From Leeuwenhoekiella aequorea (GTDB lineage: Bacteria; Bacteroidota; Bacteroidia; Flavobacteriales; Flavobacteriaceae): 64,000 nt of DNA. Both the position numbers and the translations under genes were made by a program. Location: assembly GCF_004104375.1 (NCBI RefSeq), contig NZ_QOVM01000002.1, positions 1-64,000 of the forward strand, read 5' to 3'. The notes under the pieces were generated by a model. That model did no database searches, was not told the origin of the DNA, and was given only the letters and a program-made list of their open reading frames with translations. Shown here piece by piece: positions 1 to 64,000 of this stretch; position 1 is the stretch's first letter, and each line of letters begins with the position of its first letter.

Positions 1-83
1 GATCTGTAGTTACAGATTTTAGCAAAGGATACGTATGTCTCAAATTTAATGTAGAAAAGAGTTGTTTTTTACCTCAGTTCTTT

Positions 84-96
84 GTTGGGCACAGGC
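84..96. repeat. Left end of cassette-like inverted repeat
   Basis: The 13 bases GTTGGGCACAGGC lie just beyond the stop codon of the HNH gene. Their reverse complement matches bases 2024-2036 (GCTTGTGCCCAAC) at 12 of 13 positions, and the match grows to 15 of 16 when extended to 82-97 against 2023-2038. The two copies enclose exactly the ATPase/HNH gene pair. GTTGGGC fits the GTTRRRY core of integron attC sites. No integrase or transposase lies in the window, so the mobile nature is inferred. Confidence 0.6.
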
Positions 97-98
97 TT

Positions 99-767
99 TT
101 AGTCAAAGTATTGTTCAAAATCAGCTTTCATTACTTCATTTTCTCGAATTATCCATCTTTTGAATGCAGTGAAATTTGATGATTTTTTTAGATGTCTTTT
201 TATATGTGCCAAAAAATTGGCTTTATCATCATCGTCAAATCCATCACTGTAATAGTTGAATAAATATTTTTGAAAGTCACGAATATCTTCTAATATTTTA
301 TTTCTCAAATTACTAGCTTCAATGGTTTTTAGTTTTGTAGTCCCATTAAAAACTGAATTTAATAATTTAGCAGTTGAAAGTGTTGATTGATTTTGGTCTA
401 AAGGTTCAATAGTAACTGTTTCTTTAGGAAACGGTTTCATTGTTATTTTTAGTCTATTTTCAATGTCTTCATTTAAGTCTGTGCAGTCTATGATATCATC
501 ATAGTTATCTAATTTCGTGTTGTTACAATGACTACAAGACCAAAATAGATTCTCCCATTGAAATTTTAAATCATTATTTCCTTTATGAGGTCTAAAATGT
601 TCAATATTTATTGTAACGGGTTCTTTATAACCACAGATGTAGCATTTGTTTTTAAAATCTGTTTTTATTCTATCTAAAACATCACCACATTTGTAATCAC
701 CACTTGCTTTTTCTTTTTCTGTTTCTAAACAATCTGGTGCTGGTTGAGATTTTTCAAAATACACCAT
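99..767 (-). CDS. HNH endonuclease, PtuB-like (Septu-type defence)
   Basis: This 222-residue protein carries a zinc-bound HNH nuclease core. CxxC at residues 42-45 is followed by an IEHFRP motif at 55-60 (catalytic-type His57), a WENL segment at 71-74 and a second CxxC at 78-81 followed by NN. The spacing and the IEHFRP...NL..SC..CN pattern are typical of the PtuB/TIGR02646-type HNH proteins that pair with ABC-type ATPases in Septu and in some retron systems. It starts three bases after the ATPase stop, so the two are almost certainly co-transcribed and probably form one complex that attacks nucleic acid on phage infection. No reverse transcriptase lies between or beside them within the window. 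The nuclease call rests on visible motifs; the Septu assignment is inference from the pairing. Confidence 0.75.
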   Translation of the reverse strand: MVYFEKSQPAPDCLETEKEKASGDYKCGDVLDRIKTDFKNKCYICGYKEPVTINIEHFRPHKGNNDLKFQWENLFWSCSHCNNTKLDNYDDIIDCTDLNEDIENRLKITMKPFPKETVTIEPLDQNQSTLSTAKLLNSVFNGTTKLKTIEASNLRNKILEDIRDFQKYLFNYYSDGFDDDDKANFLAHIKRHLKKSSNFTAFKRWIIRENEVMKADFEQYFD

Positions 768-770
768 AAC

Positions 771-2006
771 TTATTGTTCTTTTTTCTTTTTGGTTAATTC
801 TTTTAAACTTAATTCTTGAAGCTTAACCATTAGTTCATTAGAAAGGTATTTAGGTGAATGTGCAAAATAATTTCTTAAATCAATAAGTGTGATTTTTTGC
901 TTAGGTGTTAAATCTTCTTTTTCGATAAGTTTTTCAAACTCTATAATTTTGCTTTTTATTTCGTCCGAGTACTTATCAGTTTTGAAATAGCTTTCAATTA
1001 ATGCATCATAAGAATAGTTTGATAGGTCAGTAGTAACTATTTTAGTTTCTAAATCACAAATTGTAGCATTGGAAATGGATGATAAAACAAATGGTGAGTG
1101 TGTGGTTACAATGAATTGAATTTTAGGAAAAAAGTCAGTTAAGAATGGAAGTATTTTTTTCTGTAAATCTACGTGAAGGTGAGTTTCAATTTCATCAATT
1201 ATTACTATGCCTTCTAAATCGTAAGACTTAACATTATGTGCTTCCATTCTCAATATTAATTCCGAAACAATACTTATAATAGCTGAATACCCGTCTGAAA
1301 GGTTATTAAAATTGAACGGTTCGATTTCATTTGTAATAATTTCAAAATTATAAGATTTTCTATCAAATTTTAGTTTCAACTTTTCGAAATCAAAAATATA
1401 CTGAAGGCGATTTTCGAATCTTTTAAACCATTCATCAATTTTATGAACAGTATCCATTTCATTGTCATCTCGAGCAAATGACCTATCAGCTTTTAGATTA
1501 ACTAAATATTGAATAAAATTGGTGTTTACTTTATCTGATAGTCTATATTTTTTCTTTAATTCAAGTTTATTTATACCTTTCGGAATGCTAAGGTTACTTA
1601 ATCTCTTTGAGTCAAAAAAAGCGAGTAAAAATTCTCCACTTTGACATTTATTAGATATTGTCATAGTTTCAGAAGAAAACTTTATTTCAGTTCCACCAAA
1701 GTTAGAAAGCCATTGTTCAACACTTTTAATATTGTTTTGTATTGTTAGAGTTTGGTTTTTATCAGTTTGAGTTGTTATTTGGCGTTTTAATTGTTCTAAA
1801 TAATTAATTTGTCCTTGTAAGCTTTTAAAATTTCCATCATCTATTTTTGATAAATATTTGTTTAATTCTAACAGTAGACTTGTTTTACCACTTCCATTTT
1901 TTCCTGTTAAAATTAAATGTTGTCTTTGTTCAGAGGACAGAGGAATATTGAAATTTTTTAGATTTCTTGATGAATTTATTTTTATTTCAGTTATAAAATT
2001 CTCCAT
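771..2006 (-). CDS. ABC/AAA-type ATPase, PtuA-like (Septu-type defence)
   Basis: The open frame extends to 2063, but the upstream part crosses the conserved repeat end, so the ATG at 2006 (reading MENFITEIKI) is chosen; this gives 411 residues. Walker A GKNGSGKT is at residues 35-42, an ABC-like signature LSDGYSA at 236-242, Walker B with IVIIDEIE near 267-274 and a His-switch TTHSPF near 301-306. These belong to the AAA_21/RecF-like ATPases. There is no transmembrane segment and no visible TOPRIM domain, which argues against an OLD nuclease. It precedes the HNH gene in a two-gene operon, the order known for ptuA-ptuB. The likely role is an ATP-controlled sensor or regulator of the HNH partner. 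OLD-like or generic AAA_21 defence ATPases remain alternatives. Confidence 0.72.
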   Translation of the reverse strand: MENFITEIKINSSRNLKNFNIPLSSEQRQHLILTGKNGSGKTSLLLELNKYLSKIDDGNFKSLQGQINYLEQLKRQITTQTDKNQTLTIQNNIKSVEQWLSNFGGTEIKFSSETMTISNKCQSGEFLLAFFDSKRLSNLSIPKGINKLELKKKYRLSDKVNTNFIQYLVNLKADRSFARDDNEMDTVHKIDEWFKRFENRLQYIFDFEKLKLKFDRKSYNFEIITNEIEPFNFNNLSDGYSAIISIVSELILRMEAHNVKSYDLEGIVIIDEIETHLHVDLQKKILPFLTDFFPKIQFIVTTHSPFVLSSISNATICDLETKIVTTDLSNYSYDALIESYFKTDKYSDEIKSKIIEFEKLIEKEDLTPKQKITLIDLRNYFAHSPKYLSNELMVKLQELSLKELTKKKKEQ

Positions 2007-2023
2007 TTTATTATTTTTTTTCA

Positions 2024-2079
2024 GCTTGTGCCCAACAATTGGATATGTGTACATGGTACACATATATCCATTTTATAAA
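2024..2079. repeat. Right cassette end with hairpin (attC-like)
   Basis: GCTTGTGCCCAAC at 2024-2036 is the inverted partner of 84-96. It is followed at once by an imperfect palindrome: ATATGTGTAC at 43-52 of this 2000 block (2043-2052) pairs perfectly with GTACACATAT at 2056-2065 around a three-base loop, flanked by TTGG and CCA. A GCCCAAC box followed by a hairpin is the architecture of an attC recombination site, but the expected distal GTTRRRY box is degenerate here (TATAAAC at 2073-2079). The hairpin may also serve the promoter or leader of the ATPase gene. Confidence 0.45.
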
Positions 2080-2291
2080 CTTAGTTTTAAACGCTTGTAA
2101 CTAGTTGTAAATACTTACAAATACGTTCTAAAATTAAATGTAGCGAATATTTAGATACCTAGTTTATAGATCTCCGTAAATAGTACAAAGTTTCAATTTA
2201 TTTATAAAATATTTTTGGGCAATCACGGTGTCCTATATGAAAATTAAAAGTATTAATGTTGTTTGCTTTTCGCAACACTTATAACAGGTAT

Positions 2292-2334
2292 AAAAAAACA
2301 GCCTCGAAGATCTAATCTTCGAGGCTGTTTTTTT
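2292..2334. terminator. Bidirectional rho-independent terminator
   Basis: AACAGCCTCGAAGA and TCTTCGAGGCTGTT form a perfect 14-base-pair stem around a five-base loop, with an A-run before and a T-run after. It ends the minus-strand ABC transporter transcript and also insulates the cassette. The rest of 2007-2363 is AT-rich and shows no gene. Confidence 0.85.
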
Positions 2335-2363
2335 AAATCTAGTACAATTGATAATTAAATATT

Positions 2364-4187
2364 TTATTCAAAAGACTGCATATCTACCAGTTTTTTATAA
2401 GTACCGTTTAAAGCTAATAATTCTTGATGTTTGCCTTGTTCTACGATCTTTCCTTTATTCATTACGATAATTTCATCGGCATTCTGTATAGTAGATAAGC
2501 GGTGTGCAATTACAATTGATGTACGATTCATCATCATATTTTCAAGTGCTTTTTGCACCAGTCGCTCACTTTCAGTATCTAGAGCAGAGGTTGCTTCATC
2601 CAGAATCATAATAGGAGGGTTTTTAAGAACCGCTCTGGCAATAGAAAGACGCTGCTTTTGACCACCACTTAATTTGTTTCCGCTATCCCCGATGTTGGTA
2701 TCTAGTCTAAGTGGTAATTCTGCTACAAACTCCCAGGCATTAGCAATTTTAAGCGCATCTATCACTTCTTCATCGCTAGCGTCTGGCTTTCCTAGTAAAA
2801 TGTTATTTCGTACCGTATCGTTGAAAAGAATAGAGTCCTGGGTTACCAATCCCATTTGAGCGCGTACCGAATTTTTTGTAAGGTCTTTTAAATCTATCCC
2901 GTCAAGCTTTATCGCTCCTTCATTTACATCATAAAAACGAGTAACCAGATTGGCTATTGTACTTTTTCCGCTACCACTTTGCCCTACTAAGGCTACGGTT
3001 TTGCCTTTAGGTATTACTGCACTAAAATTTGAAAGTACCGGCTCATCTTCATAGCTAAATGTGATGTTTTCAATGTGTACCGATTCTGAAAAATCTGCTG
3101 CAACTTGTGCGTTTGGTTTGTCTTTAATTGTTGTTTCCGTATTAAGTACAGATAAAATACGTTCTGCCGCTGCATTTCCTTTTTTAACGCTATACGACGC
3201 CTTGCTTATTTGCTTTGCCGGTGTAAGTATCTGGTATGATAAACCTAGAAAGGCTATAAATTGAGATGCTTCGAGCGTATTTTCTATTAGTACCATTTGC
3301 CCTCCAAACCATAGAATAATCACAATTACAAAAATTCCTAAAAACTCACTTGTTGGAGATGCGAGATTTTGACGATTTACAAGACTATTTAATATCGAAT
3401 TTAAGCGGCCGGTACTTGATCTAAATTTAGCTCTAAACTGATTTTCCCCGTTAAATCCTTTTATAATTTTTAAGCTGGACAGGGTTTCTTCTACAATCGA
3501 TAAAAAAGTGCTGTTTTCTTCTTGTGCATTATTTGATTTTCGCTTGAGCGATTTTCCTATACGTGAAATAATTATACCCGAAATAGGTAAAAACACAAAA
3601 ACAAATAAGGTAAGTTTTGGACTTATTATAACCATTGCTATAATCGTAAAAATAATAGTCAAAGGTTCACGTACTACCATTTCTAAAATAGATAAGAAAG
3701 AATGTTCTACCTCATTTACATCTGCAGTAATTCTCGAAATAGTATCTCCCTTTCTTTTTTCTGAAAAGTAGGAGATAGGTAGCTCCAGTAACTTATCATA
3801 AATCGCATCACGTACATCACGCATTACGCCATTACGCAAAAAGGTAATAAAGAAAGTTGCCAGGTAACCAAAAATATTTTTAAGGAAAAACAGGATGACC
3901 ACAATTGCACATATAAAAACCAGTGCCGAAAGTTCGTTATCTGCAACACGCTCACTTACGTTATAGTAAAAGTAATTTACCGCATAATCCTTTGCAGAGC
4001 CCCAACCCTCCCAAACCGGAAGGATAGTAACGCGCTTGCTTTTATCAAAAAGAATTTCGATAACCGGGATTAGTGCTAAAAATGATAAGGTGCTAAAAAT
4101 AGCGTAAAGTATATTACAAATGATATTAAGAAACGCAAAGCGCTTGTAGGGAATGGCAAATTGTAATATTTGTTTGAAGTAATTCAT
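2364..4187 (-). CDS. ABC transporter, fused permease/ATPase (MsbA-like)
   Basis: This 607-residue half-transporter has an exporter-type transmembrane domain (hydrophobic helices between about residues 15 and 325) followed by an ATPase domain. Walker A GQSGSGKS is at 402-409, the LSGGQ signature at 506-510 and Walker B IMILDEATSALD from 526, followed by the H-loop in IVIAHRLST. The layout is that of MsbA/MDR-type exporters, which act as homodimers in the inner membrane and move lipids or hydrophobic compounds outward. Substrate cannot be read from the sequence; lipid A-core flipping is only one possibility. It is a single gene ended by the terminator at 2292-2334. The ATG at 4187 is the natural start. 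Confidence 0.9.
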   Translation of the reverse strand: MNYFKQILQFAIPYKRFAFLNIICNILYAIFSTLSFLALIPVIEILFDKSKRVTILPVWEGWGSAKDYAVNYFYYNVSERVADNELSALVFICAIVVILFFLKNIFGYLATFFITFLRNGVMRDVRDAIYDKLLELPISYFSEKRKGDTISRITADVNEVEHSFLSILEMVVREPLTIIFTIIAMVIISPKLTLFVFVFLPISGIIISRIGKSLKRKSNNAQEENSTFLSIVEETLSSLKIIKGFNGENQFRAKFRSSTGRLNSILNSLVNRQNLASPTSEFLGIFVIVIILWFGGQMVLIENTLEASQFIAFLGLSYQILTPAKQISKASYSVKKGNAAAERILSVLNTETTIKDKPNAQVAADFSESVHIENITFSYEDEPVLSNFSAVIPKGKTVALVGQSGSGKSTIANLVTRFYDVNEGAIKLDGIDLKDLTKNSVRAQMGLVTQDSILFNDTVRNNILLGKPDASDEEVIDALKIANAWEFVAELPLRLDTNIGDSGNKLSGGQKQRLSIARAVLKNPPIMILDEATSALDTESERLVQKALENMMMNRTSIVIAHRLSTIQNADEIIVMNKGKIVEQGKHQELLALNGTYKKLVDMQSFE

Positions 4188-4230
4188 AGAGCTCTGGAGC
4201 TTGTGAAATTTAATATCTATTCTTAATTAT

Positions 4231-4264
4231 AAATCCACCAGTGATTTCAAATACTGGTGGATTT
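4231..4264. terminator. Inverted repeat, possible terminator after pgm
   Basis: AAATCCACCAGT and ACTGGTGGATTT form a perfect 12-base-pair stem around a ten-base loop between the phosphoglucomutase stop and the ABC transporter start. The T-run on the minus strand is short and interrupted, so termination may be partial. Confidence 0.5.
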
Positions 4265-4294
4265 AAATGATTAGCTAAATGATTTGATAACCTT

Positions 4295-6013
4295 TTACAG
4301 ACCTAATTCTTTACGAATTCCTGCTATTTTATTATCAAGTCTTTTTTCTGTTTGTTCTAAATCTTCCAGACTGTCTGCCGTATCATTTACACTAATGTAA
4401 AATTTAATCTTAGGCTCTGTACCACTTGGTCTGGCTGCTATACGCGAACCTTTATCTGTATGGTAAACCAGAACGTTAGATTTAGGTATTTCAATATCTG
4501 TAGAACTCCCAGTATTTACTTTTAATGATTTTGAACTTGCATAATCATCTATTTGTACAATACGTTCTCCAATTATTGTTGTCAACGGATTTTCACGCAG
4601 ATTTATCATTGTTTTTTTAATCTCTTCTGCTCCAGATATTCCTTTCTTAACCAATGAGGTAAGATCTTCTTTGTAAAACCCGTGATTTACATATAAATCT
4701 TGTAATTTTTTATAAAATGACGAACCTTCACTTTTTGCTTTAGTCAAAATCTCACAAGCAAGTAGGGTAGCAGTTACCGCATCCTTATCGCGTACAAAAT
4801 CGCCTACCATATAGCCAAAACTCTCTTCACCACCACCTATAAAATGTTGGTTAGGGTGATCTTTAATCATTTTAGCAATCCATTTAAAACCGGTAAGCCC
4901 TAGTTTACATTCTACATCATAGGATTTTGCTAATACCTCCATCATAGGTGTAGAAACAATTGTAGAGCCTATAAATTCGGTGCCATTTGCTTTGTTATGT
5001 TCAAAGTAGTTGTTGAGTAAAAAGTCGGTCATAACAACCATAGTCTGGTTTCCGTTAAGTAAAACCAGTTTCCCAGAATTATCACGAACAGCAATACCCA
5101 GACGATCACAATCAGGATCTGTACCTATTACTATATCTGCATTTTTTTCTTCAGCAAGATCCATTGCCATTTTAAGGGCTTCTGGCTCTTCTGGGTTCGG
5201 TGATTTAACCGTAGGAAAATTACCATTTGGCTCACGCTGTTCTTCTACAACGTGTACATTTTTATAACCGGCTTGTTCTAGAACATCAGGAATTATTGTT
5301 ACCGAAGTACCATGTAACGGCGTAAAAACGATTGTTACATCATCACGGTGCTTATCAAGTTCAGAGAAGCTTCCATTTTCTAATGAAGCTTCAATAAAAG
5401 CCTGATCAACTTCTTTATCTATGTAGGTGATATGCTCCTTTTTTGCTGAAAAGTTAACTGCGCTATAATCGAGTTCTTCGATACGCGCAACGATTTCAGA
5501 ATCTTGTGGTGGCACCAGCTGTCCTCCATCTTGCCAGTACACTTTATAACCATTGTATTCTGGCGGATTATGACTTGCCGTAAGTACGATACCACAATGG
5601 CAATCTAAGTGTTTAACCGCAAAGCTTAATTCTGGAGTAGGTCTTAAATCACTAAATAGAAATACTTTTATATCATTTGCAGAAAAAACATCTGCAACAA
5701 CCTGAGCAAGTTCTTTACTATTGTTACGGCAATCATAAGCAATAGCAACTTTTGGAGTCTCGTTAGGAAAAGACATTTTTAAATAATCAGATAAGCCTTG
5801 TGTATTTTTTCCTAATGTATATTTATTGATTCGGTTTGTACCTACGCCCATAATACCGCGCATTCCTCCCGTACCAAATTCTAGATTTTTATAAAAACTC
5901 TCATTTAAGTCTTCGCTGTTATTCGCTATTAACTTTTTTACTTCCTCTTGAGTGGTTGCGTCAAAGGTTGGAGATAACCATGCCTCCGCTTTCGCAGTAA
6001 TTTCAGGATTCAT
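4295..6013 (-). CDS. Phosphoglucomutase/phosphomannomutase family protein
   Basis: The protein (572 residues from the ATG at 6013) interconverts sugar 1- and 6-phosphates in the cytoplasm, feeding glycan precursors or glycogen-like pools. Counted from that ATG, the phospho-serine loop TASHNPP lies at 145-151 with Ser147, the metal-binding DPDCDR at 299-304, the sugar-binding GGGEESFGY at about 393-401, and the phosphate-binding RPSGTEPK near the C-terminus. The length matches the long PGM2-like group rather than the 450-residue ManB group. A TTG at 6022 would add three residues, but a TATTTTTG promoter element sits so close (6039-6046) that the ATG is preferred. Glucose versus mannose specificity cannot be decided. 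Confidence 0.92.
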   Translation of the reverse strand: MNPEITAKAEAWLSPTFDATTQEEVKKLIANNSEDLNESFYKNLEFGTGGMRGIMGVGTNRINKYTLGKNTQGLSDYLKMSFPNETPKVAIAYDCRNNSKELAQVVADVFSANDIKVFLFSDLRPTPELSFAVKHLDCHCGIVLTASHNPPEYNGYKVYWQDGGQLVPPQDSEIVARIEELDYSAVNFSAKKEHITYIDKEVDQAFIEASLENGSFSELDKHRDDVTIVFTPLHGTSVTIIPDVLEQAGYKNVHVVEEQREPNGNFPTVKSPNPEEPEALKMAMDLAEEKNADIVIGTDPDCDRLGIAVRDNSGKLVLLNGNQTMVVMTDFLLNNYFEHNKANGTEFIGSTIVSTPMMEVLAKSYDVECKLGLTGFKWIAKMIKDHPNQHFIGGGEESFGYMVGDFVRDKDAVTATLLACEILTKAKSEGSSFYKKLQDLYVNHGFYKEDLTSLVKKGISGAEEIKKTMINLRENPLTTIIGERIVQIDDYASSKSLKVNTGSSTDIEIPKSNVLVYHTDKGSRIAARPSGTEPKIKFYISVNDTADSLEDLEQTEKRLDNKIAGIRKELGL

Positions 6014-6038
6014 AGTGCGCAATTAATTAGTTTAAATT

Positions 6039-6046
6039 CAAAAATA
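6039..6046 (-). promoter_or_regulatory. Candidate -7 element for phosphoglucomutase
   Basis: On the minus strand this reads TATTTTTG, a match to the Bacteroidota -7 consensus TAnnTTTG, about 25 bases upstream of the chosen ATG. No clear TTG is present at the expected -33 distance, so the call is moderate. Confidence 0.4.
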
Positions 6047-6072
6047 GTCATTTCGATTAACGTACACTTTAC

Positions 6073-7020
6073 TTAAAATCCCTTTTTATCTTTTATAAGA
6101 TATCTGGGTCTTTCATTTTTTGTACGCTGTAAAAGTTCGCCAAGAAATCCGGCGATAAAGAGTTGCATACCTATAATCATACTGGTAAGTGCAACATAAA
6201 ACTGGGGGCGCTGTGTTAATAAACGAGCTGTAGTATTTATAAATAATTTATCGATACCTAAATAGGCTAGAAGGCCAAAACCTATTAAAAACATAATGGC
6301 TCCAAGTGTACCAAATAAATGCATAGGTCGTTTGGCAAAATGGGTTACAAACCAGATCGTTAATAAGTCTAGAAACCCTTTTATAAACCGGTCTGTGCCA
6401 AATTTTGTTTGGCCATATTTGCGAGCTTGGTGCTGTACTGTCTTTTCGGTAATATTTGTAAAGCCTGCATTTTTTGCGAGTAAAGGAATATAGCGGTGCA
6501 TATCGCCATATACATCTATATTTTTCACGACTTCGTTGCGGTATGCTTTTAAACCACAATTAAAATCATGTAATTGGAGTCCGCTGGTTTTACGGGCAGC
6601 AGCATTAAATAATTTTGACGGAAGATTTTTTGCTAATACAGAATCGTATCTCTTTTTTTTCCATCCTGAAACAATATCGTATCCCTCTTCACTCACCAGC
6701 CTATAAAGTTCTGGTATCTCGTCTGGACTATCTTGAAGATCGGCATCCATAGTAATTACCACGTCACCTTCTACGGCAAGAAAGCCAGCATTTAATGCCT
6801 GGCTTTTGCCATAGTTTCTGTTAAAACGTAATCCTTTAATGTTGGGATTGCTTTCTGAAAGTTCTTCAATGAGTTGCCAAGAACCATCTGTACTACCATC
6901 ATCTATAAATAGAAGCTCATACGTTAATTGCTCTGAAGTAATAACTTTTAAAAGCCAGTTATAAAGCTCTTGTATAGATTCTTTTTCGTTAAGAAGAGGT
7001 ATAACTACCGATAGTTGCAT
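6073..7020 (-). CDS. Family 2 glycosyltransferase, membrane-anchored
   Basis: The 315-residue protein has a GT-A fold at residues 1-230: VVIPLLNE at the N-terminus, DDGSTDGS at 40-47 for nucleotide-sugar binding and the metal-binding DAD at 92-94. Two hydrophobic helices near 232-256 and 272-298 anchor it. This arrangement is that of DPM1/ArnC/GtrB-like enzymes, which transfer a sugar from a nucleotide donor to a polyprenyl-phosphate carrier at the inner membrane. The sugar is not predictable. It starts six bases after the DUF4199 gene ends, so the two are probably one operon. Confidence 0.88.
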   Translation of the reverse strand: MQLSVVIPLLNEKESIQELYNWLLKVITSEQLTYELLFIDDGSTDGSWQLIEELSESNPNIKGLRFNRNYGKSQALNAGFLAVEGDVVITMDADLQDSPDEIPELYRLVSEEGYDIVSGWKKKRYDSVLAKNLPSKLFNAAARKTSGLQLHDFNCGLKAYRNEVVKNIDVYGDMHRYIPLLAKNAGFTNITEKTVQHQARKYGQTKFGTDRFIKGFLDLLTIWFVTHFAKRPMHLFGTLGAIMFLIGFGLLAYLGIDKLFINTTARLLTQRPQFYVALTSMIIGMQLFIAGFLGELLQRTKNERPRYLIKDKKGF

Positions 7021-7026
7021 ACTGTA

Positions 7027-7557
7027 TTAATCTTGATATGGATTCTCTTTTTTAAGTACGAGACCGCTTATAAGTGATATTATGAAACCAAAAAAGATAC
7101 CACCCACAATTTGAAATGACGATTGTACCCAAGGACGCGCAAAATTACTCGCCATAGCAAGACCTTGCTCTATTTGTGCATCGGTCATATTAGGTGATTG
7201 CTCGATCATCGCTTCACGTTGCTTTTCTACAATTTGATCTACTAATCCTGGCTCAATAAAAGTTAAGAAGATAAAGTTATAAACAGCAGCTATAAGTGCA
7301 CCGGTAATCGCTATACCTACACCCACTTTTAAAGCTTCTTTAAAACTCATATAACCGCCATTCCCATTCTTATAAACTTTTTGACCGTACACGATCATAC
7401 CTATCATAATAGCAAAACCTATTACAGCCGTAATCCAATTTTGATCGAGTAGGCTATTAGTAATATAAAGAATAACAGCTTGTATTATAGATAATACACC
7501 TAGTAAGGTTCCATAAGTTAAAGCGACTTTACCTGTAGTTTGTTTTTGATCGTTCAT
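7027..7557 (-). CDS. DUF4199 domain membrane protein
   Basis: This 176-residue protein has four hydrophobic segments (about 12-32, 38-58, 82-104 and 145-168) and a charged loop before the last one, matching the DUF4199 family common in Bacteroidota. The function of the family is unknown. The short spacing to the downstream glycosyltransferase suggests that the two act at the same membrane site, for example in cell-envelope glycan synthesis, but this is inference from position only. Confidence 0.8.
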   Translation of the reverse strand: MNDQKQTTGKVALTYGTLLGVLSIIQAVILYITNSLLDQNWITAVIGFAIMIGMIVYGQKVYKNGNGGYMSFKEALKVGVGIAITGALIAAVYNFIFLTFIEPGLVDQIVEKQREAMIEQSPNMTDAQIEQGLAMASNFARPWVQSSFQIVGGIFFGFIISLISGLVLKKENPYQD

Positions 7558-7700
7558 CTTGGTTAAGATTTAAGTTTGTAAAAGTAAGTATTAGGTATAT
7601 ATAGACCTATATTTTTAATAACTCATAAGTAGTTATTAATTGCTTAATGTTACATTTAGAATCTTTTTTAAAGAAAAGATAAATATTATTGAAAATAGGC

Positions 7701-7730
7701 TTGTTAGATTATAAATTATTTCTAAATTTG
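7701..7730 (+). promoter_or_regulatory. Bacteroidota-type promoter of rpmE2
   Basis: TTG at 7701-7703 and TAAATTTG at 7723-7730 are separated by 19 bases, an exact fit to the Bacteroidota -33/-7 promoter. Transcription would start near 7737 and leave a leader of about 30 bases before the ATG at 7767. It also rules out the longer reading frame that begins at 7689 inside the promoter. Confidence 0.8.
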
Positions 7731-7766
7731 CACCTCAAAATTCAGCAGATTTTAAAGCATTTTACG

Positions 7767-8018
7767 ATGAAAAAAGAGATACATCCAGAAAATTTTAGAG
7801 TAGTAGCATTTAAAGACATGTCTAACGATGATGTGTTTTTAACTAAATCTACTGCCAATACAAAAGAAACAATTGAAGTAGAAGGTGAAGTTTACCCATT
7901 GGTAAAACTGGAGATTTCAAGATCATCACACCCATTTTACACCGGTAAATCTAAATTAGTAGATACTGCTGGTCGTATTGACAAGTTCAAGAACAAATAC
8001 AAGAAATTCGCTAAGTAA
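7767..8018 (+). CDS. rpmE2: 50S ribosomal protein L31 type B
   Basis: The 83-residue product starts [10 protein letters not shown] and contains the FYTGKSK segment and a Lys-rich C-terminus typical of L31. It has no cysteine at all, so it is the zinc-free form, with the length of the type B group. It binds the large ribosomal subunit near the central protuberance and bridges the subunits. The open frame extends 26 codons upstream, but that part overlaps the promoter and has no family similarity. The gene is monocistronic, with its own promoter and terminator. Confidence 0.96.
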
Positions 8019-8040
8019 GCGATTTCATAAAGTATATAGA

Positions 8041-8073
8041 AAAAGCCTTTGCAATTTTTGCAAAGGCTTTTTT
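8041..8073 (+). terminator. Terminator of rpmE2
   Basis: AAAGCCTTTGCA and TGCAAAGGCTTT form a 12-base-pair stem around a short loop, followed by a T-run. Because the upstream A-run mirrors the T-run it can also stop the convergent DUF6095/murQ transcript. Confidence 0.85.
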
Positions 8074-8101
8074 ATTTGTCAATTTATTAGAAATTTGGCT
8101 T

Positions 8102-8326
8102 TTACTTTTTACCGAACATCGAATTCATAATACGGTTGATGCCTTTAAAACCAAAGTAAATTGCTAATACCGCGGCAATACCTCCTAATACAAGTACGGG
8201 GATATAAAGTGGATGTTCTTGATTTTTAAAAGCTTGGTATATAAGACCAGGGCCTAAGAACATAAATAATAGCGACATCGCCATTGTTTGTACTCCCTTT
8301 GCTAATGCATCTTTATCTGTTCCCAT
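8102..8326 (-). CDS. Small two-helix membrane protein, DUF6095-like
   Basis: From the ATG at 8326 (MGTDKDALAKG) the product has 74 residues with two hydrophobic helices, about 14-32 and 42-60, and a basic C-terminus. It fits the DUF6095 family of Flavobacteriia, whose function is unknown. The longer frame to 8368 overlaps murQ and is less likely. The ATG follows the murQ stop after a single base, so translation is probably coupled to murQ. A role in muropeptide handling is possible only by association. Confidence 0.75.
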   Translation of the reverse strand: MGTDKDALAKGVQTMAMSLLFMFLGPGLIYQAFKNQEHPLYIPVLVLGGIAAVLAIYFGFKGINRIMNSMFGKK

Positions 8327-8327
8327 T

Positions 8328-9140
8328 TTATTTAATATGATTGGTGACGGCACCTCGTACAGAGCCATATTCTTTTAAAAGTTTTGCAGCTTCCTCATTT
8401 GAGACTTGTAGTTCTGCCTGAATCATACGAATGCCACGATCTACAAGTTTATCATTGCTCAATTGCATATCGACCATTTTATTGCCTTTCACCTTTCCCA
8501 GCTGAATCATAGTTGCTGTAGAAATCATATTCAACACCAGTTTTTGAGCTGTTCCTGCTTTCATTCTACTGCTTCCGGTTACAAATTCTGGTCCTACTAC
8601 CACTTCAACAGGTAGTTGTGCTTCTAAGGAGATAGGACAACTAGCGTTGCAAGTTATGCTTCCGGTAGATATACCATTTTCATTACATTTTTTTAATGCG
8701 TGTAATACATAGGGTGTCGTACCAGACGCCGCAATACCTATTACAATATCATCTTTAGAAATCGCATAATCTTGTAAATCTAACCAGCCTTGAGTGGTGC
8801 TGTCTTCAGCAAATTCTACAGCCTTGCGTATTGCAGTTTCTCCTCCGGCAATTAACCCGATGACTAATTCGTGAGGTACTCCAAAAGTAGGTGGACACTC
8901 AGATGCATCAACAACACCAAGGCGACCACTTGTACCTGCACCCATATAAAAAAGTCTTCCGCCTAACTTTAATTGTTTGACTACTTTTTCAACTAATCGT
9001 TCAATCTGTGGTAAAGCCTTTTCTACTGCGTAGGGTACAGTTTTATCTTCGTTGTTAATAGCCGATAGTAATTCTGAAATAGATTTAGTTTCTAAATCAG
9101 AATGGTTTGAATCTTGTTCGGTTACTTTGGTAAAGCTCAT
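8328..9140 (-). CDS. murQ: N-acetylmuramic acid 6-phosphate etherase
   Basis: This 270-residue SIS-fold enzyme cleaves the D-lactyl ether of MurNAc 6-phosphate to give GlcNAc 6-phosphate and lactate, recycling peptidoglycan sugars in the cytoplasm. The conserved GAGTSGRLGVVDASECPP block spans about residues 67-84 with Glu81, and Glu112 lies in FAEDS; these correspond to the two catalytic acids of the family. The length is a little shorter than E. coli MurQ (298). It is followed by the DUF6095-like gene in an operon. Confidence 0.95.
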   Translation of the reverse strand: MSFTKVTEQDSNHSDLETKSISELLSAINNEDKTVPYAVEKALPQIERLVEKVVKQLKLGGRLFYMGAGTSGRLGVVDASECPPTFGVPHELVIGLIAGGETAIRKAVEFAEDSTTQGWLDLQDYAISKDDIVIGIAASGTTPYVLHALKKCNENGISTGSITCNASCPISLEAQLPVEVVVGPEFVTGSSRMKAGTAQKLVLNMISTATMIQLGKVKGNKMVDMQLSNDKLVDRGIRMIQAELQVSNEEAAKLLKEYGSVRGAVTNHIK

Positions 9141-9191
9141 GGGTACTAATATATGTTGCTATCAATTCTACAGAATCAATAGTTCTCAAAG

Positions 9192-10001
9192 TTATTCAAT
9201 TATTAATTGGTTTGTATAAACTTCACCAATTGCAAAATATCCAAGTGGATAATTAGCTTCATTCGTTTCGTTTGTGACATTACCTCGCACTTCGGTAGGA
9301 GGTGCGGCAAAAGGATTACCAGAGCCGGTACCAGATTGATTTATCACAATACTCATATAATCAAAAAATGGTTTGGTAATACCTATAAGTTCTATATTAA
9401 GCGTGTCTTGCGGCTCTAAATCTTCATAGAAATAGGAAAAGGAAAAACGCTGACCTTTATAAAAAGTATCTTCACTGGTAAGGTATTCACCTTGATCCAG
9501 ATCAAAAAGATAATAATTATCCTGATTGGGTGTATCGGTATAAGTGACAATCACTTCTGTTTCATCGCCAGAAAATAAACTTCCATCTCCCTGCTCCAGA
9601 GATTCTATAGGAACGGCCGTAATGTACCTAGCTGTAGCTGTGTAAATTTCATCATTATAATATACACGAAGAATCATTAAATCTTGTTCAATTTGATCTC
9701 GCGGAATCATCGCACTATAAAAACCATTGCCATTGGATGTAAGTGTATACATTTCAGATGCGCTATCAAGAGTAACTAATGCATCGTCAATAGTAGGAAT
9801 AGTAGATTCAAAAAAACCTGTTGTTAAACTAAGTCTGAGTGAGGCCTCTACGAATGTAGTACTTGCATTGGGAATACGCATTAGGGCATCTACAACAAGT
9901 CGTTCTTCAGTTTGTGGCAAATCAACATCTATTGTTTCCTGACAACTAATAGCGAGAAGCAGAAAAGCACTGGCCAATAAGAATTTTGATATACTTTGCA
10001 T
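9192..10001 (-). CDS. DUF4249 outer-membrane lipoprotein
   Basis: The 269-residue protein starts with a lipoprotein signal ending in LLAISC (Cys20), followed by a beta-rich domain of the DUF4249 family. It overlaps the stop codon of the TonB-dependent receptor by one base (TAATG). DUF4249 proteins are regularly encoded beside TonB receptors in Bacteroidota and may act as surface partners, much as SusD does for SusC, although this has not been shown for the family. The substrate is unknown. Confidence 0.85.
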   Translation of the reverse strand: MQSISKFLLASAFLLLAISCQETIDVDLPQTEERLVVDALMRIPNASTTFVEASLRLSLTTGFFESTIPTIDDALVTLDSASEMYTLTSNGNGFYSAMIPRDQIEQDLMILRVYYNDEIYTATARYITAVPIESLEQGDGSLFSGDETEVIVTYTDTPNQDNYYLFDLDQGEYLTSEDTFYKGQRFSFSYFYEDLEPQDTLNIELIGITKPFFDYMSIVINQSGTGSGNPFAAPPTEVRGNVTNETNEANYPLGYFAIGEVYTNQLIIE

Positions 10002-12367
10002 TAAAATTTAAAATTATAAGTTACTGATGGTAGTATCCCGAATATCGAAGTCTTTACAGCTTCATTGACTCCGGTGTCTTCATTTTGTCTAAAATTTATC
10101 GATGCAGCATTCATACGGTTATACACATTATAAATACTGAAAACCCACTCTCCTTTAACGCGACGCTCACTATTTTTTGATGGTGTAAGTGTAGCTGAAA
10201 TATCTAACCGATTATAAGCGGGTAAGCGCTCCTGATTACGCATACCGTAATTTGAAGTGATTAGATCTTGAAACTGAGACTGACTCACCGGATAATTTGT
10301 AGGTTGGCCCGTTTGATAAATGAAATTTGCATTAAAATTCCATTTTTTACTTGCTTTATAATTTATATAAGCGCTTATATCGTGTGTTTTATCATAAGCT
10401 GAAGCATACCAATCCCCGTTATTTATACCTAATTCTCCAGGCATTTGTCCGGGTGTTTGTTGCTCACTTCTAGATAGCGTATACGCTAACCATCCTGAGA
10501 AGTCACCAGAATTTTTACGTGCTAAAAACTCAAGTCCATAAGCACGGGCTTTACCTACCAGTACTTCACCTTCAATTGCATCATTTGCAATAAGTTGCGC
10601 GCCGTTGCGATAGTCAAGTCGGTTTTGCACATCTTTATAAAAAGCTTCAGTCTCTAAAGAATAATCTCCGTCTGCGAGTTCTTTGAAATATCCTACAGCA
10701 TATTGATCTAATAATTGCGGCTTTAAATAGGGGCCGCTCGGAGCATAAACATCTAGTGGAGTAGGGGCGTTAGTATTTGAAATGAGATGTAAATATTGTG
10801 CCATCCTATTATAACTAGCCTTTATTGAGCTTGTGTTGTTTAAAACATAAGATAGCGATGCTCTGGGTTCTAGATTTGTAAATGTTGCCAATGTACCGGT
10901 GTTGCGATCTACTTCAGACGGCACTGCTGGTTGGTAAATTTTTAAATTTTCGTCATAAGTCAACGGATTATCATTGAGATATCTATTAAACTCGTCTTGA
11001 CCCAATCTAGTAAAATGGCTAACTCGCAAGCCATATCTTAAAGTTAGTTTTTCAGAAATATCTTGTTCTGCCTCTAAATATGCCGAAAATTCATTGGCAA
11101 ATTTATGAGTGAGTTGAGAAGCTACAATTCCAGAATCATCACGATTGGGTTCAATTGTAGCGGGATTAAAGCGGTAATAAATATTATTTAGGCCATAACT
11201 CAATTTCAGTTTGTTACTTATATAATGCTGAAGATCGTATTTGAGATTAAAATTGCGTATTCCGGAGTCATATTGAAAACCGACAAAATCCAATTCTAAA
11301 CCATAATAGTAATCAGAATATATAAGAGATAGATTAGAAAATAATTTATCTGAAAATATATGGTTCCATCTCAAATTTACAGTCGCATTTCCATATATGT
11401 TCACAAAGCTTTCGCTTACGCTAAACAAATCTCTTCCAAAATAACCTGATAAGTAAAAATTGTTAGCATCATCTAATTTGTAATTAAATTTTGCATTCAA
11501 ATCATAGAAATAAGCTTTGTTATCCAGATCAAACAACGGTAAAAACAAATGCGCATAAGACGCTCTACCGCCTATTAAGAATGCCGATTTACCTTTCTGA
11601 ATAGGTCCTTCTACTAAAAGCCTGCTTGCTACGGCGCCTATGCCACCATTGGCGTGAAACTCTTTACTGTTTCCTTCTTTTTGATAAATATCTAATACCG
11701 AAGATACCCGTCCACCATACTTTGCAGGAATACCACCTTTGTATAATTTCAGATCTTTGATGGCATCCGGATTAAAAACAGAGAAAAAACCAAATAAATG
11801 GGATGAGTTAAATATAATAGCCTCATCCAGCAAAATTAAATTTTGATCTGCTGCGCCGCCTCGCACATTAAAGCCACTAGCACCTTCCCCAGCGCTGGTT
11901 ACACCGGGTAATAATAAAATTGATTTGATTACATCTGCTTCCCCAAAAGCAACCGGAATTTGTTTTATAGTCGAAGCGGTAAGTGCATTAACGCTCATTT
12001 GAGGTTTTCTGATGCTTAGTTTTTCGATGTTCTCTTCGATTATAACTTCGTCTAAAGCTTCGGTTGATTCTTCTAAGCTAAAATTCAGTTTTGTATTTTG
12101 GGTAAGATTTAGTTTTTGAGTAATGGGATCAAAGCCCAAAAAACTTATTTGAATATCATACGTACCTTCTGGAAGTGTAATAGAGTAAAAGCCATACTCA
12201 TTAGTAACTGCTCCGGTATTTAATTGAGGAACGAGGATATTAACACCTATAAGGGTTTCATTTGATGATGCTGCAGAAACAATACCACTAAACGTGTATT
12301 TATTTTGACTTAATCCGGCGTGTGCTATTCCAATGATGAAGAATAGAATGAGATAGTTCTTAATCAA
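10001..12367 (-). CDS. TonB-dependent outer-membrane receptor with carboxypeptidase-like N-domain
   Basis: The 788-residue receptor begins with a signal peptide (cleavage about residue 20, after GLSQ). A carboxypeptidase-regulatory-like beta-sandwich follows (about 25-110), then a plug domain with GFNVRGGAADQNLILLD and KLYKGGIPAKYGGR, and a C-terminal beta-barrel ending in aromatic YNFKF. It should import a bulky substrate across the outer membrane with TonB energy. The start codon appears to be TTG: an in-frame TGA lies four codons upstream and there is no ATG before the signal peptide. It is co-transcribed with the DUF4249 lipoprotein. The carboxypeptidase-domain plus DUF4249 setting is unlike classical siderophore receptors, but specificity cannot be called. 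Confidence 0.92.
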   Translation of the reverse strand: MIKNYLILFFIIGIAHAGLSQNKYTFSGIVSAASSNETLIGVNILVPQLNTGAVTNEYGFYSITLPEGTYDIQISFLGFDPITQKLNLTQNTKLNFSLEESTEALDEVIIEENIEKLSIRKPQMSVNALTASTIKQIPVAFGEADVIKSILLLPGVTSAGEGASGFNVRGGAADQNLILLDEAIIFNSSHLFGFFSVFNPDAIKDLKLYKGGIPAKYGGRVSSVLDIYQKEGNSKEFHANGGIGAVASRLLVEGPIQKGKSAFLIGGRASYAHLFLPLFDLDNKAYFYDLNAKFNYKLDDANNFYLSGYFGRDLFSVSESFVNIYGNATVNLRWNHIFSDKLFSNLSLIYSDYYYGLELDFVGFQYDSGIRNFNLKYDLQHYISNKLKLSYGLNNIYYRFNPATIEPNRDDSGIVASQLTHKFANEFSAYLEAEQDISEKLTLRYGLRVSHFTRLGQDEFNRYLNDNPLTYDENLKIYQPAVPSEVDRNTGTLATFTNLEPRASLSYVLNNTSSIKASYNRMAQYLHLISNTNAPTPLDVYAPSGPYLKPQLLDQYAVGYFKELADGDYSLETEAFYKDVQNRLDYRNGAQLIANDAIEGEVLVGKARAYGLEFLARKNSGDFSGWLAYTLSRSEQQTPGQMPGELGINNGDWYASAYDKTHDISAYINYKASKKWNFNANFIYQTGQPTNYPVSQSQFQDLITSNYGMRNQERLPAYNRLDISATLTPSKNSERRVKGEWVFSIYNVYNRMNAASINFRQNEDTGVNEAVKTSIFGILPSVTYNFKF

Positions 12368-12451
12368 TTTTTTATTTCAAAATTAGTTGACTTTACTCTT
12401 TAAATCACAAATTGACTCGTAAGATTTCTATGGGTAGTATTTCAAACAAAA

Positions 12452-12486
12452 AAAATGGGTTTTGAAAGAATTTCAAAACCCATTTT
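12452..12486. terminator. Terminator between icd and the TonB receptor
   Basis: AAAATGGGTTTTGAAA and TTTCAAAACCCATTTT form a perfect 16-base-pair stem around a three-base loop. It ends the minus-strand isocitrate dehydrogenase transcript. Confidence 0.8.
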
Positions 12487-12505
12487 ACAGTTATAAAAAA
12501 TGCAA

Positions 12506-14758
<2,253 letters not shown>

Positions 14759-14841
14759 TTAGGATCACTTCATTTTCCAAGGAGATAATCCAGTATAAAT
14801 TATATAAAATCTAAAATTGATTTTACTATTTTTTCAGTTTG

Positions 14842-14849
14842 CAAATATA
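14842..14849 (-). promoter_or_regulatory. Candidate -7 element for icd
   Basis: The minus strand reads TATATTTG, an exact TAnnTTTG, about 110 bases upstream of the icd ATG. No TTG is seen at the standard -33 spacing. It lies downstream of the hairpin at 14941-14976, which suggests that icd is transcribed separately from the candidate RNA upstream. Confidence 0.45.
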
Positions 14850-14940
14850 GAATTTTAAAGCACATTTTAACACTTAAATTGTTGTTAATGCTATTGATAT
14901 AAGGTATGTAACAGTGCATAACTACGCGATGGCAATAAAA

Positions 14941-14976
14941 AAGCTCTATTAAGATTTAATAATCTTAATAGAGCTT
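14941..14976 (-). terminator. Terminator of the candidate RNA
   Basis: AAGCTCTATTAAGATT and its exact complement form a 16-base-pair stem with a four-base loop. On the minus strand it is followed by TTTTTTATTGCC, so it stops minus-strand transcripts that begin in the intergenic stretch. Confidence 0.8.
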
Positions 14977-15130
14977 CAAATGGCTTGATTTTTTACCGGT
15001 GAACCCTTTAAGTTCTTTAGTAAGAATATTAGTACTTACACCGTAAATCAATACATAGGGATTAGTCATTTAATCCCGTCCTCTACATTTATGAAATTTA
15101 AAAATTCTGAACACGTGTTGTGCTTCATAA
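14941..15130 (-). ncRNA. Candidate structured non-coding RNA with terminator
   Basis: This part of a 616-base gene-free stretch (14732-15347) folds well when read on the minus strand. In order there is a TTATGAA/TTCATAA stem (15130-15089), a GGGATTA/TAATCCC hairpin (15077-15058) and a TTACGGTG/CACCGGTAA closing stem (15046-14993) that encloses two small hairpins. A perfect 16-base-pair hairpin (14976-14941) with a following T-run ends it. No reading frame of note covers it. The length is in the range of 6S-type RNAs, and the 6S-Flavo family is one candidate, but I cannot match its consensus from memory. A leader of icd is the alternative; the -7 element nearer icd argues against it. Confidence 0.45.
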
Positions 15131-15261
15131 CTGTATAGGCAACAAATAATACTTTTCAGAATAAATAAAAGTATTACTAAACTTTTGATATACTAATTTA
15201 CTAAATTATTTGAAAACGATGTAGTTTTTTCAACTATTTAGTTTTAAACATCTTATAAACA

Positions 15262-15289
15262 AAGCTTATTAACTTTTGTTAATAAGCTT
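15262..15289 (-). terminator. Second hairpin downstream of rplS
   Basis: AAGCTTATTAAC and GTTAATAAGCTT form a perfect 12-base-pair stem around TTTT. It lies nine bases beyond the main rplS terminator in the direction of transcription and is followed by a weaker T-rich tail. It may be a back-up terminator or a 3'-end stabiliser. Confidence 0.5.
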
Positions 15290-15297
15290 ATACATAA

Positions 15298-15325
15298 AAA
15301 ATGCCTCTATTTCTAGAGGCATTTT
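15298..15325 (-). terminator. Terminator of rplS
   Basis: AAAATGCCTCTA and TAGAGGCATTTT form a perfect 12-base-pair stem around a four-base loop. It is followed on the minus strand by a T-run, 22 bases after the rplS stop. Confidence 0.85.
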
Positions 15326-15347
15326 AAATACTATACGTAGTAAAGAA

Positions 15348-15698
15348 TTATTTTCTAACTTCTTTAATTCTAGCTTTCTTACCAGTAAGACCTCTAAAGT
15401 AATAGATACGAGATCTACGTACTTTACCTTGTTTGTTAACTTCAATTTTTTGAAGAGCAGGTAGGTTTATTGGGAATATACGTTCTACACCTACAGTACC
15501 AGACATTTTTCTGATTGTAAATGTACGTGTTGCACCTGTACCGCGTACCTGTATAACAACACCTCTAAAGAACTGAGTACGTTTCTTTTCACCTTCACGA
15601 ATTTCGTAATAAACAGTGATAGTGTCTCCAGCACCAAATTCTGGGAATTCTTTTTTCTCTACAAATTCGTTTTGTACAAAACTGATTAAATCTTCCAT
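15348..15698 (-). CDS. rplS: 50S ribosomal protein L19
   Basis: The 116-residue protein matches L19 over its whole length: FPEFGAGDTITVYYEIREG, FRGVVIQVRGTGATRTFTIRK, the ERIFPINLP segment and RRSRIYYFRGLTGKKARI. It sits at the interface of the ribosomal subunits. The gene follows trmD in the same direction, as in many bacteria, but has its own consensus promoter and two downstream hairpins. Confidence 0.98.
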   Translation of the reverse strand: MEDLISFVQNEFVEKKEFPEFGAGDTITVYYEIREGEKKRTQFFRGVVIQVRGTGATRTFTIRKMSGTVGVERIFPINLPALQKIEVNKQGKVRRSRIYYFRGLTGKKARIKEVRK

Positions 15699-15768
15699 TT
15701 TTGAGATTTTTTAAATTTTATAAAAGCAACATTCACGTATATCGCCAGAGGTTATTCTTAACAGGCTG

Positions 15769-15798
15769 CAAATTTAGGATTATTTTTAAATCTAACAA
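15769..15798 (-). promoter_or_regulatory. Bacteroidota-type promoter of rplS
   Basis: On the minus strand TTG (15798-15796) and TAAATTTG (15776-15769) are separated by 19 bases, the exact consensus spacing. It lies in the gap between trmD and rplS, about 70 bases before the rplS ATG, so rplS can be transcribed independently of trmD. Confidence 0.75.
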
Positions 15799-15830
15799 TC
15801 CATTAATTTTATTTTTTTTACAAATAGAAC

Positions 15831-16508
15831 TTAATCTTTTAAAAGATCGGGTCTTCGCTTAAGTGTGTGTTTGTAAGCTTGTTCTTCTCGCCAACTTTCT
15901 ATTTTTGGCGTATTCCCAGAAGTTAAAATTTCGGGGACTTTCCATCCTTTGTATTCAGCAGGTCGTGTGTAAACCGGCGGTGCAAGTAAATCATCTTGAA
16001 AAGAATCTGTTAATGCCGATGTTTCATTACCCAAAACCCCGGGTATAAGCCGTATTACAGCATCACATAAAATTAATGCTCCTAATTCGCCACCACTAAG
16101 AACATAATCTCCTATAGAAATTTCACGGGTTATAAAATGATCTCTTACACGCTGATCTACACCTTTATAATGACCACATAATATGATTATATTATTAAGT
16201 AAAGACACTTGATTAGCGATACTTTGATTTAAAGTCTCGCCATCTGGAGTCATATATATGATCTCATCATAGTCGCGCTCTTCTTTAAGTGCAGAAATAC
16301 ACTTATCGATAGGTTCTACCATCATAACCATACCGGCTCCACCACCAAATTGATAATCATCAATTTGCTTGTAGGAACTATCTGTATAATCTCTCAAATT
16401 GTGAAAATGTACTTCAACAAGTCCTTTAGATATTGACCGTTGCATAATAGAGGCTTCAAACGGACTCTTTAGAAGATCAGGGACAACAGTGATAATATCT
16501 ATGCGCAT
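15831..16508 (-). CDS. trmD: tRNA (guanine-37-N1)-methyltransferase
   Basis: The 225-residue SPOUT-class enzyme methylates G37 next to the anticodon with SAM and prevents frameshifting. The start [13 protein letters not shown], the [15 protein letters not shown] block, the knot region [15 protein letters not shown] and the [14 protein letters not shown] block are all intact. Its neighbour rplS is a common partner. The ATG at 16508 is the only sensible start. Confidence 0.97.
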
Positions 16509-16559
16509 TTTAGGAAAATAACTTAATGAATAAACACAATTTGTGAATCACCAAAAGTA

Positions 16560-17171
16560 CTATTTTTTAGGGCTTTTGAGTGCTTTATTGCGTTCGTCCT
16601 GAAGCATACGACCCATTTTTTGCTCTTTTTCTAAAGCTTTTTTGCGATATTCATCGTATTCGATTTCAGTTTCATTTAATTTTTTCTGCGCTTCCTGCGT
16701 ATGTGCATTACTACCTTTATACTTGTAGATAAATAAAACAAGTCCTAATGCTAATACCCCTACAATAGCCCACATCATTGTCATATAGCCTACTTTACTC
16801 ATTGGTATCCCAAAAAAGTTAATTGAGTCTTTCTCATCTATAGTCGAAGAAAGCGTATTCTTAGTTTCAGCTAATGAATCATTTAATTCTTTGACAGATG
16901 ATTGTTTAGAATCTATTTCTTGCTGAAGGGTATTTATTGTTTGTTTTAAACTTGATATACTATCAACAGTATTTTGCTGAAGTTTTAAATATAAGTTCTT
17001 CTTAATATTTTTGTATTCTTCCCAGCTGTTTGAGTTCTCAAATAAATCTGTAAACTGCTGGTTAATTGTATTGATTTTAGGCTCTTCGCTAGGTACATTA
17101 TCTACTTCCTGAGCACTCACTCCTGTGAGTGTAAATAATGTAATTATGAGGCTAATTTTAAATGTATTCAT
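16560..17171 (-). CDS. Secreted/membrane coiled-coil protein of unknown function
   Basis: From the ATG at 17171 the protein has 203 residues: a signal peptide (MNTFKISL to VSAQ), a long helical region with heptad-like leucines (about 45-110), one transmembrane helix near 125-145 and a charged C-terminal coiled coil rich in Lys and Glu. I do not recognise a catalytic domain. Homologues beside trmD may carry a wrong tRNA methyltransferase label, since nothing here resembles TrmD. The frame extends to 17240, but a TATTTTTG element at 17238-17245 supports the ATG at 17171. Confidence 0.7.
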   Translation of the reverse strand: MNTFKISLIITLFTLTGVSAQEVDNVPSEEPKINTINQQFTDLFENSNSWEEYKNIKKNLYLKLQQNTVDSISSLKQTINTLQQEIDSKQSSVKELNDSLAETKNTLSSTIDEKDSINFFGIPMSKVGYMTMMWAIVGVLALGLVLFIYKYKGSNAHTQEAQKKLNETEIEYDEYRKKALEKEQKMGRMLQDERNKALKSPKK

Positions 17172-17237
17172 TTCTGGTTTGACGTTTTTCTGTTTCTGGG
17201 AAAACGAGATGCTTTCCGTATTAGTATAATTAGTACG

Positions 17238-17245
17238 CAAAAATA
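17238..17245 (-). promoter_or_regulatory. Candidate -7 element for the coiled-coil protein gene
   Basis: The minus strand reads TATTTTTG, an exact TAnnTTTG, about 67 bases upstream of the ATG at 17171. No TTG is found at the -33 distance. Confidence 0.4.
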
Positions 17246-17359
17246 ATCAATTCCCTTTCTAATGATCTATTTGTCATAATTAAATCATTATAATTTCAAC
17301 TCCTAAAATTTAGCATTCATTCCTACTAAATTTTTCAGAAATCATGTAAAGTATAGTGC

Positions 17360-17396
17360 AAAAAAAAAGCCCTTCTAATTTGAAGGGCTTTTTTTT
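17360..17396. terminator. Terminator downstream of the Do-like protease
   Basis: AAGCCCTTC and GAAGGGCTT form the core stem, extended by eight A/T pairs on each side and ending in a T-run on both strands. It stops the minus-strand protease transcript. Confidence 0.85.
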
Positions 17397-17410
17397 AATT
17401 CAGAAAAATT

Positions 17411-18808
17411 TTATTGAAAAATAATCTGCTTTTTTTCTCCGCCTTTGCTTGCAAAACTTATGCTTATAGGCTCGTTAGAAGCTTTAGACGAAACAATTCG
17501 TTTAACATCATCCACAGATTTTACTTTTTGATCATCAATGGCAGTTATAACGATGCCACTAAGGTCATATCTTTTTAATTGATCATTTGTCGCTTGTGCT
17601 ATCACGACTCCATTCTGGGCTCCATAATCCTTTAGAAGTTCTTTTGAAATCTCACGAACTTCAAGACCTGGCTTTTCAATAATATAAGAGGAGTATTTAA
17701 GTAACTTAACAGAAGTGGTTTTTTTATCATCTCCTCGTATATAAGTTACTTCAACCACATCATTAGGTCGTTTTGATCCCAAATAACCAGAAAGATCAGC
17801 AAATTTTCTAATAGCTACATTATCAATATTGACAATTACATCCCCTTTTTTTAGTCCGGCTTTTTCGGCTCCTCCTTCAGGTTCAACAGAATCGATATAA
17901 AAACCTTCAACGGCATCAATATCATATTCCTTTGCATAGTTAGAATTCATACTACCTCCAGAAACTCCAAGAATACCACGTTGTACATCGCCGTATTCCA
18001 TAATATCCTCTACAATCTTACGCGCATTATTAGAAGGTACTGCAAATGCATAGCCCACATAACTACCAGTCTGCGAAGTAATCGCGGTGTTGATCCCAAT
18101 TAATTCTCCATTAATATTTACAAGAGCGCCACCGCTATTTCCAGGATTAATCGCCGCATCTGTTTGAATAAACGATTGGTTATTTCCATCTAATTCATTA
18201 AAATCACGAGCTTTTGCTGAAATTATCCCAGCGGTAACAGTACTGGTAAGGTTAAACGGATTTCCTACCGCTAGAGCCCATTCACCAATACGTACATTAT
18301 CAGAATTTCCAAACGGCAGGTAAGGTAATTCACCATCTGAGTCGATTTTAATCAATGCGATATCTGCTTTTGGATCAGTTCCTACCACTTCAGCTTTATA
18401 AGTTCGATTATCATTTAAAGAAACTTCAAGTTCTGTGGCACCATCAATAACATGATTATTAGTAACGATATATCCATCTGCAGAAATAATTACACCGCTG
18501 CCGGCTCCAACTAATCCTTTTCTAATTTCCCCACCCCCATAAAATAGATCCTGTAAACTACGAGGTTGTCTCGATACCTGCACATTCTTGACGTGAACCA
18601 CTGCGTGAACGGTACGATCTGCCGCTTCGGTAAAATCGGCATTTGTACTAGTAATAGGAGTACCATTAAAACTAACGGGACTAAATTTTGATTCTGAAGC
18701 TAAAGTTGTGATCTCACTTCCAGTTTCTTCCTCTAGGAATTTATACGCTCCAAGAGTAATACCACCACCTAGGATGGCAACAAACAATAGGCTTGCAAAT
18801 TTTTTCAT
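17411..18808 (-). CDS. Do/DegQ-like periplasmic serine protease
   Basis: The 465-residue protein has an N-terminal membrane anchor or signal (residues 3-22), a trypsin-like domain with His119 (NNHV), Asp149 (KADIAL) and Ser225 (PGNSGGAL), and two PDZ domains (about 275-360 and 380-465). It should degrade or refold damaged envelope proteins in the periplasm. All three catalytic residues are present. It is a single gene with its own terminator; DegP versus DegQ cannot be decided. Confidence 0.95.
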   Translation of the reverse strand: MKKFASLLFVAILGGGITLGAYKFLEEETGSEITTLASESKFSPVSFNGTPITSTNADFTEAADRTVHAVVHVKNVQVSRQPRSLQDLFYGGGEIRKGLVGAGSGVIISADGYIVTNNHVIDGATELEVSLNDNRTYKAEVVGTDPKADIALIKIDSDGELPYLPFGNSDNVRIGEWALAVGNPFNLTSTVTAGIISAKARDFNELDGNNQSFIQTDAAINPGNSGGALVNINGELIGINTAITSQTGSYVGYAFAVPSNNARKIVEDIMEYGDVQRGILGVSGGSMNSNYAKEYDIDAVEGFYIDSVEPEGGAEKAGLKKGDVIVNIDNVAIRKFADLSGYLGSKRPNDVVEVTYIRGDDKKTTSVKLLKYSSYIIEKPGLEVREISKELLKDYGAQNGVVIAQATNDQLKRYDLSGIVITAIDDQKVKSVDDVKRIVSSKASNEPISISFASKGGEKKQIIFQ

Positions 18809-18909
18809 AAATAGTTTTCTTTTTATATAACAAATTAAATACGACCGTCAATAATGGGTGTTGCAGTATTTAACTAGTCTTTAACAAGCATTAGAATTCT
18901 TGCTTTATG

Positions 18910-18917
18910 TATTTTTG
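18910..18917 (+). promoter_or_regulatory. Candidate -7 element for the dapF operon
   Basis: TATTTTTG is an exact TAnnTTTG 23 bases before the dapF ATG. A clear TTG at -33 is missing (TTA is present near the expected place). Confidence 0.45.
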
Positions 18918-18940
18918 CCTGCTTATTCAAAATACTTAAA

Positions 18941-19717
18941 ATGGCATTATCATTTTATAAATACCAAGGAACTGGCAACGATTTTGTAATTATTGACAAT
19001 CGGCAGCAAGTGTTTTCCAAAAATAATACCAAACTTATTAAAGCCATGTGTGACCGTAAATTTGGCATAGGAGCAGATGGTTTAATGCTTCTTGAGAATC
19101 ACGATACACTAGATTTTACAATGGTTTATTTTAACGCAGATGGCAATCCAAGTACGATGTGTGGGAATGGCGGCCGCTGCCTGGTGGCATTTGCAAAAGA
19201 ATTAGGCGTAATATCAGATACAACAACCTTTGAAGCGGTAGATGGTATTCATGAGGCTGTAATCAAAGATAATTTAGTACATCTCAAAATGCAGGATGTT
19301 GAGAATATAAAAAATAACGATTCGTATTTATTTCTAGATACAGGATCGCCACATCATGTTACTTGGGTCAATGAAATAGAATTATACGATGTAAAGAAAG
19401 AAGGTGCAGCGATACGGTATAGTGATTTATATGGTAAAGCTGGAAGTAATATCAATTTTGTAGAGAAAACAGCTTCAGGTTACAAAATGCGTACTTATGA
19501 ACGCGGTGTAGAAGATGAAACTTTGAGTTGTGGTACGGGAGCCACGGCAGTTGCTCTTGCAATACATAAGCTTGGAAAAACAAATGAAACTAAAATTGCA
19601 CTGCAAGTAGCTGGTGGAGATCTTGAAGTACAATTTGAAGCCACCGAAGAAGGGTATAAAAATATCTTTCTTATAGGTCCCGCTAAACAAGTTTTTACAG
19701 GAGTATGGCCTATATAA
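18941..19717 (+). CDS. dapF: Diaminopimelate epimerase
   Basis: The 258-residue enzyme converts LL- to meso-diaminopimelate for lysine and peptidoglycan synthesis. The two catalytic cysteines are Cys74 in MCGNGGRC and Cys197 in SCGTGATA. The N-terminal YQGTGNDFVIID is also diagnostic. It overlaps the following GNAT gene by 13 bases and heads a three-gene run with mltG, which links precursor supply to cell-wall glycan processing. Confidence 0.97.
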   Translation: MALSFYKYQGTGNDFVIIDNRQQVFSKNNTKLIKAMCDRKFGIGADGLMLLENHDTLDFTMVYFNADGNPSTMCGNGGRCLVAFAKELGVISDTTTFEAVDGIHEAVIKDNLVHLKMQDVENIKNNDSYLFLDTGSPHHVTWVNEIELYDVKKEGAAIRYSDLYGKAGSNINFVEKTASGYKMRTYERGVEDETLSCGTGATAVALAIHKLGKTNETKIALQVAGGDLEVQFEATEEGYKNIFLIGPAKQVFTGVWPI

Positions 19718-20235
19718 CGCTAACCGGGGATCTGGTCTATCTTAGGGCTCTTGAACCTGAAGATTTAGATCTCGTTTTTAAGATTGAGAACGATGAAAAT
19801 CTTTGGGAGCTTACATCTACGATCACTCCATTTTCACGATTTTTACTTAAACAGTATCTTAAAAATTCGCATCGCGATATCTTTGAAGTAAAGCAATTAC
19901 GCTTGGTTATTTGCAAAATAGATACGTGTGAACCTGTTGGGATGATCGATCTATTTGATTTTGAGCCCAAGCACAGTAGGGCAGGTCTGGGTATTCTCAT
20001 TTTTGATAATAAAGAACGCAGAAAGGGTTATGGGGCAGAGGCTCTAGAATTAATTATTAAATATAGTTTCAAAGTCTTAGAGCTTCATCAATTATATGCT
20101 AATATCTTAGAGTCAAATTCAGGAAGTATTAATTTATTTGAAAATCAAGGATTCAAACCCATAGGTCTTAAAAAAGATTGGGTACGCATAGCAGGCAAGT
20201 TTCAAAATGAGTATTTATACCAATTAATAAAATAA
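19705..20235 (+). CDS. GNAT family N-acetyltransferase
   Basis: This 176-residue protein has the RimJ/RimL-like layout: an N-terminal LRALEPEDLDLVFKIEND segment, a motif A region with RRKGYGAEALEL for acetyl-CoA binding and a C-terminal LFENQGFKPIG. Acceptors in this group are protein N-termini or small amines; the actual one is unknown. Its ATG lies inside the end of dapF, with a GGAG just ahead, so translation is probably coupled. The mltG gene follows after two bases. Confidence 0.88.
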   Translation: MAYITLTGDLVYLRALEPEDLDLVFKIENDENLWELTSTITPFSRFLLKQYLKNSHRDIFEVKQLRLVICKIDTCEPVGMIDLFDFEPKHSRAGLGILIFDNKERRKGYGAEALELIIKYSFKVLELHQLYANILESNSGSINLFENQGFKPIGLKKDWVRIAGKFQNEYLYQLIK

Positions 20236-20237
20236 AA

Positions 20238-21281
20238 ATGTATATAAAACGAATTATCGCCGCTACGGCAATTATTGGATTGATAATAGCAGGTTTTTTC
20301 GCCTATACAATCTACGGAAAATTTTTGACGCCCAATACTGCTTTCAATAATGAAGAAGCTCATGTTTATATTCCTACAAATGCATCTTATCAAGATGTTC
20401 AAGCGGAGTTAGAGCCTCTTTTGAAGAATAAAACTTCTTTTGACGAAGTGGCTCAGCGTAAAGGATATATAGGAAATATAAAGGCGGGACATTTTATTAT
20501 TAAAAAAGGAAGTAATAATAATGATATTGTGAATGCCATACGCAGCGGTAATATTCCTATTAAGATCTCATTTAATAATCAAGAACGATTAGAGGATCTT
20601 GCGGGTAGAATTGCACAACAACTAGAGGCCGACAGTACTTCCTTAATGAAAGCATTTAAAGACACTCAGTTTCTCGAAACTAATGGGTTTACTGAAGAAA
20701 CTGCTTTAAGTATGTATTTGCCAAACACCTATGAATTTTATTGGAATACAGATGCAGTAGGTTATAGGGATAAAATGCTTACGGAGTATAAAAGATTTTG
20801 GACAGAAGATCGATTGGCAAAAGCCGAAAAACAAAATTTAACGCCTGCAGAGGTGTATACTCTGGCATCTATAGTGCAAAAGGAGACCGCAAAAAATGAT
20901 GAGCGTCCGCGTGTAGCAGGTGTTTATCTAAATAGATTGCACAATAACTGGACTTTAGATGCAGATCCCACTGTAATCTATGCCGTGAAAAGAGAATCTA
21001 ATGATTTTGATCGTGTAATTAAGCGTGTTTTATACAAAGATCTAGAAACAGATTCTCCCTACAATACCTATAAATATGCGGGTTTACCTCCCGGACCTAT
21101 TTTTATGCCAGACCTTTCTGCAATCAATGCGGTATTAAATCCTGAAAGTCATGAATACTATTTCTTTGTTGCTAACGTTTCTAAACCCGGATATCATTTG
21201 TTTGCCAAAACAATAGGTCAGCATAATGCAAATAGAAAGCAATATATCGACTGGATTAATAATCAGGGAATTAACAGATAA
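20238..21281 (+). CDS. mltG: Endolytic peptidoglycan transglycosylase
   Basis: The 347-residue protein has one N-terminal transmembrane helix (about 5-27), a LysM-like region and the YceG/MltG catalytic domain. The catalytic Glu216 lies in SIVQKETAKNDERPRVAGVYLNR; DADPTVIYA and YNTYKYAGLPPGPI are further family blocks. It cuts nascent glycan strands at the outer face of the inner membrane and so sets their length. It is the last gene of the dapF run. Confidence 0.96.
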   Translation: MYIKRIIAATAIIGLIIAGFFAYTIYGKFLTPNTAFNNEEAHVYIPTNASYQDVQAELEPLLKNKTSFDEVAQRKGYIGNIKAGHFIIKKGSNNNDIVNAIRSGNIPIKISFNNQERLEDLAGRIAQQLEADSTSLMKAFKDTQFLETNGFTEETALSMYLPNTYEFYWNTDAVGYRDKMLTEYKRFWTEDRLAKAEKQNLTPAEVYTLASIVQKETAKNDERPRVAGVYLNRLHNNWTLDADPTVIYAVKRESNDFDRVIKRVLYKDLETDSPYNTYKYAGLPPGPIFMPDLSAINAVLNPESHEYYFFVANVSKPGYHLFAKTIGQHNANRKQYIDWINNQGINR

Positions 21282-21446
21282 CTGATATATGTTAAAATTT
21301 TGATTTATATGCAATGGAAGCTATAAAATTTGTTAAAAACGGTAGCTAAATGAGTAAATGAAGATTAAAAGTAACGAATAATAACGAAAACTTTAATTTT
21401 ATAAAAAGCTTAACCATTTCATTATCAGCAACTTAATTAAAAGTTG

Positions 21447-21454
21447 TATATTTG
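21447..21454 (+). promoter_or_regulatory. Candidate -7 element for the lysozyme-like gene
   Basis: TATATTTG is an exact TAnnTTTG about 58 bases before the ATG at 21513. No TTG is present at the -33 spacing. Apart from this element, 21282-21512 shows no gene. Confidence 0.4.
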
Positions 21455-21512
21455 CCGAGTAATATAGACAGGTATATAAGTAGCGTTTGACTACCGGTCT
21501 GAAAAATTATTT

Positions 21513-22175
21513 ATGACAAGAAACATAGTAAAATTAGCAGCGCTCCCTTCTGTATTTGGTCTTGTAGCACTAAGTATGTCTATAAAAGATACAGAAATGC
21601 CTCTTGATAACTCTACTGATGGTTTAGAACTTTTTTATACAGTTCCTCAGGCAGACGAGTTAGATTCTTCTACTATTTTTGATGAAACAAAAAATTCAAG
21701 TTTAGCGACTACCGGCAAATCATTTACCGGTTTTAAAGAAGCCTTAGGGTTTAAAGAGTCACAAAATGATTACAAACGTATAAACCAGTTTGGATATTTA
21801 GGTAAATATCAATTTGGTAGAAGTACGTTACTTTTATTAGGTATTTCAGATACTGATGCATTTTTAGAAAACCCGGTTTTGCAGGAGAAAGCCTTTGTAG
21901 CAAATGCTTCGCGTAACAAATGGGTTTTACGCAAAGACATTAAGCGTTTTAGCGGTAAAAAAATGAACGGTATTACGATTACAGAATCAGGGATTTTAGC
22001 GGCCGCTCATCTGGCAGGGCCCGGAAGCGTAAAAAACTATTTACGTTCTGGAGGTGCAGACGGATTTAAGGATGCATTTGGTACTTCGGTACACAGCTAC
22101 CTTAAGAAATTTGGCGGTTATGATATCTCTTTTATCGAAGCAAATAAAAATGCTAAGGTAGATTTAGAAAGTTAA
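21513..22175 (+). CDS. Secreted lysozyme-like protein, putative muralytic
   Basis: The 220-residue protein has an N-terminal hydrophobic stretch that may be a signal (residues 7-22), a variable linker and, from about residue 72, a compact domain. The segment around Glu82 (FKESQNDYKRIN) and GKYQFGRSTL resembles the catalytic Glu and GxYQF motif of lysozyme-fold transglycosylases. A later AAAHLAGPGSVKNYL fits the same fold. Attack on peptidoglycan is therefore plausible but unproven. It follows mltG, although with its own promoter element and terminator. Confidence 0.6.
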   Translation: MTRNIVKLAALPSVFGLVALSMSIKDTEMPLDNSTDGLELFYTVPQADELDSSTIFDETKNSSLATTGKSFTGFKEALGFKESQNDYKRINQFGYLGKYQFGRSTLLLLGISDTDAFLENPVLQEKAFVANASRNKWVLRKDIKRFSGKKMNGITITESGILAAAHLAGPGSVKNYLRSGGADGFKDAFGTSVHSYLKKFGGYDISFIEANKNAKVDLES

Positions 22176-22192
22176 ATAGAAACTAAATTTTT

Positions 22193-22226
22193 AAAAAAAA
22201 CGACCTCTTTGAGGTCGTTTTTTTTA
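22193..22226. terminator. Bidirectional terminator between convergent genes
   Basis: ACGACCTC and GAGGTCGT pair around TTT and are extended by A/T pairs and T-runs on both strands. It serves the lysozyme-like gene on the plus strand and the RsmI-like gene on the minus strand. Confidence 0.88.
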
Positions 22227-22943
22227 TGCGTGAATTATAAATAATGCAGGTCTTTTGTGTAGATCAGGTTGCTTAGTTTTCCACATAGATATTGGTTTAG
22301 TGACTATAAACTCTGTGGGTAGGGTTATATCACAAGCTATACAAAGTCTGGTCGATGCATTTAATGAATTACAGAGCTCTTCAATAAGTTTGTTATTTCG
22401 ATAAGGTGTTTCAATAAACAATTGAGACTGATTATAATCTCTTGATATGGTTTCTAATCTTTTTAATTCTTGACGTTTTTCCTTCTGGTCAATAGGTAAA
22501 TAGCCGTTGAAAGCAAAATTTTGACCGTTCATACCACTACTCATCATTGCCATTAAAATAGAAGAAGGGCCTACAAGAGGAACAACCTGAATCCCTTTTT
22601 CGTGAGCCAGACGCACAATGTCTGCACCAGGATCTGCAACACCCGGCACACCAGCTTCAGACATTAATCCTATAGATATTCCTTTAAGGCAGGAGTCTAG
22701 AAAAGTTGGTATATCTGTAATATCTGTATGTTTATTTAGAGCGTGTAATCTAAGGTTTGGTTGCGATTTGTCAGTACAAAGCTGTTTGATAAATCTGCGT
22801 GCGGTTTTTTCATTTTCTACAATAAACTCATCAAGTTCATAAACAATTTTCTGCACCATACCAGGCATTACTTCTAATGGTGCCGTTTCACCTAAAGTGG
22901 TAGGGATCAAATAAAGTTTTCCAAATGTTGAATTTATATGCAT
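22224..22943 (-). CDS. Tetrapyrrole-methylase-fold SAM methyltransferase, RsmI-like
   Basis: The 239-residue protein has the tetrapyrrole-methylase fold: GKLYLIPTTLGE at the N-terminus, SEAGVPGVADPG near residue 97 and VPLVGPSSILMAMMSSG for SAM binding, then the FNGYLP segment. It is related to RsmI, which 2'-O-methylates C1402 of 16S rRNA, but it is shorter and lacks the usual IGNLxD start, so it may be the second RsmI-like paralogue found in Bacteroidota. The target RNA is not certain. The phosphatase gene lies nine bases upstream. Confidence 0.85.
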   Translation of the reverse strand: MHINSTFGKLYLIPTTLGETAPLEVMPGMVQKIVYELDEFIVENEKTARRFIKQLCTDKSQPNLRLHALNKHTDITDIPTFLDSCLKGISIGLMSEAGVPGVADPGADIVRLAHEKGIQVVPLVGPSSILMAMMSSGMNGQNFAFNGYLPIDQKEKRQELKRLETISRDYNQSQLFIETPYRNNKLIEELCNSLNASTRLCIACDITLPTEFIVTKPISMWKTKQPDLHKRPALFIIHA

Positions 22944-22952
22944 AAGTCGTAG

Positions 22953-23414
22953 TTATATCTTAGTCATTCGTTCTGCGATTTTTGAAGTTGCCTCATCGAG
23001 CATTTCAAATACAGAATCAAAGCCTCTCAAACTGTCGTTATATGGATCTGGAACATCTACTTTTTCGCCAGGAAATAATTCGTCAAGAATAAGTTTTACT
23101 TTAGCTTTATCAGCTTCTGAGCGTGCTAGATTCTGTACATCTTCGAGATTGTAAATATCCATAACGAATATGTGATCATAAGCATCAAAGTGTGCAGTTT
23201 TAAATTGCATACCACGTTGATCTGTAATATCAATTCCATTTTTTTGTGCAACAGCTATACTTCTTGAGTCTGGCAAACTACCTATATGCCAAGAACCGGT
23301 ACCGGCAGAATCTACTTGAAATTTTGTGGGATCCAGTTTTGATTTTAATAATCCTTCAGCCAAAGGAGATCTACAGATATTTCCTAAGCAGACCATAAGA
23401 ATATGTGTTTTCAT
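22953..23414 (-). CDS. Low-molecular-weight protein-tyrosine phosphatase
   Basis: The 153-residue protein opens with the P-loop VCLGNICRSP (nucleophile Cys9, Arg15) and has the general acid Asp123 in VPDPYND, so the active site is complete. It removes phosphate from tyrosine residues, often of exopolysaccharide kinases, or acts as an arsenate reductase; no such kinase is nearby. It lies between dnaA and the RsmI-like gene on the same strand. Confidence 0.93.
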   Translation of the reverse strand: MKTHILMVCLGNICRSPLAEGLLKSKLDPTKFQVDSAGTGSWHIGSLPDSRSIAVAQKNGIDITDQRGMQFKTAHFDAYDHIFVMDIYNLEDVQNLARSEADKAKVKLILDELFPGEKVDVPDPYNDSLRGFDSVFEMLDEATSKIAERMTKI

Positions 23415-23485
23415 TTCAAGAATTTTTAAAATAAGAAGTTAATCTTGATGAAAAGAATTGTAAAAAAAAGGTCTGAACAAGAGAC

Positions 23486-24916
23486 TTACATCGTAAGTTT
23501 CTTGTTCAAATCTTCTACATATTTTCTAAACTGTTTATCTGTTGCAGATAAATTATCTACAGTCTTACAAGCGTGTAATACCGTTGCGTGATCTCTTTTT
23601 CCTATTTGAGATCCTATACTTGCTAAAGAAGCCTTAGTAAGTTTTTTTGCAAAAAACATAGCTAGCTGACGGGCTTGAACAATATGTCTTTTTCTAGTTT
23701 TAGATTGTAATGTATCTACATCCATTTGAAAATAGTCACTTACTACTTTCTGGATATATTCAATAGAAACCTCGCGCTTAGTATGCTTAACATAGTTGTC
23801 AACAATACGTTTTGCAAGCTCTAGATTAATTTCTTTTCGGTTGAACGAAGAATGAGCAATTAGGGATATAATAGCTCCTTCTAGTTCTCTAATATTAGTT
23901 TTGATGTTATTTGCTAAAAACTCAACAATATCTTCTGGCATTTCGACACCATCTTGATATAGTTTATTTTTAATAATAGAAACACGTGTTTCAAATCCTG
24001 GTTGCTGCAATTCTGCAGAAAGACCCCATTTAAAACGAGATAATAAACGCTGTTCTATATCCTGCATATCTACAGGAGCTTTATCACTCGTAAGAACGAC
24101 TTGCTTTCCGTTTTGATGTAAGTGATTGAAAATGTGAAAAAATACATCTTGTGTTCCTGCTTTACCAGATAATAATTGAATATCATCAACAATTAATACA
24201 TCAATGACCTGATAGAAATGTATAAAATCGTTACGGTTATTCTTCTTTACAGACTCAATGTATTGCTGCGTAAATTTTTCTGCGGAAATATAGAGAACAG
24301 TTTTTTCTGGATATCTATCTTTAATTTGAACACCTATAGCGTGTGCTAAATGTGTTTTACCTAAACCAACACCACCAAATATTAATAAGGGATTAAAAGA
24401 CGTGCCTCCAGGCTTATTGGCAACAGCCATACCTGCAGAACGAGCTAATCTGTTTGAATCTCCCTCCAGAAAATTATCAAAATTATAATTTGGGTTTAAT
24501 TGAGATTCAATCTGTAAGTTGCGAATTCCTGGAATTATAAACGGATTCTTAAGCTCTGGATTTTTGTTTTTAAAAGGAGCATCAACCTCCTGAGACTTCA
24601 TCGTAGAAGGTCTGTTTGTACTTGGAATTTTTTCTGTAAAAGGCTGTCTGTTTCCGTAGGTGTTTTCCATACGTATTACATAAACCAGCTTTGCACTTTC
24701 CCCAAGCTCTTTTGTAAGCGAAACTTTTAAAAGTTTAACGTAATGCTCTTCTAGCCACTCGTAAAAAAATTTACTAGGAACCTGTATACTTAAAGCATTA
24801 TCTGTAAGTTTAACCGCCTTAATGGGTTCGAACCAGGTTTTGTAAGCCTGCGGGGTTATATTGTCTTGAATAAATAAGAGACAATTATCCCAAACTGTTT
24901 GCGCAGTCATACTCAT
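23486..24916 (-). CDS. dnaA: Chromosomal replication initiator DnaA
   Basis: The 476-residue protein has the N-terminal oligomerisation domain (VWDNCLLFIQD), a variable linker (about 88-125), the AAA+ domain with Walker A GGVGLGKT at 181-188 and Walker B VLIVDDIQ, and the C-terminal DNA-binding domain with GKRDHATVLHACKTV. It opens the origin of replication. I saw no cluster of TTATCCACA-type boxes in the 200 bases upstream, so the origin is not evident here. The ATG at 24916 is used; an ATG two codons later is equally possible. Confidence 0.98.
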   Translation of the reverse strand: MSMTAQTVWDNCLLFIQDNITPQAYKTWFEPIKAVKLTDNALSIQVPSKFFYEWLEEHYVKLLKVSLTKELGESAKLVYVIRMENTYGNRQPFTEKIPSTNRPSTMKSQEVDAPFKNKNPELKNPFIIPGIRNLQIESQLNPNYNFDNFLEGDSNRLARSAGMAVANKPGGTSFNPLLIFGGVGLGKTHLAHAIGVQIKDRYPEKTVLYISAEKFTQQYIESVKKNNRNDFIHFYQVIDVLIVDDIQLLSGKAGTQDVFFHIFNHLHQNGKQVVLTSDKAPVDMQDIEQRLLSRFKWGLSAELQQPGFETRVSIIKNKLYQDGVEMPEDIVEFLANNIKTNIRELEGAIISLIAHSSFNRKEINLELAKRIVDNYVKHTKREVSIEYIQKVVSDYFQMDVDTLQSKTRKRHIVQARQLAMFFAKKLTKASLASIGSQIGKRDHATVLHACKTVDNLSATDKQFRKYVEDLNKKLTM

Positions 24917-25116
24917 TATAATGGTTAAATTTTAAGTTGTTTATAATTTAGATCACTTGAAAAGTGAGAAAATGTAGAGATCTTCGTTTCTTTCAGTGCG
25001 GGGCAAATATGTGAACAAAATATGTAATAAAAAAAGAAAATTAGATTGGTTTTGTAGAATTTTTATCGCATACTAAGCTTCTTCTCGAACCTCTAATTAT
25101 ATATGTTAATAAGTCT

Positions 25117-25515
25117 ATGAAAACAAGTACAACCACTGTTAAAGTTCGTTACGCTGAAACTGATAAAATGGGAGTAGTGCATCACGCGAACTACCCAATA
25201 TACTTGGAACTCGCTCGTATTGAGTGGTTAAACGATATTGGTATTTCTTATAAAAATATGGAGGAGGAAGGTGTGATGCTGCCTGTTTATGAAATGCAAT
25301 TTTCTTTCTTAAGTCCGGCATATTTTGATGATACTTTAACCATAAAAACTATACTAAAACAATTACCTCGTGCTCGTATTACTTTTGACTACGAAATTAC
25401 TAATGAAGCGGGTAAATTATTAACAAAAGCGCAAACAACTTTGGTCTTTATCGATACCAAAACTAATAGGCCAACCCGTTGTCCAGAATATGTTTTAGAC
25501 CGACTTAAAAATTAA
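25117..25515 (+). CDS. Acyl-CoA thioesterase, YbgC/4HBT family
   Basis: The 132-residue hot-dog-fold protein has the family signature RYAETDKMGVVHHANYP with the catalytic-type Asp16, followed by ARIEWL. It should hydrolyse acyl-CoA thioesters in the cytoplasm; chain length is unknown. The gene is divergent from dnaA and overlaps the convergent YigZ-like gene by four bases at the 3' ends. Confidence 0.92.
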   Translation: MKTSTTTVKVRYAETDKMGVVHHANYPIYLELARIEWLNDIGISYKNMEEEGVMLPVYEMQFSFLSPAYFDDTLTIKTILKQLPRARITFDYEITNEAGKLLTKAQTTLVFIDTKTNRPTRCPEYVLDRLKN

Positions 25516-26129
25516 AAGTCTTCTAGCGTTGTTTTTAATCCAAAAACCAAGTCAAAACGTTCTTTTACTTGTTCAATTGCATTTTTGCGGACGCTCACGG
25601 TAATTGAACAACTTAAATGCATTTCTTGATTAACAATATCTAATTGCTCTTCTTTAATAATACGCATTACGGTATGTAAAAGTGGGTATTCAAATTGAAT
25701 ATTTAAGCTTTGTGTGATTACCTTTATCTTAATTTTTGCACTTTCTAATGCGAGTTGTGCGGCTGTTTTATAGGCTTGGATTAATCCTCCCACACCTAAG
25801 TTAGTTCCACCATAATAACGAATTACAGTTACCAGTATTTCAGTAACATCAAATGACTGGATTTGACCGTATATTGGAATTCCCGCAGAATTATTGGGTT
25901 CACCATCGTCATTTGCCCGATACTGTTCATAATTTTTTCCTAGCTGCCAAGCATAACATACGTGTGAAGCTTTATTATGATTGGTTTTTAACTGAAGTAA
26001 TATTGGTTCAATCTCATTTTCTGAACTTACTGGATGTGCTTGACCAATAAATTTACTACCCCGATCTTTAAAAAGGGATTCTTCACTGGTTGTATTAATC
26101 GTTTTATAAGTGTCTATGTTGTCAAACAT
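25512..26129 (-). CDS. YigZ/IMPACT family protein
   Basis: The 205-residue protein shows the UPF0029 N-terminal domain with SKFIGQAHPV, ASHVCYAWQLG, NDDGEPNNSAGIPI and VIRYYGGTNLGVGGL, all classic IMPACT/YigZ blocks, and a shorter C-terminal domain. The family is linked to translation control in eukaryotes; the bacterial role is not settled. It follows the EamA transporter gene by three bases. Confidence 0.93.
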   Translation of the reverse strand: MFDNIDTYKTINTTSEESLFKDRGSKFIGQAHPVSSENEIEPILLQLKTNHNKASHVCYAWQLGKNYEQYRANDDGEPNNSAGIPIYGQIQSFDVTEILVTVIRYYGGTNLGVGGLIQAYKTAAQLALESAKIKIKVITQSLNIQFEYPLLHTVMRIIKEEQLDIVNQEMHLSCSITVSVRKNAIEQVKERFDLVFGLKTTLEDF

Positions 26130-26132
26130 TAA

Positions 26133-27005
26133 TTATGATTTAACTATTGCGATACAAATAATACTAATAAGAGCTAGAAAAAATCCGAGCCAGTTTTTTC
26201 TGGACAGCTTTTCTCTAAAGAATAAAATACCTAGTAATACAGCACAAATTAAAATCCCCACATTATTTAAGGTAAATACAACCGAACTTTCGAGCTGCGG
26301 ATTTCTAAGTGCTTTTACTAAAAAGTAAATGGAATAATAATTAGGTATTCCTAAGGCGAGGCCTCCCACTAGATTCTTGAACTTTATTTTTTCATTTTGC
26401 CTCAATACTTTAAATATCAAAATTGATATGCCAATAACAAAAGCAGTTAAAAAGATAACGGCAGAGAATAATGAGATGTCATCCTGCTCAACATAGCTTG
26501 TTTCTAAATATTTTATTGTAGTATCTATAATACCGCTACCTAGAAAAACTAAAATAGGAAATAGCAGCTCATTTTTAGAGACTAGTTTAGAGGTATTATC
26601 TTTAACTGAAACTAGATATACCGCAATTAAAGCTAAAATAATGCCTGAAATTTTTAATAAACCTGCATTTTCATTATAGTATAATAAACCAAAGGCAATG
26701 GGAATGACTACGCTCATTTTTGTAGAAACAGAGACTACAGAAAGACCACTACGTTGTGTGGTGATGGCCATTAAATTAAAAATTAAAATAAATAAAAAAC
26801 CTAGAAATACAGTTCCTCCAAACCAGGAATAATTAGGAAGATCGATTAGATTTATGGGTTTTGCGTAACCAATTATACCTGCAGCACACGCAATGGCATA
26901 GTTAACTACAATTGCTTGGAAGGTGTTTATTTTAAATAAATCAAATAATTTAAATACGAGAAATATTACACTTGATGCTAAAATACTTAGAAGTAGATAA
27001 ATCAA
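26133..27005 (-). CDS. EamA/DMT family transporter
   Basis: The 290-residue protein has about ten hydrophobic helices arranged as two EamA repeats, with a conserved ending FFREKLSRKNWLGFFLALISI. It is probably a small-metabolite exporter in the inner membrane. The start appears to be TTG at 27005: it overlaps the TGA of the upstream HAD gene as TTGA, no ATG occurs before about residue 80, and the first helix would otherwise be lost. Confidence 0.88.
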   Translation of the reverse strand: MIYLLLSILASSVIFLVFKLFDLFKINTFQAIVVNYAIACAAGIIGYAKPINLIDLPNYSWFGGTVFLGFLFILIFNLMAITTQRSGLSVVSVSTKMSVVIPIAFGLLYYNENAGLLKISGIILALIAVYLVSVKDNTSKLVSKNELLFPILVFLGSGIIDTTIKYLETSYVEQDDISLFSAVIFLTAFVIGISILIFKVLRQNEKIKFKNLVGGLALGIPNYYSIYFLVKALRNPQLESSVVFTLNNVGILICAVLLGILFFREKLSRKNWLGFFLALISIICIAIVKS

Positions 27006-27616
27006 AAGTATTGTTTTTTTGTGGTGAACAATTGGGTTATATCATCTTGGCCCGGTTCTAAATGCCACGTCTTAATGTTCATAGATGCGGCTGCAGCAGT
27101 ATTTAAAATCGTGTCATCTATAAAAAACGTTTCTTCAGCAACTAATTTATTTTCTTCAATTACGTAGTCATAAATTTCTAGATCTGGTTTTCTAAGGTTT
27201 ATTTGTTGAGACAGATAAAAACGCTCAAAGCAATTCTGAAATTGAGAATAACGCAAAGCACCCATATTCTTTATTACTTGTTCAATGTGTAGGTCATTTG
27301 TATTACTTAATAAGAATAGCCTGTATTTACCTTGTTGTTTTAACTCCATTAACCAATCTAAACGGTGTTGTGGGAAATCTAAGATGATGCTATTCCACGC
27401 AGTTGTAAATGAAATCTTTGTTAGTGATGGAAATTTGTCTAAATAATTAGCTATTAATGCTTCTGTAGTAATCAGTCCTTTTTCATAACTATTATGCCAT
27501 CTATTCATATCTGCATCTATGTCCCGTATTCCCATTTTTGCTAATGCTTCTTCAGGAGCTTTTTTGTCGAGATTTATAAAAACATCTCCAAAATCAAATA
27601 GTAGATTTTTAATCAT
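27002..27616 (-). CDS. HAD-superfamily hydrolase (HAD-IA)
   Basis: The 204-residue protein has HAD motif I as LLFDFGDVFINLD (the nucleophile Asp and the DxD-like spacing are slightly unusual, with Gly-Asp-Val following), motif II LLSNTN, motif III KPDLEIYD and motif IV FIDDT. It resembles YihX-like phosphatases of sugar phosphates. It overlaps ribD by eight bases and the transporter by three, so it belongs to the ribD operon; dephosphorylation of the riboflavin intermediate is a tempting but unproven role. Confidence 0.88.
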   Translation of the reverse strand: MIKNLLFDFGDVFINLDKKAPEEALAKMGIRDIDADMNRWHNSYEKGLITTEALIANYLDKFPSLTKISFTTAWNSIILDFPQHRLDWLMELKQQGKYRLFLLSNTNDLHIEQVIKNMGALRYSQFQNCFERFYLSQQINLRKPDLEIYDYVIEENKLVAEETFFIDDTILNTAAAASMNIKTWHLEPGQDDITQLFTTKKQYF

Positions 27617-28661
27617 TTTGATTATAATAATAGGTTAGTATGTCTCCTGAGATTTTTGATACTGATGACTCTTTGTATAATGTTAGTTTAGGTGCAGCTA
27701 AACCTTTTTTAAAGTTTGTACTTCCTTTAAAAACTCGTGCTTCATCCCACAGATTGTTGTCTATAAAATGCTGAAGTGTTATCGTACCACCTTCTATTAT
27801 TACAGATTGCAAGTCTTCAGAATAAAGAAGATCACAAATTTTATAAGGTAGTTCTGTATCAAACTTCATAGTATGATACGTTACATTTTTTGAATCAATT
27901 CTCTCTTGTTCAGTAATCACTACTGTGGGTGTGCTACTATCAAGCAATTTACTATCCGTTTTAATAACCAAGTTTCTATCTAAAACAACGCGAGTGGGAG
28001 AGTGGCCGTACCATTCACGGGTGGTTAATTCTGGATCATCTGCTTGTGCGGTATTTGTTCCTACTAAAATACTTTGCTCTTCTGAACGCCATTTATGCAC
28101 GCATATTTTTGTGTGTGGATTAGTAATCCAGAATGGCTGTTTTTCTTGTCTAAAAATAGTATCGGGTGCAATGAAACCATCGTTACTTTCTGCCCATTTT
28201 AAAAGTATGTAAGGTCGTTTATTATTATGATAGGTAAAAAAGCGTTTATTTAAATCCTGACATAGTTTTTCTAAAACCCCTACTTGAACTTCACAACCTG
28301 CATCCAATAATTTTTTTATGCCTTTACCAGCAACTTGAGCAAATGGGTCTACGGTACCTATAACAATTTTCTTTATTCCTTTTGCAATTATTAAATCACT
28401 GCAAGGAGGAGTTTTTCCAAAATGGCTACAGGGTTCCAGACTTACATAAATAGTAGACTCTTTTAATAAATCTTGATTAGAAACGCTATTTATTGCAATT
28501 ACTTCAGCGTGGGCTTCTCCGGCTTTGCGATGCCAACCTTCACCTATAATTTTTCCGTTATAGACAATTACACTCCCTACCATAGGGTTGGGGTAGGTAG
28601 TTCCTAGTCCGTTTTTAGCGAGTTGCACGCAACGTGCCATGTATTTTTCGTGTATCTTCAC
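27609..28661 (-). CDS. ribD: Riboflavin biosynthesis deaminase/reductase
   Basis: The 350-residue bifunctional enzyme performs the second and third steps of riboflavin synthesis. The N-terminal deaminase has the zinc site with His51, Glu53 (AHAEV), Cys78 (EPCSH) and Cys87 (PPCSD). The C-terminal reductase has SNDGFIA, VGTNTAQADDPELT and EGG motifs. The start is GTG at 28661, which keeps the conserved MKIHEKYM N-terminus; an ATG seven codons later is the alternative. Confidence 0.95.
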   Translation of the reverse strand: MKIHEKYMARCVQLAKNGLGTTYPNPMVGSVIVYNGKIIGEGWHRKAGEAHAEVIAINSVSNQDLLKESTIYVSLEPCSHFGKTPPCSDLIIAKGIKKIVIGTVDPFAQVAGKGIKKLLDAGCEVQVGVLEKLCQDLNKRFFTYHNNKRPYILLKWAESNDGFIAPDTIFRQEKQPFWITNPHTKICVHKWRSEEQSILVGTNTAQADDPELTTREWYGHSPTRVVLDRNLVIKTDSKLLDSSTPTVVITEQERIDSKNVTYHTMKFDTELPYKICDLLYSEDLQSVIIEGGTITLQHFIDNNLWDEARVFKGSTNFKKGLAAPKLTLYKESSVSKISGDILTYYYNQND

Positions 28662-28694
28662 AAGCTCAAAAATACCAATTAAAACTAAGATAGG

Positions 28695-29174
28695 ATGTTA
28701 CAAATTAGGCCAGTTGAGCTTCAGGATAATTCTAAGCTCGCTGAAACTATTAGAACGGTTTTGATAGAATTAGGTGTTCCTAAAGTAGGAACTGCTTATG
28801 CAGATACGTCACTAGACTTCATGTATGAAACCTACAGAGCAAGTAATGAATCTTACTTTGTAATCACCGATGGTAATCGCATTGTAGGTGGTGCGGGGAT
28901 TGCTCCTTTAGCAAATTACGAAGGTAATACCTGCGAGCTGCAGAAAATGTATTTGCTTGCCGAAGTAAGAGGTTTAGGCTATGGTATGCAGTTAATACGA
29001 ACCTGCCTGGATTTTGCTCTTGCTGCGGGATTTGAAGATGTATATTTAGAAACTATGCCTTATATGAAAAATGCTCAAAGATTATATGCTAAAGCCGGTT
29101 TTGAATATATAGATGCACCATTAGGAAATACAGGTCATAGCGCTTGCCCGATTTATATGCTAAGAAAGCTGTAA
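28695..29174 (+). CDS. GNAT family N-acetyltransferase
   Basis: The 159-residue protein has an acetyl-CoA-binding motif A, MYLLAEVRGLGYGMQLI, and a C-terminal AQRLYAKAGFEYI segment. The substrate is unknown. Its TAA overlaps the prmC ATG by one base (TAATG), and the LOG gene overlaps prmC in the same way, so the three genes are translated as a coupled operon divergent from ribD. Confidence 0.9.
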   Translation: MLQIRPVELQDNSKLAETIRTVLIELGVPKVGTAYADTSLDFMYETYRASNESYFVITDGNRIVGGAGIAPLANYEGNTCELQKMYLLAEVRGLGYGMQLIRTCLDFALAAGFEDVYLETMPYMKNAQRLYAKAGFEYIDAPLGNTGHSACPIYMLRKL

Positions 29175-30025
29175 TGAAACTAAAATTATTTAAAGAGCAA
29201 TTTTATAATAAGCTGGAGTCTAAGTTTCCGCAGTCTGAAATTGCTACATTTTTTAAGATACTAATCGATAGCTATCTTTCTATAAAACCCGTAGACCTGG
29301 TGCTCAATCCAGATTTAGAATTGAGCGTTGAGCAACTGAAATTAATGAAAACTGCTGAAGAGCGTTTACATACAAATGAACCCATTCAGTATATAATAGG
29401 AGAGACAGAATTTTATGGATATCCGTTTGAAGTGACAGATGCTGTACTAATTCCTCGACCTGAAACAGAAGAATTAGTAGAATGGATTACTAAAGACTTA
29501 CAAGAACAGGTATTTACAAACCTCTCAATTCTAGATATAGGCACCGGATCAGGATGTATTGCAATTAGTCTGGCAAAAAACCTTCCAAATGCTAAAATTT
29601 CGGCAATTGATATTTCAGAAAGAGCTATAGAATTAGCCCAGCGCAATGCTGAGAAAAACGCTGTTTCAGTAAATTTTTTAGAACGAGATATACTCAATAC
29701 CTCAGTTTTACCTCATAAATACACGGTAATTGTTTCAAACCCGCCTTATGTACGTAATCTGGAAAAGGCAGAAATAGTATCTAATGTATTAGATCACGAA
29801 CCTGAATTAGCCTTATTTGTAGATGATAATGACCCCTTAATTTTTTATCGAAAAATTAGTGAGTTGGCATATTCGTTTTTAGAAGAAGAGGGTATTTTGT
29901 ATTTCGAGATCAATCAGTATCTTGGTGCAGAAACTATAAATCTTATAAAAAATATAGGTTTTACCACTGTTGAATTGCGTGATGATTTTGCAGGAAAACC
30001 TAGAATGATTAAAGCAAAACGTTGA
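29174..30025 (+). CDS. prmC: Release factor glutamine methyltransferase
   Basis: The 283-residue enzyme methylates the Gln of the GGQ loop in release factors RF1 and RF2. Counted from the ATG at 29174, the SAM-binding DIGTGSG is at 121-127 and the catalytic NPPY at 189-192. The frame extends ten codons upstream from a TTG, but the ATG that overlaps the stop of the GNAT gene is preferred. Confidence 0.96.
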   Translation: MKLKLFKEQFYNKLESKFPQSEIATFFKILIDSYLSIKPVDLVLNPDLELSVEQLKLMKTAEERLHTNEPIQYIIGETEFYGYPFEVTDAVLIPRPETEELVEWITKDLQEQVFTNLSILDIGTGSGCIAISLAKNLPNAKISAIDISERAIELAQRNAEKNAVSVNFLERDILNTSVLPHKYTVIVSNPPYVRNLEKAEIVSNVLDHEPELALFVDDNDPLIFYRKISELAYSFLEEEGILYFEINQYLGAETINLIKNIGFTTVELRDDFAGKPRMIKAKR

Positions 30026-30615
30026 TGAACAATTTAAAATCTATTTGTGTTTTCTGCGGAAGCAGTGAGGGAACAGATCCTATAATCGTTAAAGAAGCGC
30101 AACAACTTGGAGTTGAATTTGCCAAACGCAATATTGACTTAATTTATGGCGGTTCAAAAATAGGGATAATGGGTAAAATAGCAATTTCGTGTATAGAAAA
30201 TGGTGGCAAAGCAATAGGCATTATTCCACAATTTTTAAAAACTAAAGAGATTGTTCATGAAGGTCTTGATGAACTCATCACCACTCAAAATATGCACGAG
30301 CGAAAGCTTAAAATGCAGGAAATGAGCGATGGTTTTATAACTCTTCCAGGAGGTTTTGGCACTTTTGAAGAGCTTTTTGAAATTATTACCTGGAGTCAAT
30401 TAGGTTTACACCATAAGCCTATAGGAATATTAAATTCTAATGGTTTTTATGATCATCTAATTGCAATGCTGGATGAGATGGTATCCAGAGGGTTTTTAAA
30501 GCCTGAAAACAGAGCATTGCTCATTGAAGATACAGATATTGAGAAACTATTTAATAAGATGGAGAATTTTGTACCAGATTATTCTACAAAATTATTAAAA
30601 CCGGAAAATACCTGA
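30025..30615 (+). CDS. LOG family protein (cytokinin riboside 5'-monophosphate hydrolase-like)
   Basis: The 196-residue Rossmann-fold protein has VFCGSSEG near the N-terminus, YGGSKIGIMG, and the active-site block PGGFGTFEE at 108-116. LOG enzymes remove ribose 5-phosphate from nucleotide derivatives. The ATG at 30025 overlaps the prmC stop as TGATG; a TTG one codon upstream is less likely. Confidence 0.93.
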   Translation: MNNLKSICVFCGSSEGTDPIIVKEAQQLGVEFAKRNIDLIYGGSKIGIMGKIAISCIENGGKAIGIIPQFLKTKEIVHEGLDELITTQNMHERKLKMQEMSDGFITLPGGFGTFEELFEIITWSQLGLHHKPIGILNSNGFYDHLIAMLDEMVSRGFLKPENRALLIEDTDIEKLFNKMENFVPDYSTKLLKPENT

Positions 30616-30662
30616 TTTTAAATAATTCTCATATTTACTAATTGCCCAATTTCCATTTTTAA

Positions 30663-32657
<1,995 letters not shown>

Positions 32658-32682
32658 TAATTTTGATAGACTATAAGAAAAT

Positions 32683-33372
32683 ATGAAACCTACTAGATTC
32701 TGGTACTTAGCACTCTTAAGTTGCCTGCTATACCTTATTATATCTGAAATTGATATGGAGTGGGGGTTTTATATTAAGCCACTTTATGGGATGTTTTTCT
32801 ATTTGTTTTATTACTATGCGGTAAAGAAACATAGTATTGTTCTTCTCATTTTTCAGATTACTTCTATTATTGCTGAAGTGTTTTTTGTGCTAGATCTGAA
32901 TATGTACTTTGATGAGGTACTGTATTTTTATTTTATAGCAACATCCATGATGCTTTTCTTATTTGTACCTATTTTGAAAATTAAATCTAGGGAAGTAACA
33001 CGAGAAATGACTCTGGAGCCTTTACTTGGAGTCTTATTTTGTGCATATTTAATAGGTCATATGTTGACGCTGTTTTATGATAGCGTACCTAATAAATTAC
33101 TTCTAATAATTGGAGCTGTATTTTTATTTGCCTTCACGGCGGTTTGTTCACTTATACCCTTACGCTCAGGTCATCCTAGTAATATCAAAGCATATATAAT
33201 AGCTGGCACCTTAGTTATAGAGTGTGTAACAGGCTTTATTTATTATTACATGCTTGAAATACCGATCATGTTTTCGGTACTCACGATATCTATCTGTTTT
33301 CATAAGGCCGCAGTAACCTCATATTTTGTAGATGTTACTAAAATTCTTAAGGATCAGGAAGAATATATCTAA
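32683..33372 (+). CDS. Polytopic membrane protein, possibly YhhN-like
   Basis: The 229-residue protein consists almost entirely of seven to eight hydrophobic helices with a short charged C-terminus. The pattern and length resemble YhhN/lysoplasmalogenase-type proteins, but I see no unmistakable signature, so the function is left open. It follows ligA by 25 bases and overlaps the convergent metallophosphatase gene by four bases. Confidence 0.7.
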   Translation: MKPTRFWYLALLSCLLYLIISEIDMEWGFYIKPLYGMFFYLFYYYAVKKHSIVLLIFQITSIIAEVFFVLDLNMYFDEVLYFYFIATSMMLFLFVPILKIKSREVTREMTLEPLLGVLFCAYLIGHMLTLFYDSVPNKLLLIIGAVFLFAFTAVCSLIPLRSGHPSNIKAYIIAGTLVIECVTGFIYYYMLEIPIMFSVLTISICFHKAAVTSYFVDVTKILKDQEEYI

Positions 33373-34277
33373 ACCCTGATTAACGTAGCAGAATTGCTCT
33401 TCTTTCCGTCCATATCAAATTCAAAATCAATTCTCCCTAAATTGACACCGGCCCAGCCTACTTGATTTACAAGCACATCCTTACCTTCGATGTTTTTTAG
33501 AATTTCAGGTTTTGGTAAAAAAGTATGAGTATGCCCACCTATAATTAAGTCGATGTTTTTAGTTTGAGATGCTAGCTTACGGTCAGATATTTTATCGTAT
33601 TTATAATCGTAGCCCAGATGAGAAAGGCTAATAATAAGATCACATTTATGCTCTTCTTTTAATACACGAGTTGTGTCTTGGGCAATTTCTAAGGGGTTGA
33701 GGTATTTTGTTTCTTTCGACAGACTTTCAGTAACGAGTCCATCAAGTTGAATGCCCAATCCAAAAACACCTATTTTAATACCGTCTTTTATAAATATATC
33801 GTAGGGTTTAGTCAGCCCTTCCATAATTGTATTGGTGAAATCATAATTAGCGCTCAGTAACTTAAATTTTGCGTTAGGCATTTGAGCTGCTAATCCGCCA
33901 ACACCATTATCAAAGTCATGGTTTCCTATTGTAGCGGCATCGTAACCCATCATACTCATCAATTTAAATTCGAGTTCTCCACCATAGAAATTAAAATAGG
34001 GAGTGCCTTGAAAGATATCACCTGCATCTAAAAGGAGTGTGTGCGGATTTTCGTTACGTATATTTTGAATAAGCGTCAATCGTCTTGCTACACCACCCTG
34101 ATTTGAAAAAGAAGGATCTTCTACTGGAAAAGGTTCGATGTGGCTATGTACATCATTAGTATGTAAAATGGTGATTTTCTTAGTGCTTCTAGTTTCTGCA
34201 AAAAGATTAAAACTAGGAGTTGTACTTAAAAGCGCAGTCGCAGCACCTGTTTGCATTAAAAACTTTCTTCTTTCCAT
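33369..34277 (-). CDS. Secreted metallophosphatase (5'-nucleotidase N-domain)
   Basis: The 302-residue protein starts with a twin-arginine-type signal (MERRKFL followed by a hydrophobic stretch). Metal-ligand motifs of the calcineurin-like fold are all visible: ILHTNDVHSH, LLDAGDIFQG, TIGNHDFDNG, and IIGGHTHTFL. This is the catalytic half of a UshA-type 5'-nucleotidase; the substrate-binding half is missing here and is encoded by the next gene upstream, five bases away. Together they would hydrolyse extracellular nucleotides. Confidence 0.92.
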   Translation of the reverse strand: MERRKFLMQTGAATALLSTTPSFNLFAETRSTKKITILHTNDVHSHIEPFPVEDPSFSNQGGVARRLTLIQNIRNENPHTLLLDAGDIFQGTPYFNFYGGELEFKLMSMMGYDAATIGNHDFDNGVGGLAAQMPNAKFKLLSANYDFTNTIMEGLTKPYDIFIKDGIKIGVFGLGIQLDGLVTESLSKETKYLNPLEIAQDTTRVLKEEHKCDLIISLSHLGYDYKYDKISDRKLASQTKNIDLIIGGHTHTFLPKPEILKNIEGKDVLVNQVGWAGVNLGRIDFEFDMDGKKSNSATLIRV

Positions 34278-34282
34278 AGAAT

Positions 34283-35032
34283 TTATTCCTTAATAAATCG
34301 ATTGTCGCGTATGGGTGCGATTGTATCCTGTTTTGTAAAGTGATCAATTAAGATACTTCTCATTTTATAATCTAAAATGGTTGTTGATTTTGGATTTGTA
34401 AAAAATACCATTCCGTCTCCACCTTGTTGTAAATAATCATTCGTAGCAATAAAATAGGTTTTGCCATCTTCAATAGCTTTGCCGTTCAAAGTTGCGGAAG
34501 CTAATTCGTTTTCTGAATTTAGAATGAGTTGCATATTTGATATAGGGTGTGCTTTTCCGGTTTTAAGATATTCAAACATAGCCCGCACATCTCCACTTGT
34601 AATTTCTACCACGACAATACTGTTTTCAAAAGGCATAATCTCATATGCGCTTCCCATAGTTACGTCACCTGCACGTAAAACAGATCGTATTCCACCGTGA
34701 TTTAATACAACACCGTCTATATGTTTACCAGTTTTTTTAAAAAATACCGGATCGCCATATTCGAGAACAGTATCTGCCATCATATTGCCAATAGCCGTGT
34801 TGTAAGGGCCATCAGATTTAGATAGACTTTGAGGAGCATAGGCAAGAACTGCGTTCATCTCATCGTCGATACGTTTTTTGTAAGGAGCGATATAGTCAAT
34901 CACCATTTGATTAGACTCAAGGCTGTCTGTGACTGCAATCTGTTTACCTTGTACAGCTTTTAGATTTGCTTGAGAGGGCTTACAGGTAACGAAGAGAAAA
35001 CCTATAAGTATTAGAGTATAAATTCTATTCAT
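34283..35032 (-). CDS. 5'-nucleotidase C-terminal domain lipoprotein
   Basis: The 249-residue protein has a lipoprotein signal ending in FVTC (Cys17) and matches the C-terminal substrate-binding domain of 5'-nucleotidases (NMMADTVLEYG, LNHGGIRSVLRAG, TNDYLQQGGDGMVFF). It has no catalytic domain of its own and is followed at five bases by the metallophosphatase gene. It probably anchors the complex and binds the nucleoside. Confidence 0.92.
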   Translation of the reverse strand: MNRIYTLILIGFLFVTCKPSQANLKAVQGKQIAVTDSLESNQMVIDYIAPYKKRIDDEMNAVLAYAPQSLSKSDGPYNTAIGNMMADTVLEYGDPVFFKKTGKHIDGVVLNHGGIRSVLRAGDVTMGSAYEIMPFENSIVVVEITSGDVRAMFEYLKTGKAHPISNMQLILNSENELASATLNGKAIEDGKTYFIATNDYLQQGGDGMVFFTNPKSTTILDYKMRSILIDHFTKQDTIAPIRDNRFIKE

Positions 35033-35071
35033 ACGTGTTAAATTAGCGGTTTACATTGAGGTATAATTGTC

Positions 35072-35079
35072 TACATTTG
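35072..35079 (+). promoter_or_regulatory. Candidate -7 element ahead of the DUF6913/dapA operon
   Basis: TACATTTG is an exact TAnnTTTG, 17 bases before the ATG at 35097. The expected -33 position holds TTTA instead of TTTG. Confidence 0.45.
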
Positions 35080-35096
35080 CCGCAAAACAAAGGTAA

Positions 35097-35615
35097 ATGT
35101 TTTTAGACGGATGGAAACTATATTCGCTTAAAAGAAAGCTTCAAAAAAGTGTAGAAAATAGCACGTCAAATCATTTTGATAATGGTAACACGCAGCAGAT
35201 TGGGATTGTATTTGATGCACGTTATGTAGATAAAAGCCAAATGCTTGCTCTGGCGCAAGATGTTTTTAACGGTTATGAACTGCAGTTATTCGGGTTTTCA
35301 AATACTAAAACTTCAGAAGACTTAATTGAAAACACAAGTTTTTCAACTCGTGATTTTACGGTATTTGGAGGTATTAAGAATGAGGCATTAAATATGTTTC
35401 TAGCCAAACCTTTTAATATCTTAATAAGCTATTACGATAGAGAAAATGTATTTTTGCAGTTTGTTACATCACAGTCAAAAGCAAGTTTTAAAGTTGGTCT
35501 GCCCGTAGAGGATTTAGGAATAAATGATCTTACAATCAGTACTGATTTAGATAATATTACTTTGTTTAAAATTGAATTAGTAAAGTATTTGAAAATATTA
35601 AAACGCATATACTAA
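35097..35615 (+). CDS. DUF6913-like protein
   Basis: This 172-residue cytoplasmic protein has no signal, no transmembrane helix and no motif I can tie to an enzyme. It looks like the DUF6913 family of Flavobacteriaceae, which is of unknown function. Its stop codon directly abuts the dapA ATG, so the two are co-translated. A role linked to dapA or the following BamD cluster is conceivable but not supported by residues. Confidence 0.75.
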   Translation: MFLDGWKLYSLKRKLQKSVENSTSNHFDNGNTQQIGIVFDARYVDKSQMLALAQDVFNGYELQLFGFSNTKTSEDLIENTSFSTRDFTVFGGIKNEALNMFLAKPFNILISYYDRENVFLQFVTSQSKASFKVGLPVEDLGINDLTISTDLDNITLFKIELVKYLKILKRIY

Positions 35616-36497
35616 ATGCAAGAATTAAAAGGTACAGGAGTAGCGCTAGTTACTCCATTTAAAGAAGATCTAAGCTTAGATCTTGAAGGATTAAGCAATG
35701 TAATTGAAAATTGTATTGCTGGTGGGGTAGATTATCTTGTTGTAATGGGTACAACGGCAGAAAATGCTACATTAACTGAAGATGAAAAGGAAAAGGTTGT
35801 AGCGAAGGCTATCGAAGTTAACGCAGGTAGATTACCTTTAGTACTTGGAGTAGGAGGTAACAATACAACTCGTATTATTCAAGAGCTTACCGAAAAAGAT
35901 TTAAGTGCTTTCACGGCTATCTTATCGGTTTCTCCATATTATAACAGACCCAGCCAAATCGGTATATATGAACACTATAAAGCACTTGCTAGTGTGTCAA
36001 AACTGCCTATAATTTTGTACAATGTACCTGGACGCACAGGAAGTAATGTGCTTCCGGAAACTATTATTAGGTTAGCAAATGATTGCCCAAATATTATAGG
36101 AGTAAAAGAAGCGGCTGGAGATATAACGCAAATGATGCACATTATTAAAGATCGTCCATCTAATTTTCTAGTTATTTCTGGAGATGATGTTTTGGCCTTG
36201 CCTACAATAAGTGCTGGTGGCGATGGTGTGATTTCGGTTTTAGGACAAGGTGTTCCTAAACCATTTTCTAAGATGGTTAAAGAAGGTTTAAATGGTAATT
36301 TTAAGGAGGCTTATGCGTTGCATTATCAATTGATGCCTGCTGCAGACCTTATTTTTGCTGAAGGTAATCCTGCAGGGATTAAAGCGATGCTGGCTCAAAA
36401 AGGGGTTTGTTCAGATACGGTACGGTTGCCATTAGTTGCAGCAAGTATGTCTTTGAGAGCAAATATTGCAACATACTTAAATGACACCGGTCTTTAA
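35616..36497 (+). CDS. dapA: 4-hydroxy-tetrahydrodipicolinate synthase
   Basis: The 293-residue TIM-barrel enzyme condenses pyruvate with aspartate semialdehyde in the lysine/DAP pathway. The Schiff-base lysine is Lys164 in [10 protein letters not shown]; Tyr135 lies in YNVPGRTG; the N-terminal GTT motif reads MGTTAEN, where most DapA proteins have GTTGE. It complements dapF elsewhere in the window. Confidence 0.96.
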
Positions 36498-36521
36498 GTT
36501 TTTTAATCTATAGAAAAAACC

Positions 36522-36529
36522 TATTTTTG
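36522..36529 (+). promoter_or_regulatory. Candidate -7 element very close to bamD start
   Basis: TATTTTTG, an exact TAnnTTTG, ends only four bases before the bamD ATG at 36534. If it is used, the transcript would be leaderless or nearly so. No -33 TTG is visible. Confidence 0.35.
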
Positions 36530-36533
36530 CACG

Positions 36534-37340
36534 ATGTTTTCAAGAATAAATAAGAAAATTATAATAGTAGCAGTTGCAGCAGTGAGTCTGGCATCTTGTA
36601 GTGAGTATCAAAAGGCGTTAAAGTCTGAAGATATGGGTAAGAAGTATGCAATGGCAGATTCTCTATATGACTCTGGTAAATACCGAAAGTCTTTAAAGCT
36701 TTGGGAGCAAATTGTACCTAGCTATCGAGGTAAGCCTCAGGCAGAACGCATTATGTTTTTATATGCAGATGCACACTTTCAGGTAGAAGACTATTATTTG
36801 GCAGGTTATCAGTTTGATCGTTTTGTTTCTGCCTATCCAGATTCAGAAAAAACAGAGGAAGCACAATACAAAGCGGCTTTAAGCTATGCAGAGTTGTCGC
36901 CTAATTATCAGTTAGATCAATCAGAGACTCAAAAAGGTCTTGATCAACTTCAACAATTTATTGCAGCATATCCAGAATCTGAATATACTGAGGATGCTAG
37001 TGAGCGCATTAAGGAGTTGAGTATTAAAATGCAGAAAAAATCTTATGAGATTGCAAAGGGATGGCACAAGATTATGGAGTATCCTACAGCTATATCAGCA
37101 TTAGATGATTTTATTTCAGATTATCCGGGCTCACCTTTTCGTGAAGCAGCATTTTTCTATAAATTAGATTCTCAGTATCAATATGGTTCAAAAAGTATAA
37201 ATGTACTTGTTAGACCTCGACTGGAAGAAGCATTAGAAATGTACGAGACCTTAACACGTTATTTTCCGGAAGGAGAATACAGAGCTCAGGCAGATGAGAT
37301 AAAATTAGATATTGAAAAAATATTAGAAAATTATTCCTAA
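36534..37340 (+). CDS. bamD: Outer-membrane assembly lipoprotein BamD
   Basis: The 268-residue lipoprotein has a signal ending LASC (Cys22) and TPR-like helical repeats such as YADAHFQVEDYYLAGYQFDRF, typical of BamD/YfiO. It supports insertion of beta-barrel proteins into the outer membrane, such as the TonB receptor in this window. The gene is followed by rpoZ and coaBC. Confidence 0.93.
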   Translation: MFSRINKKIIIVAVAAVSLASCSEYQKALKSEDMGKKYAMADSLYDSGKYRKSLKLWEQIVPSYRGKPQAERIMFLYADAHFQVEDYYLAGYQFDRFVSAYPDSEKTEEAQYKAALSYAELSPNYQLDQSETQKGLDQLQQFIAAYPESEYTEDASERIKELSIKMQKKSYEIAKGWHKIMEYPTAISALDDFISDYPGSPFREAAFFYKLDSQYQYGSKSINVLVRPRLEEALEMYETLTRYFPEGEYRAQADEIKLDIEKILENYS

Positions 37341-37358
37341 TTAAATAATTGAATTACT

Positions 37359-37685
37359 ATGGACGTTAAAAATATGGAAGCACCAGTAAATACAGTAACT
37401 CTTAATAGAAGTGAAATTGACGCTCCTACAGGAAATATTTACGAGGCGATCTCAATTATAGCAAAACGTGCTACACAAATTAATACTGAGATTAAAAAAG
37501 AATTATTAGAGAAATTAGATGAGTTTGCTACTTACAGTGACAGCTTAGAAGAGATCTTTGAAAATAAAGAACAAATAGAAGTCTCTAAATTCTATGAGCG
37601 CTTGCCTAAAGCACATGCAATGGCGGTTCAGGAATGGTTAGATGATAAAATATATTTTCGCGATACGACTACACCTACAGAGTAG
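37359..37685 (+). CDS. rpoZ: RNA polymerase omega subunit, Bacteroidota type
   Basis: The 108-residue protein contains the NIYEAISIIAKRATQIN core that corresponds to the omega motif (here with a divergent flank), and an acidic C-terminus. The position between bamD and coaBC is characteristic of Bacteroidota. Omega helps to assemble beta' into RNA polymerase. Confidence 0.9.
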   Translation: MDVKNMEAPVNTVTLNRSEIDAPTGNIYEAISIIAKRATQINTEIKKELLEKLDEFATYSDSLEEIFENKEQIEVSKFYERLPKAHAMAVQEWLDDKIYFRDTTTPTE

Positions 37686-37688
37686 TTT

Positions 37689-38900
37689 ATGTCTATTTTA
37701 AGTGAAAAAAAGGTATTACTTGGAGTAACTGCCGGAATAGCTGCCTATAAAGCAGCTATTTTGGTTAGAGGGTTTATCAAAGCCGGAGCACAGGTACGTG
37801 TGGTTATGACTCCTGAAGCAAAAAATTTTGTAACCCCTTTAACCCTTTCTACACTTTCAAAAAATGAAGTGCATTCTACATTTGTAAGTACAGAAAATGA
37901 GAATGCTGTTTGGAATAATCACGTTGAACTCGGTCTATGGGCCGATTTCTTTGTTATAGCCCCGGCGACAGCAAATACACTTTCAAAAATGGCTTCAGGA
38001 GCTAGTGATAATTTATTATTGGCAACTTATCTTTCAGCTAAATGTCCGGTTTATTTTGCACCTGCAATGGACCTTGATATGTACAAACATTCCAGTACGC
38101 ATCATTCCTTTGAGAAATTAATTGGTTTTGGGAATATTATGATTCCTGCTACGAGCGGAGAATTAGCTAGTGGTCTTGAAGGTCAGGGTAGAATGGCTGA
38201 GCCAGAGGATATTGTTGCGTTTATTGAACGTGATATACTTAGCAAATTACCTTTAAAAGGAAAGAAATTTCTAGTTACAGCAGGACCTACCTATGAATCT
38301 ATTGATCCGGTACGCTTTATAGGAAATCACAGTAGCGGCAAAATGGGATTTGCAATAGCAGAAGCCGCTGCTAACTTAGGAGCATCGGTTTATTTGATAG
38401 CAGGACCCACACATTTAAATACAACTCATAATTTTGTTACTACAATACGCGTTACTTCAGCTGAAGAAATGTTTGCTGAAGTGACTAAGCATTACGATAC
38501 TTGTGATGTAGTGATAGCTGCCGCTGCAGTGGCAGATTATAAACCTGCAGCTGTTGCTAATCAAAAAATTAAGAAGAAAGACAGCGCTTTAGTAATAAAT
38601 TTAGAACCCACGCAAGATATTCTCGCATATATGGGTTCAGAAAAAAAGCAACAATTTTTAGTAGGTTTCGCTTTAGAAACCGAAAATGAGCTTGAAAACG
38701 CAAAAGGTAAATTAAAGCGAAAGAATCTAGATTTGATTGTTTTAAATTCACTAAATGATACAGGTGCCGGTTTTAGAACAGAAACTAATAAGGTAACGTT
38801 CATAACAGCAGACAATCAGATTTTGCCACAAGAACTCAAACCAAAAAATGAGGTTGCTGAAGATCTACTTGATATAATTCAAAAAGGAATACATGTATAA
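37689..38900 (+). CDS. coaBC: Phosphopantothenoylcysteine decarboxylase/synthetase
   Basis: The 403-residue bifunctional flavoprotein makes 4'-phosphopantetheine for coenzyme A. The CoaC half has GVTAGIAAYK, the NHVELGLWAD segment and PAMDLDMY; the CoaB half begins near residue 190 with TAGPTYESIDPVRFI and has IAAAAVADYKP. It starts three bases after rpoZ and overlaps the DUF4835 gene by eight bases. CoaE, the last CoA step, is also in this window. Confidence 0.97.
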   Translation: MSILSEKKVLLGVTAGIAAYKAAILVRGFIKAGAQVRVVMTPEAKNFVTPLTLSTLSKNEVHSTFVSTENENAVWNNHVELGLWADFFVIAPATANTLSKMASGASDNLLLATYLSAKCPVYFAPAMDLDMYKHSSTHHSFEKLIGFGNIMIPATSGELASGLEGQGRMAEPEDIVAFIERDILSKLPLKGKKFLVTAGPTYESIDPVRFIGNHSSGKMGFAIAEAAANLGASVYLIAGPTHLNTTHNFVTTIRVTSAEEMFAEVTKHYDTCDVVIAAAAVADYKPAAVANQKIKKKDSALVINLEPTQDILAYMGSEKKQQFLVGFALETENELENAKGKLKRKNLDLIVLNSLNDTGAGFRTETNKVTFITADNQILPQELKPKNEVAEDLLDIIQKGIHV

Positions 38901-39777
38901 ACTCGTAGTATTATTCTTGTTTTGTGGACTAGGCTTATCAGCTCAAGAGCTTAACTGTTCTGTAATTATTAATGCAGAGCAAACGGGACAAAGCAATCTT
39001 CAGGTTTTTAGAACATTAAAAACCGAGTTGACTGAATTTATGAATAATACCACCTGGACAAATTTAAATTTTAAGCAGCAAGAACGTATAGATTGTAGTC
39101 TGGTGATTTTAGTATCCAATATCGATTCAGATTCGTTTACTGCTTCGATTCAAGTTCAATCATCACGTCCAGTTTATAATAGCACTTATAGTACGCCGAT
39201 TTTTAATTTTAACGATAAGCAGTTTAGTTTTAGATATACAGAATTTCAGCCTTTAAATTATAATCCCAATACATTCGACTCTAATTTAATCTCTGTCCTA
39301 GCATTTTATGCATATACTATTATAGGTCTTGATGCCGGTAGTTATGAGCTAAACGGAGGTGAGCCTTATTTTGAGGAAGCTAAACAAATTGTAAATACGG
39401 CTCAGCAACAAGTGAGTGACGGGTGGTCTGCTCAAAGCGGTACACAATCACGCTTTAGATTAAATCAGGATTTATTATCTCCTAATTTTAGAGAGTTTTC
39501 TGATGTGTTATATGCGTATCACAGAAACGGACTTGATTACATGGCAGATAATCCCAGAGAGGCAAAACAAGGAATTGCAGTTAGCTTAGAACTTTTTAAT
39601 CAAATGTATTTAAACAGACCTAACAACTTTTTGTCTCGGGTATTTTTTGATACTAAGGCAGATGAAATAGCAAAAATGTTTTCATCAGGCCCGCAGGTGA
39701 ATATAAGTAATCTGGTGTCTATGTTAAATAAAGTAGCTCCTACAAAATCTTCTTCCTGGCAACAAATCAAATTATAA
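38893..39777 (+). CDS. DUF4835 family exported protein
   Basis: The 294-residue protein has a signal peptide (cleavage after LSAQ, about residue 18) and matches the DUF4835 family found next to coaBC and recN in Bacteroidota. The function is unknown. Motifs include FSFRYTEFQPLNYNP and DYMADNPREAKQGI. The eight-base overlap with coaBC shows that it is co-transcribed. Confidence 0.88.
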   Translation: MYKLVVLFLFCGLGLSAQELNCSVIINAEQTGQSNLQVFRTLKTELTEFMNNTTWTNLNFKQQERIDCSLVILVSNIDSDSFTASIQVQSSRPVYNSTYSTPIFNFNDKQFSFRYTEFQPLNYNPNTFDSNLISVLAFYAYTIIGLDAGSYELNGGEPYFEEAKQIVNTAQQQVSDGWSAQSGTQSRFRLNQDLLSPNFREFSDVLYAYHRNGLDYMADNPREAKQGIAVSLELFNQMYLNRPNNFLSRVFFDTKADEIAKMFSSGPQVNISNLVSMLNKVAPTKSSSWQQIKL

Positions 39778-39866
39778 GAGAGCTCCTAAATTCTTTGACT
39801 GTCGTTAATTTCTCTACTATATTTACTTTAAATTATTATTCAAAGAAATCTAAACACATTACATAA

Positions 39867-41519
39867 TTGCTCAATTCAATACACATAAAAAATTACGCTT
39901 TAATTGAGGAAGTTAACCTTCAGTTTAACAATGGGTTTACAGTAATTACTGGAGAAACTGGAGCTGGTAAATCAATACTTTTAGGAGCTTTAGGGCTCAT
40001 TTTAGGAAAGCGTGCAGATATTAGTAGTATTGGTAATCCCGATGAAAAATGTGTTATTGAAGCGCATTTTGATCTTACACGATACAATTTAGAGCCTTTG
40101 TTTAATTCTGAAGATCTGGATTATGAACCGCAAACTATAATTCGCAGAGAAATATTAGCGAGTGGAAAAAGCAGAGCATTTGTAAATGACACACCAGTTA
40201 CCTTAAACCAACTCTCTGCTTTAGGTATGAACCTGGTTGATATACATAGTCAACATCAAACTATGGAGGTTACTGATGTTGATTTTCAATTTCAGGTTTT
40301 AGATGCTTTTGCCGAAAATGGTAGAAATCTTTCTGAGTATAAAAATGTTTATACGAGTTATAGAAAAAAAGAAAGTGAATTAAAGAAGCTTATTAAGCAA
40401 AAGGCTGATGCTCAAAAAGAAGAGGAATATAAGTCCTTTCTTTTAGAAGAATTATTAGCTGCAAATTTAAAACCCGGAGAACAGGAACAATTAGAATCTG
40501 CACACGATACACTTAACAATGTAGAGCAAATCACCGAAGGTTTAGCTGCCGCATATCAAACATTAAGCAGAGAAGAAGTGGGTGTCAATGAAATGCTTCT
40601 CACAGCAAAAATCCGCTTATCTAAATTATCTGGTTTCAGTCCTAAACTACAAGCATTGAGCGATCGCCTTGAGGCAGTAACCATTGAACTCGATGATATT
40701 TCAGAAAGTATAAATGATCTTGCCGCAGATACAGAAGGTGACCCTACTGAACTTGCGCGTTTAGAAAGTAGATTAAAATTGTTTTTTGACCTTCAGAAAA
40801 AACATCAGGTTGCTAGTGTTGAAGAGTTGATAGCGATTAGAGATACACTTGATGAAGAGGTGCAATCTCTTACAAATCTTGATCAAAATATTACAAAGCT
40901 TGAACGTGAAATTGTCCAGTCTAAAACAGAGCTAGAAAAATTAGCAGTCATTATAACGGGTAAGCGTAGAAATACCATTGAGCCACTTACTGAAAAATTA
41001 CAGCAAATATTGTCTAACCTGGGAATGCCTAATGCGCGTTTTGAGGTTAGTTTATCAGACAGTACTTCCTTTTTAGAAAATGGAAAAGATATATTAAGTT
41101 TCCTTTTTACTGCCAATAAAGGAATGCGAGCTCAAGAACTTAAAAAAGCCGCATCTGGTGGAGAATTATCTCGTATTATGCTTGCTATTAAATCTGTACT
41201 TAGTGATTATACTCAACTGCCTACCTTAATTTTTGATGAGATTGATACAGGTGTGAGCGGTGAAATCGCACTTAAAATGGGGCATATTATGAAAGCTATG
41301 GGTAATCGTATGCAGCTCATAAGTATTACTCATTTACCTCAAATTGCAGGGCAGGGAGCACATCACTTTAAAGTATTTAAAGAGGATAAACAACAGAAAA
41401 CCACTACGGGTATTCGGGTTTTAGATCAGGATCAGCGTATTGCAGAGTTGGCAGAAATGCTGGGTGGCAAAGCATCATCTGATGCTGCATTTGATCACGC
41501 AAGGCAACTTCTCAATTAA
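39867..41519 (+). CDS. recN: DNA repair protein RecN
   Basis: The 550-residue SMC-like protein has Walker A TGETGAGKS near residue 30, LVDIHSQHQ at the Q-loop region, a central coiled coil (about 165-370), the ABC signature SGGELSRIMLA and Walker B LIFDEIDTGVSG. It helps to repair double-strand breaks. The start is TTG at 39867: the conserved N-terminus reading LNSIHIKNYALIEE begins there and no ATG is available. Confidence 0.95.
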   Translation: MLNSIHIKNYALIEEVNLQFNNGFTVITGETGAGKSILLGALGLILGKRADISSIGNPDEKCVIEAHFDLTRYNLEPLFNSEDLDYEPQTIIRREILASGKSRAFVNDTPVTLNQLSALGMNLVDIHSQHQTMEVTDVDFQFQVLDAFAENGRNLSEYKNVYTSYRKKESELKKLIKQKADAQKEEEYKSFLLEELLAANLKPGEQEQLESAHDTLNNVEQITEGLAAAYQTLSREEVGVNEMLLTAKIRLSKLSGFSPKLQALSDRLEAVTIELDDISESINDLAADTEGDPTELARLESRLKLFFDLQKKHQVASVEELIAIRDTLDEEVQSLTNLDQNITKLEREIVQSKTELEKLAVIITGKRRNTIEPLTEKLQQILSNLGMPNARFEVSLSDSTSFLENGKDILSFLFTANKGMRAQELKKAASGGELSRIMLAIKSVLSDYTQLPTLIFDEIDTGVSGEIALKMGHIMKAMGNRMQLISITHLPQIAGQGAHHFKVFKEDKQQKTTTGIRVLDQDQRIAELAEMLGGKASSDAAFDHARQLLN

Positions 41520-41527
41520 TAAAATAG

Positions 41528-41535
41528 TATATTTG
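41528..41535 (+). promoter_or_regulatory. Candidate -7 element for fabI
   Basis: TATATTTG, an exact TAnnTTTG, lies 23 bases before the fabI ATG. No TTG is found at the -33 spacing. Confidence 0.45.
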
Positions 41536-41558
41536 ACCACTTAAATTAAACAACAATT

Positions 41559-42380
41559 ATGTCCTATAATTTATTAAAAGGAAAACGAGGAATCATATTT
41601 GGAGCGCTTGACGAAAATTCAATCGCTTGGAAGACAGCAGAACGCGTTCACGAAGAAGGTGGAACTTTTGTCTTAACAAATGCACCTATTGCTATGCGTA
41701 TGGGAAGCATAAATAAGTTAGCTGAAAAAACAGGTTCTAAAATAATTCCTGCAGATGCAACTTCTGTTGAAGATCTAGAGAAACTTGTGGCCGGTGCTGT
41801 TGAAGAATTAGGTGGTAAACTTGATTTTGTTTTACACAGTATAGGAATGTCTATTAATGTACGTAAAGGACGTCATTATACAGATCAGAATTATGACTGG
41901 ACTCAAAAAGGTACAGATGTAAGTGCAATGTCTTTTCATAAAACTATGCAGGTGTTGTACAAACACGATGCAATGAATGAGTGGGGAAGTATTGTAGCTT
42001 TAACATATATGGCTGCTCAACGTGTTTTTCCAGACTATAATGATATGGCAGACAATAAAGCATACTTAGAAAGTATAGCACGTAGTTTTGGTTATTTCTT
42101 TGGTCGTGATAAAAAAGTACGCGTTAATACTATTTCACAATCACCAACTCCTACAACTGCAGGGCAAGGTGTTAAAGGGTTTGATGGTTTTATAGCATAT
42201 GCTGAAAAAATGAGTCCGTTAGGAAATGCTACAGCTCAAGAATGTGCAGATTATACAATTACATTGTTTTCTGACCTTACTAAAAAAGTTACTCTTCAGA
42301 ATTTATTCCACGATGGTGGTTTTAGTAATATGGGTGTTAGTAACGAAGTGATGGAAGCATTTGTAAACGAGCAAAAATAA
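41559..42380 (+). CDS. fabI: Enoyl-ACP reductase
   Basis: The 273-residue short-chain dehydrogenase-like enzyme reduces enoyl-ACP in the last step of fatty-acid elongation. The N-terminal GKRGIIFGALDENSIAWK is the cofactor site. The catalytic YxxxxxxK pair lies in PDYNDMADNKAYLE and the LHSIGM segment is typical of FabI. It is a single gene with its own -7 element and terminator. Confidence 0.96.
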   Translation: MSYNLLKGKRGIIFGALDENSIAWKTAERVHEEGGTFVLTNAPIAMRMGSINKLAEKTGSKIIPADATSVEDLEKLVAGAVEELGGKLDFVLHSIGMSINVRKGRHYTDQNYDWTQKGTDVSAMSFHKTMQVLYKHDAMNEWGSIVALTYMAAQRVFPDYNDMADNKAYLESIARSFGYFFGRDKKVRVNTISQSPTPTTAGQGVKGFDGFIAYAEKMSPLGNATAQECADYTITLFSDLTKKVTLQNLFHDGGFSNMGVSNEVMEAFVNEQK

Positions 42381-42399
42381 TATTTAATAAGCTTATTTA

Positions 42400-42430
42400 A
42401 ATGCCCGAAGATCTACTTCGGGCATTTTTT
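42400..42430 (+). terminator. Terminator of fabI
   Basis: AATGCCCGAAG and CTTCGGGCATT form an 11-base-pair stem around ATCTA, followed by a T-run. Confidence 0.88.
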
Positions 42431-42463
42431 GTATCAATTAACCAGTAGTAATTAAGGTGTATT

Positions 42464-43462
42464 ATGAACTTAGTTTTTTCTGTTATTGTTCCTGTTTATA
42501 ACAGACCTGAAGAAGTTCGGGAATTACTTCATAGTTTATGTTTGCAAACTTATAGAAAGGATTTTGAGATAATTATAGTTGAGGATGGATCTACTGAAAC
42601 TTCTAAAGCTGTAATAGAAGAATTTGGAAATTTAAACATCACCTATTTCTATAAAAAGAATACTGGTCCCGGAGACTCACGCAATTACGCAATGCAGCGT
42701 GCTAGTGGAAATTATTTTATTATCCTCGATAGTGATTGTGTACTGCCTAAAGCATATTTAAGCAGTATAGATACCCATCTTATCTCTAATTATTCTGACT
42801 TTTTTGGTGGGCCAGATGCTGCTGCATCTAATTTTACATCACTGCAAAAAGCCATTAATTATTCAATGACTTCCTTATTAACCACAGGAGGAATACGAGG
42901 AAGAAAGGAAGCAGCAACTAATTTTGAACCCCGAAGTTTTAATATGGGAATATCAAAAGCAGCTTTTGAAAAATCTGGTGGTTTCGGTAAAATTCATCCT
43001 GGAGAAGATCCTGATTTAAGTATACGGCTATGGAACTTGGGATTTAAATCTCAGTTAATTTCGGAAGCTTATGTGTATCATAAACGTCGTATCTCTTGGC
43101 CTAAATTTTATAATCAGGTGCGCAAGTTTGGTTTAGTACGACCTATACTTACAGTCTGGCATCCCCAAACCGCTAAAATAACATTCTGGTTTCCTACTTT
43201 ATTTACGTTGGGATTATTTATTTCCTTTGTAATGAGTTTATATGGAATATATTTTCCACTTGTTTTAGTTGCACTATATTTTCTGATTATTCTAGGGCAT
43301 TCAACTTTCAAAAATAAAAGTTTGCAAGTTGGCTTTTTATCAGTCTGGGCAGTTTTGGTTCAGTTTGCTGGTTATGGTATTGCATTTGCAGAATCTACAA
43401 TTAGCATACGGTATTTAAAAAACGATCCTCGTAAAAAGTTTCCTCACTTATTTTTTAAGTAA
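42464..43462 (+). CDS. Family 2 glycosyltransferase
   Basis: The 332-residue protein has a GT-A domain (SVIVPVYNRPEEVRELL, VEDGSTE, LDSDCVLPK for metal and nucleotide binding, and a GGFGKIHPGEDPDLSIRLW motif near 175-195) and two or three C-terminal transmembrane helices (about 242-305). It is a membrane-linked sugar transferase for an envelope glycan; donor and acceptor are unknown. YbbR-like and coaE genes follow. Confidence 0.9.
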   Translation: MNLVFSVIVPVYNRPEEVRELLHSLCLQTYRKDFEIIIVEDGSTETSKAVIEEFGNLNITYFYKKNTGPGDSRNYAMQRASGNYFIILDSDCVLPKAYLSSIDTHLISNYSDFFGGPDAAASNFTSLQKAINYSMTSLLTTGGIRGRKEAATNFEPRSFNMGISKAAFEKSGGFGKIHPGEDPDLSIRLWNLGFKSQLISEAYVYHKRRISWPKFYNQVRKFGLVRPILTVWHPQTAKITFWFPTLFTLGLFISFVMSLYGIYFPLVLVALYFLIILGHSTFKNKSLQVGFLSVWAVLVQFAGYGIAFAESTISIRYLKNDPRKKFPHLFFK

Positions 43463-43485
43463 TTTTAGCGTTAATCTCTCATTCC

Positions 43486-44430
43486 ATGTCAGAAAAAAAG
43501 AAACGTAACAGGAATTCAAACCTTCGGGTTTTTCTAACAATTTTGTTGGTTGTAGCTTCTATTTCGATAATGATTAAGCTTAATCGCAATTTTAGTTTTA
43601 CCGTAAAGATTCCGCTTACCTTTCAAAATCTTTCCGAAGATTATATACTTAAAAAAAGTTCGACTACCTCTGTAAAAGTTACCGGTAAAGCCAGCGGATA
43701 TGATTACTTTAAATACCGTTTTTTTTCACAGGCATTTCCTATAGATTTATCAAATCTTCCTAAGGATGGTAAAGAATCTTATTATGTTTTTAATAAAGAA
43801 AGTGATGCGTTAAAAGGAAGTTTAAGTGGTAGTGAGATTATTGCATTTGAACCCGATACAGTATTTTTCCTTTTAGATAGAAACTATGATAAGCGTGTGC
43901 CGGTTATATCTAATTTTGATATTTCCTATTCACCTGGCTACGGAAGCTTTCAGGGAATGCAAATCACACCAGATAGTATTACCGTGCGAGGCCCCGAGTC
44001 TGAAGTTGATACCATCACAAAAGTATATACCAGCTCACAGATTTTTGAAAATACCAGAGCATCAAAAGACGGAGATATATCGGTACATCTCTATAAAAAA
44101 ATTGCTAATGTCGAACTCATACCAAATACTATAAAGTATAGTTTACAAGTAGATAAATTTACCGAGGGAACGGTTTCTGTACCGTTACAGCTACTTAATG
44201 TTCCAGCAAACGTTTCGGCAAAAGTTTTTCCAAAGCGTATTAATGTAATATTTAATGTAAATGTTACAAATTATGATCTTGTAAAATCATCTGATTTTAA
44301 GGTGGTAGTTGATTTTGATGAAGCAGATAGTCTATCTACATCTTTAACTCCACAAGTAATTGAGACCCCAGATTTTGTAAGAGATGTGCGTATTAGTGAA
44401 AGTACGGTTCAATATTTACTTGTAAAATGA
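43486..44430 (+). CDS. YbbR-like domain membrane protein
   Basis: The 314-residue protein has a basic N-terminus, one transmembrane helix (about 13-30) and an extracytoplasmic part with repeated YbbR-like beta units (for example PDSITVRGPESEVDTITKVYT). YbbR/CdaR proteins can regulate the diadenylate cyclase in other bacteria, but no cyclase gene is near. It overlaps coaE by four bases (ATGA). Confidence 0.85.
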   Translation: MSEKKKRNRNSNLRVFLTILLVVASISIMIKLNRNFSFTVKIPLTFQNLSEDYILKKSSTTSVKVTGKASGYDYFKYRFFSQAFPIDLSNLPKDGKESYYVFNKESDALKGSLSGSEIIAFEPDTVFFLLDRNYDKRVPVISNFDISYSPGYGSFQGMQITPDSITVRGPESEVDTITKVYTSSQIFENTRASKDGDISVHLYKKIANVELIPNTIKYSLQVDKFTEGTVSVPLQLLNVPANVSAKVFPKRINVIFNVNVTNYDLVKSSDFKVVVDFDEADSLSTSLTPQVIETPDFVRDVRISESTVQYLLVK

Positions 44431-45020
44431 AAATAGTAGGGATCACGGGAGGTATAGGCAGTGGTAAAAGTACGATTGCAGCTTATTTTAATTCAGAATA
44501 TAATATACCAGTTTACTACTCAGACGCTGAGGCCAAGAAATTGATGGTATCCCCAGATCTCAGAACTCAAATTATTGACTTATTAGGAGTAGCGGCTTAT
44601 AATGGAAATGATTTAGATCGAAAGTTTGTGGCTTCAAAAGTATTTAATGACGCACAGTTACTAGAAGCACTGAATGCAATAGTGCATCCCGCAGTAGGGG
44701 AGCATTTTATAAAATGGTCACGCTCTCAGGACGCTCCTTATGTATTAAAGGAGGCGGCTATTTTATTTGAAAACAACACAGAGACGCTATGTGACTATGT
44801 GATTTTAGTCACTGCTCCCGAAGAGGTACGTATTAATCGTGTTTTAGAAAGAGATCAAACTACTGAAGCAGAGATCAAAAGCAGAATGGATAAGCAGTGG
44901 AAGGACTCAAAAAAAATTCCTCTTGCAGATTTTGTTATTGAAAATACAGATCTGGAGTTCAGTAAAAAAATGGTTTCTAAAATTCATAGCCAACTCTTGG
45001 CAGCCCCTATAAATACCTAG
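44427..45020 (+). CDS. coaE: Dephospho-CoA kinase
   Basis: The 197-residue P-loop kinase has GGIGSGKST at residues 8-16, YSDAEAKKLM, HPAVGEHF and the VLERD lid segment, all typical for CoaE. It completes coenzyme A synthesis. It ends the YbbR-coaE pair before the two-component system. Confidence 0.96.
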   Translation: MKIVGITGGIGSGKSTIAAYFNSEYNIPVYYSDAEAKKLMVSPDLRTQIIDLLGVAAYNGNDLDRKFVASKVFNDAQLLEALNAIVHPAVGEHFIKWSRSQDAPYVLKEAAILFENNTETLCDYVILVTAPEEVRINRVLERDQTTEAEIKSRMDKQWKDSKKIPLADFVIENTDLEFSKKMVSKIHSQLLAAPINT

Positions 45021-45037
45021 CTTAATCTTGTTAACAT

Positions 45038-45050
45038 TTGGTTAAACCAA
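45038..45050. promoter_or_regulatory. Palindrome upstream of the RprX-like kinase
   Basis: TTGGTTAAACCAA is a perfect six-base inverted repeat around one base, 24 bases upstream of the -7 element TACATTTG (45074-45081). Its location fits an operator or an extended -33 region, but nothing identifies a binding protein. Confidence 0.35.
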
Positions 45051-45073
45051 TTATTCCCTAAATGTTAAAATCA

Positions 45074-45081
45074 TACATTTG
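45074..45081 (+). promoter_or_regulatory. Candidate -7 element of the two-component operon
   Basis: TACATTTG is an exact TAnnTTTG only five bases before the kinase ATG at 45087, so a very short leader is implied. No clear -33 TTG at standard spacing. Confidence 0.4.
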
Positions 45082-45086
45082 GGGAT

Positions 45087-46658
45087 ATGAATAAAAAACT
45101 CTTTGTACTACTTGTTGTGTTGATGAGCTTGTCTCTCATAGGCATTATATTTGTGCAGGGTTATTGGATATCTAATAGTATAGATGCCAAGCGTGGTCAA
45201 TTTGGTTTTAATGCGAAGCAAGTATTAAATGCAGTTGCCCGAGATATTCAAATTAAAGAAGTAAACACATGGTATAATCCTGTACTTAAAATGCGGGATA
45301 GTTTAGGAATTCCTGATGATGTAAGCCTCTATGATTTGGTTTACAAGCAGGAAGACTCAATAACAAATGAGTCGTATGTTTTTAGAAATAGTATTGTAGA
45401 GCAAGACTACAAATTAAGCTCTCCTATTCTTGATTATGAAGTTGATAGCATAAAATTTAAAAAATATCTACAGCGGCAGTATACTCAAATTATAGATAAT
45501 AACGATATTGACAAAGGGGATGTAGACCGCACAACAATATTCACCAGAATGTCTGATCTAAGTGATATTGAGCGATACAATATTGAGCAGGCGGTGATGT
45601 ATATTACGCGTAAAATACCTATTCATAAGCGGGTAGATGTTGAGGAGCTAGAACGTCTTCTTACAATGGAGCTTGCTGAACGGGATATGGAAACCAATTT
45701 TGAATATGCAATTTACAGTAACAATTTTGTTACTAACGTGCGTTCTAAGGATTTTGATATTCAATCTCCAGATCAAAATTTTAGTGTTCCACTTTTTGCA
45801 GATGATGATGGTAATAGTGATTACCAATTAGTGGCGAACTTTCCCGGTGAAAAAAAATATGTAGTTTCTTCGGTTATTGGAATGGGAGGGTTGAGTATTT
45901 TATTTACCCTTATAATTGTTATCGCATACAGTAGTGCGTTACAACAATTAGTAAAACAACGTCAGATTTCAGAAATCAAAACCGATTTCATAAATAATAT
46001 GACGCACGAGTTTAAAACTCCTATAGCAACTATTAATCTTGCCCTTGACGCTATTAAAAATCCAAAAATTAATGGCAACCCGGAGGCGTTAACGCGCTAT
46101 ATGGGAATGATACGTGAAGAAAATAAGAGAATGCATGCCCAAGTGGAGAATGTATTGCGCATTTCAAAATTAGAAAAGAACGAACTTGATATTAAGAAAG
46201 AGCGTTTAAAACTTCATGATATTATTGAAGATGCAATCATGCATATTGAATTAATTGTTGAAGATCGCCAAGGATATATAAAAACTCATTTGGGAGCTGT
46301 AAAAAGCTCAGTTCTTGCAAATGAATCTCATTTTACAAATGTTTTGGTCAACATTTTAGACAATGCTGTTAAGTATTCGACAGATGTTCCTAAAATAGAT
46401 ATTTACACAGAAAATCTAAAAAATTTCATACTGATTAAAATTAAAGATCAGGGTGATGGGATGACAAAACAAGTTCAAAAGAAAATATTTGATAAATTTT
46501 ATCGCGAGCATACTGGCGATATACACAATGTAAAAGGTCACGGTCTGGGTCTCGCATATGCAAAACGTATGGTAGAAGATCACGCAGGTGAAATCTGGGT
46601 ACAGAGCGAAAAAGGCAAAGGCAGTACCTTTATTATTAAACTACCACTAATATCTTAA
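45087..46658 (+). CDS. Sensor histidine kinase, RprX-like
   Basis: The 523-residue kinase has a transmembrane helix at 6-25, a periplasmic sensor domain of about 235 residues, a second helix at 266-284, the dimerisation domain with His307 (NNMTHEFKTPIA) and an ATPase domain (NILDNAVKYS, DQGDGM, GHGLGLAYAK). It lies four bases ahead of an OmpR-type regulator. Size and context agree with the RprX/RprY pair common in Bacteroidota; this identity is inferred, and the stimulus is unknown. Confidence 0.93.
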   Translation: MNKKLFVLLVVLMSLSLIGIIFVQGYWISNSIDAKRGQFGFNAKQVLNAVARDIQIKEVNTWYNPVLKMRDSLGIPDDVSLYDLVYKQEDSITNESYVFRNSIVEQDYKLSSPILDYEVDSIKFKKYLQRQYTQIIDNNDIDKGDVDRTTIFTRMSDLSDIERYNIEQAVMYITRKIPIHKRVDVEELERLLTMELAERDMETNFEYAIYSNNFVTNVRSKDFDIQSPDQNFSVPLFADDDGNSDYQLVANFPGEKKYVVSSVIGMGGLSILFTLIIVIAYSSALQQLVKQRQISEIKTDFINNMTHEFKTPIATINLALDAIKNPKINGNPEALTRYMGMIREENKRMHAQVENVLRISKLEKNELDIKKERLKLHDIIEDAIMHIELIVEDRQGYIKTHLGAVKSSVLANESHFTNVLVNILDNAVKYSTDVPKIDIYTENLKNFILIKIKDQGDGMTKQVQKKIFDKFYREHTGDIHNVKGHGLGLAYAKRMVEDHAGEIWVQSEKGKGSTFIIKLPLIS

Positions 46659-46662
46659 ACAA

Positions 46663-47382
46663 ATGGAAACAGAAAACAAAAAAATCTTACTCGTAGAGGA
46701 CGATCCAAACTTTGGAACGGTATTGAAAGATTATCTTTCAATGAATGACTACGATGTAACCCATGCAAAAAATGGAATGGAAGGATTTGAGAAGTTCAAA
46801 AAGGACGACTTTGATCTTTGTATTTTAGATGTGATGATGCCTTATAAAGATGGATTTACACTTGCGAAAGAAATACGCGAAAAGAACGAAGACGTGCCTA
46901 TTATATTCTTAACCGCAAAAGCGATGAAAGAAGATGTCTTAAAAGGATATAAAGTAGGTGCAGATGATTACCTTAATAAGCCATTTGATAGCGAAGTTCT
47001 TTTGATGAAAATTAAAGCTATCATGATGCGTAAGGCGACAGATTCTGTTGCAGATAGTAAACAATTTGAATTCCAAATAGGTGGTTTCTTCTTAAATTCT
47101 AAGTTGCGTTTCCTTACTTATAAAGAAGATGAGCAAATTAAACTTTCTCCCAAGGAAAACGAATTACTGCGTCTTTTAGCATTACATGAAAATGATTTAA
47201 TGCCTCGAGAGTTAGCACTTACAAAAATATGGAGAGATGATAACTACTTTACTTCTAGAAGTATGGATGTTTATATCGCTAAATTACGTAAGTATTTAAA
47301 GCGTGATGATACTGTAGAAATACTTAATATTCACGGTGAAGGTTTCCGCCTTGTTGTTAAGAGTGAAGAAGAAAAAAAATAG
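46663..47382 (+). CDS. OmpR-family response regulator, RprY-like
   Basis: The 239-residue regulator has a receiver with the acidic pocket VEDD (12-14), phospho-acceptor Asp56 (LDVMMP) and the KPF motif. A winged-helix DNA-binding domain (about 135-235) ends in YIAKLRKYL and GFRL. It is the partner of the preceding kinase. The operon closes with the terminator at 47391-47422. Confidence 0.95.
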   Translation: METENKKILLVEDDPNFGTVLKDYLSMNDYDVTHAKNGMEGFEKFKKDDFDLCILDVMMPYKDGFTLAKEIREKNEDVPIIFLTAKAMKEDVLKGYKVGADDYLNKPFDSEVLLMKIKAIMMRKATDSVADSKQFEFQIGGFFLNSKLRFLTYKEDEQIKLSPKENELLRLLALHENDLMPRELALTKIWRDDNYFTSRSMDVYIAKLRKYLKRDDTVEILNIHGEGFRLVVKSEEEKK

Positions 47383-47390
47383 TGGTATTT

Positions 47391-47422
47391 GAAAAACGCC
47401 TCTTATTCCAGAGGCGTTTTTT
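47391..47422. terminator. Bidirectional terminator between rprY-like gene and miaA
   Basis: AAAAACGCCTC and GAGGCGTTTTT pair around eight bases, with T-runs on both strands. The minus-strand side overlaps the 3' end of miaA. Confidence 0.85.
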
Positions 47423-48314
47423 CTTTTATTACTTTTATTATTTCTTCAATAGGTGTAAGATAATTAAACCAGATTACAGAATCATCTCTACGATACCATG
47501 TTAATTGCCTTTTAGCAAAACGTCTGGTATTTTTTTTAATTTCCTCAATCGCAGTATTTAAGTCATACTGGTTATCAAAGTAATTGAATAATTCTTTGTA
47601 GCCTACGGTGTTTAATGCATTTAAATCTTTAAGGGGATTTAGTGCTTTTGCTTCTTCAATAAGACCGTTTTCTATCATTGAATCAACACGTTGATTAATG
47701 CGATTATAAATTACTTCACGTTCTGCATTAAGACCAATTTTTAGTGTTTTAAAGGCTCTCTTTGTTTTATTCTTTGCCAGAAATGAAGAATACGGTTTAC
47801 CAGTGCTTCTACATATTTCCAAAGCGCGAATAAGTCGTTGCTTATTACTTAAATCTATTGAGTTGTAGTGCTCAGAATCTTTTTCTAAAAGTTCTTTTTG
47901 TAGAATTTCTATTCCTTTACTTTCTAAGTCTTCAATAAGATTTTCTCTAATCTGTGGATCTACGTCAGGAAACTTATCGAGACCATTAATTATGGCATCA
48001 ACGTATAGTCCAGAACCCCCTACTAAAATCGCTATATCTTTATGTACAAAATAGGCGTCTAGTGCCTGAATGCATTCTTTTTCAAATAAACCTACATTAT
48101 AAGTTTCTTCAATAGATATATGCTGAATGAAATGATGTTTTGCAGCATTAAGTTCGTCATCTTCCGGTACAGCCGTTCCTATTTTCATTTCTTTGAAAAA
48201 CTGTCTGGAGTCTGCTGAGAATATTTCAGCATTAAAATGCTTGGCAAGTTTTATGGATAAAGAAGTTTTACCGATTGCGGTAGGTCCTACAATTGCTATT
48301 AAAAGTTTATTCAT
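47403..48314 (-). CDS. miaA: tRNA dimethylallyltransferase
   Basis: The 303-residue enzyme (from the ATG at 48314) adds a dimethylallyl group to A37 of tRNAs. The P-loop GPTAIGKTS is at 10-18, DSRQFFKEMKIGTA follows, and LVGGSGLYVDAI and RRFAKRQLTWYRR are further blocks. The frame extends 47 codons upstream, but that part is inside the ion-channel gene. The true start overlaps the channel gene by eight bases. Confidence 0.96.
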   Translation of the reverse strand: MNKLLIAIVGPTAIGKTSLSIKLAKHFNAEIFSADSRQFFKEMKIGTAVPEDDELNAAKHHFIQHISIEETYNVGLFEKECIQALDAYFVHKDIAILVGGSGLYVDAIINGLDKFPDVDPQIRENLIEDLESKGIEILQKELLEKDSEHYNSIDLSNKQRLIRALEICRSTGKPYSSFLAKNKTKRAFKTLKIGLNAEREVIYNRINQRVDSMIENGLIEEAKALNPLKDLNALNTVGYKELFNYFDNQYDLNTAIEEIKKNTRRFAKRQLTWYRRDDSVIWFNYLTPIEEIIKVIKEKTPLE

Positions 48315-49152
48315 AATGTAAACTGTTTCCGCAATTGTGACAGTATTTTGCAGAGTCTTGATGTTTACGTGCTCCGCAATTATGACAAACTTGAGTATTA
48401 ATATGAAGCTTATGCTCGGGTAGCGCACCAGGTTCTTTTTTAGCCATTTCGGCACTCACGATACCCGTAGGAACTGCAATTATACCATAACCCAAAACCA
48501 TTATAATCATAGCTATAAATTGCCCTAAGGCTGTCACAGGAGCAATATCTCCAAATCCTACGGTTGTTAACGTAACAATACACCAGTAAACACTAACCGG
48601 AATACTATTAAAACCGTGTTCTGGTCCCTCGACTATGTACATTAAAGTACCTGCAATTACTGACAGAATCATAACTGCAAATAGAAAAACAAGTATTTTA
48701 GGACGACTATCTTTAAGCGCCTTAGTTAATTTATTTCCTTCTCCTATGTATCTCGTGATTTTCAAGATCCTAAAAACACGAAGCAATCGTAATGCTCTAA
48801 TTGTGAGTAGTGCATTAGTTCCTACAATAAAAAAGGATAAGTAAAGCGGAATCGTAGATATGAAATCTATAAGACCATAAAAGCTGAAGACATATGCTGA
48901 AGCTTTTTTAATGGAAATCACACGTAATATATATTCTATAGTAAAGAAGATGGTAATTATCCACTCGCTGATGTAGAAGTAGTCTCCGTATTTAATTTGC
49001 ATTCCGGCTACACTTTCAAGCATTACTAAAACAACACTAAGAAGTATTATTATTAGCAGAATTACATCAAATATTTTTCCTGCGGGTGTATCTGCCTCGT
49101 AGATTACCTCGTGTATTTTTGATTTCCAGGTATGTTTAGCTAATTCAGTCAA
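48307..49152 (-). CDS. Voltage-gated-type ion channel with C-terminal zinc ribbon
   Basis: The 281-residue protein has six hydrophobic segments. S4 has spaced arginines (RALRLLRVFRILK, 119-131), and the pore loop is TTVGFGD at 196-202, a K+-selective type filter. Unusually, the cytoplasmic tail ends in a zinc ribbon with CxxC pairs at 256-259 and 271-274. The start appears to be TTG at 49152, since no ATG precedes the first helix. It overlaps miaA by eight bases. A potassium channel is the best guess. Confidence 0.88.
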   Translation of the reverse strand: MTELAKHTWKSKIHEVIYEADTPAGKIFDVILLIIILLSVVLVMLESVAGMQIKYGDYFYISEWIITIFFTIEYILRVISIKKASAYVFSFYGLIDFISTIPLYLSFFIVGTNALLTIRALRLLRVFRILKITRYIGEGNKLTKALKDSRPKILVFLFAVMILSVIAGTLMYIVEGPEHGFNSIPVSVYWCIVTLTTVGFGDIAPVTALGQFIAMIIMVLGYGIIAVPTGIVSAEMAKKEPGALPEHKLHINTQVCHNCGARKHQDSAKYCHNCGNSLHYE

Positions 49153-49166
49153 AAAAGAAATTAAAT

Positions 49167-49541
49167 TTAATAAGTAGTATTTATTACTTCCAGATTTTCT
49201 AAAGAAAATTCGCCGAGCATTTCATCTTTTAAATACATTTCGACTACACCATATTTTCCAGAATCACCGTATTTAGAAGTTGCATTTTGATCTTTCACAA
49301 TATTAATTTCCTTAACCCAATCTGATTTTATTTGAAGAAGGTCACCTTCTGTGATTATATATTTTTTTGTATCAACCACTAAGATAATCAAAGGAGACTT
49401 TGAATCATTGCATATTTTACAATTGACTCTTGTGGAATCCTTTTTTTGATAATTATTTTTTTCGAAATTAGATGTTTCCTGAGCAACTACTGTAGAAACT
49501 GTAAAGCAGGCTATTATAAATAAATAAATAATTGATTTCAT
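49167..49541 (-). CDS. Small exported protein with TonB-plug-like motif
   Basis: The 124-residue protein has a signal peptide (cleavage after VVAQ, about residue 20) and two cysteines in CKIC. Its C-terminal part, with EINIVKDQNATSKYGD and KYGVVEMYLKD, resembles the small beta-alpha segment of TonB receptor plugs and of BlaR1-like tails. There is no barrel and no lipobox. The function is unknown. The ATG abuts the stop of the exonuclease gene. Confidence 0.65.
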   Translation of the reverse strand: MKSIIYLFIIACFTVSTVVAQETSNFEKNNYQKKDSTRVNCKICNDSKSPLIILVVDTKKYIITEGDLLQIKSDWVKEINIVKDQNATSKYGDSGKYGVVEMYLKDEMLGEFSLENLEVINTTY

Positions 49542-50909
49542 CTAGTGGGCTAATTCGTTTAAATCTATTGTTTTAATAACCTTTTTGACACGCAAATAAC
49601 TTTGGATAATGTGTCTGGCATCTAACGAATTTTCCATAGGGGTGATAATTCGGTTTAAGATTTCAGTATTACTTATTTGATAGTTGAGATTAAAGTAGCC
49701 CAAACCTTTAAAGGCTCCTTCTTCTATTAGAATCAAGCTACGTTCATCTGTAGTTCTGCCTCGGTCTATTAACGCCACACTTTTTTGATCAAAACTAACT
49801 GCATCAATAAATGATTCTACCCGTTTATTATAATCTGATACAAGTTCTTCATTAAAACAGGCGCCACTACAAGTACTGTCAAGACATCTATCTTCTTTTA
49901 GATTTAAGTTGGTTTTTGCTGCACAGAGATTATATTCCTCTAAAATACGCACGAGGTTTGATTTTGCTACGTGTAATGTGGCGTAAGTGACAATACTGGA
50001 TTTTTGAGGATCTGCTTTTTCAACTTGAAGATTTATATATCCTTTCTCATCTATGAAACTCACTATTTGAGCCTTAAATTTTAATCGGCGGTAGGAGCGA
50101 TTGTGAGCAGGCTTTATTTTTTTAATCTCTTCATTCTCCTTTAATTGAGCTATAAGTTCGTTACCCGTCTCTTCATAACTAATGGCTTCTACATCTTCTT
50201 GTAGCTGTTTTGACTTTCGGTTATCATTAGTAAAGTGTTGAGTAACCCGTTTCTTTATGTTGCGGCTTTTACCGATAAGAATAACTTTCCCATATGCATT
50301 ATGAAAGTAATATACACCTGTAGAACTCGGAACTTCAGAAATAAGATCCCTTAATTTTGTGTCTAGTTTCTTTTTAGGATTAAGCTTTATCGCTTCTTGT
50401 ATAATTATCTTATTCGTATCTTTTGCCAGTAATAATTTAAAAAGTTTAACGGTAGCAAGTGCATCCCCGCTTGCGCGATGTCTGTCTGTAATAGGGATTC
50501 CCAGATTGCGTACTAATTTTCCTAAACTATAGCTTTCCTGATCTGGAAGTAAATTTTGTGCAAGCTCTACTGTACATAAACTTTTACGCTGATAATCATA
50601 GCCGAGCCTATCAAATTCTAATTGAAGAATACGGTAATCAAATTGTGCATTATGCGCTACAATTATACAGTCTTCGGTGATTTCTATGATGCGTTTTGCT
50701 ACTTCAAAAAATTTAGGAGCATTACGTAACATCTCATTATTTATTCCTGTAAGTCCTACTACAAAAGCTTGTATAGGCCGTTCTGGATTTACGAGACTAA
50801 TAAATTGATCTACAATCTCGTGACCATCATATTTATAAATCGCAACCTCAGTAACTCCTTCTTCATTATATTTTCCGCCTGTGGTTTCTAAGTCGAGTAT
50901 TGCGTACAT
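49542..50909 (-). CDS. DnaQ-like exonuclease fused to GIY-YIG/UvrC-like domain
   Basis: The 455-residue protein has an N-terminal DEDDh 3'-5' exonuclease (LDLETTGG with Asp6 and Glu8; AHNAQFDYRIL; HRASGDALAT). A GIY-YIG nuclease domain begins near 197 (GVYYFHNAYGKVILIGKSRNIKKRV), followed by a Cys-containing stretch (CAAKTNL ... CSGACF) as in UvrC/Cho proteins. Such fusions are known in several phyla and suggest a repair nuclease. It is not the polymerase III epsilon subunit itself. Confidence 0.92.
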   Translation of the reverse strand: MYAILDLETTGGKYNEEGVTEVAIYKYDGHEIVDQFISLVNPERPIQAFVVGLTGINNEMLRNAPKFFEVAKRIIEITEDCIIVAHNAQFDYRILQLEFDRLGYDYQRKSLCTVELAQNLLPDQESYSLGKLVRNLGIPITDRHRASGDALATVKLFKLLLAKDTNKIIIQEAIKLNPKKKLDTKLRDLISEVPSSTGVYYFHNAYGKVILIGKSRNIKKRVTQHFTNDNRKSKQLQEDVEAISYEETGNELIAQLKENEEIKKIKPAHNRSYRRLKFKAQIVSFIDEKGYINLQVEKADPQKSSIVTYATLHVAKSNLVRILEEYNLCAAKTNLNLKEDRCLDSTCSGACFNEELVSDYNKRVESFIDAVSFDQKSVALIDRGRTTDERSLILIEEGAFKGLGYFNLNYQISNTEILNRIITPMENSLDARHIIQSYLRVKKVIKTIDLNELAH

Positions 50910-50949
50910 AAATTATCTGCTGTCTTAAGTTTTGTAAATCAGTAATTTA

Positions 50950-51612
50950 TTAATTATAGTTGCGTTCACCAAAAATAGCACTTCCTACACGTACCATTGT
51001 ACTTCCATAAGCTATAGCAAGTTTATAATCTCCACTCATCCCCATCGAAAGTGTAGTGAAATTGTGTTGCTCTTTATACCGGTCGTAGATTTTTTGCAAT
51101 TCTGAAAACTCCCGCGTTAATTGATCTTGGTCATCTACGAAAGATGCCATTCCCATTAAACCGACTACATTTATATTTGGATAGTTTTCTTTAAACGAAT
51201 TGCTGTCTAATAACTGTTTTGCCTCAGCAGGTTGCATTCCGAATTTACTATCTTCTTCAGCAATTTTAATCTGTAATAGAACTTTAATTATTCGGTTATT
51301 TTTTTCAGCTTCCTTATCAATCTCCTTAAATAATTTTAATCTATCTGCACTATGTATTAAACCCACATAAGGTGCCATGTATTTAACTTTGTTTGTTTGA
51401 ACATGACCTATCATATGCCAGTCGATATCTTTGGGAAGTGATTCCCATTTATCAGTCATCTCCTGGATCTTATTTTCACCAAAAATACGTTGTCCCGCAT
51501 TATAAGCTTCTTGCAAATCTTCAATAGGTTTGGTTTTTGAAACTGCCACCAGATTTACATGTTGTGGTAAAGTAGATTTTATCTGATTAAGATTAGTTTT
51601 TATTATAGACAT
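50950..51612 (-). CDS. YggS family PLP-homeostasis protein
   Basis: The 220-residue single-domain TIM-barrel protein has the PLP-lysine in VAVSKTKP (Lys26), FGENKIQEM, WHMIGHVQTNK and SMGMSGDYKLAI, all YggS signatures. It stores or delivers pyridoxal phosphate and has no known catalytic reaction. The gene is 40 bases upstream of the exonuclease gene start and on the same strand. Confidence 0.95.
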   Translation of the reverse strand: MSIIKTNLNQIKSTLPQHVNLVAVSKTKPIEDLQEAYNAGQRIFGENKIQEMTDKWESLPKDIDWHMIGHVQTNKVKYMAPYVGLIHSADRLKLFKEIDKEAEKNNRIIKVLLQIKIAEEDSKFGMQPAEAKQLLDSNSFKENYPNINVVGLMGMASFVDDQDQLTREFSELQKIYDRYKEQHNFTTLSMGMSGDYKLAIAYGSTMVRVGSAIFGERNYN

Positions 51613-51668
51613 ATATTAAACGCAATTAGCTTAAGGGTAAAGTTAAGCAATGCGAAGTTCTATACAGC

Positions 51669-52901
51669 CTAGAAAAACTCATAAATTGTAATACCACTTC
51701 GCAGTTTTGGCTGAATGAAAGTTGATTTTGGAGGCATGGTAAGTCCCTGATCTGATATATCTTTGATTTGCTGTGTAGTAGCCGGAAATAATCCAAAGCC
51801 TACAGCATATAATCCTTTATCTACTTTTTGCTTTACAAGAAGCATATCGTCCTTTCCTTTACCATAGCCTAGCCTTACATCTGCACGTGGATTAGTAATA
51901 TTAAGTATAGGTTTTAAGACCAAATCGTAGAGTATTTGTGCATCTAAATTTTCTAGAGCATTATTAAAGCTGCGATATTGAACACGTAAACTAAGCAAAT
52001 AGAATTCTCCATCTAGATACATTGAAAATTCGTGAATTCTTGTTGGCTTGACATAGAAGTTTCCTCGGTTTTCAATTTTAAAGACTGAATCTAGTTCTAC
52101 AAGTAACTGTTCTTTATCCTTTCCGTTTAGATCCTTTATCATTCTGCTGAATGCATGAATACGCAGATGAGACTCCGGAATTATATACGCCATAAAATGG
52201 TTAGAAGATTCTCCCGCGCTCTGAGATTGACTTAAATCGTCGTATAAAAGTGCAGAAGAGCTCGATCTATGATGACCATCTGCGATGTACAAAGCCGGCA
52301 TTTTTGCATATGCGTTTTGTATAGCTTGTATTGTATTATGGTCAAAAACCGGCCATAAATAATGTGTGTCTTGATACGTGGTCGTAAACTCATACTCCGC
52401 ACGTTGCTGCATAACTGCTTCGCAAATTACTGTTAGCGCTGCAGAATCTGGATGTGTAAGTAAAACCGGTTCAGAATTAAAGCCGGTAATCTTCAAATAT
52501 TCTTTAAAAATCTCTTCACGATCTTTAATAGTGTTCTCGTGTTTTTTAATGAGGTTATTTTTGTAATCAAGAATACTAGCTGCAGCGATTACACCTACAA
52601 ATGATTCGTTATCGCGATTTACAATCTTATAGACATAAAATGCAGGCTCTTGATCCTGAATAAATATGCCTTCTTCCTTAAATTCAAGATAACGATTGCG
52701 CACTAACTTATAACGAGCTTCTCCGCTAATTTCCTTATGATATTTGTAACCCGGATTTACGATATGTAAAAAGGAATACGGATTGTTATCTAACCGTGCC
52801 TTGCGTTCTGACTTTGAATACGTATCGTACGATCGGGAAGCTATTAAACTTACTTTATCTCGCGTGGGACGCACTGCTTTAAATGGAATTATTTTTGGCA
52901 T
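51669..52901 (-). CDS. DUF1015 family protein
   Basis: From the ATG at 52901 (MPKIIPFKAVRPT) the protein has 410 residues and the standard DUF1015 blocks, including SRSYDTYS, IADGHHRSSSS and VRLGYGKGKDD. The family has no established function, although in some bacteria it lies beside serine biosynthesis genes; none are here. The longer frame (to 52955) is rejected because the extra N-terminus is not conserved in type. Confidence 0.9.
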   Translation of the reverse strand: MPKIIPFKAVRPTRDKVSLIASRSYDTYSKSERKARLDNNPYSFLHIVNPGYKYHKEISGEARYKLVRNRYLEFKEEGIFIQDQEPAFYVYKIVNRDNESFVGVIAAASILDYKNNLIKKHENTIKDREEIFKEYLKITGFNSEPVLLTHPDSAALTVICEAVMQQRAEYEFTTTYQDTHYLWPVFDHNTIQAIQNAYAKMPALYIADGHHRSSSSALLYDDLSQSQSAGESSNHFMAYIIPESHLRIHAFSRMIKDLNGKDKEQLLVELDSVFKIENRGNFYVKPTRIHEFSMYLDGEFYLLSLRVQYRSFNNALENLDAQILYDLVLKPILNITNPRADVRLGYGKGKDDMLLVKQKVDKGLYAVGFGLFPATTQQIKDISDQGLTMPPKSTFIQPKLRSGITIYEFF

Positions 52902-52962
52902 AAAAAAGTAATTATAGGTCAAATGCAAAAGGTAATACCCTATATTAATTTGCAAAAAAAAA

Positions 52963-53003
52963 TCTGCTTAATCTAAATACTGAAACTATTAAGATTAAGC
53001 AGA
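52963..53003 (-). terminator. Terminator of the 3-hydroxybutyryl-CoA dehydrogenase gene
   Basis: TCTGCTTAATCT (52963-52974) pairs perfectly with AGATTAAGCAGA (52992-53003). On the minus strand the stem is followed by a long T-run. It lies downstream of the dehydrogenase gene and ahead of the DUF1015 gene. Confidence 0.8.
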
Positions 53004-53080
53004 ATAACAAGAAGATTTTCTTAAAATTAGATATGTTTTGTGAATCAAAAAAGCCTATCTAATTTGAAAAAATATTGAAA

Positions 53081-53968
53081 TTAACTGAATTGTGCTGAAA
53101 CAATTTCTGCTTTTCTACTTTCACTGTAATCATAAAAACCTTCGCCTGATTTCACGCCAAGTTTTCCGGCACGTACCATATTTACAAGTAATGGACAAGG
53201 CGCGTATTTTGGGTTTTTAAATCCGTCATACATCACCTCAAGAATTGCAAGACAAACATCTAGACCTATAAAATCAGCTAGCTGTAACGGTCCCATAGGA
53301 TGGGCCATTCCTAGCTTCATTACAGTATCTATTTCTGCTACACCGGCAACATCATTATATAATGTTTCAACAGCCTCATTAATCATTGGCATTAAAATAC
53401 GGTTTGCTACAAATCCCGGATAATCATTAACTGGTACCGGCATTTTACCAAGCTTTTGAGAAAGACTAGTTATCTTCTCGAGAGTTGCTTTTGATGTACT
53501 ATACCCGCTAATAATTTCTACAAGCTTCATTACCGGAACAGGATTCATAAAATGCATCCCAATTACCTGAGCAGCCCGATTAGTCGCCGCAGCAATTTGA
53601 GTTATTGATATAGACGAAGTGTTACTGGCAAGAATAGTTTCAGGTTTACAAAACGTATCAAGATTTTTAAAAATCTCCAGTTTGATTGTGAGATTTTCGC
53701 TTGCAGCTTCAACAACAAGATCGACATCTTTAACTCCACTTTCTAGGTTATTAAGTGGAATAATATTTAGAAGCGTTTCATTTTTCTGGCTATCTGTCAA
53801 AAGTTCCTTAACAACTTGTCTATCTAGATTTTTGGTAATAGTCTCGATACCTTTCTTGAGAGATGCTTCTGAGATATCGATTAAGTTAACTTTAAAACCA
53901 TTTTGAGCAAAAGTATGCGCAATTCCATTACCCATTGTACCGGCACCAATAACTGCAATTTTATTCAT
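53081..53968 (-). CDS. 3-hydroxyacyl-CoA (3-hydroxybutyryl-CoA) dehydrogenase
   Basis: The 295-residue protein has an NAD-binding Rossmann start (VIGAGTMGNGIAHTFA), the catalytic His in GMHFMNPVPVMKLVEII, the NDYPGFVANRI block and the ADFIGLDVCL dimerisation region. It oxidises 3-hydroxyacyl-CoA, as in beta-oxidation or butyrate metabolism. No hydratase domain is fused. It is a single gene. Confidence 0.94.
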   Translation of the reverse strand: MNKIAVIGAGTMGNGIAHTFAQNGFKVNLIDISEASLKKGIETITKNLDRQVVKELLTDSQKNETLLNIIPLNNLESGVKDVDLVVEAASENLTIKLEIFKNLDTFCKPETILASNTSSISITQIAAATNRAAQVIGMHFMNPVPVMKLVEIISGYSTSKATLEKITSLSQKLGKMPVPVNDYPGFVANRILMPMINEAVETLYNDVAGVAEIDTVMKLGMAHPMGPLQLADFIGLDVCLAILEVMYDGFKNPKYAPCPLLVNMVRAGKLGVKSGEGFYDYSESRKAEIVSAQFS

Positions 53969-54059
53969 TTTATATAGTTTGATGATTACACCAGCAGATT
54001 ACACTTTTCGCGTTATTCGCCAGTGTTATAAGATTAATTCTTTATTTTCTGTAAAGATA

Positions 54060-54356
54060 CTATCGTAAAGTTACGAATTTTTCAACGCTCCACGCTTCGG
54101 GTTTTGCGTTAAAAAGAACTTTAGTCTTTGCCCAGGTTGAAGTAAATAAATCACTTTTTCTGTATTTTTCTAACGCTTCTGCACTCGTCCAATGACTATG
54201 AGTGAAGAATACCGAGGATTTCTCTGAGCCTTTGAGTAGTTCTAGAAATTCACAACCTTCAAAGCCTCGAATTTTCTCTTTCACTTCGTTAAAAAGAATT
54301 TCAAAATTTGCAACCTCTTCTGGTTTGAATTCCATTTTTACAAGACGTACGAGCAT
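54060..54356 (-). CDS. Antibiotic-biosynthesis-monooxygenase-fold protein (ABM)
   Basis: The 98-residue protein fits the dimeric alpha-beta ABM fold: a hydrophobic first strand, the CEFLELLKG strand, the FFTHSHWTSAEALEKYRKS block and a C-terminal strand. Many such proteins are YgiN-like quinol monooxygenases, others bind heme; the role is not clear. It begins nine bases after the SAM hydrolase gene and is probably co-transcribed with it. Confidence 0.85.
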   Translation of the reverse strand: MLVRLVKMEFKPEEVANFEILFNEVKEKIRGFEGCEFLELLKGSEKSSVFFTHSHWTSAEALEKYRKSDLFTSTWAKTKVLFNAKPEAWSVEKFVTLR

Positions 54357-54365
54357 GAGATAGAT

Positions 54366-55196
54366 TTAATCAAAGTTTACGGTTACCGTGTCTCTATAAT
54401 CTAAACCAAAAAGTGTCGAAGCACTACCTACGGTAGAAGGGTTGCTTTTATAGATAGCTAGCTCCAGATATCCAGACGAATTGAATAAGGCTATTTTTTT
54501 ACCATCTTCTTCCCGTTTAGTTTTTTCGATATCAAAATTGATGGCATCACTATATTTATCATAGATTCTTGTAAAATGTGCTCTCCGAGCTTGTATTCTA
54601 AACGCTCTGCTTTTGCCAACCTCTTCAAATAAACGTCGAGTAATATTAGTAATCACATTGCCATAATTATCTACATAAATAACATTTCCTATAATTTGTT
54701 TTTGTTCGCTATTAATTACAGGCATAATACCGGTTATGGCGCGTATTTCTTTAATAGGTTTACCTATAACTCCCAGGGTTCCGCCACGTGCAATATGACA
54801 GGCAACCTGTACAAATACATCAAGTTCGGTAAAGTTAGTTTTAATACGGTCATGTATATTAATTTCTACAACTTCCTCAGGAACAATGGTGCGCGTAATC
54901 ATAGACATGATACCATTATTTGCACACACAAAATAATGACCTTCCAGTTTTACGGCAATATGTTTGTTTTCTGGCGTCTGCTCAGAATCAATCCCTATAA
55001 TATGTATAGTGCCTTCTGGAAAATTGCGATAGGCATTTTGAATGATGTAGGCAGCTTCAGTAATATGAAATGGCGATACATTATGCGAGATATCAACAAT
55101 TTTGGCATCTGCCAATTCAGAATAAATAGCGCCTTTAACCGCACCGGCAAAATGATCTTTTAAGCCGAAATCTGTGGTTAACGTTATAATGGGCAT
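54366..55196 (-). CDS. SAM hydroxide adenosyltransferase (DUF62)
   Basis: The 276-residue protein opens with ITLTTDFGLKDHFAGA and has the trimer-interface and active-site blocks FVCANNGIMSMI and YVDNYGNVITNI of the duf62 family. Known members hydrolyse S-adenosylmethionine to adenosine and methionine. The physiological reason is open. It is divergent from phoH. Confidence 0.92.
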   Translation of the reverse strand: MPIITLTTDFGLKDHFAGAVKGAIYSELADAKIVDISHNVSPFHITEAAYIIQNAYRNFPEGTIHIIGIDSEQTPENKHIAVKLEGHYFVCANNGIMSMITRTIVPEEVVEINIHDRIKTNFTELDVFVQVACHIARGGTLGVIGKPIKEIRAITGIMPVINSEQKQIIGNVIYVDNYGNVITNITRRLFEEVGKSRAFRIQARRAHFTRIYDKYSDAINFDIEKTKREEDGKKIALFNSSGYLELAIYKSNPSTVGSASTLFGLDYRDTVTVNFD

Positions 55197-55243
55197 AGGC
55201 GGTTTTGTTGATATATTTAAAGGGTAGAGTTACTAATTTTATT

Positions 55244-55266
55244 TACATTTGTTAAACGCAAAACTA
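55244..55266. promoter_or_regulatory. Divergent -7 candidates for phoH and the SAM hydrolase operon
   Basis: TACATTTG on the plus strand (55244-55251) lies about 55 bases before the phoH start. TAGTTTTG on the minus strand (55266-55259) lies about 62 bases before the SAM hydrolase start. Both fit TAnnTTTG, without a clear -33 TTG. Confidence 0.35.
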
Positions 55267-55305
55267 AAGATAATTAACTAGTTTCTTTATAAAATTCTTC
55301 CGCTT

Positions 55306-56259
55306 TTGAACGAACTTATCATTGAACTTTCAGAGATTACACCAAGAGATTTTTTTGGTGAAAATAATATTAATATTGAACTACTTAAGAAGTACTTCCC
55401 AAAACTGAAGATTGTTGCCCGTGGTAACAATATCAAGGCCTACGGTGATGAAGATCTTTTAGAAGAGTTTGATAAGCGTATGACTATGCTCTTAGAGCAT
55501 TTTGCAAAATATAACAAACTCGATCAGAATTCTATAGAACGTGTTTTAACGAGTGAGAGCAAAGCAGATTACGAGACTTCTGTTGCCAGTGGTGAGATTT
55601 TAGTTCACGGGGTAGGAGGAAAGCTTATTAAAGCACAAACTGCTAACCAGCGCAAAATGGTTGACTTATCACGTAAAAATGATATGGTTTTTGCTATAGG
55701 ACCCGCAGGTACCGGTAAAACATATACAGCTGTTGCATTAGCAGTAAAAGCATTAAAAGAAAAGCAGGTTAAACGCATAATTTTAACACGCCCTGCAGTT
55801 GAAGCTGGCGAGAATCTCGGTTTTTTACCAGGTGATTTAAAAGAAAAACTAGATCCATATATGCAGCCGCTTTATGACGCATTGCGTGATATGATACCGC
55901 ATGAGAAATTAGAGAGTTTTATAGAAAAAGGAGTTGTTCAAATTGCTCCTATGGCTTTTATGCGTGGCCGCACACTAGATAACGCCTTTGTTATACTTGA
56001 TGAGGCTCAAAATACTACCCACGCACAGATGAAAATGTTCTTGACACGTATGGGTAAACATGCAAAATTTATGATTACCGGAGATCCAGGTCAAATAGAT
56101 TTACCTAGACGTGTTATAAGTGGTTTAAAAGAAGCTCTTTTAGTACTTAAAGATGTAGATGGTATAGGTATGGTTTACCTTGATGATAAGGACGTTATAC
56201 GTCACAGACTGGTAAAAGAAGTAATAGCAGCTTACAAAGCAATCGAAAACAGAGACTAA
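55306..56259 (+). CDS. PhoH-like ATPase
   Basis: The 317-residue protein has an N-terminal RNA-binding-type domain and the PhoH ATPase with Walker A GPAGTGKT at 132-139, [16 protein letters not shown], and Walker [12 protein letters not shown]. It is the long PhoL/YbeZ type, often linked to rRNA processing with YbeY. The start is TTG at 55306, which keeps the conserved N-terminus [16 protein letters not shown]; no ATG is available upstream. purC follows 23 bases later. Confidence 0.93.
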
Positions 56260-56282
56260 ACTTTAAGAATTACAATCAAGAA

Positions 56283-57236
56283 ATGTCAAATAAAACCATT
56301 ACCGATACAAATTACAATTTTCCGGGACAAACAGCTGTTTACAAAGGAAAAGTACGAGAAGTATATAGTCTTGAAAATAATCAATTAATTATGGTTGCTA
56401 CAGATAGGCTAAGTGCTTTTGACGTAGTTATGCCTAAAGGAATACCCTATAAAGGACAAATTCTAAACCAGATTGCGACAAAGATGATGCGCGATACTCA
56501 GGATATTGTTCCTAACTGGCTTGAAGCTACTCCAGATCCTAATGTTGCTGTAGGTAAAAAATGTGATCCTTTTAAAGTAGAAATGGTTATTCGCGGTTAT
56601 ATGAGTGGGCATGCTGCACGTGAATATAAGGCTGGTAAACGCATACTTTGCGGAGTAGAACTTCCTGAAGGATTAAAAGAGAATGATAAATTTCCTACTC
56701 CTATTATCACACCGGCAACTAAAGCCGAAATGGGAGACCATGATGAAGATATCTCTAAAGAAAATATTATTAAACGCGGAATTGTATCTGTGGAAGATTA
56801 TGCGATTCTTGAAGACTATACTCAAAAATTATTTCAAAGAGGTACTGAAATTGCTCAGGCAAGAGGATTGATTCTCGTAGATACTAAATATGAATTCGGT
56901 AAAACGGCTGATGGTGAGATCGTATTGATTGATGAAATACATACTCCAGACTCTTCCCGATATTTCTATGCAGATGGCTATTCAGAGCGTCAGCAAAATG
57001 GCGAAGCTCAAAAGCAGTTATCTAAGGAGTTTGTGAGACAATGGCTTATAGGAAATGGTTTTCAAGGTCTTGAAGGTCAAAAGTTACCTGTTATGACCGA
57101 TGAATATATAGAAACTGTATCTGAGCGATATATTGAGTTATTTGAAAATATAACTGGAGAGAAATTTGTAAAAGCAGATCTTTCTAATATAGATAAGCGC
57201 ATAGAGGATAATGTACTTGCTTATCTCAACAATTAA
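56283..57236 (+). CDS. purC: SAICAR synthetase (phosphoribosylaminoimidazole-succinocarboxamide synthase)
   Basis: The 317-residue enzyme attaches aspartate to CAIR in purine synthesis. Recognisable blocks are [33 protein letters not shown] and [12 protein letters not shown]. The length matches the longer group that includes an extended N-terminal part. It follows phoH on the same strand. Confidence 0.96.
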
Positions 57237-57328
57237 AGGACTATTTTTCTGTAAAAATGTTTTAGTTATAAATGCCTTAAGTACTTTGATAACTTCATAA
57301 TTCAATAATTAAATTTTAAAGATTTTAA

Positions 57329-58702
57329 ATGATGGAAAAAATTAATTATTGGGTTTCAGAAGCAGCATCCTTTGTTTGGGGTTTACCTCTTTTAATTTTA
57401 TTAATAGGTGGCGGTTTATACCTGCTTATTTATTCCAGATTTTTACCGTTCGCATACTTTGCTCATGCCATAAATGTTTTACGTGGTAAATATGATAATC
57501 CTAATGATCCTGGGGAAATAAGTCATTTTCAAGCCTTGATGACTGCACTATCCTCTACTGTGGGAATGGGGAATATTGCAGGTGTTGCGGTTGCTATTGC
57601 TGTAGGCGGACCCGGAGCAGTTTTCTGGATGTGGGTAAGTGCAATTGTGGGTATGAGCACCAAATTTTTTACGTGCACGCTTGCCATATTATATCGTGGT
57701 AAAGATGATGCTGGTGAAATTCAGGGTGGACCGATGTATTTTATAGTTGAAGGTCTTGGAAAAGCTTGGAAACCACTAGCAATAATGTTTAGTGTAGCCG
57801 GTTTAGTGGGAGCCCTACCAGTTTTTAATGTAAATCAGCTTACGCAGGCCATTAATGATATTTTACTAGTTCCTAATGGTTATGAAAAAAGCTTTTCAAC
57901 AGATTTGGTCATAGGTATTGTACTTGCTTTAATAACCGGTGTTGTAATTCTGGGAGGATTAAATCGTATTAGTAAAACCGCTTCACGCATTGTACCTGCT
58001 ATGGTGGGATTATATTTTATCGCTGTGTTGGCCATACTTTTCATAAATGTAGACGTAGTTCCCTATTATTTTAAGCTCATATTTACTGATGCTTTTGCCG
58101 CAAATAATTATACTGGTGACCCTATGTTTGGTGGTATTCTTGGAGCTTTAATTGTTCTTGGAATTCGTCGAGGAGCATTTTCAAACGAGGCCGGTATAGG
58201 TACGGCTCCCATGGCTCATGGTGCCGCAAAAACAAATGAACCTATACGTGAGGGTTTAGTAGCAATGTTAGGTCCATTTATAGATACTATAATTGTGTGT
58301 ACACTTACAGCTTTAAGTATTTTGGTAACTGGTGTTTGGAAGACTAGCGAGGCAAATGGGGTAAGTCTAACTGCAAAAGCCTTTTCTGATGCGATTCCGG
58401 GGTTTGGACCGTATTTACTATTAGTATGTATTGCTGTGTTTAGCATCAGCTCTTTATTTTCATATTCTTATTACGGCACAAAATGCTTATCATTTTTGTT
58501 TGGAACACGCCATAAACATATCTACAATTATTTTTATATAGGAAGTATTCTACTTGGTGCGACCACATCATTGAGCTTAATGATAAATCTAATTGATACG
58601 TTTTTTGCGCTAATGGCAATACCTACAATGCTTACCACGCTTATATTGGCTCCTAAAGTAATGGCTAGAGCTCGTTTATACTTTGATAATCTTAAAAATT
58701 AA
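57329..58702 (+). CDS. Alanine/glycine:cation symporter family protein
   Basis: The 457-residue protein has about eleven hydrophobic helices and the AGCS signature blocks ALSSTVGMGNIAGVAVAI, PGAVFWMWVSAIVGM, and RRGAFSNEAGIGTAPMAHGAA. It imports alanine or glycine with Na+ or H+. Sodium coupling would fit a marine host but is not proven by the sequence. The frame begins with two ATG codons, either of which may serve. Confidence 0.94.
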   Translation: MMEKINYWVSEAASFVWGLPLLILLIGGGLYLLIYSRFLPFAYFAHAINVLRGKYDNPNDPGEISHFQALMTALSSTVGMGNIAGVAVAIAVGGPGAVFWMWVSAIVGMSTKFFTCTLAILYRGKDDAGEIQGGPMYFIVEGLGKAWKPLAIMFSVAGLVGALPVFNVNQLTQAINDILLVPNGYEKSFSTDLVIGIVLALITGVVILGGLNRISKTASRIVPAMVGLYFIAVLAILFINVDVVPYYFKLIFTDAFAANNYTGDPMFGGILGALIVLGIRRGAFSNEAGIGTAPMAHGAAKTNEPIREGLVAMLGPFIDTIIVCTLTALSILVTGVWKTSEANGVSLTAKAFSDAIPGFGPYLLLVCIAVFSISSLFSYSYYGTKCLSFLFGTRHKHIYNYFYIGSILLGATTSLSLMINLIDTFFALMAIPTMLTTLILAPKVMARARLYFDNLKN

Positions 58703-58892
58703 CCTTAGAATTTGGTGAATTTAACTGGTGTATAAAAAATAGATTACCTAATTAGATCACTTTACCGCTTAACTACACTTTAGCGCAACTCGTCTATACT
58801 AAATTTACGGGCTAACGTTTCATGATGAAATAATGCCATTCTTTTTTGCAACTTTATACTATTAAGTACAAGTTGAATTCACACGCTCTGTC

Positions 58893-59312
58893 ATGAAAAA
58901 AAGAATTTTATCTATTCTTCTTATAGAAGATGATCGTATTGAGGTAATGAAACTGAAACGTGTGTTAAGTAAGAATAACTTAAAACACGATCTGGTTGAA
59001 GCGCGCAATGGTGAGGAAGCCTTAAAAATTCTAGAGGATAGAAGCAATCTTCCAGATATTATTCTTCTTGATTTAAATATGCCAAAAATCGATGGGATTG
59101 AATTTCTCAAAGTCTTGAAAAAAGAGCCTCTCTTAAAATATATCCCTACCATAGTTCTAACTACATCAAATAATCATAATGATGTCAAAGAATGTTATGA
59201 AATAGGGATTGCCGGTTATGTTTTAAAACCGCTTAAATACGAAGATTATGTAGAAAAAATAGAAAGATTGCTGGAATACTGGAGTATTAATGAGGTGATA
59301 CATATTTTATGA
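58893..59312 (+). CDS. Single-domain response regulator (Rcp1-like)
   Basis: The 139-residue receiver has the acidic pair in IEDD (12-13), phospho-acceptor Asp60 in LLDLNMP, LTTSN and the switch-Lys in LKPLK. It has no output domain. The last base pairs overlap the H-NOX gene by four bases (ATGA). It is likely to receive or shuttle phosphate in the relay formed with the H-NOX, kinase, Hpt and LytTR genes. Confidence 0.93.
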   Translation: MKKRILSILLIEDDRIEVMKLKRVLSKNNLKHDLVEARNGEEALKILEDRSNLPDIILLDLNMPKIDGIEFLKVLKKEPLLKYIPTIVLTTSNNHNDVKECYEIGIAGYVLKPLKYEDYVEKIERLLEYWSINEVIHIL

Positions 59313-59866
59313 AAGGAGTAGTATTTACAGAATTTCTCGAGCTAGTTGAAACTAAATTTGGAATCCAGATGGTTGATGATATTATTAAATCTTCTAACCT
59401 AGAATCTGGAGGAGCCTATACCGCAGTAGGAACTTATAAATTTGGTGAGATGGTCTCGCTACTTTCAGAATTGAGTAAACGTACCCAGCTTTCAATAGAT
59501 GATTTACTTTATGTATATGCTCAGCATTTTTTTACTGTTATACAAGTTAGCTATCCGGGATTTTTGAAGACATTTTCAGATCCTATAGAAATGCTTTCTT
59601 CTATTGAAGATCATATACACGTTGAGGTGCTTAAAATATACCCTGATGCGCAATTACCTACTTTTAAAACTCTCGAAAAGACAGAAAATACGTTAACTTT
59701 AGATTATATGTCTAGTCGTGCTATGTATAGTTTTGGTTTAGGATTGATGCATGAGACATTTAATTTTTTCAAAATCGACTGTACGATTAGATTAGAAAAA
59801 ATAAAAGACGACGGAACGCACGTTAGATTTTTTATTAAAGTAAAAAATGGAAATACCAGACCTTGA
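59309..59866 (+). CDS. H-NOX heme nitric-oxide sensor protein
   Basis: The 185-residue stand-alone protein matches the heme NO-binding (HNOB) family over its full length: MKGVVFTEFLELVETKFG, GGAYTAVGTY, the proximal histidine His104 in IHVEV, and the heme-propionate motif YxSxR as Tyr133, Ser135 and Arg137. Aligned by hand with the well-studied Thermoanaerobacter protein, the distal O2-binding Tyr140 falls on Phe142 here, as in NO-selective members. Its 3' end overlaps the kinase gene by 20 bases, so the heme signal most likely controls that kinase. Confidence 0.94.
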   Translation: MKGVVFTEFLELVETKFGIQMVDDIIKSSNLESGGAYTAVGTYKFGEMVSLLSELSKRTQLSIDDLLYVYAQHFFTVIQVSYPGFLKTFSDPIEMLSSIEDHIHVEVLKIYPDAQLPTFKTLEKTENTLTLDYMSSRAMYSFGLGLMHETFNFFKIDCTIRLEKIKDDGTHVRFFIKVKNGNTRP

Positions 59867-62213
59867 AGTATATAAACGCATAATAGAACGGGAGCGTAAA
59901 GCTCGCAAAATGGCTGAGAGTATTCTTGAGGCAAAATCTTCTGAACTTTATAGAACTTCCCAAGAATTAAAACGATCTAATGAGCGTTTGCGGTCCTCTA
60001 TTTATCAAAAAAATTCTGAGCTCAAAGGTCTTTTTGAAAGTCTGGTAGACGCTTATATCGTCATTGACTTAGAAGGCTACATTTTAAAGATGAATGCTGC
60101 TGCCATAAATCTTCTAGGGTATAATTCAGATCAAGAATCGGTGTTTCTTCCGAAGTTAATATTGAAGGAAGATAAGTACAAAGTAATAAAAGGTTTTAAA
60201 GCCTTATTGTCTACAGGTAACATCACCAATTTTAAGGTAACAATTCTCACTAAAAATGATAAGTATTGTAGAATTCATATCAATGCAAGTGTTATTAAAA
60301 ATGAAGAAGGAGAAGCTGTAGCAGCTCAAGGAATTCTAAGAGATATTACTTTTGAAGAAGAAAAAGCGCAAATAATTAGTGATCAGAAAAAGCAGCTCGA
60401 ATTTATTGTAAACAGTTCGCCTCTAGGTATTGCTCTAACCACAAACGGTCTTATAGATAATTGTAATGCAAGTTTTACAAGAATCCTAGGGTATCAAGAG
60501 GATGAAATTATAGGCAAAAGCTTAAAATCTATAACGGTTGCAGCTGAACAGTCTGATTATGATGACAAGAGTAAACAGCTACATAAAGGCGAAATAAATT
60601 CGTTTACTACAACTATAAAATACATCACTAATTTTGGAGAGATTATAACTACTAAAATTAATGTAAGTAGTGTTCAGGATCATAATGACATCACCCTTCA
60701 GCAAGAAGTAATTACTATTGAAGATATTACTAAAGAGCTCTTAGCTCAAGAAAAACTTATTGAATCAGAAAACCGCTTATCAGCTTTAATTTTAAGGCTG
60801 CAAAGTGGGATTTTACTGGAGGATGAAAATAGAAAGGTGGTTTTAACTAATCCGATGTTCTGTGAGATGTTTGGTATTGATGTTAATCCTGAAATGTTAA
60901 TAGGGGCAGACTGTATTAAAGCAGCAGATGATGCTAAAACTTTGTTTAAAGATCCGGATAAGTTTTTAGTTCGTATTTCTGAGATATTAGAAAAAAGAGA
61001 ATTAGTAACTGGTGATGAACTTGAATTGATTGACGGAAGAATTTTACTCAGAGATTTTGTTCCCGTTTATTCAAATGAAAAATACAAAGGACATTTGTGG
61101 AGTTATAATGATATAACGCTTAGTAAAAGGCATAAGGAAGATCTAAGAAACCAAAAAGAGAAATACAGCAATATAATCGCCAATATGAATCTTGGTCTGG
61201 TGGAGACCAATACAGATGGAAAAATTCTATTTGTGAATCAAAGTTTTTGTGAGCAAAGTGGTTATAGCAAACAAGAATTATTAGGCAAAATTGCCAGTGA
61301 TATATTTGTAACTAAAAAAAGTAAACAGATTATTCTTGAAAAATTTAAATCTCGTAAAAAAGGGATTTCAGATTCTTACGAAGTAGAAATAATATCAAAA
61401 GATAGAGGTTTAAGAAATTGGCTTGTAAGTGGAGCTCCTAATTATGATATTCATGGTAACCACATAGGAAGTGTAGGTATTCAGCTTGATATAACAGAGT
61501 TTAAAAATCTTGAAATTCAAAAGGAACTACTCTTAAAAAATCTAGAAAAGAGTAATAAAGAATTACAAGAATATGCACACGTGGTATCTCACGATTTAAA
61601 AAGTCCGTTGCGCAGTATTAATGCACTTGCAAATTGGATAAAAGAAGATAATGCGGCAGTCTTAGATGAGCAAAGTTTAGAAAATTTTGAAATTCTTGAA
61701 AATACTCTGGAGAAAATGGAAAATCTTATTTCAGGGATTTTGAATTATAGTAGTATTCAAATTGAAACTACAAATGATAAAACAACAGACGTATATGATA
61801 TTATTCAGGATATACGAGAACTTATGTTTATTCCCAGCAATATAAGATTAAATGTCGTGACTAAGTTACCTGTGATTAATGTTGATCGAACACGTCTTCA
61901 ACAAGTGTTTCAAAATCTAATTGGCAACGCAATACGATATTGCGATAAAGATAAAGGGCATATCGAAATATCCTATATAGATCGAGGGGATTTCCACGAA
62001 TTTGCAATACGTGATAATGGGATAGGTATTGAAGAAAAATACTATTCTAAGATTTTTAATATATTTCAGTCGTTAACAGATCACGATGATTCAACCGGAA
62101 TAGGATTATCAATTGTAAAGAAAATAGTAGATATGTATCAAGGTAAGATTTGGGTGGAAAGTATTCCGAAGAAGGGTAGTACATTTTATTTCAGTCTTAA
62201 GAAAACGAAATAA
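59847..62213 (+). CDS. PAS-rich cytoplasmic sensor histidine kinase, H-NOX partner
   Basis: The 788-residue kinase has an N-terminal coiled coil (residues 1-60, with RERKARKMAESILEAKSSELY), then four PAS-like domains (about 62-170, 182-300, 308-428 and 435-555), a dimerisation domain with His582 (VVSHDLKSPLRS) and an ATPase domain (NLIGNAIRYC, DNGIGI at 723-728, GIGLS at 751-755). It has no transmembrane helix and no receiver, so it needs separate partners, which flank it. The N-terminal coiled coil is similar in type to that of other kinases encoded next to H-NOX genes. Confidence 0.93.
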   Translation: MEIPDLEVYKRIIERERKARKMAESILEAKSSELYRTSQELKRSNERLRSSIYQKNSELKGLFESLVDAYIVIDLEGYILKMNAAAINLLGYNSDQESVFLPKLILKEDKYKVIKGFKALLSTGNITNFKVTILTKNDKYCRIHINASVIKNEEGEAVAAQGILRDITFEEEKAQIISDQKKQLEFIVNSSPLGIALTTNGLIDNCNASFTRILGYQEDEIIGKSLKSITVAAEQSDYDDKSKQLHKGEINSFTTTIKYITNFGEIITTKINVSSVQDHNDITLQQEVITIEDITKELLAQEKLIESENRLSALILRLQSGILLEDENRKVVLTNPMFCEMFGIDVNPEMLIGADCIKAADDAKTLFKDPDKFLVRISEILEKRELVTGDELELIDGRILLRDFVPVYSNEKYKGHLWSYNDITLSKRHKEDLRNQKEKYSNIIANMNLGLVETNTDGKILFVNQSFCEQSGYSKQELLGKIASDIFVTKKSKQIILEKFKSRKKGISDSYEVEIISKDRGLRNWLVSGAPNYDIHGNHIGSVGIQLDITEFKNLEIQKELLLKNLEKSNKELQEYAHVVSHDLKSPLRSINALANWIKEDNAAVLDEQSLENFEILENTLEKMENLISGILNYSSIQIETTNDKTTDVYDIIQDIRELMFIPSNIRLNVVTKLPVINVDRTRLQQVFQNLIGNAIRYCDKDKGHIEISYIDRGDFHEFAIRDNGIGIEEKYYSKIFNIFQSLTDHDDSTGIGLSIVKKIVDMYQGKIWVESIPKKGSTFYFSLKKTK

Positions 62214-62280
62214 TTAATTAATTCAGATTAAAGTTAGACTGAACTTAAATAGAATTATTAATCTGTTTAGAATATAAACT

Positions 62281-62604
62281 ATGATTACGGAAATCCCAGA
62301 TCTAAACAAGATTAAGCATATAGCAGCCGATAGTAAGGACTTTGAATATGAATTGATAGCAATTTTAAAAGAAGAATTACCGCTAGAAATAAATCAATAC
62401 TATCTGCACCTCAAAACACAGGATTTTATAAAATGTGCTGCAGACGTTCATAAATTAAAGCATAAAATAAGTATATTGAATATGCATATGTCTTATGAAT
62501 TTGCAATTATATATGAGGATGAACTGAAGTTAGGTGACAATAAATCTTCTTTACATTTTGATAAGATTCTAAATGCAATGTCAACCTTTATTTCAAAAAT
62601 TTAA
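62281..62604 (+). CDS. Hpt phosphotransfer protein
   Basis: The 107-residue all-helical protein carries an Hpt-type motif VHKLKHKISIL with the probable phospho-acceptor His57. The residue after LK is His instead of the usual Gly, a minor departure. It lies 67 bases after the kinase and four bases before the LytTR regulator, so it can pass phosphate from the upstream receiver to the regulator. Confidence 0.85.
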   Translation: MITEIPDLNKIKHIAADSKDFEYELIAILKEELPLEINQYYLHLKTQDFIKCAADVHKLKHKISILNMHMSYEFAIIYEDELKLGDNKSSLHFDKILNAMSTFISKI

Positions 62605-62608
62605 TACT

Positions 62609-63331
62609 ATGGATTGTATCATAATAGATGACGAAGCTTTAGCCCGAGCAATTGTGAGCAATCACTGTAAAAAAGCAAATCTCAATTTAGTTGCAGAGTT
62701 TGATAATGCTATTGCAGCTATAAAATTTCTTAATCAGCAGCCAGTAGATTTGATTTTTCTAGATATACACATGCCAGATTTTACAGGATTTGACTTGATT
62801 CAAACTCTAAAAAATCCTCCCAGAATTGTATTGACGACATCAGATCGTAATTTTGCTATAGAGGCTTTCGAATATGAGTGTATTGTAGATTATTTAGTTA
62901 AGCCTGTAGAATTACCACGTTTTTTAAAATCTGTTGAAAAGGCAAAACAAGTTAAACATCCAGTATCTTCCTCTTCTACAAAGCCACTTACCGAGGTAAA
63001 TGAGGTGAAAACCGAAAAGGGTACAGACTTATATGTGAATATTGATAGAAGACTAATTAAAATAAATTTTGATAGCATTTTAATTATAGAAGCTAAAGGA
63101 GATTATATTCTTATTAAAACGGAGTCTAAAAATTATACAGTTCATTCGACGTTGAAGAAAATAGAAGAGAAACTACCAGACAGTAAGTTTTTGAAAATTC
63201 ACCGTTCGTTTGTAATAAACTTCCATAAAATCATAGATATAGAAGATAACAGTGTTCTTATTGCAAAAGACGTAATACCTATAAGTCGCTCAAATCGACC
63301 CATTTTGATGAAGCAGCTAAACTTACTGTAA
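62609..63331 (+). CDS. LytTR-family response regulator
   Basis: From the ATG at 62609 the protein has 240 residues: a receiver with IIDDEALAR, phospho-acceptor Asp52 (FLDIHMPDFTG) and KPVEL, followed by a LytTR DNA-binding domain (about 135-240) with IEAKGDYILI, LKIHRSFVIN and PISRSNRP. It is the probable output of the H-NOX relay. The frame extends 12 codons into the Hpt gene, but the internal ATG fits the family start. Confidence 0.95.
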   Translation: MDCIIIDDEALARAIVSNHCKKANLNLVAEFDNAIAAIKFLNQQPVDLIFLDIHMPDFTGFDLIQTLKNPPRIVLTTSDRNFAIEAFEYECIVDYLVKPVELPRFLKSVEKAKQVKHPVSSSSTKPLTEVNEVKTEKGTDLYVNIDRRLIKINFDSILIIEAKGDYILIKTESKNYTVHSTLKKIEEKLPDSKFLKIHRSFVINFHKIIDIEDNSVLIAKDVIPISRSNRPILMKQLNLL

Positions 63332-63353
63332 AGTTGATATCATGCAACAACTC

Positions 63354-63391
63354 AAGCTCCAGATCTTAATTAAAGAACTGGAGCTTTTTTA
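63354..63391 (+). terminator. Terminator of the H-NOX operon
   Basis: AAGCTCCAG and CTGGAGCTT pair around a 14-base loop and are followed by a T-run. It closes the transcript after the LytTR gene. The remaining 63392-63580 shows no gene. Confidence 0.8.
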
Positions 63392-63524
63392 TTTCTACTA
63401 ACACAAAGTTGATTTTCATATAGATGTAAAACACTGAAATGTAGGAATTTAGGTGATTAGTCAAAGTTTTCTGTAGGAAAATGTTAAAAATTGTTTTTTA
63501 TAATGTATTTCAACGAATTAAATT

Positions 63525-63554
63525 GTTTGTTATAGATTAATGGTATTATATTTA
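63525..63554 (+). promoter_or_regulatory. Near-consensus promoter for the terminal small gene
   Basis: TTTG (63525-63528) and TATATTTA (63547-63554, last base off consensus) are separated by 18 bases. The ATG of the small exported protein is 27 bases downstream. Confidence 0.45.
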
Positions 63555-63580
63555 CGATGTAATACAACAAAACCCAACTT

Positions 63581-63874
63581 ATGCTTAAAATTATTAGTAC
63601 TAGCTTGATTCTGTTTATAGGATCGATAAGTTTTGCAAATTCGTCTAAAATCGTAATTCCATCAGACAATTTTAAGTCAGAAATCATTCCTCTCTTTAAG
63701 TATAATTTGGATAATGTAAAATTTTACGAAGCGAATAATCTAATAGTATCAGAATTACCTAATGCTGTACTGAGATTGCACGATTTGAAAGAAGTTAATT
63801 TTAGAGGTGAGATAATATTAAGACGTTCTCCACTAGAACTTGCAAAGTTAAAATCACCAATTAAAACTGCATAA
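63581..63874 (+). CDS. Small exported protein of unknown function
   Basis: The 97-residue protein has a clear signal peptide (MLKIISTSLILFIGSISFANS) and a short basic mature part of about 78 residues with FRGEIILRRSP. I recognise no domain. A promoter of near-consensus form precedes it and no gene is linked closely, so it is probably a single transcript. The last 126 bases of the window hold no gene I can support. Confidence 0.65.
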   Translation: MLKIISTSLILFIGSISFANSSKIVIPSDNFKSEIIPLFKYNLDNVKFYEANNLIVSELPNAVLRLHDLKEVNFRGEIILRRSPLELAKLKSPIKTA

Positions 63875-64000
63875 AGAACCCCAAATTACAATTGAAATTT
63901 AGTTTCCCCAAAGACTAATTGATTATTACATTAACTATAACAAAACCTAATTTAGATTTTTTTCTTACAAAGATTTCCCCAATTTGTAGGATCATGTAAC

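What the first reader, a model, noticed from the sequence alone, without database searches (positions are those of the whole stretch)
58893..63331. Complete candidate NO-sensing phosphorelay: receiver, H-NOX, PAS kinase, Hpt, LytTR
Five consecutive plus-strand genes with overlaps (4 and 20 bases) or short gaps encode every step of a multi-step relay. The parts are a heme sensor, a kinase with His582 but no receiver, a free receiver with Asp60, a free Hpt with His57 and a DNA-binding LytTR regulator with Asp52. In characterised proteobacterial H-NOX systems the relay ends in diguanylate-phosphodiesterase or HD-GYP output. Here the output is a LytTR transcription factor, which points to direct gene control. 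The path kinase to free receiver to Hpt to LytTR is inference from domain content.
Basis: partly seen in the sequence, partly recalled or inferred. Interest (0 to 1): 0.85.

Follow-up and report, generated by a model that had tools for sequence, protein, structure and literature searches.

The report
Nitric-oxide-sensing relay in marine flavobacteria
A marine flavobacterium and most relatives that have the same gas sensor carry a compact operon that probably passes a nitric oxide signal through four proteins to a DNA-binding switch, in a bacterial family that almost entirely lacks the messenger-making enzyme domain used for this elsewhere.

Summary
The five genes are there and intact. They form one conserved operon: REC, H-NOX, PAS kinase, Hpt and LytTR occur in that order in 88 of 100 H-NOX loci of the family and 73 of 80 named loci, with nearly invariant catalytic residues.

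Further results: (1) 50 of 100 loci carry a FIST protein plus a second short kinase between the PAS kinase and Hpt, probably a second sensor arm; this genome has no FIST protein. (2) A 19-bp box, ACCATTCGTC[G/T]ACACTTAA, often doubled at exactly 21 bp, precedes the operon, a T9SS-secreted gene behind it and nearby polysaccharide genes. It is the likely but unproven LytTR site: some LytTR relays lack it, and four of five boxless loci without LytTR have an orthologue elsewhere in the genome. The window has a weakened pair at 58764 and 58785. (3) A helix at the kinase N-terminus tracks H-NOX partners, also in four plasmid loci read. (4) GGDEF is over cut-off in 3 of 349 family genomes; EAL in 0 of 12.

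Its contrast with proteobacteria is too strong: HnoC, LuxU and SypG outputs are known. New variant of a known kind.

The parts
58764..58803 (+). two tandem copies, 21 bp apart, of the candidate LytTR box (ACCGCTTAACTACACTTTA and GCAACTCGTCTATACTAAA; weakened relative to the consensus ACCATTCGTC[GT]ACACTTAA)
   Evidence: 10.3 and 17.0 bits; only pair at 21-bp spacing in the 64-kb window at 8 bits or more each; single sites of 9 bits or more are as frequent in controls (2 in the window, 3 in the reversed window, mean 1.5 in shuffles). The same pair in the two same-genus relatives scores 31.8+22.3 and 25.6+18.2
58893..59312 (+). stand-alone receiver (REC), phospho-acceptor Asp60
   Evidence: Pfam Response_reg 86.7 bits; Asp60 98/98
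59309..59866 (+). H-NOX heme NO sensor, proximal His104, Y133-S135-R137
   Evidence: Pfam HNOB 129.1 bits; PDB 6bdd, E 3e-72 (the record's molecule name is an aldolase, but PMC7356049 gives 6BDD as the Kordia algicida H-NOX)
59847..60032 (+). N-terminal helix of the kinase, candidate H-NOX docking element
   Evidence: held-out H-NOX-linked kinases median 87 bits; 10 kinases of relays without an H-NOX gene beside them median 22
59847..62213 (+). four-PAS histidine kinase without receiver, His582
   Evidence: Pfam PAS, HisKA, HATPase_c; His582 99/100
62214..62280 (+). 67-bp gap at the place where relatives carry the FIST gene and a second kinase
   Evidence: FIST in 50 of 100 loci, including both same-genus relatives; no FIST in own genome
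62281..62604 (+). free Hpt phosphotransfer protein, His57
   Evidence: AlphaFold helical-bundle model with HPt proteins as top hits; His57 92/92; Pfam below cut-off
62609..63331 (+). LytTR response regulator, Asp52 (ORF caller starts at 62573)
   Evidence: Pfam Response_reg 68.1 and LytTR 68.2 bits; Asp52 90/90
63354..63390 (+). candidate intrinsic terminator: 9-bp stem AAGCTCCAG/CTGGAGCTT, 15-nt loop, T6
   Evidence: read from the sequence; not reported by the scanner, whose loop limit is 8

Best explanation
The operon encodes a self-contained NO-responsive phosphorelay. H-NOX binds NO on its heme and, through a helix at the N-terminus of the PAS kinase, changes the kinase's activity. The kinase passes phosphate to the free REC, the REC to Hpt, and Hpt to the LytTR regulator. 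LytTR-P binds direct-repeat boxes upstream of the operon itself and, in many relatives, upstream of a secreted surface protein and polysaccharide genes. A FIST protein with a short second kinase is an optional second input into the same REC-Hpt-LytTR core; the window's lineage has probably lost it. By analogy with characterised H-NOX proteins, NO probably inhibits the kinase, so NO would lower LytTR-P and lower surface or matrix gene expression. Shown by sequence: order, intact catalytic residues, linkage, and a box shared by the operon and genes near it. Inferred: NO as ligand, phosphate flow, sign of the response, loss of the FIST arm, and LytTR as the protein that binds the box.
For: Fixed order in 88 of 100 loci with overlapping or nearly abutting genes (median gaps 1, -4, 1, -1, 0 and 9 bp, the inner ones from loci with FIST) and in 73 of 80 named loci. 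Hpt tracks H-NOX (139/146 vs 20/251). Phospho-residues conserved. H-NOX matches a solved H-NOX over its length. A relative's HK2 is closest to the window's PAS kinase among the own genome's 21 HisKA loci (199 bits vs 102 for the next). The box was found de novo both before REC and, in a separate set, before the secreted-protein gene. 76 of 87 loci with LytTR reach 14 bits before REC, and one more (L106) has a strong pair inside an over-long called ORF. 50 of 54 second copies lie at exactly 21 bp. In the secreted-gene promoters a TAnnTT[TC]G element follows the box at 43-45 bp in 18 of 27, against 0 of 135 checks at other offsets. The box resembles CCGTTCGTC, the core site of the LytTR protein AlgR (PMC4064291 passages).
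Against: No biochemistry or expression data. Hpt is below Pfam's cut-off. Ten LytTR loci still score under 14 bits, three of them (L102, L126, L131) with no box within 1 kb of H-NOX. Of 8 collinear REC-kinase-Hpt-LytTR relays without H-NOX, only 4 have the box (L242, L245, L246, L256; not L249, L253, L254, L255). The five fully covered loci with no LytTR beside them are all under 14 bits (L044 11.1, L056 4.8, the rest negative), but four of those genomes have a LytTR orthologue of about 300 bits elsewhere, so the box follows adjacency rather than presence of LytTR; and L257, with no LytTR beside it, has a box of 15.6 bits. In REC promoters the -7-like element is at the same distance in only 7 of 78. 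The own genome shows no further consensus boxes beyond chance (3 matches vs 6 in the control). The FIST protein is far below NCBIfam's NosP cut-off (55.3 vs 450 bits). The PWM was trained on the same REC upstreams that were scored.
Confidence: 0.7

Rival explanations
1. Two parallel outputs: the kinase phosphorylates the free REC, which acts by itself (protein-protein), while LytTR is phosphorylated by the kinase or another donor, and Hpt only drains phosphate or serves other kinases.
For: No phosphotransfer data. Three loci keep Hpt without LytTR beside it (L056, L061, L075), and there the LytTR orthologue lies elsewhere. The own genome has 21 HisKA matches and two further, weaker Hpt matches.
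Against: REC, kinase, Hpt and LytTR stay together also in eight relays without H-NOX beside them. A free REC plus a free Hpt beside a receiver-less kinase is the arrangement expected of a split phosphorelay.
Confidence: 0.15
2. The relay senses something other than NO (oxygen, CO or redox), with H-NOX as a heme-based sensor of that signal.
For: Heme-free V. cholerae H-NOX responds to oxidation (PMC8738867 section 10). The kinase has four PAS stretches that could sense other cues.
Against: Proximal His in 99 of 100 and YxS in 100 of 100, Arg in 95. Position 142, five residues after the YxSxR Arg, which I take (recalled numbering) to match Tyr140 of the O2-binding H-NOX, is Phe or Leu in 98 of 100. 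Published simulations of the close Kordia protein find that its active site prefers NO (PMC7356049 passages).
Confidence: 0.15
3. The box belongs to another regulator (for example a sigma or activator protein encoded elsewhere), and its co-occurrence with this operon is not due to LytTR.
For: No binding data. Seven LytTR relays with no box (L102, L126, L131, L249, L253, L254, L255), and four genomes with a LytTR orthologue elsewhere but no box at the H-NOX operon.
Against: The same box precedes the operon and the gene directly behind LytTR; it is tandem at 21 bp and similar to the AlgR core. It stays where H-NOX is absent (4 of 8 relays) or replaced by a divergent H-NOX (5 of 6, L298-L303), so it does not track H-NOX.
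Confidence: 0.25

Closest known systems
HnoX-HnoK-HnoB/HnoC/HnoD of Shewanella oneidensis and Vibrio cholerae (review PMC8738867, section 5 read; some gene names recalled)
   Same: H-NOX gene next to a histidine kinase that feeds response regulators; one of them, HnoC of S. oneidensis, is a transcription factor with feedback on the hno regulon
   Different: main output there is c-di-GMP phosphodiesterase control; here GGDEF is over the cut-off in 3 of 349 family genomes and EAL in 0 of 12, and the output is a LytTR protein
Vibrio fischeri HnoX-HahK to SypF-Hpt or LuxU to SypG (PMC12369376, passages seen)
   Same: H-NOX-controlled kinase, receiver residue, Hpt, DNA-binding regulator, polysaccharide (syp) genes as target
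   Different: HahK relies on its own D506; the hnoX-hahK operon is separate from the other parts; no FIST arm is mentioned in the passages seen
Vibrio harveyi/parahaemolyticus H-NOX-HqsK-LuxU quorum circuit (PMC8738867, section 5 read, section 7 in passages)
   Same: H-NOX feeds LuxU and a transcriptional cascade
   Different: hybrid kinase/phosphatase joined to quorum sensing
NosP (FIST)-NahK NO sensing (PMC8738867 passages; NCBIfam models; gene adjacency recalled)
   Same: FIST protein paired with a kinase; in V. cholerae NosP signalling meets the H-NOX network
   Different: the flavobacterial FIST scores 55.3 bits vs the 450 cut-off; its kinase is short and sits inside the H-NOX operon
H-NOX sequence group 1 (PMC7108781, passages) and its neighbourhood chart in PMC8738867 Fig. 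6 (legend and section 10 text only)
   Same: group 1 representatives include Cellulophaga algicola (a flavobacterium; spelled algiola there), and FIST was listed among group 1 neighbours
   Different: a statistical chart, which I could not see; no operon, relay, Hpt/LytTR output or DNA site in the text I saw

Membership tests
H-NOX (HNOB, PF07700) | HNOB by profile, proximal His, YxSxR | tested here: met
   129.1 bits vs 25.5; His104 99/100, Y133 100, S135 100, R137 95; 6bdd 3e-72
H-NOX (HNOB, PF07700) | binds heme and NO | not testable with these tools
   needs protein; a close relative (Kordia) has a crystal structure
Hpt | helical bundle of the HPt fold with the phospho-accepting His | tested here: met
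   AlphaFold model; the 22 top-ranked PDB hits are HPt proteins, though at E 0.038 and weaker; His57 92/92
Hpt | Pfam Hpt over gathering score | tested here: not met
   14.8 bits vs 24.6
LytTR response regulator | receiver with Asp plus LytTR domain | tested here: met
   68.1 and 68.2 bits; Asp52 90/90
LytTR response regulator | binds direct repeats about two helical turns apart (recalled) | tested here: inconclusive
   tandem 21-bp box before the operon in most loci, with exceptions; no binding shown
multi-step phosphorelay | kinase, receiver, Hpt and output receiver, all with intact phospho-residues | tested here: met
multi-step phosphorelay | phosphate actually moves His-Asp-His-Asp | not testable with these tools
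   inference only
proteobacterial hno (H-NOX to c-di-GMP) system | GGDEF/EAL/HD-GYP output | tested here: not met
   no such domain in the five proteins; own genome 0 GGDEF and 0 EAL; HD-GYP elsewhere in the genome not tested
NosP (the FIST arm of relatives) | NCBIfam NosP equivalog score | tested here: not met
   one FIST protein tested (L032): 55.3 vs 450 bits, though FIST 132.4 and FIST_C 120.1 bits are met

The most novel reading that the evidence does not exclude
Flavobacteria, which almost entirely lack GGDEF and so probably c-di-GMP, run NO control of surface polysaccharide and adhesion through a modular cassette. A fixed REC-Hpt-LytTR core reads one or two plug-in sensor-kinase arms: H-NOX with a helix-docked kinase, a divergent H-NOX with an HNOBA kinase, FIST with a short kinase, or PAS alone. 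The core drives 21-bp-repeat LytTR boxes before a T9SS-secreted protein, a flippase-glycosyltransferase cluster and a receiver-glycosyltransferase fusion.
Probability: 0.45. Interest if true: 0.83.

Novelty: new variant of a known kind. Interest (0 to 1): 0.73.

Why it matters
In the review read here, NO-triggered biofilm control through H-NOX runs mostly through c-di-GMP. Here a large marine family nearly without GGDEF keeps H-NOX in a complete operon with a DNA-binding output, a candidate binding site and candidate target genes. All steps can be tested with five or seven proteins and one promoter. The kinase N-terminal helix also gives a handle on an open point: the review (PMC8738867, section 5) says no high-resolution structure of an H-NOX with its signalling partner exists.

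Tried and rejected
Not a chance cluster: order and residues are conserved. Not a one-off insertion: the operon is the usual home of H-NOX in the family sample. Not a c-di-GMP pathway by gene content: GGDEF and EAL were looked for and are absent from the own genome. A consensus-box search in the own genome gave 3 matches against 6 for the reversed control, so no regulon is claimed for this species. The promoter and terminator scan gave nothing above shuffles and missed the long-loop terminator. HK1-HK2 identity over a fixed DHp window varied widely (0.03-0.60, median 0.48; the low end probably mis-registered), so I rely on bit scores. The first flanking cluster by count was Hpt itself. My first reading that the box vanishes when LytTR is lost did not hold: a last search found LytTR orthologues elsewhere in four of the five genomes (G227, G011, G172, G179; not G167). 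I therefore lowered three odds in this version (best explanation 0.75 to 0.70, novel case 0.50 to 0.45) and raised the rival on the box (0.12 to 0.25). Co-occurrence counts were made by eye from the listings, with 'strong' set by me at E <= 1e-20. I fetched 100 of the 150 H-NOX matches. Contig-cut loci (L057, L062, L090) stay in the denominators. Of the 20 H-NOX-less genomes with a strong Hpt I read 11. Of 18 plasmid records with an H-NOX match I read 4.
Full report
OBSERVATION. All five plus-strand genes are present and intact at the stated coordinates. The LytTR start is better placed at 62609 than at the ORF caller's 62573. The receiver overlaps H-NOX by 4 bases and H-NOX overlaps the kinase by 20. 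Hpt lies 67 bases after the kinase. A 9-bp stem followed by six T (63354-63390) may close the operon (read from sequence; the scanner's loop limit excluded it). Hpt is below Pfam's cut-off (14.8 vs 24.6 bits), but its predicted model (pLDDT 95.3) has HPt proteins as its 22 top-ranked PDB hits (E 0.038 and weaker, none at 0.001).

ORGANISM. The window is the start of contig 2 of a 3.46-Mb, 99.8% complete genome. The nearest named relative by H-NOX is Leeuwenhoekiella aestuarii (73% identity, L162). So this is a Leeuwenhoekiella-type marine flavobacterium.

CONSERVATION. H-NOX is in 146 of 397 family genomes. I fetched 100 of the 150 matches, nearly one per genus, and with the window examined 101 loci. 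In one (L120) my phmmer step found no H-NOX at its threshold; profile scoring later found a divergent one. Of the other 100 (99 relatives and the window), 88 have REC, H-NOX, kinase, Hpt and LytTR in this order. FIST is present in 50. Neighbouring genes mostly overlap or abut. The 12 exceptions are L042 and L071 (divergent H-NOX), L115 and L117 (REC-H-NOX-kinase only), L044 (no Hpt or LytTR beside it; a second relay lies elsewhere in that genome, L254), L056, L061 and L075 (Hpt but no LytTR beside it), L114 (REC displaced) and the contig-cut L057, L062 and L090. In the named set 73 of 80 have the full order, among them Kordia algicida OT-1 (L211), whose H-NOX is PDB 6BDD. Named and unnamed sets overlap in species. 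In a draw over the phylum H-NOX is in 27 of 395 genomes, 15 of them of the same family. Of the 13 loci read from outside the family (L285-L297), one (L287, G544) has the full seven-gene form; the others lack Hpt beside H-NOX.

CO-OCCURRENCE. A strong match to this Hpt (E <= 1e-20) is in 139 of 146 genomes with H-NOX and 20 of 251 without (my count). I read 11 of those 20 (L242-L252). Four are REC-kinase-Hpt-LytTR with no H-NOX between (L242, L245, L246, L249). Two have REC and kinase on the opposite strand (L251, L252). One has Hpt-LytTR alone (L250). Four are contig-cut. Four more such relays (L253-L256) lie in genomes that have H-NOX at another locus. So the core relay can live without H-NOX beside it.

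SECOND ARM. The extra pair in half of the loci is a FIST/FIST_C protein (132.4 and 120.1 bits for the one tested) and a roughly 350-aa kinase. That FIST protein is far from the curated NosP family (55.3 vs 450 bits), so 'NO sensor' is a lead only. Its kinase's catalytic part is closer to the window's kinase (199 bits) than to any other of the genome's HisKA loci (next 102), as expected if both feed the same receiver. The window's genome has no FIST while both same-genus relatives have the pair, so it was probably lost here.

SENSOR SWAP. In genus g128 (six loci, L298-L303) the slot holds a divergent H-NOX (51-72 bits against the family profile). REC, FIST, HK2, Hpt and LytTR score as in the family and are collinear in five; in L303 Hpt and LytTR lie on the other strand. 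The two kinase N-termini I tested there (L299, L303) carry an HNOBA domain (54.7 and 54.8 bits). The sensor looks exchangeable while the core stays.

DOCKING HELIX. H-NOX-linked kinases start with a helix of the form RxxARxxAExxLExKSxxLY. A profile trained on half of them scores the held-out half at a median of 87 bits (n = 50, minimum 39; the halves are related), ten kinases of relays without H-NOX beside them at a median of 22 (highest 60, L253, whose genome has H-NOX elsewhere, and 55, L251), 25 HK2 at 7.5, and nine kinases beside divergent H-NOX at 0.2 or less. It hits only kinases among 3,478 ORFs of the neighbourhoods (101 hits). Of 18 plasmid records with an H-NOX match I read four: the partner gene starts with a similar helix in each, a Comamonadaceae EAL protein (39 bits), and Vibrio coralliilyticus (30), Pseudooceanicola (40) and Persicobacter (53) kinases. 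I propose it as an H-NOX docking element; none of the listings and passages I saw describes it.

DNA SITE. De novo motif search gave the same 19-bp box upstream of REC (95 loci) and, separately, upstream of the secreted-protein gene that follows LytTR in 33 loci. With the REC-trained matrix, 76 of 87 loci with LytTR reach 14 bits, plus L106, whose strong pair lies inside an over-long called ORF; 71 of 79 named loci do. Of 595 other upstream regions 49 do; I did not sort these one by one, but they were not filtered of the secreted and polysaccharide genes. Second copies, where present (54 of 86), sit at 21 bp in 50 cases. Of 171 sites at 18 bits or more in the family neighbourhoods, 94 precede REC, 24 the secreted gene, 7 a glycosyltransferase, 4 a STAS gene, 3 a flippase, and 17 no ORF. 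In G125 (L368) sites precede the secreted protein, a group-1 glycosyltransferase and a gene starting with a receiver; its homologue in L336 is a receiver-glycosyltransferase fusion by Pfam. The box is like the AlgR core CCGTTCGTC (PMC4064291, passages). In the secreted-gene promoters a TAnnTT[TC]G element (like the Bacteroidota -7 box, recalled) follows at 43-45 bp in 18 of 27, against 0 of 135 at other offsets; in REC promoters in only 7 of 78. The first suits an activator position.

LIMITS OF THE SITE. Five fully covered loci with no LytTR beside them are under 14 bits, but one search found a LytTR orthologue (300-318 bits) elsewhere in four of those genomes; only G167 has none. L257, also without LytTR beside it, has a 15.6-bit box; its genome has LytTR at L256. 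Of 8 collinear relays without H-NOX, 4 have the box and 4 (L249, L253, L254, L255) do not. So the box goes with this operon and not with H-NOX, but LytTR as its reader is inference. The window has one weakened pair (58764 and 58785), the only 21-bp pair in 64 kb; as single sites they are not beyond chance. Its genome lacks clear further boxes, and the secreted gene is not downstream. Here the relay may control mainly itself or drifted sites.

c-di-GMP. GGDEF is over the cut-off in 3 of 349 family genomes (5 at E 0.001) and absent in this one; EAL is absent in 12 of 12 tested. The same models ring in 8 and 6 of 14 control genomes.

MECHANISM. See Best explanation. The sign (NO inhibits the kinase) is taken from V. 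cholerae, S. oneidensis and V. fischeri (PMC8738867 section 5; PMC12369376 passages) and is untested here.

NOVELTY. Searches of the open library listed no paper on this operon. The closest print seen is a neighbourhood chart that lists FIST near group 1 H-NOX genes (PMC8738867 section 10 text and legend; PMC7108781 passages name Cellulophaga in group 1). Subscription papers were not searchable. I call it a new variant of a known kind.

Noticed in passing
window 59847-60032; L369 from 5545; L370 from 5556; L371 from 6537; L372 from 5554: A similar N-terminal helix (RxxARxxAExxLExKSxxLY) in H-NOX partners of different output type (kinases and an EAL protein) and phylum; candidate general H-NOX docking element.
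   Followed up: partly
L298-L303 (genus g128): Divergent H-NOX in the same operon slot; where tested (L299, L303) the following kinase begins with an HNOBA domain, a soluble-guanylate-cyclase-like arrangement feeding the same relay.
   Followed up: partly
L336 2407-3576; L368 from 17511; L357; L360: A receiver domain fused to a family-2 glycosyltransferase (Pfam checked in L336), behind a box in L357, L360 and L368: possible post-translational as well as transcriptional control of polysaccharide synthesis.
   Followed up: partly
L333 1371-3806; L070; L368 1327-3933: A T9SS-sorted secreted protein (DUF4114 in L070, DUF6923 in L368) follows LytTR in 33 loci, within 98-514 bp in 24 of them, and mostly carries the box.
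   Followed up: partly
L253, L254, L255 against L211 and L044: Some genomes (Kordia algicida among them) hold a second, H-NOX-less REC-kinase-Hpt-LytTR relay without the box; paralogous relays with possibly different DNA specificity.
   Followed up: no
L220 and L223 (Tamlana nanhaiensis, one contig): Two copies of the operon with the same gene lengths and profile scores about 190 kb apart on one contig; recent duplication or assembly artefact.
   Followed up: no
L122 6455 and 6914; L089 7102; L045 7436; L065 7117: Strong boxes in front of short ORFs of about 100 aa; possible small regulated proteins.
   Followed up: no
L057 (G049): H-NOX reading frame with an internal TAG stop beside an otherwise kept REC and kinase; possible pseudogene.
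   Followed up: no
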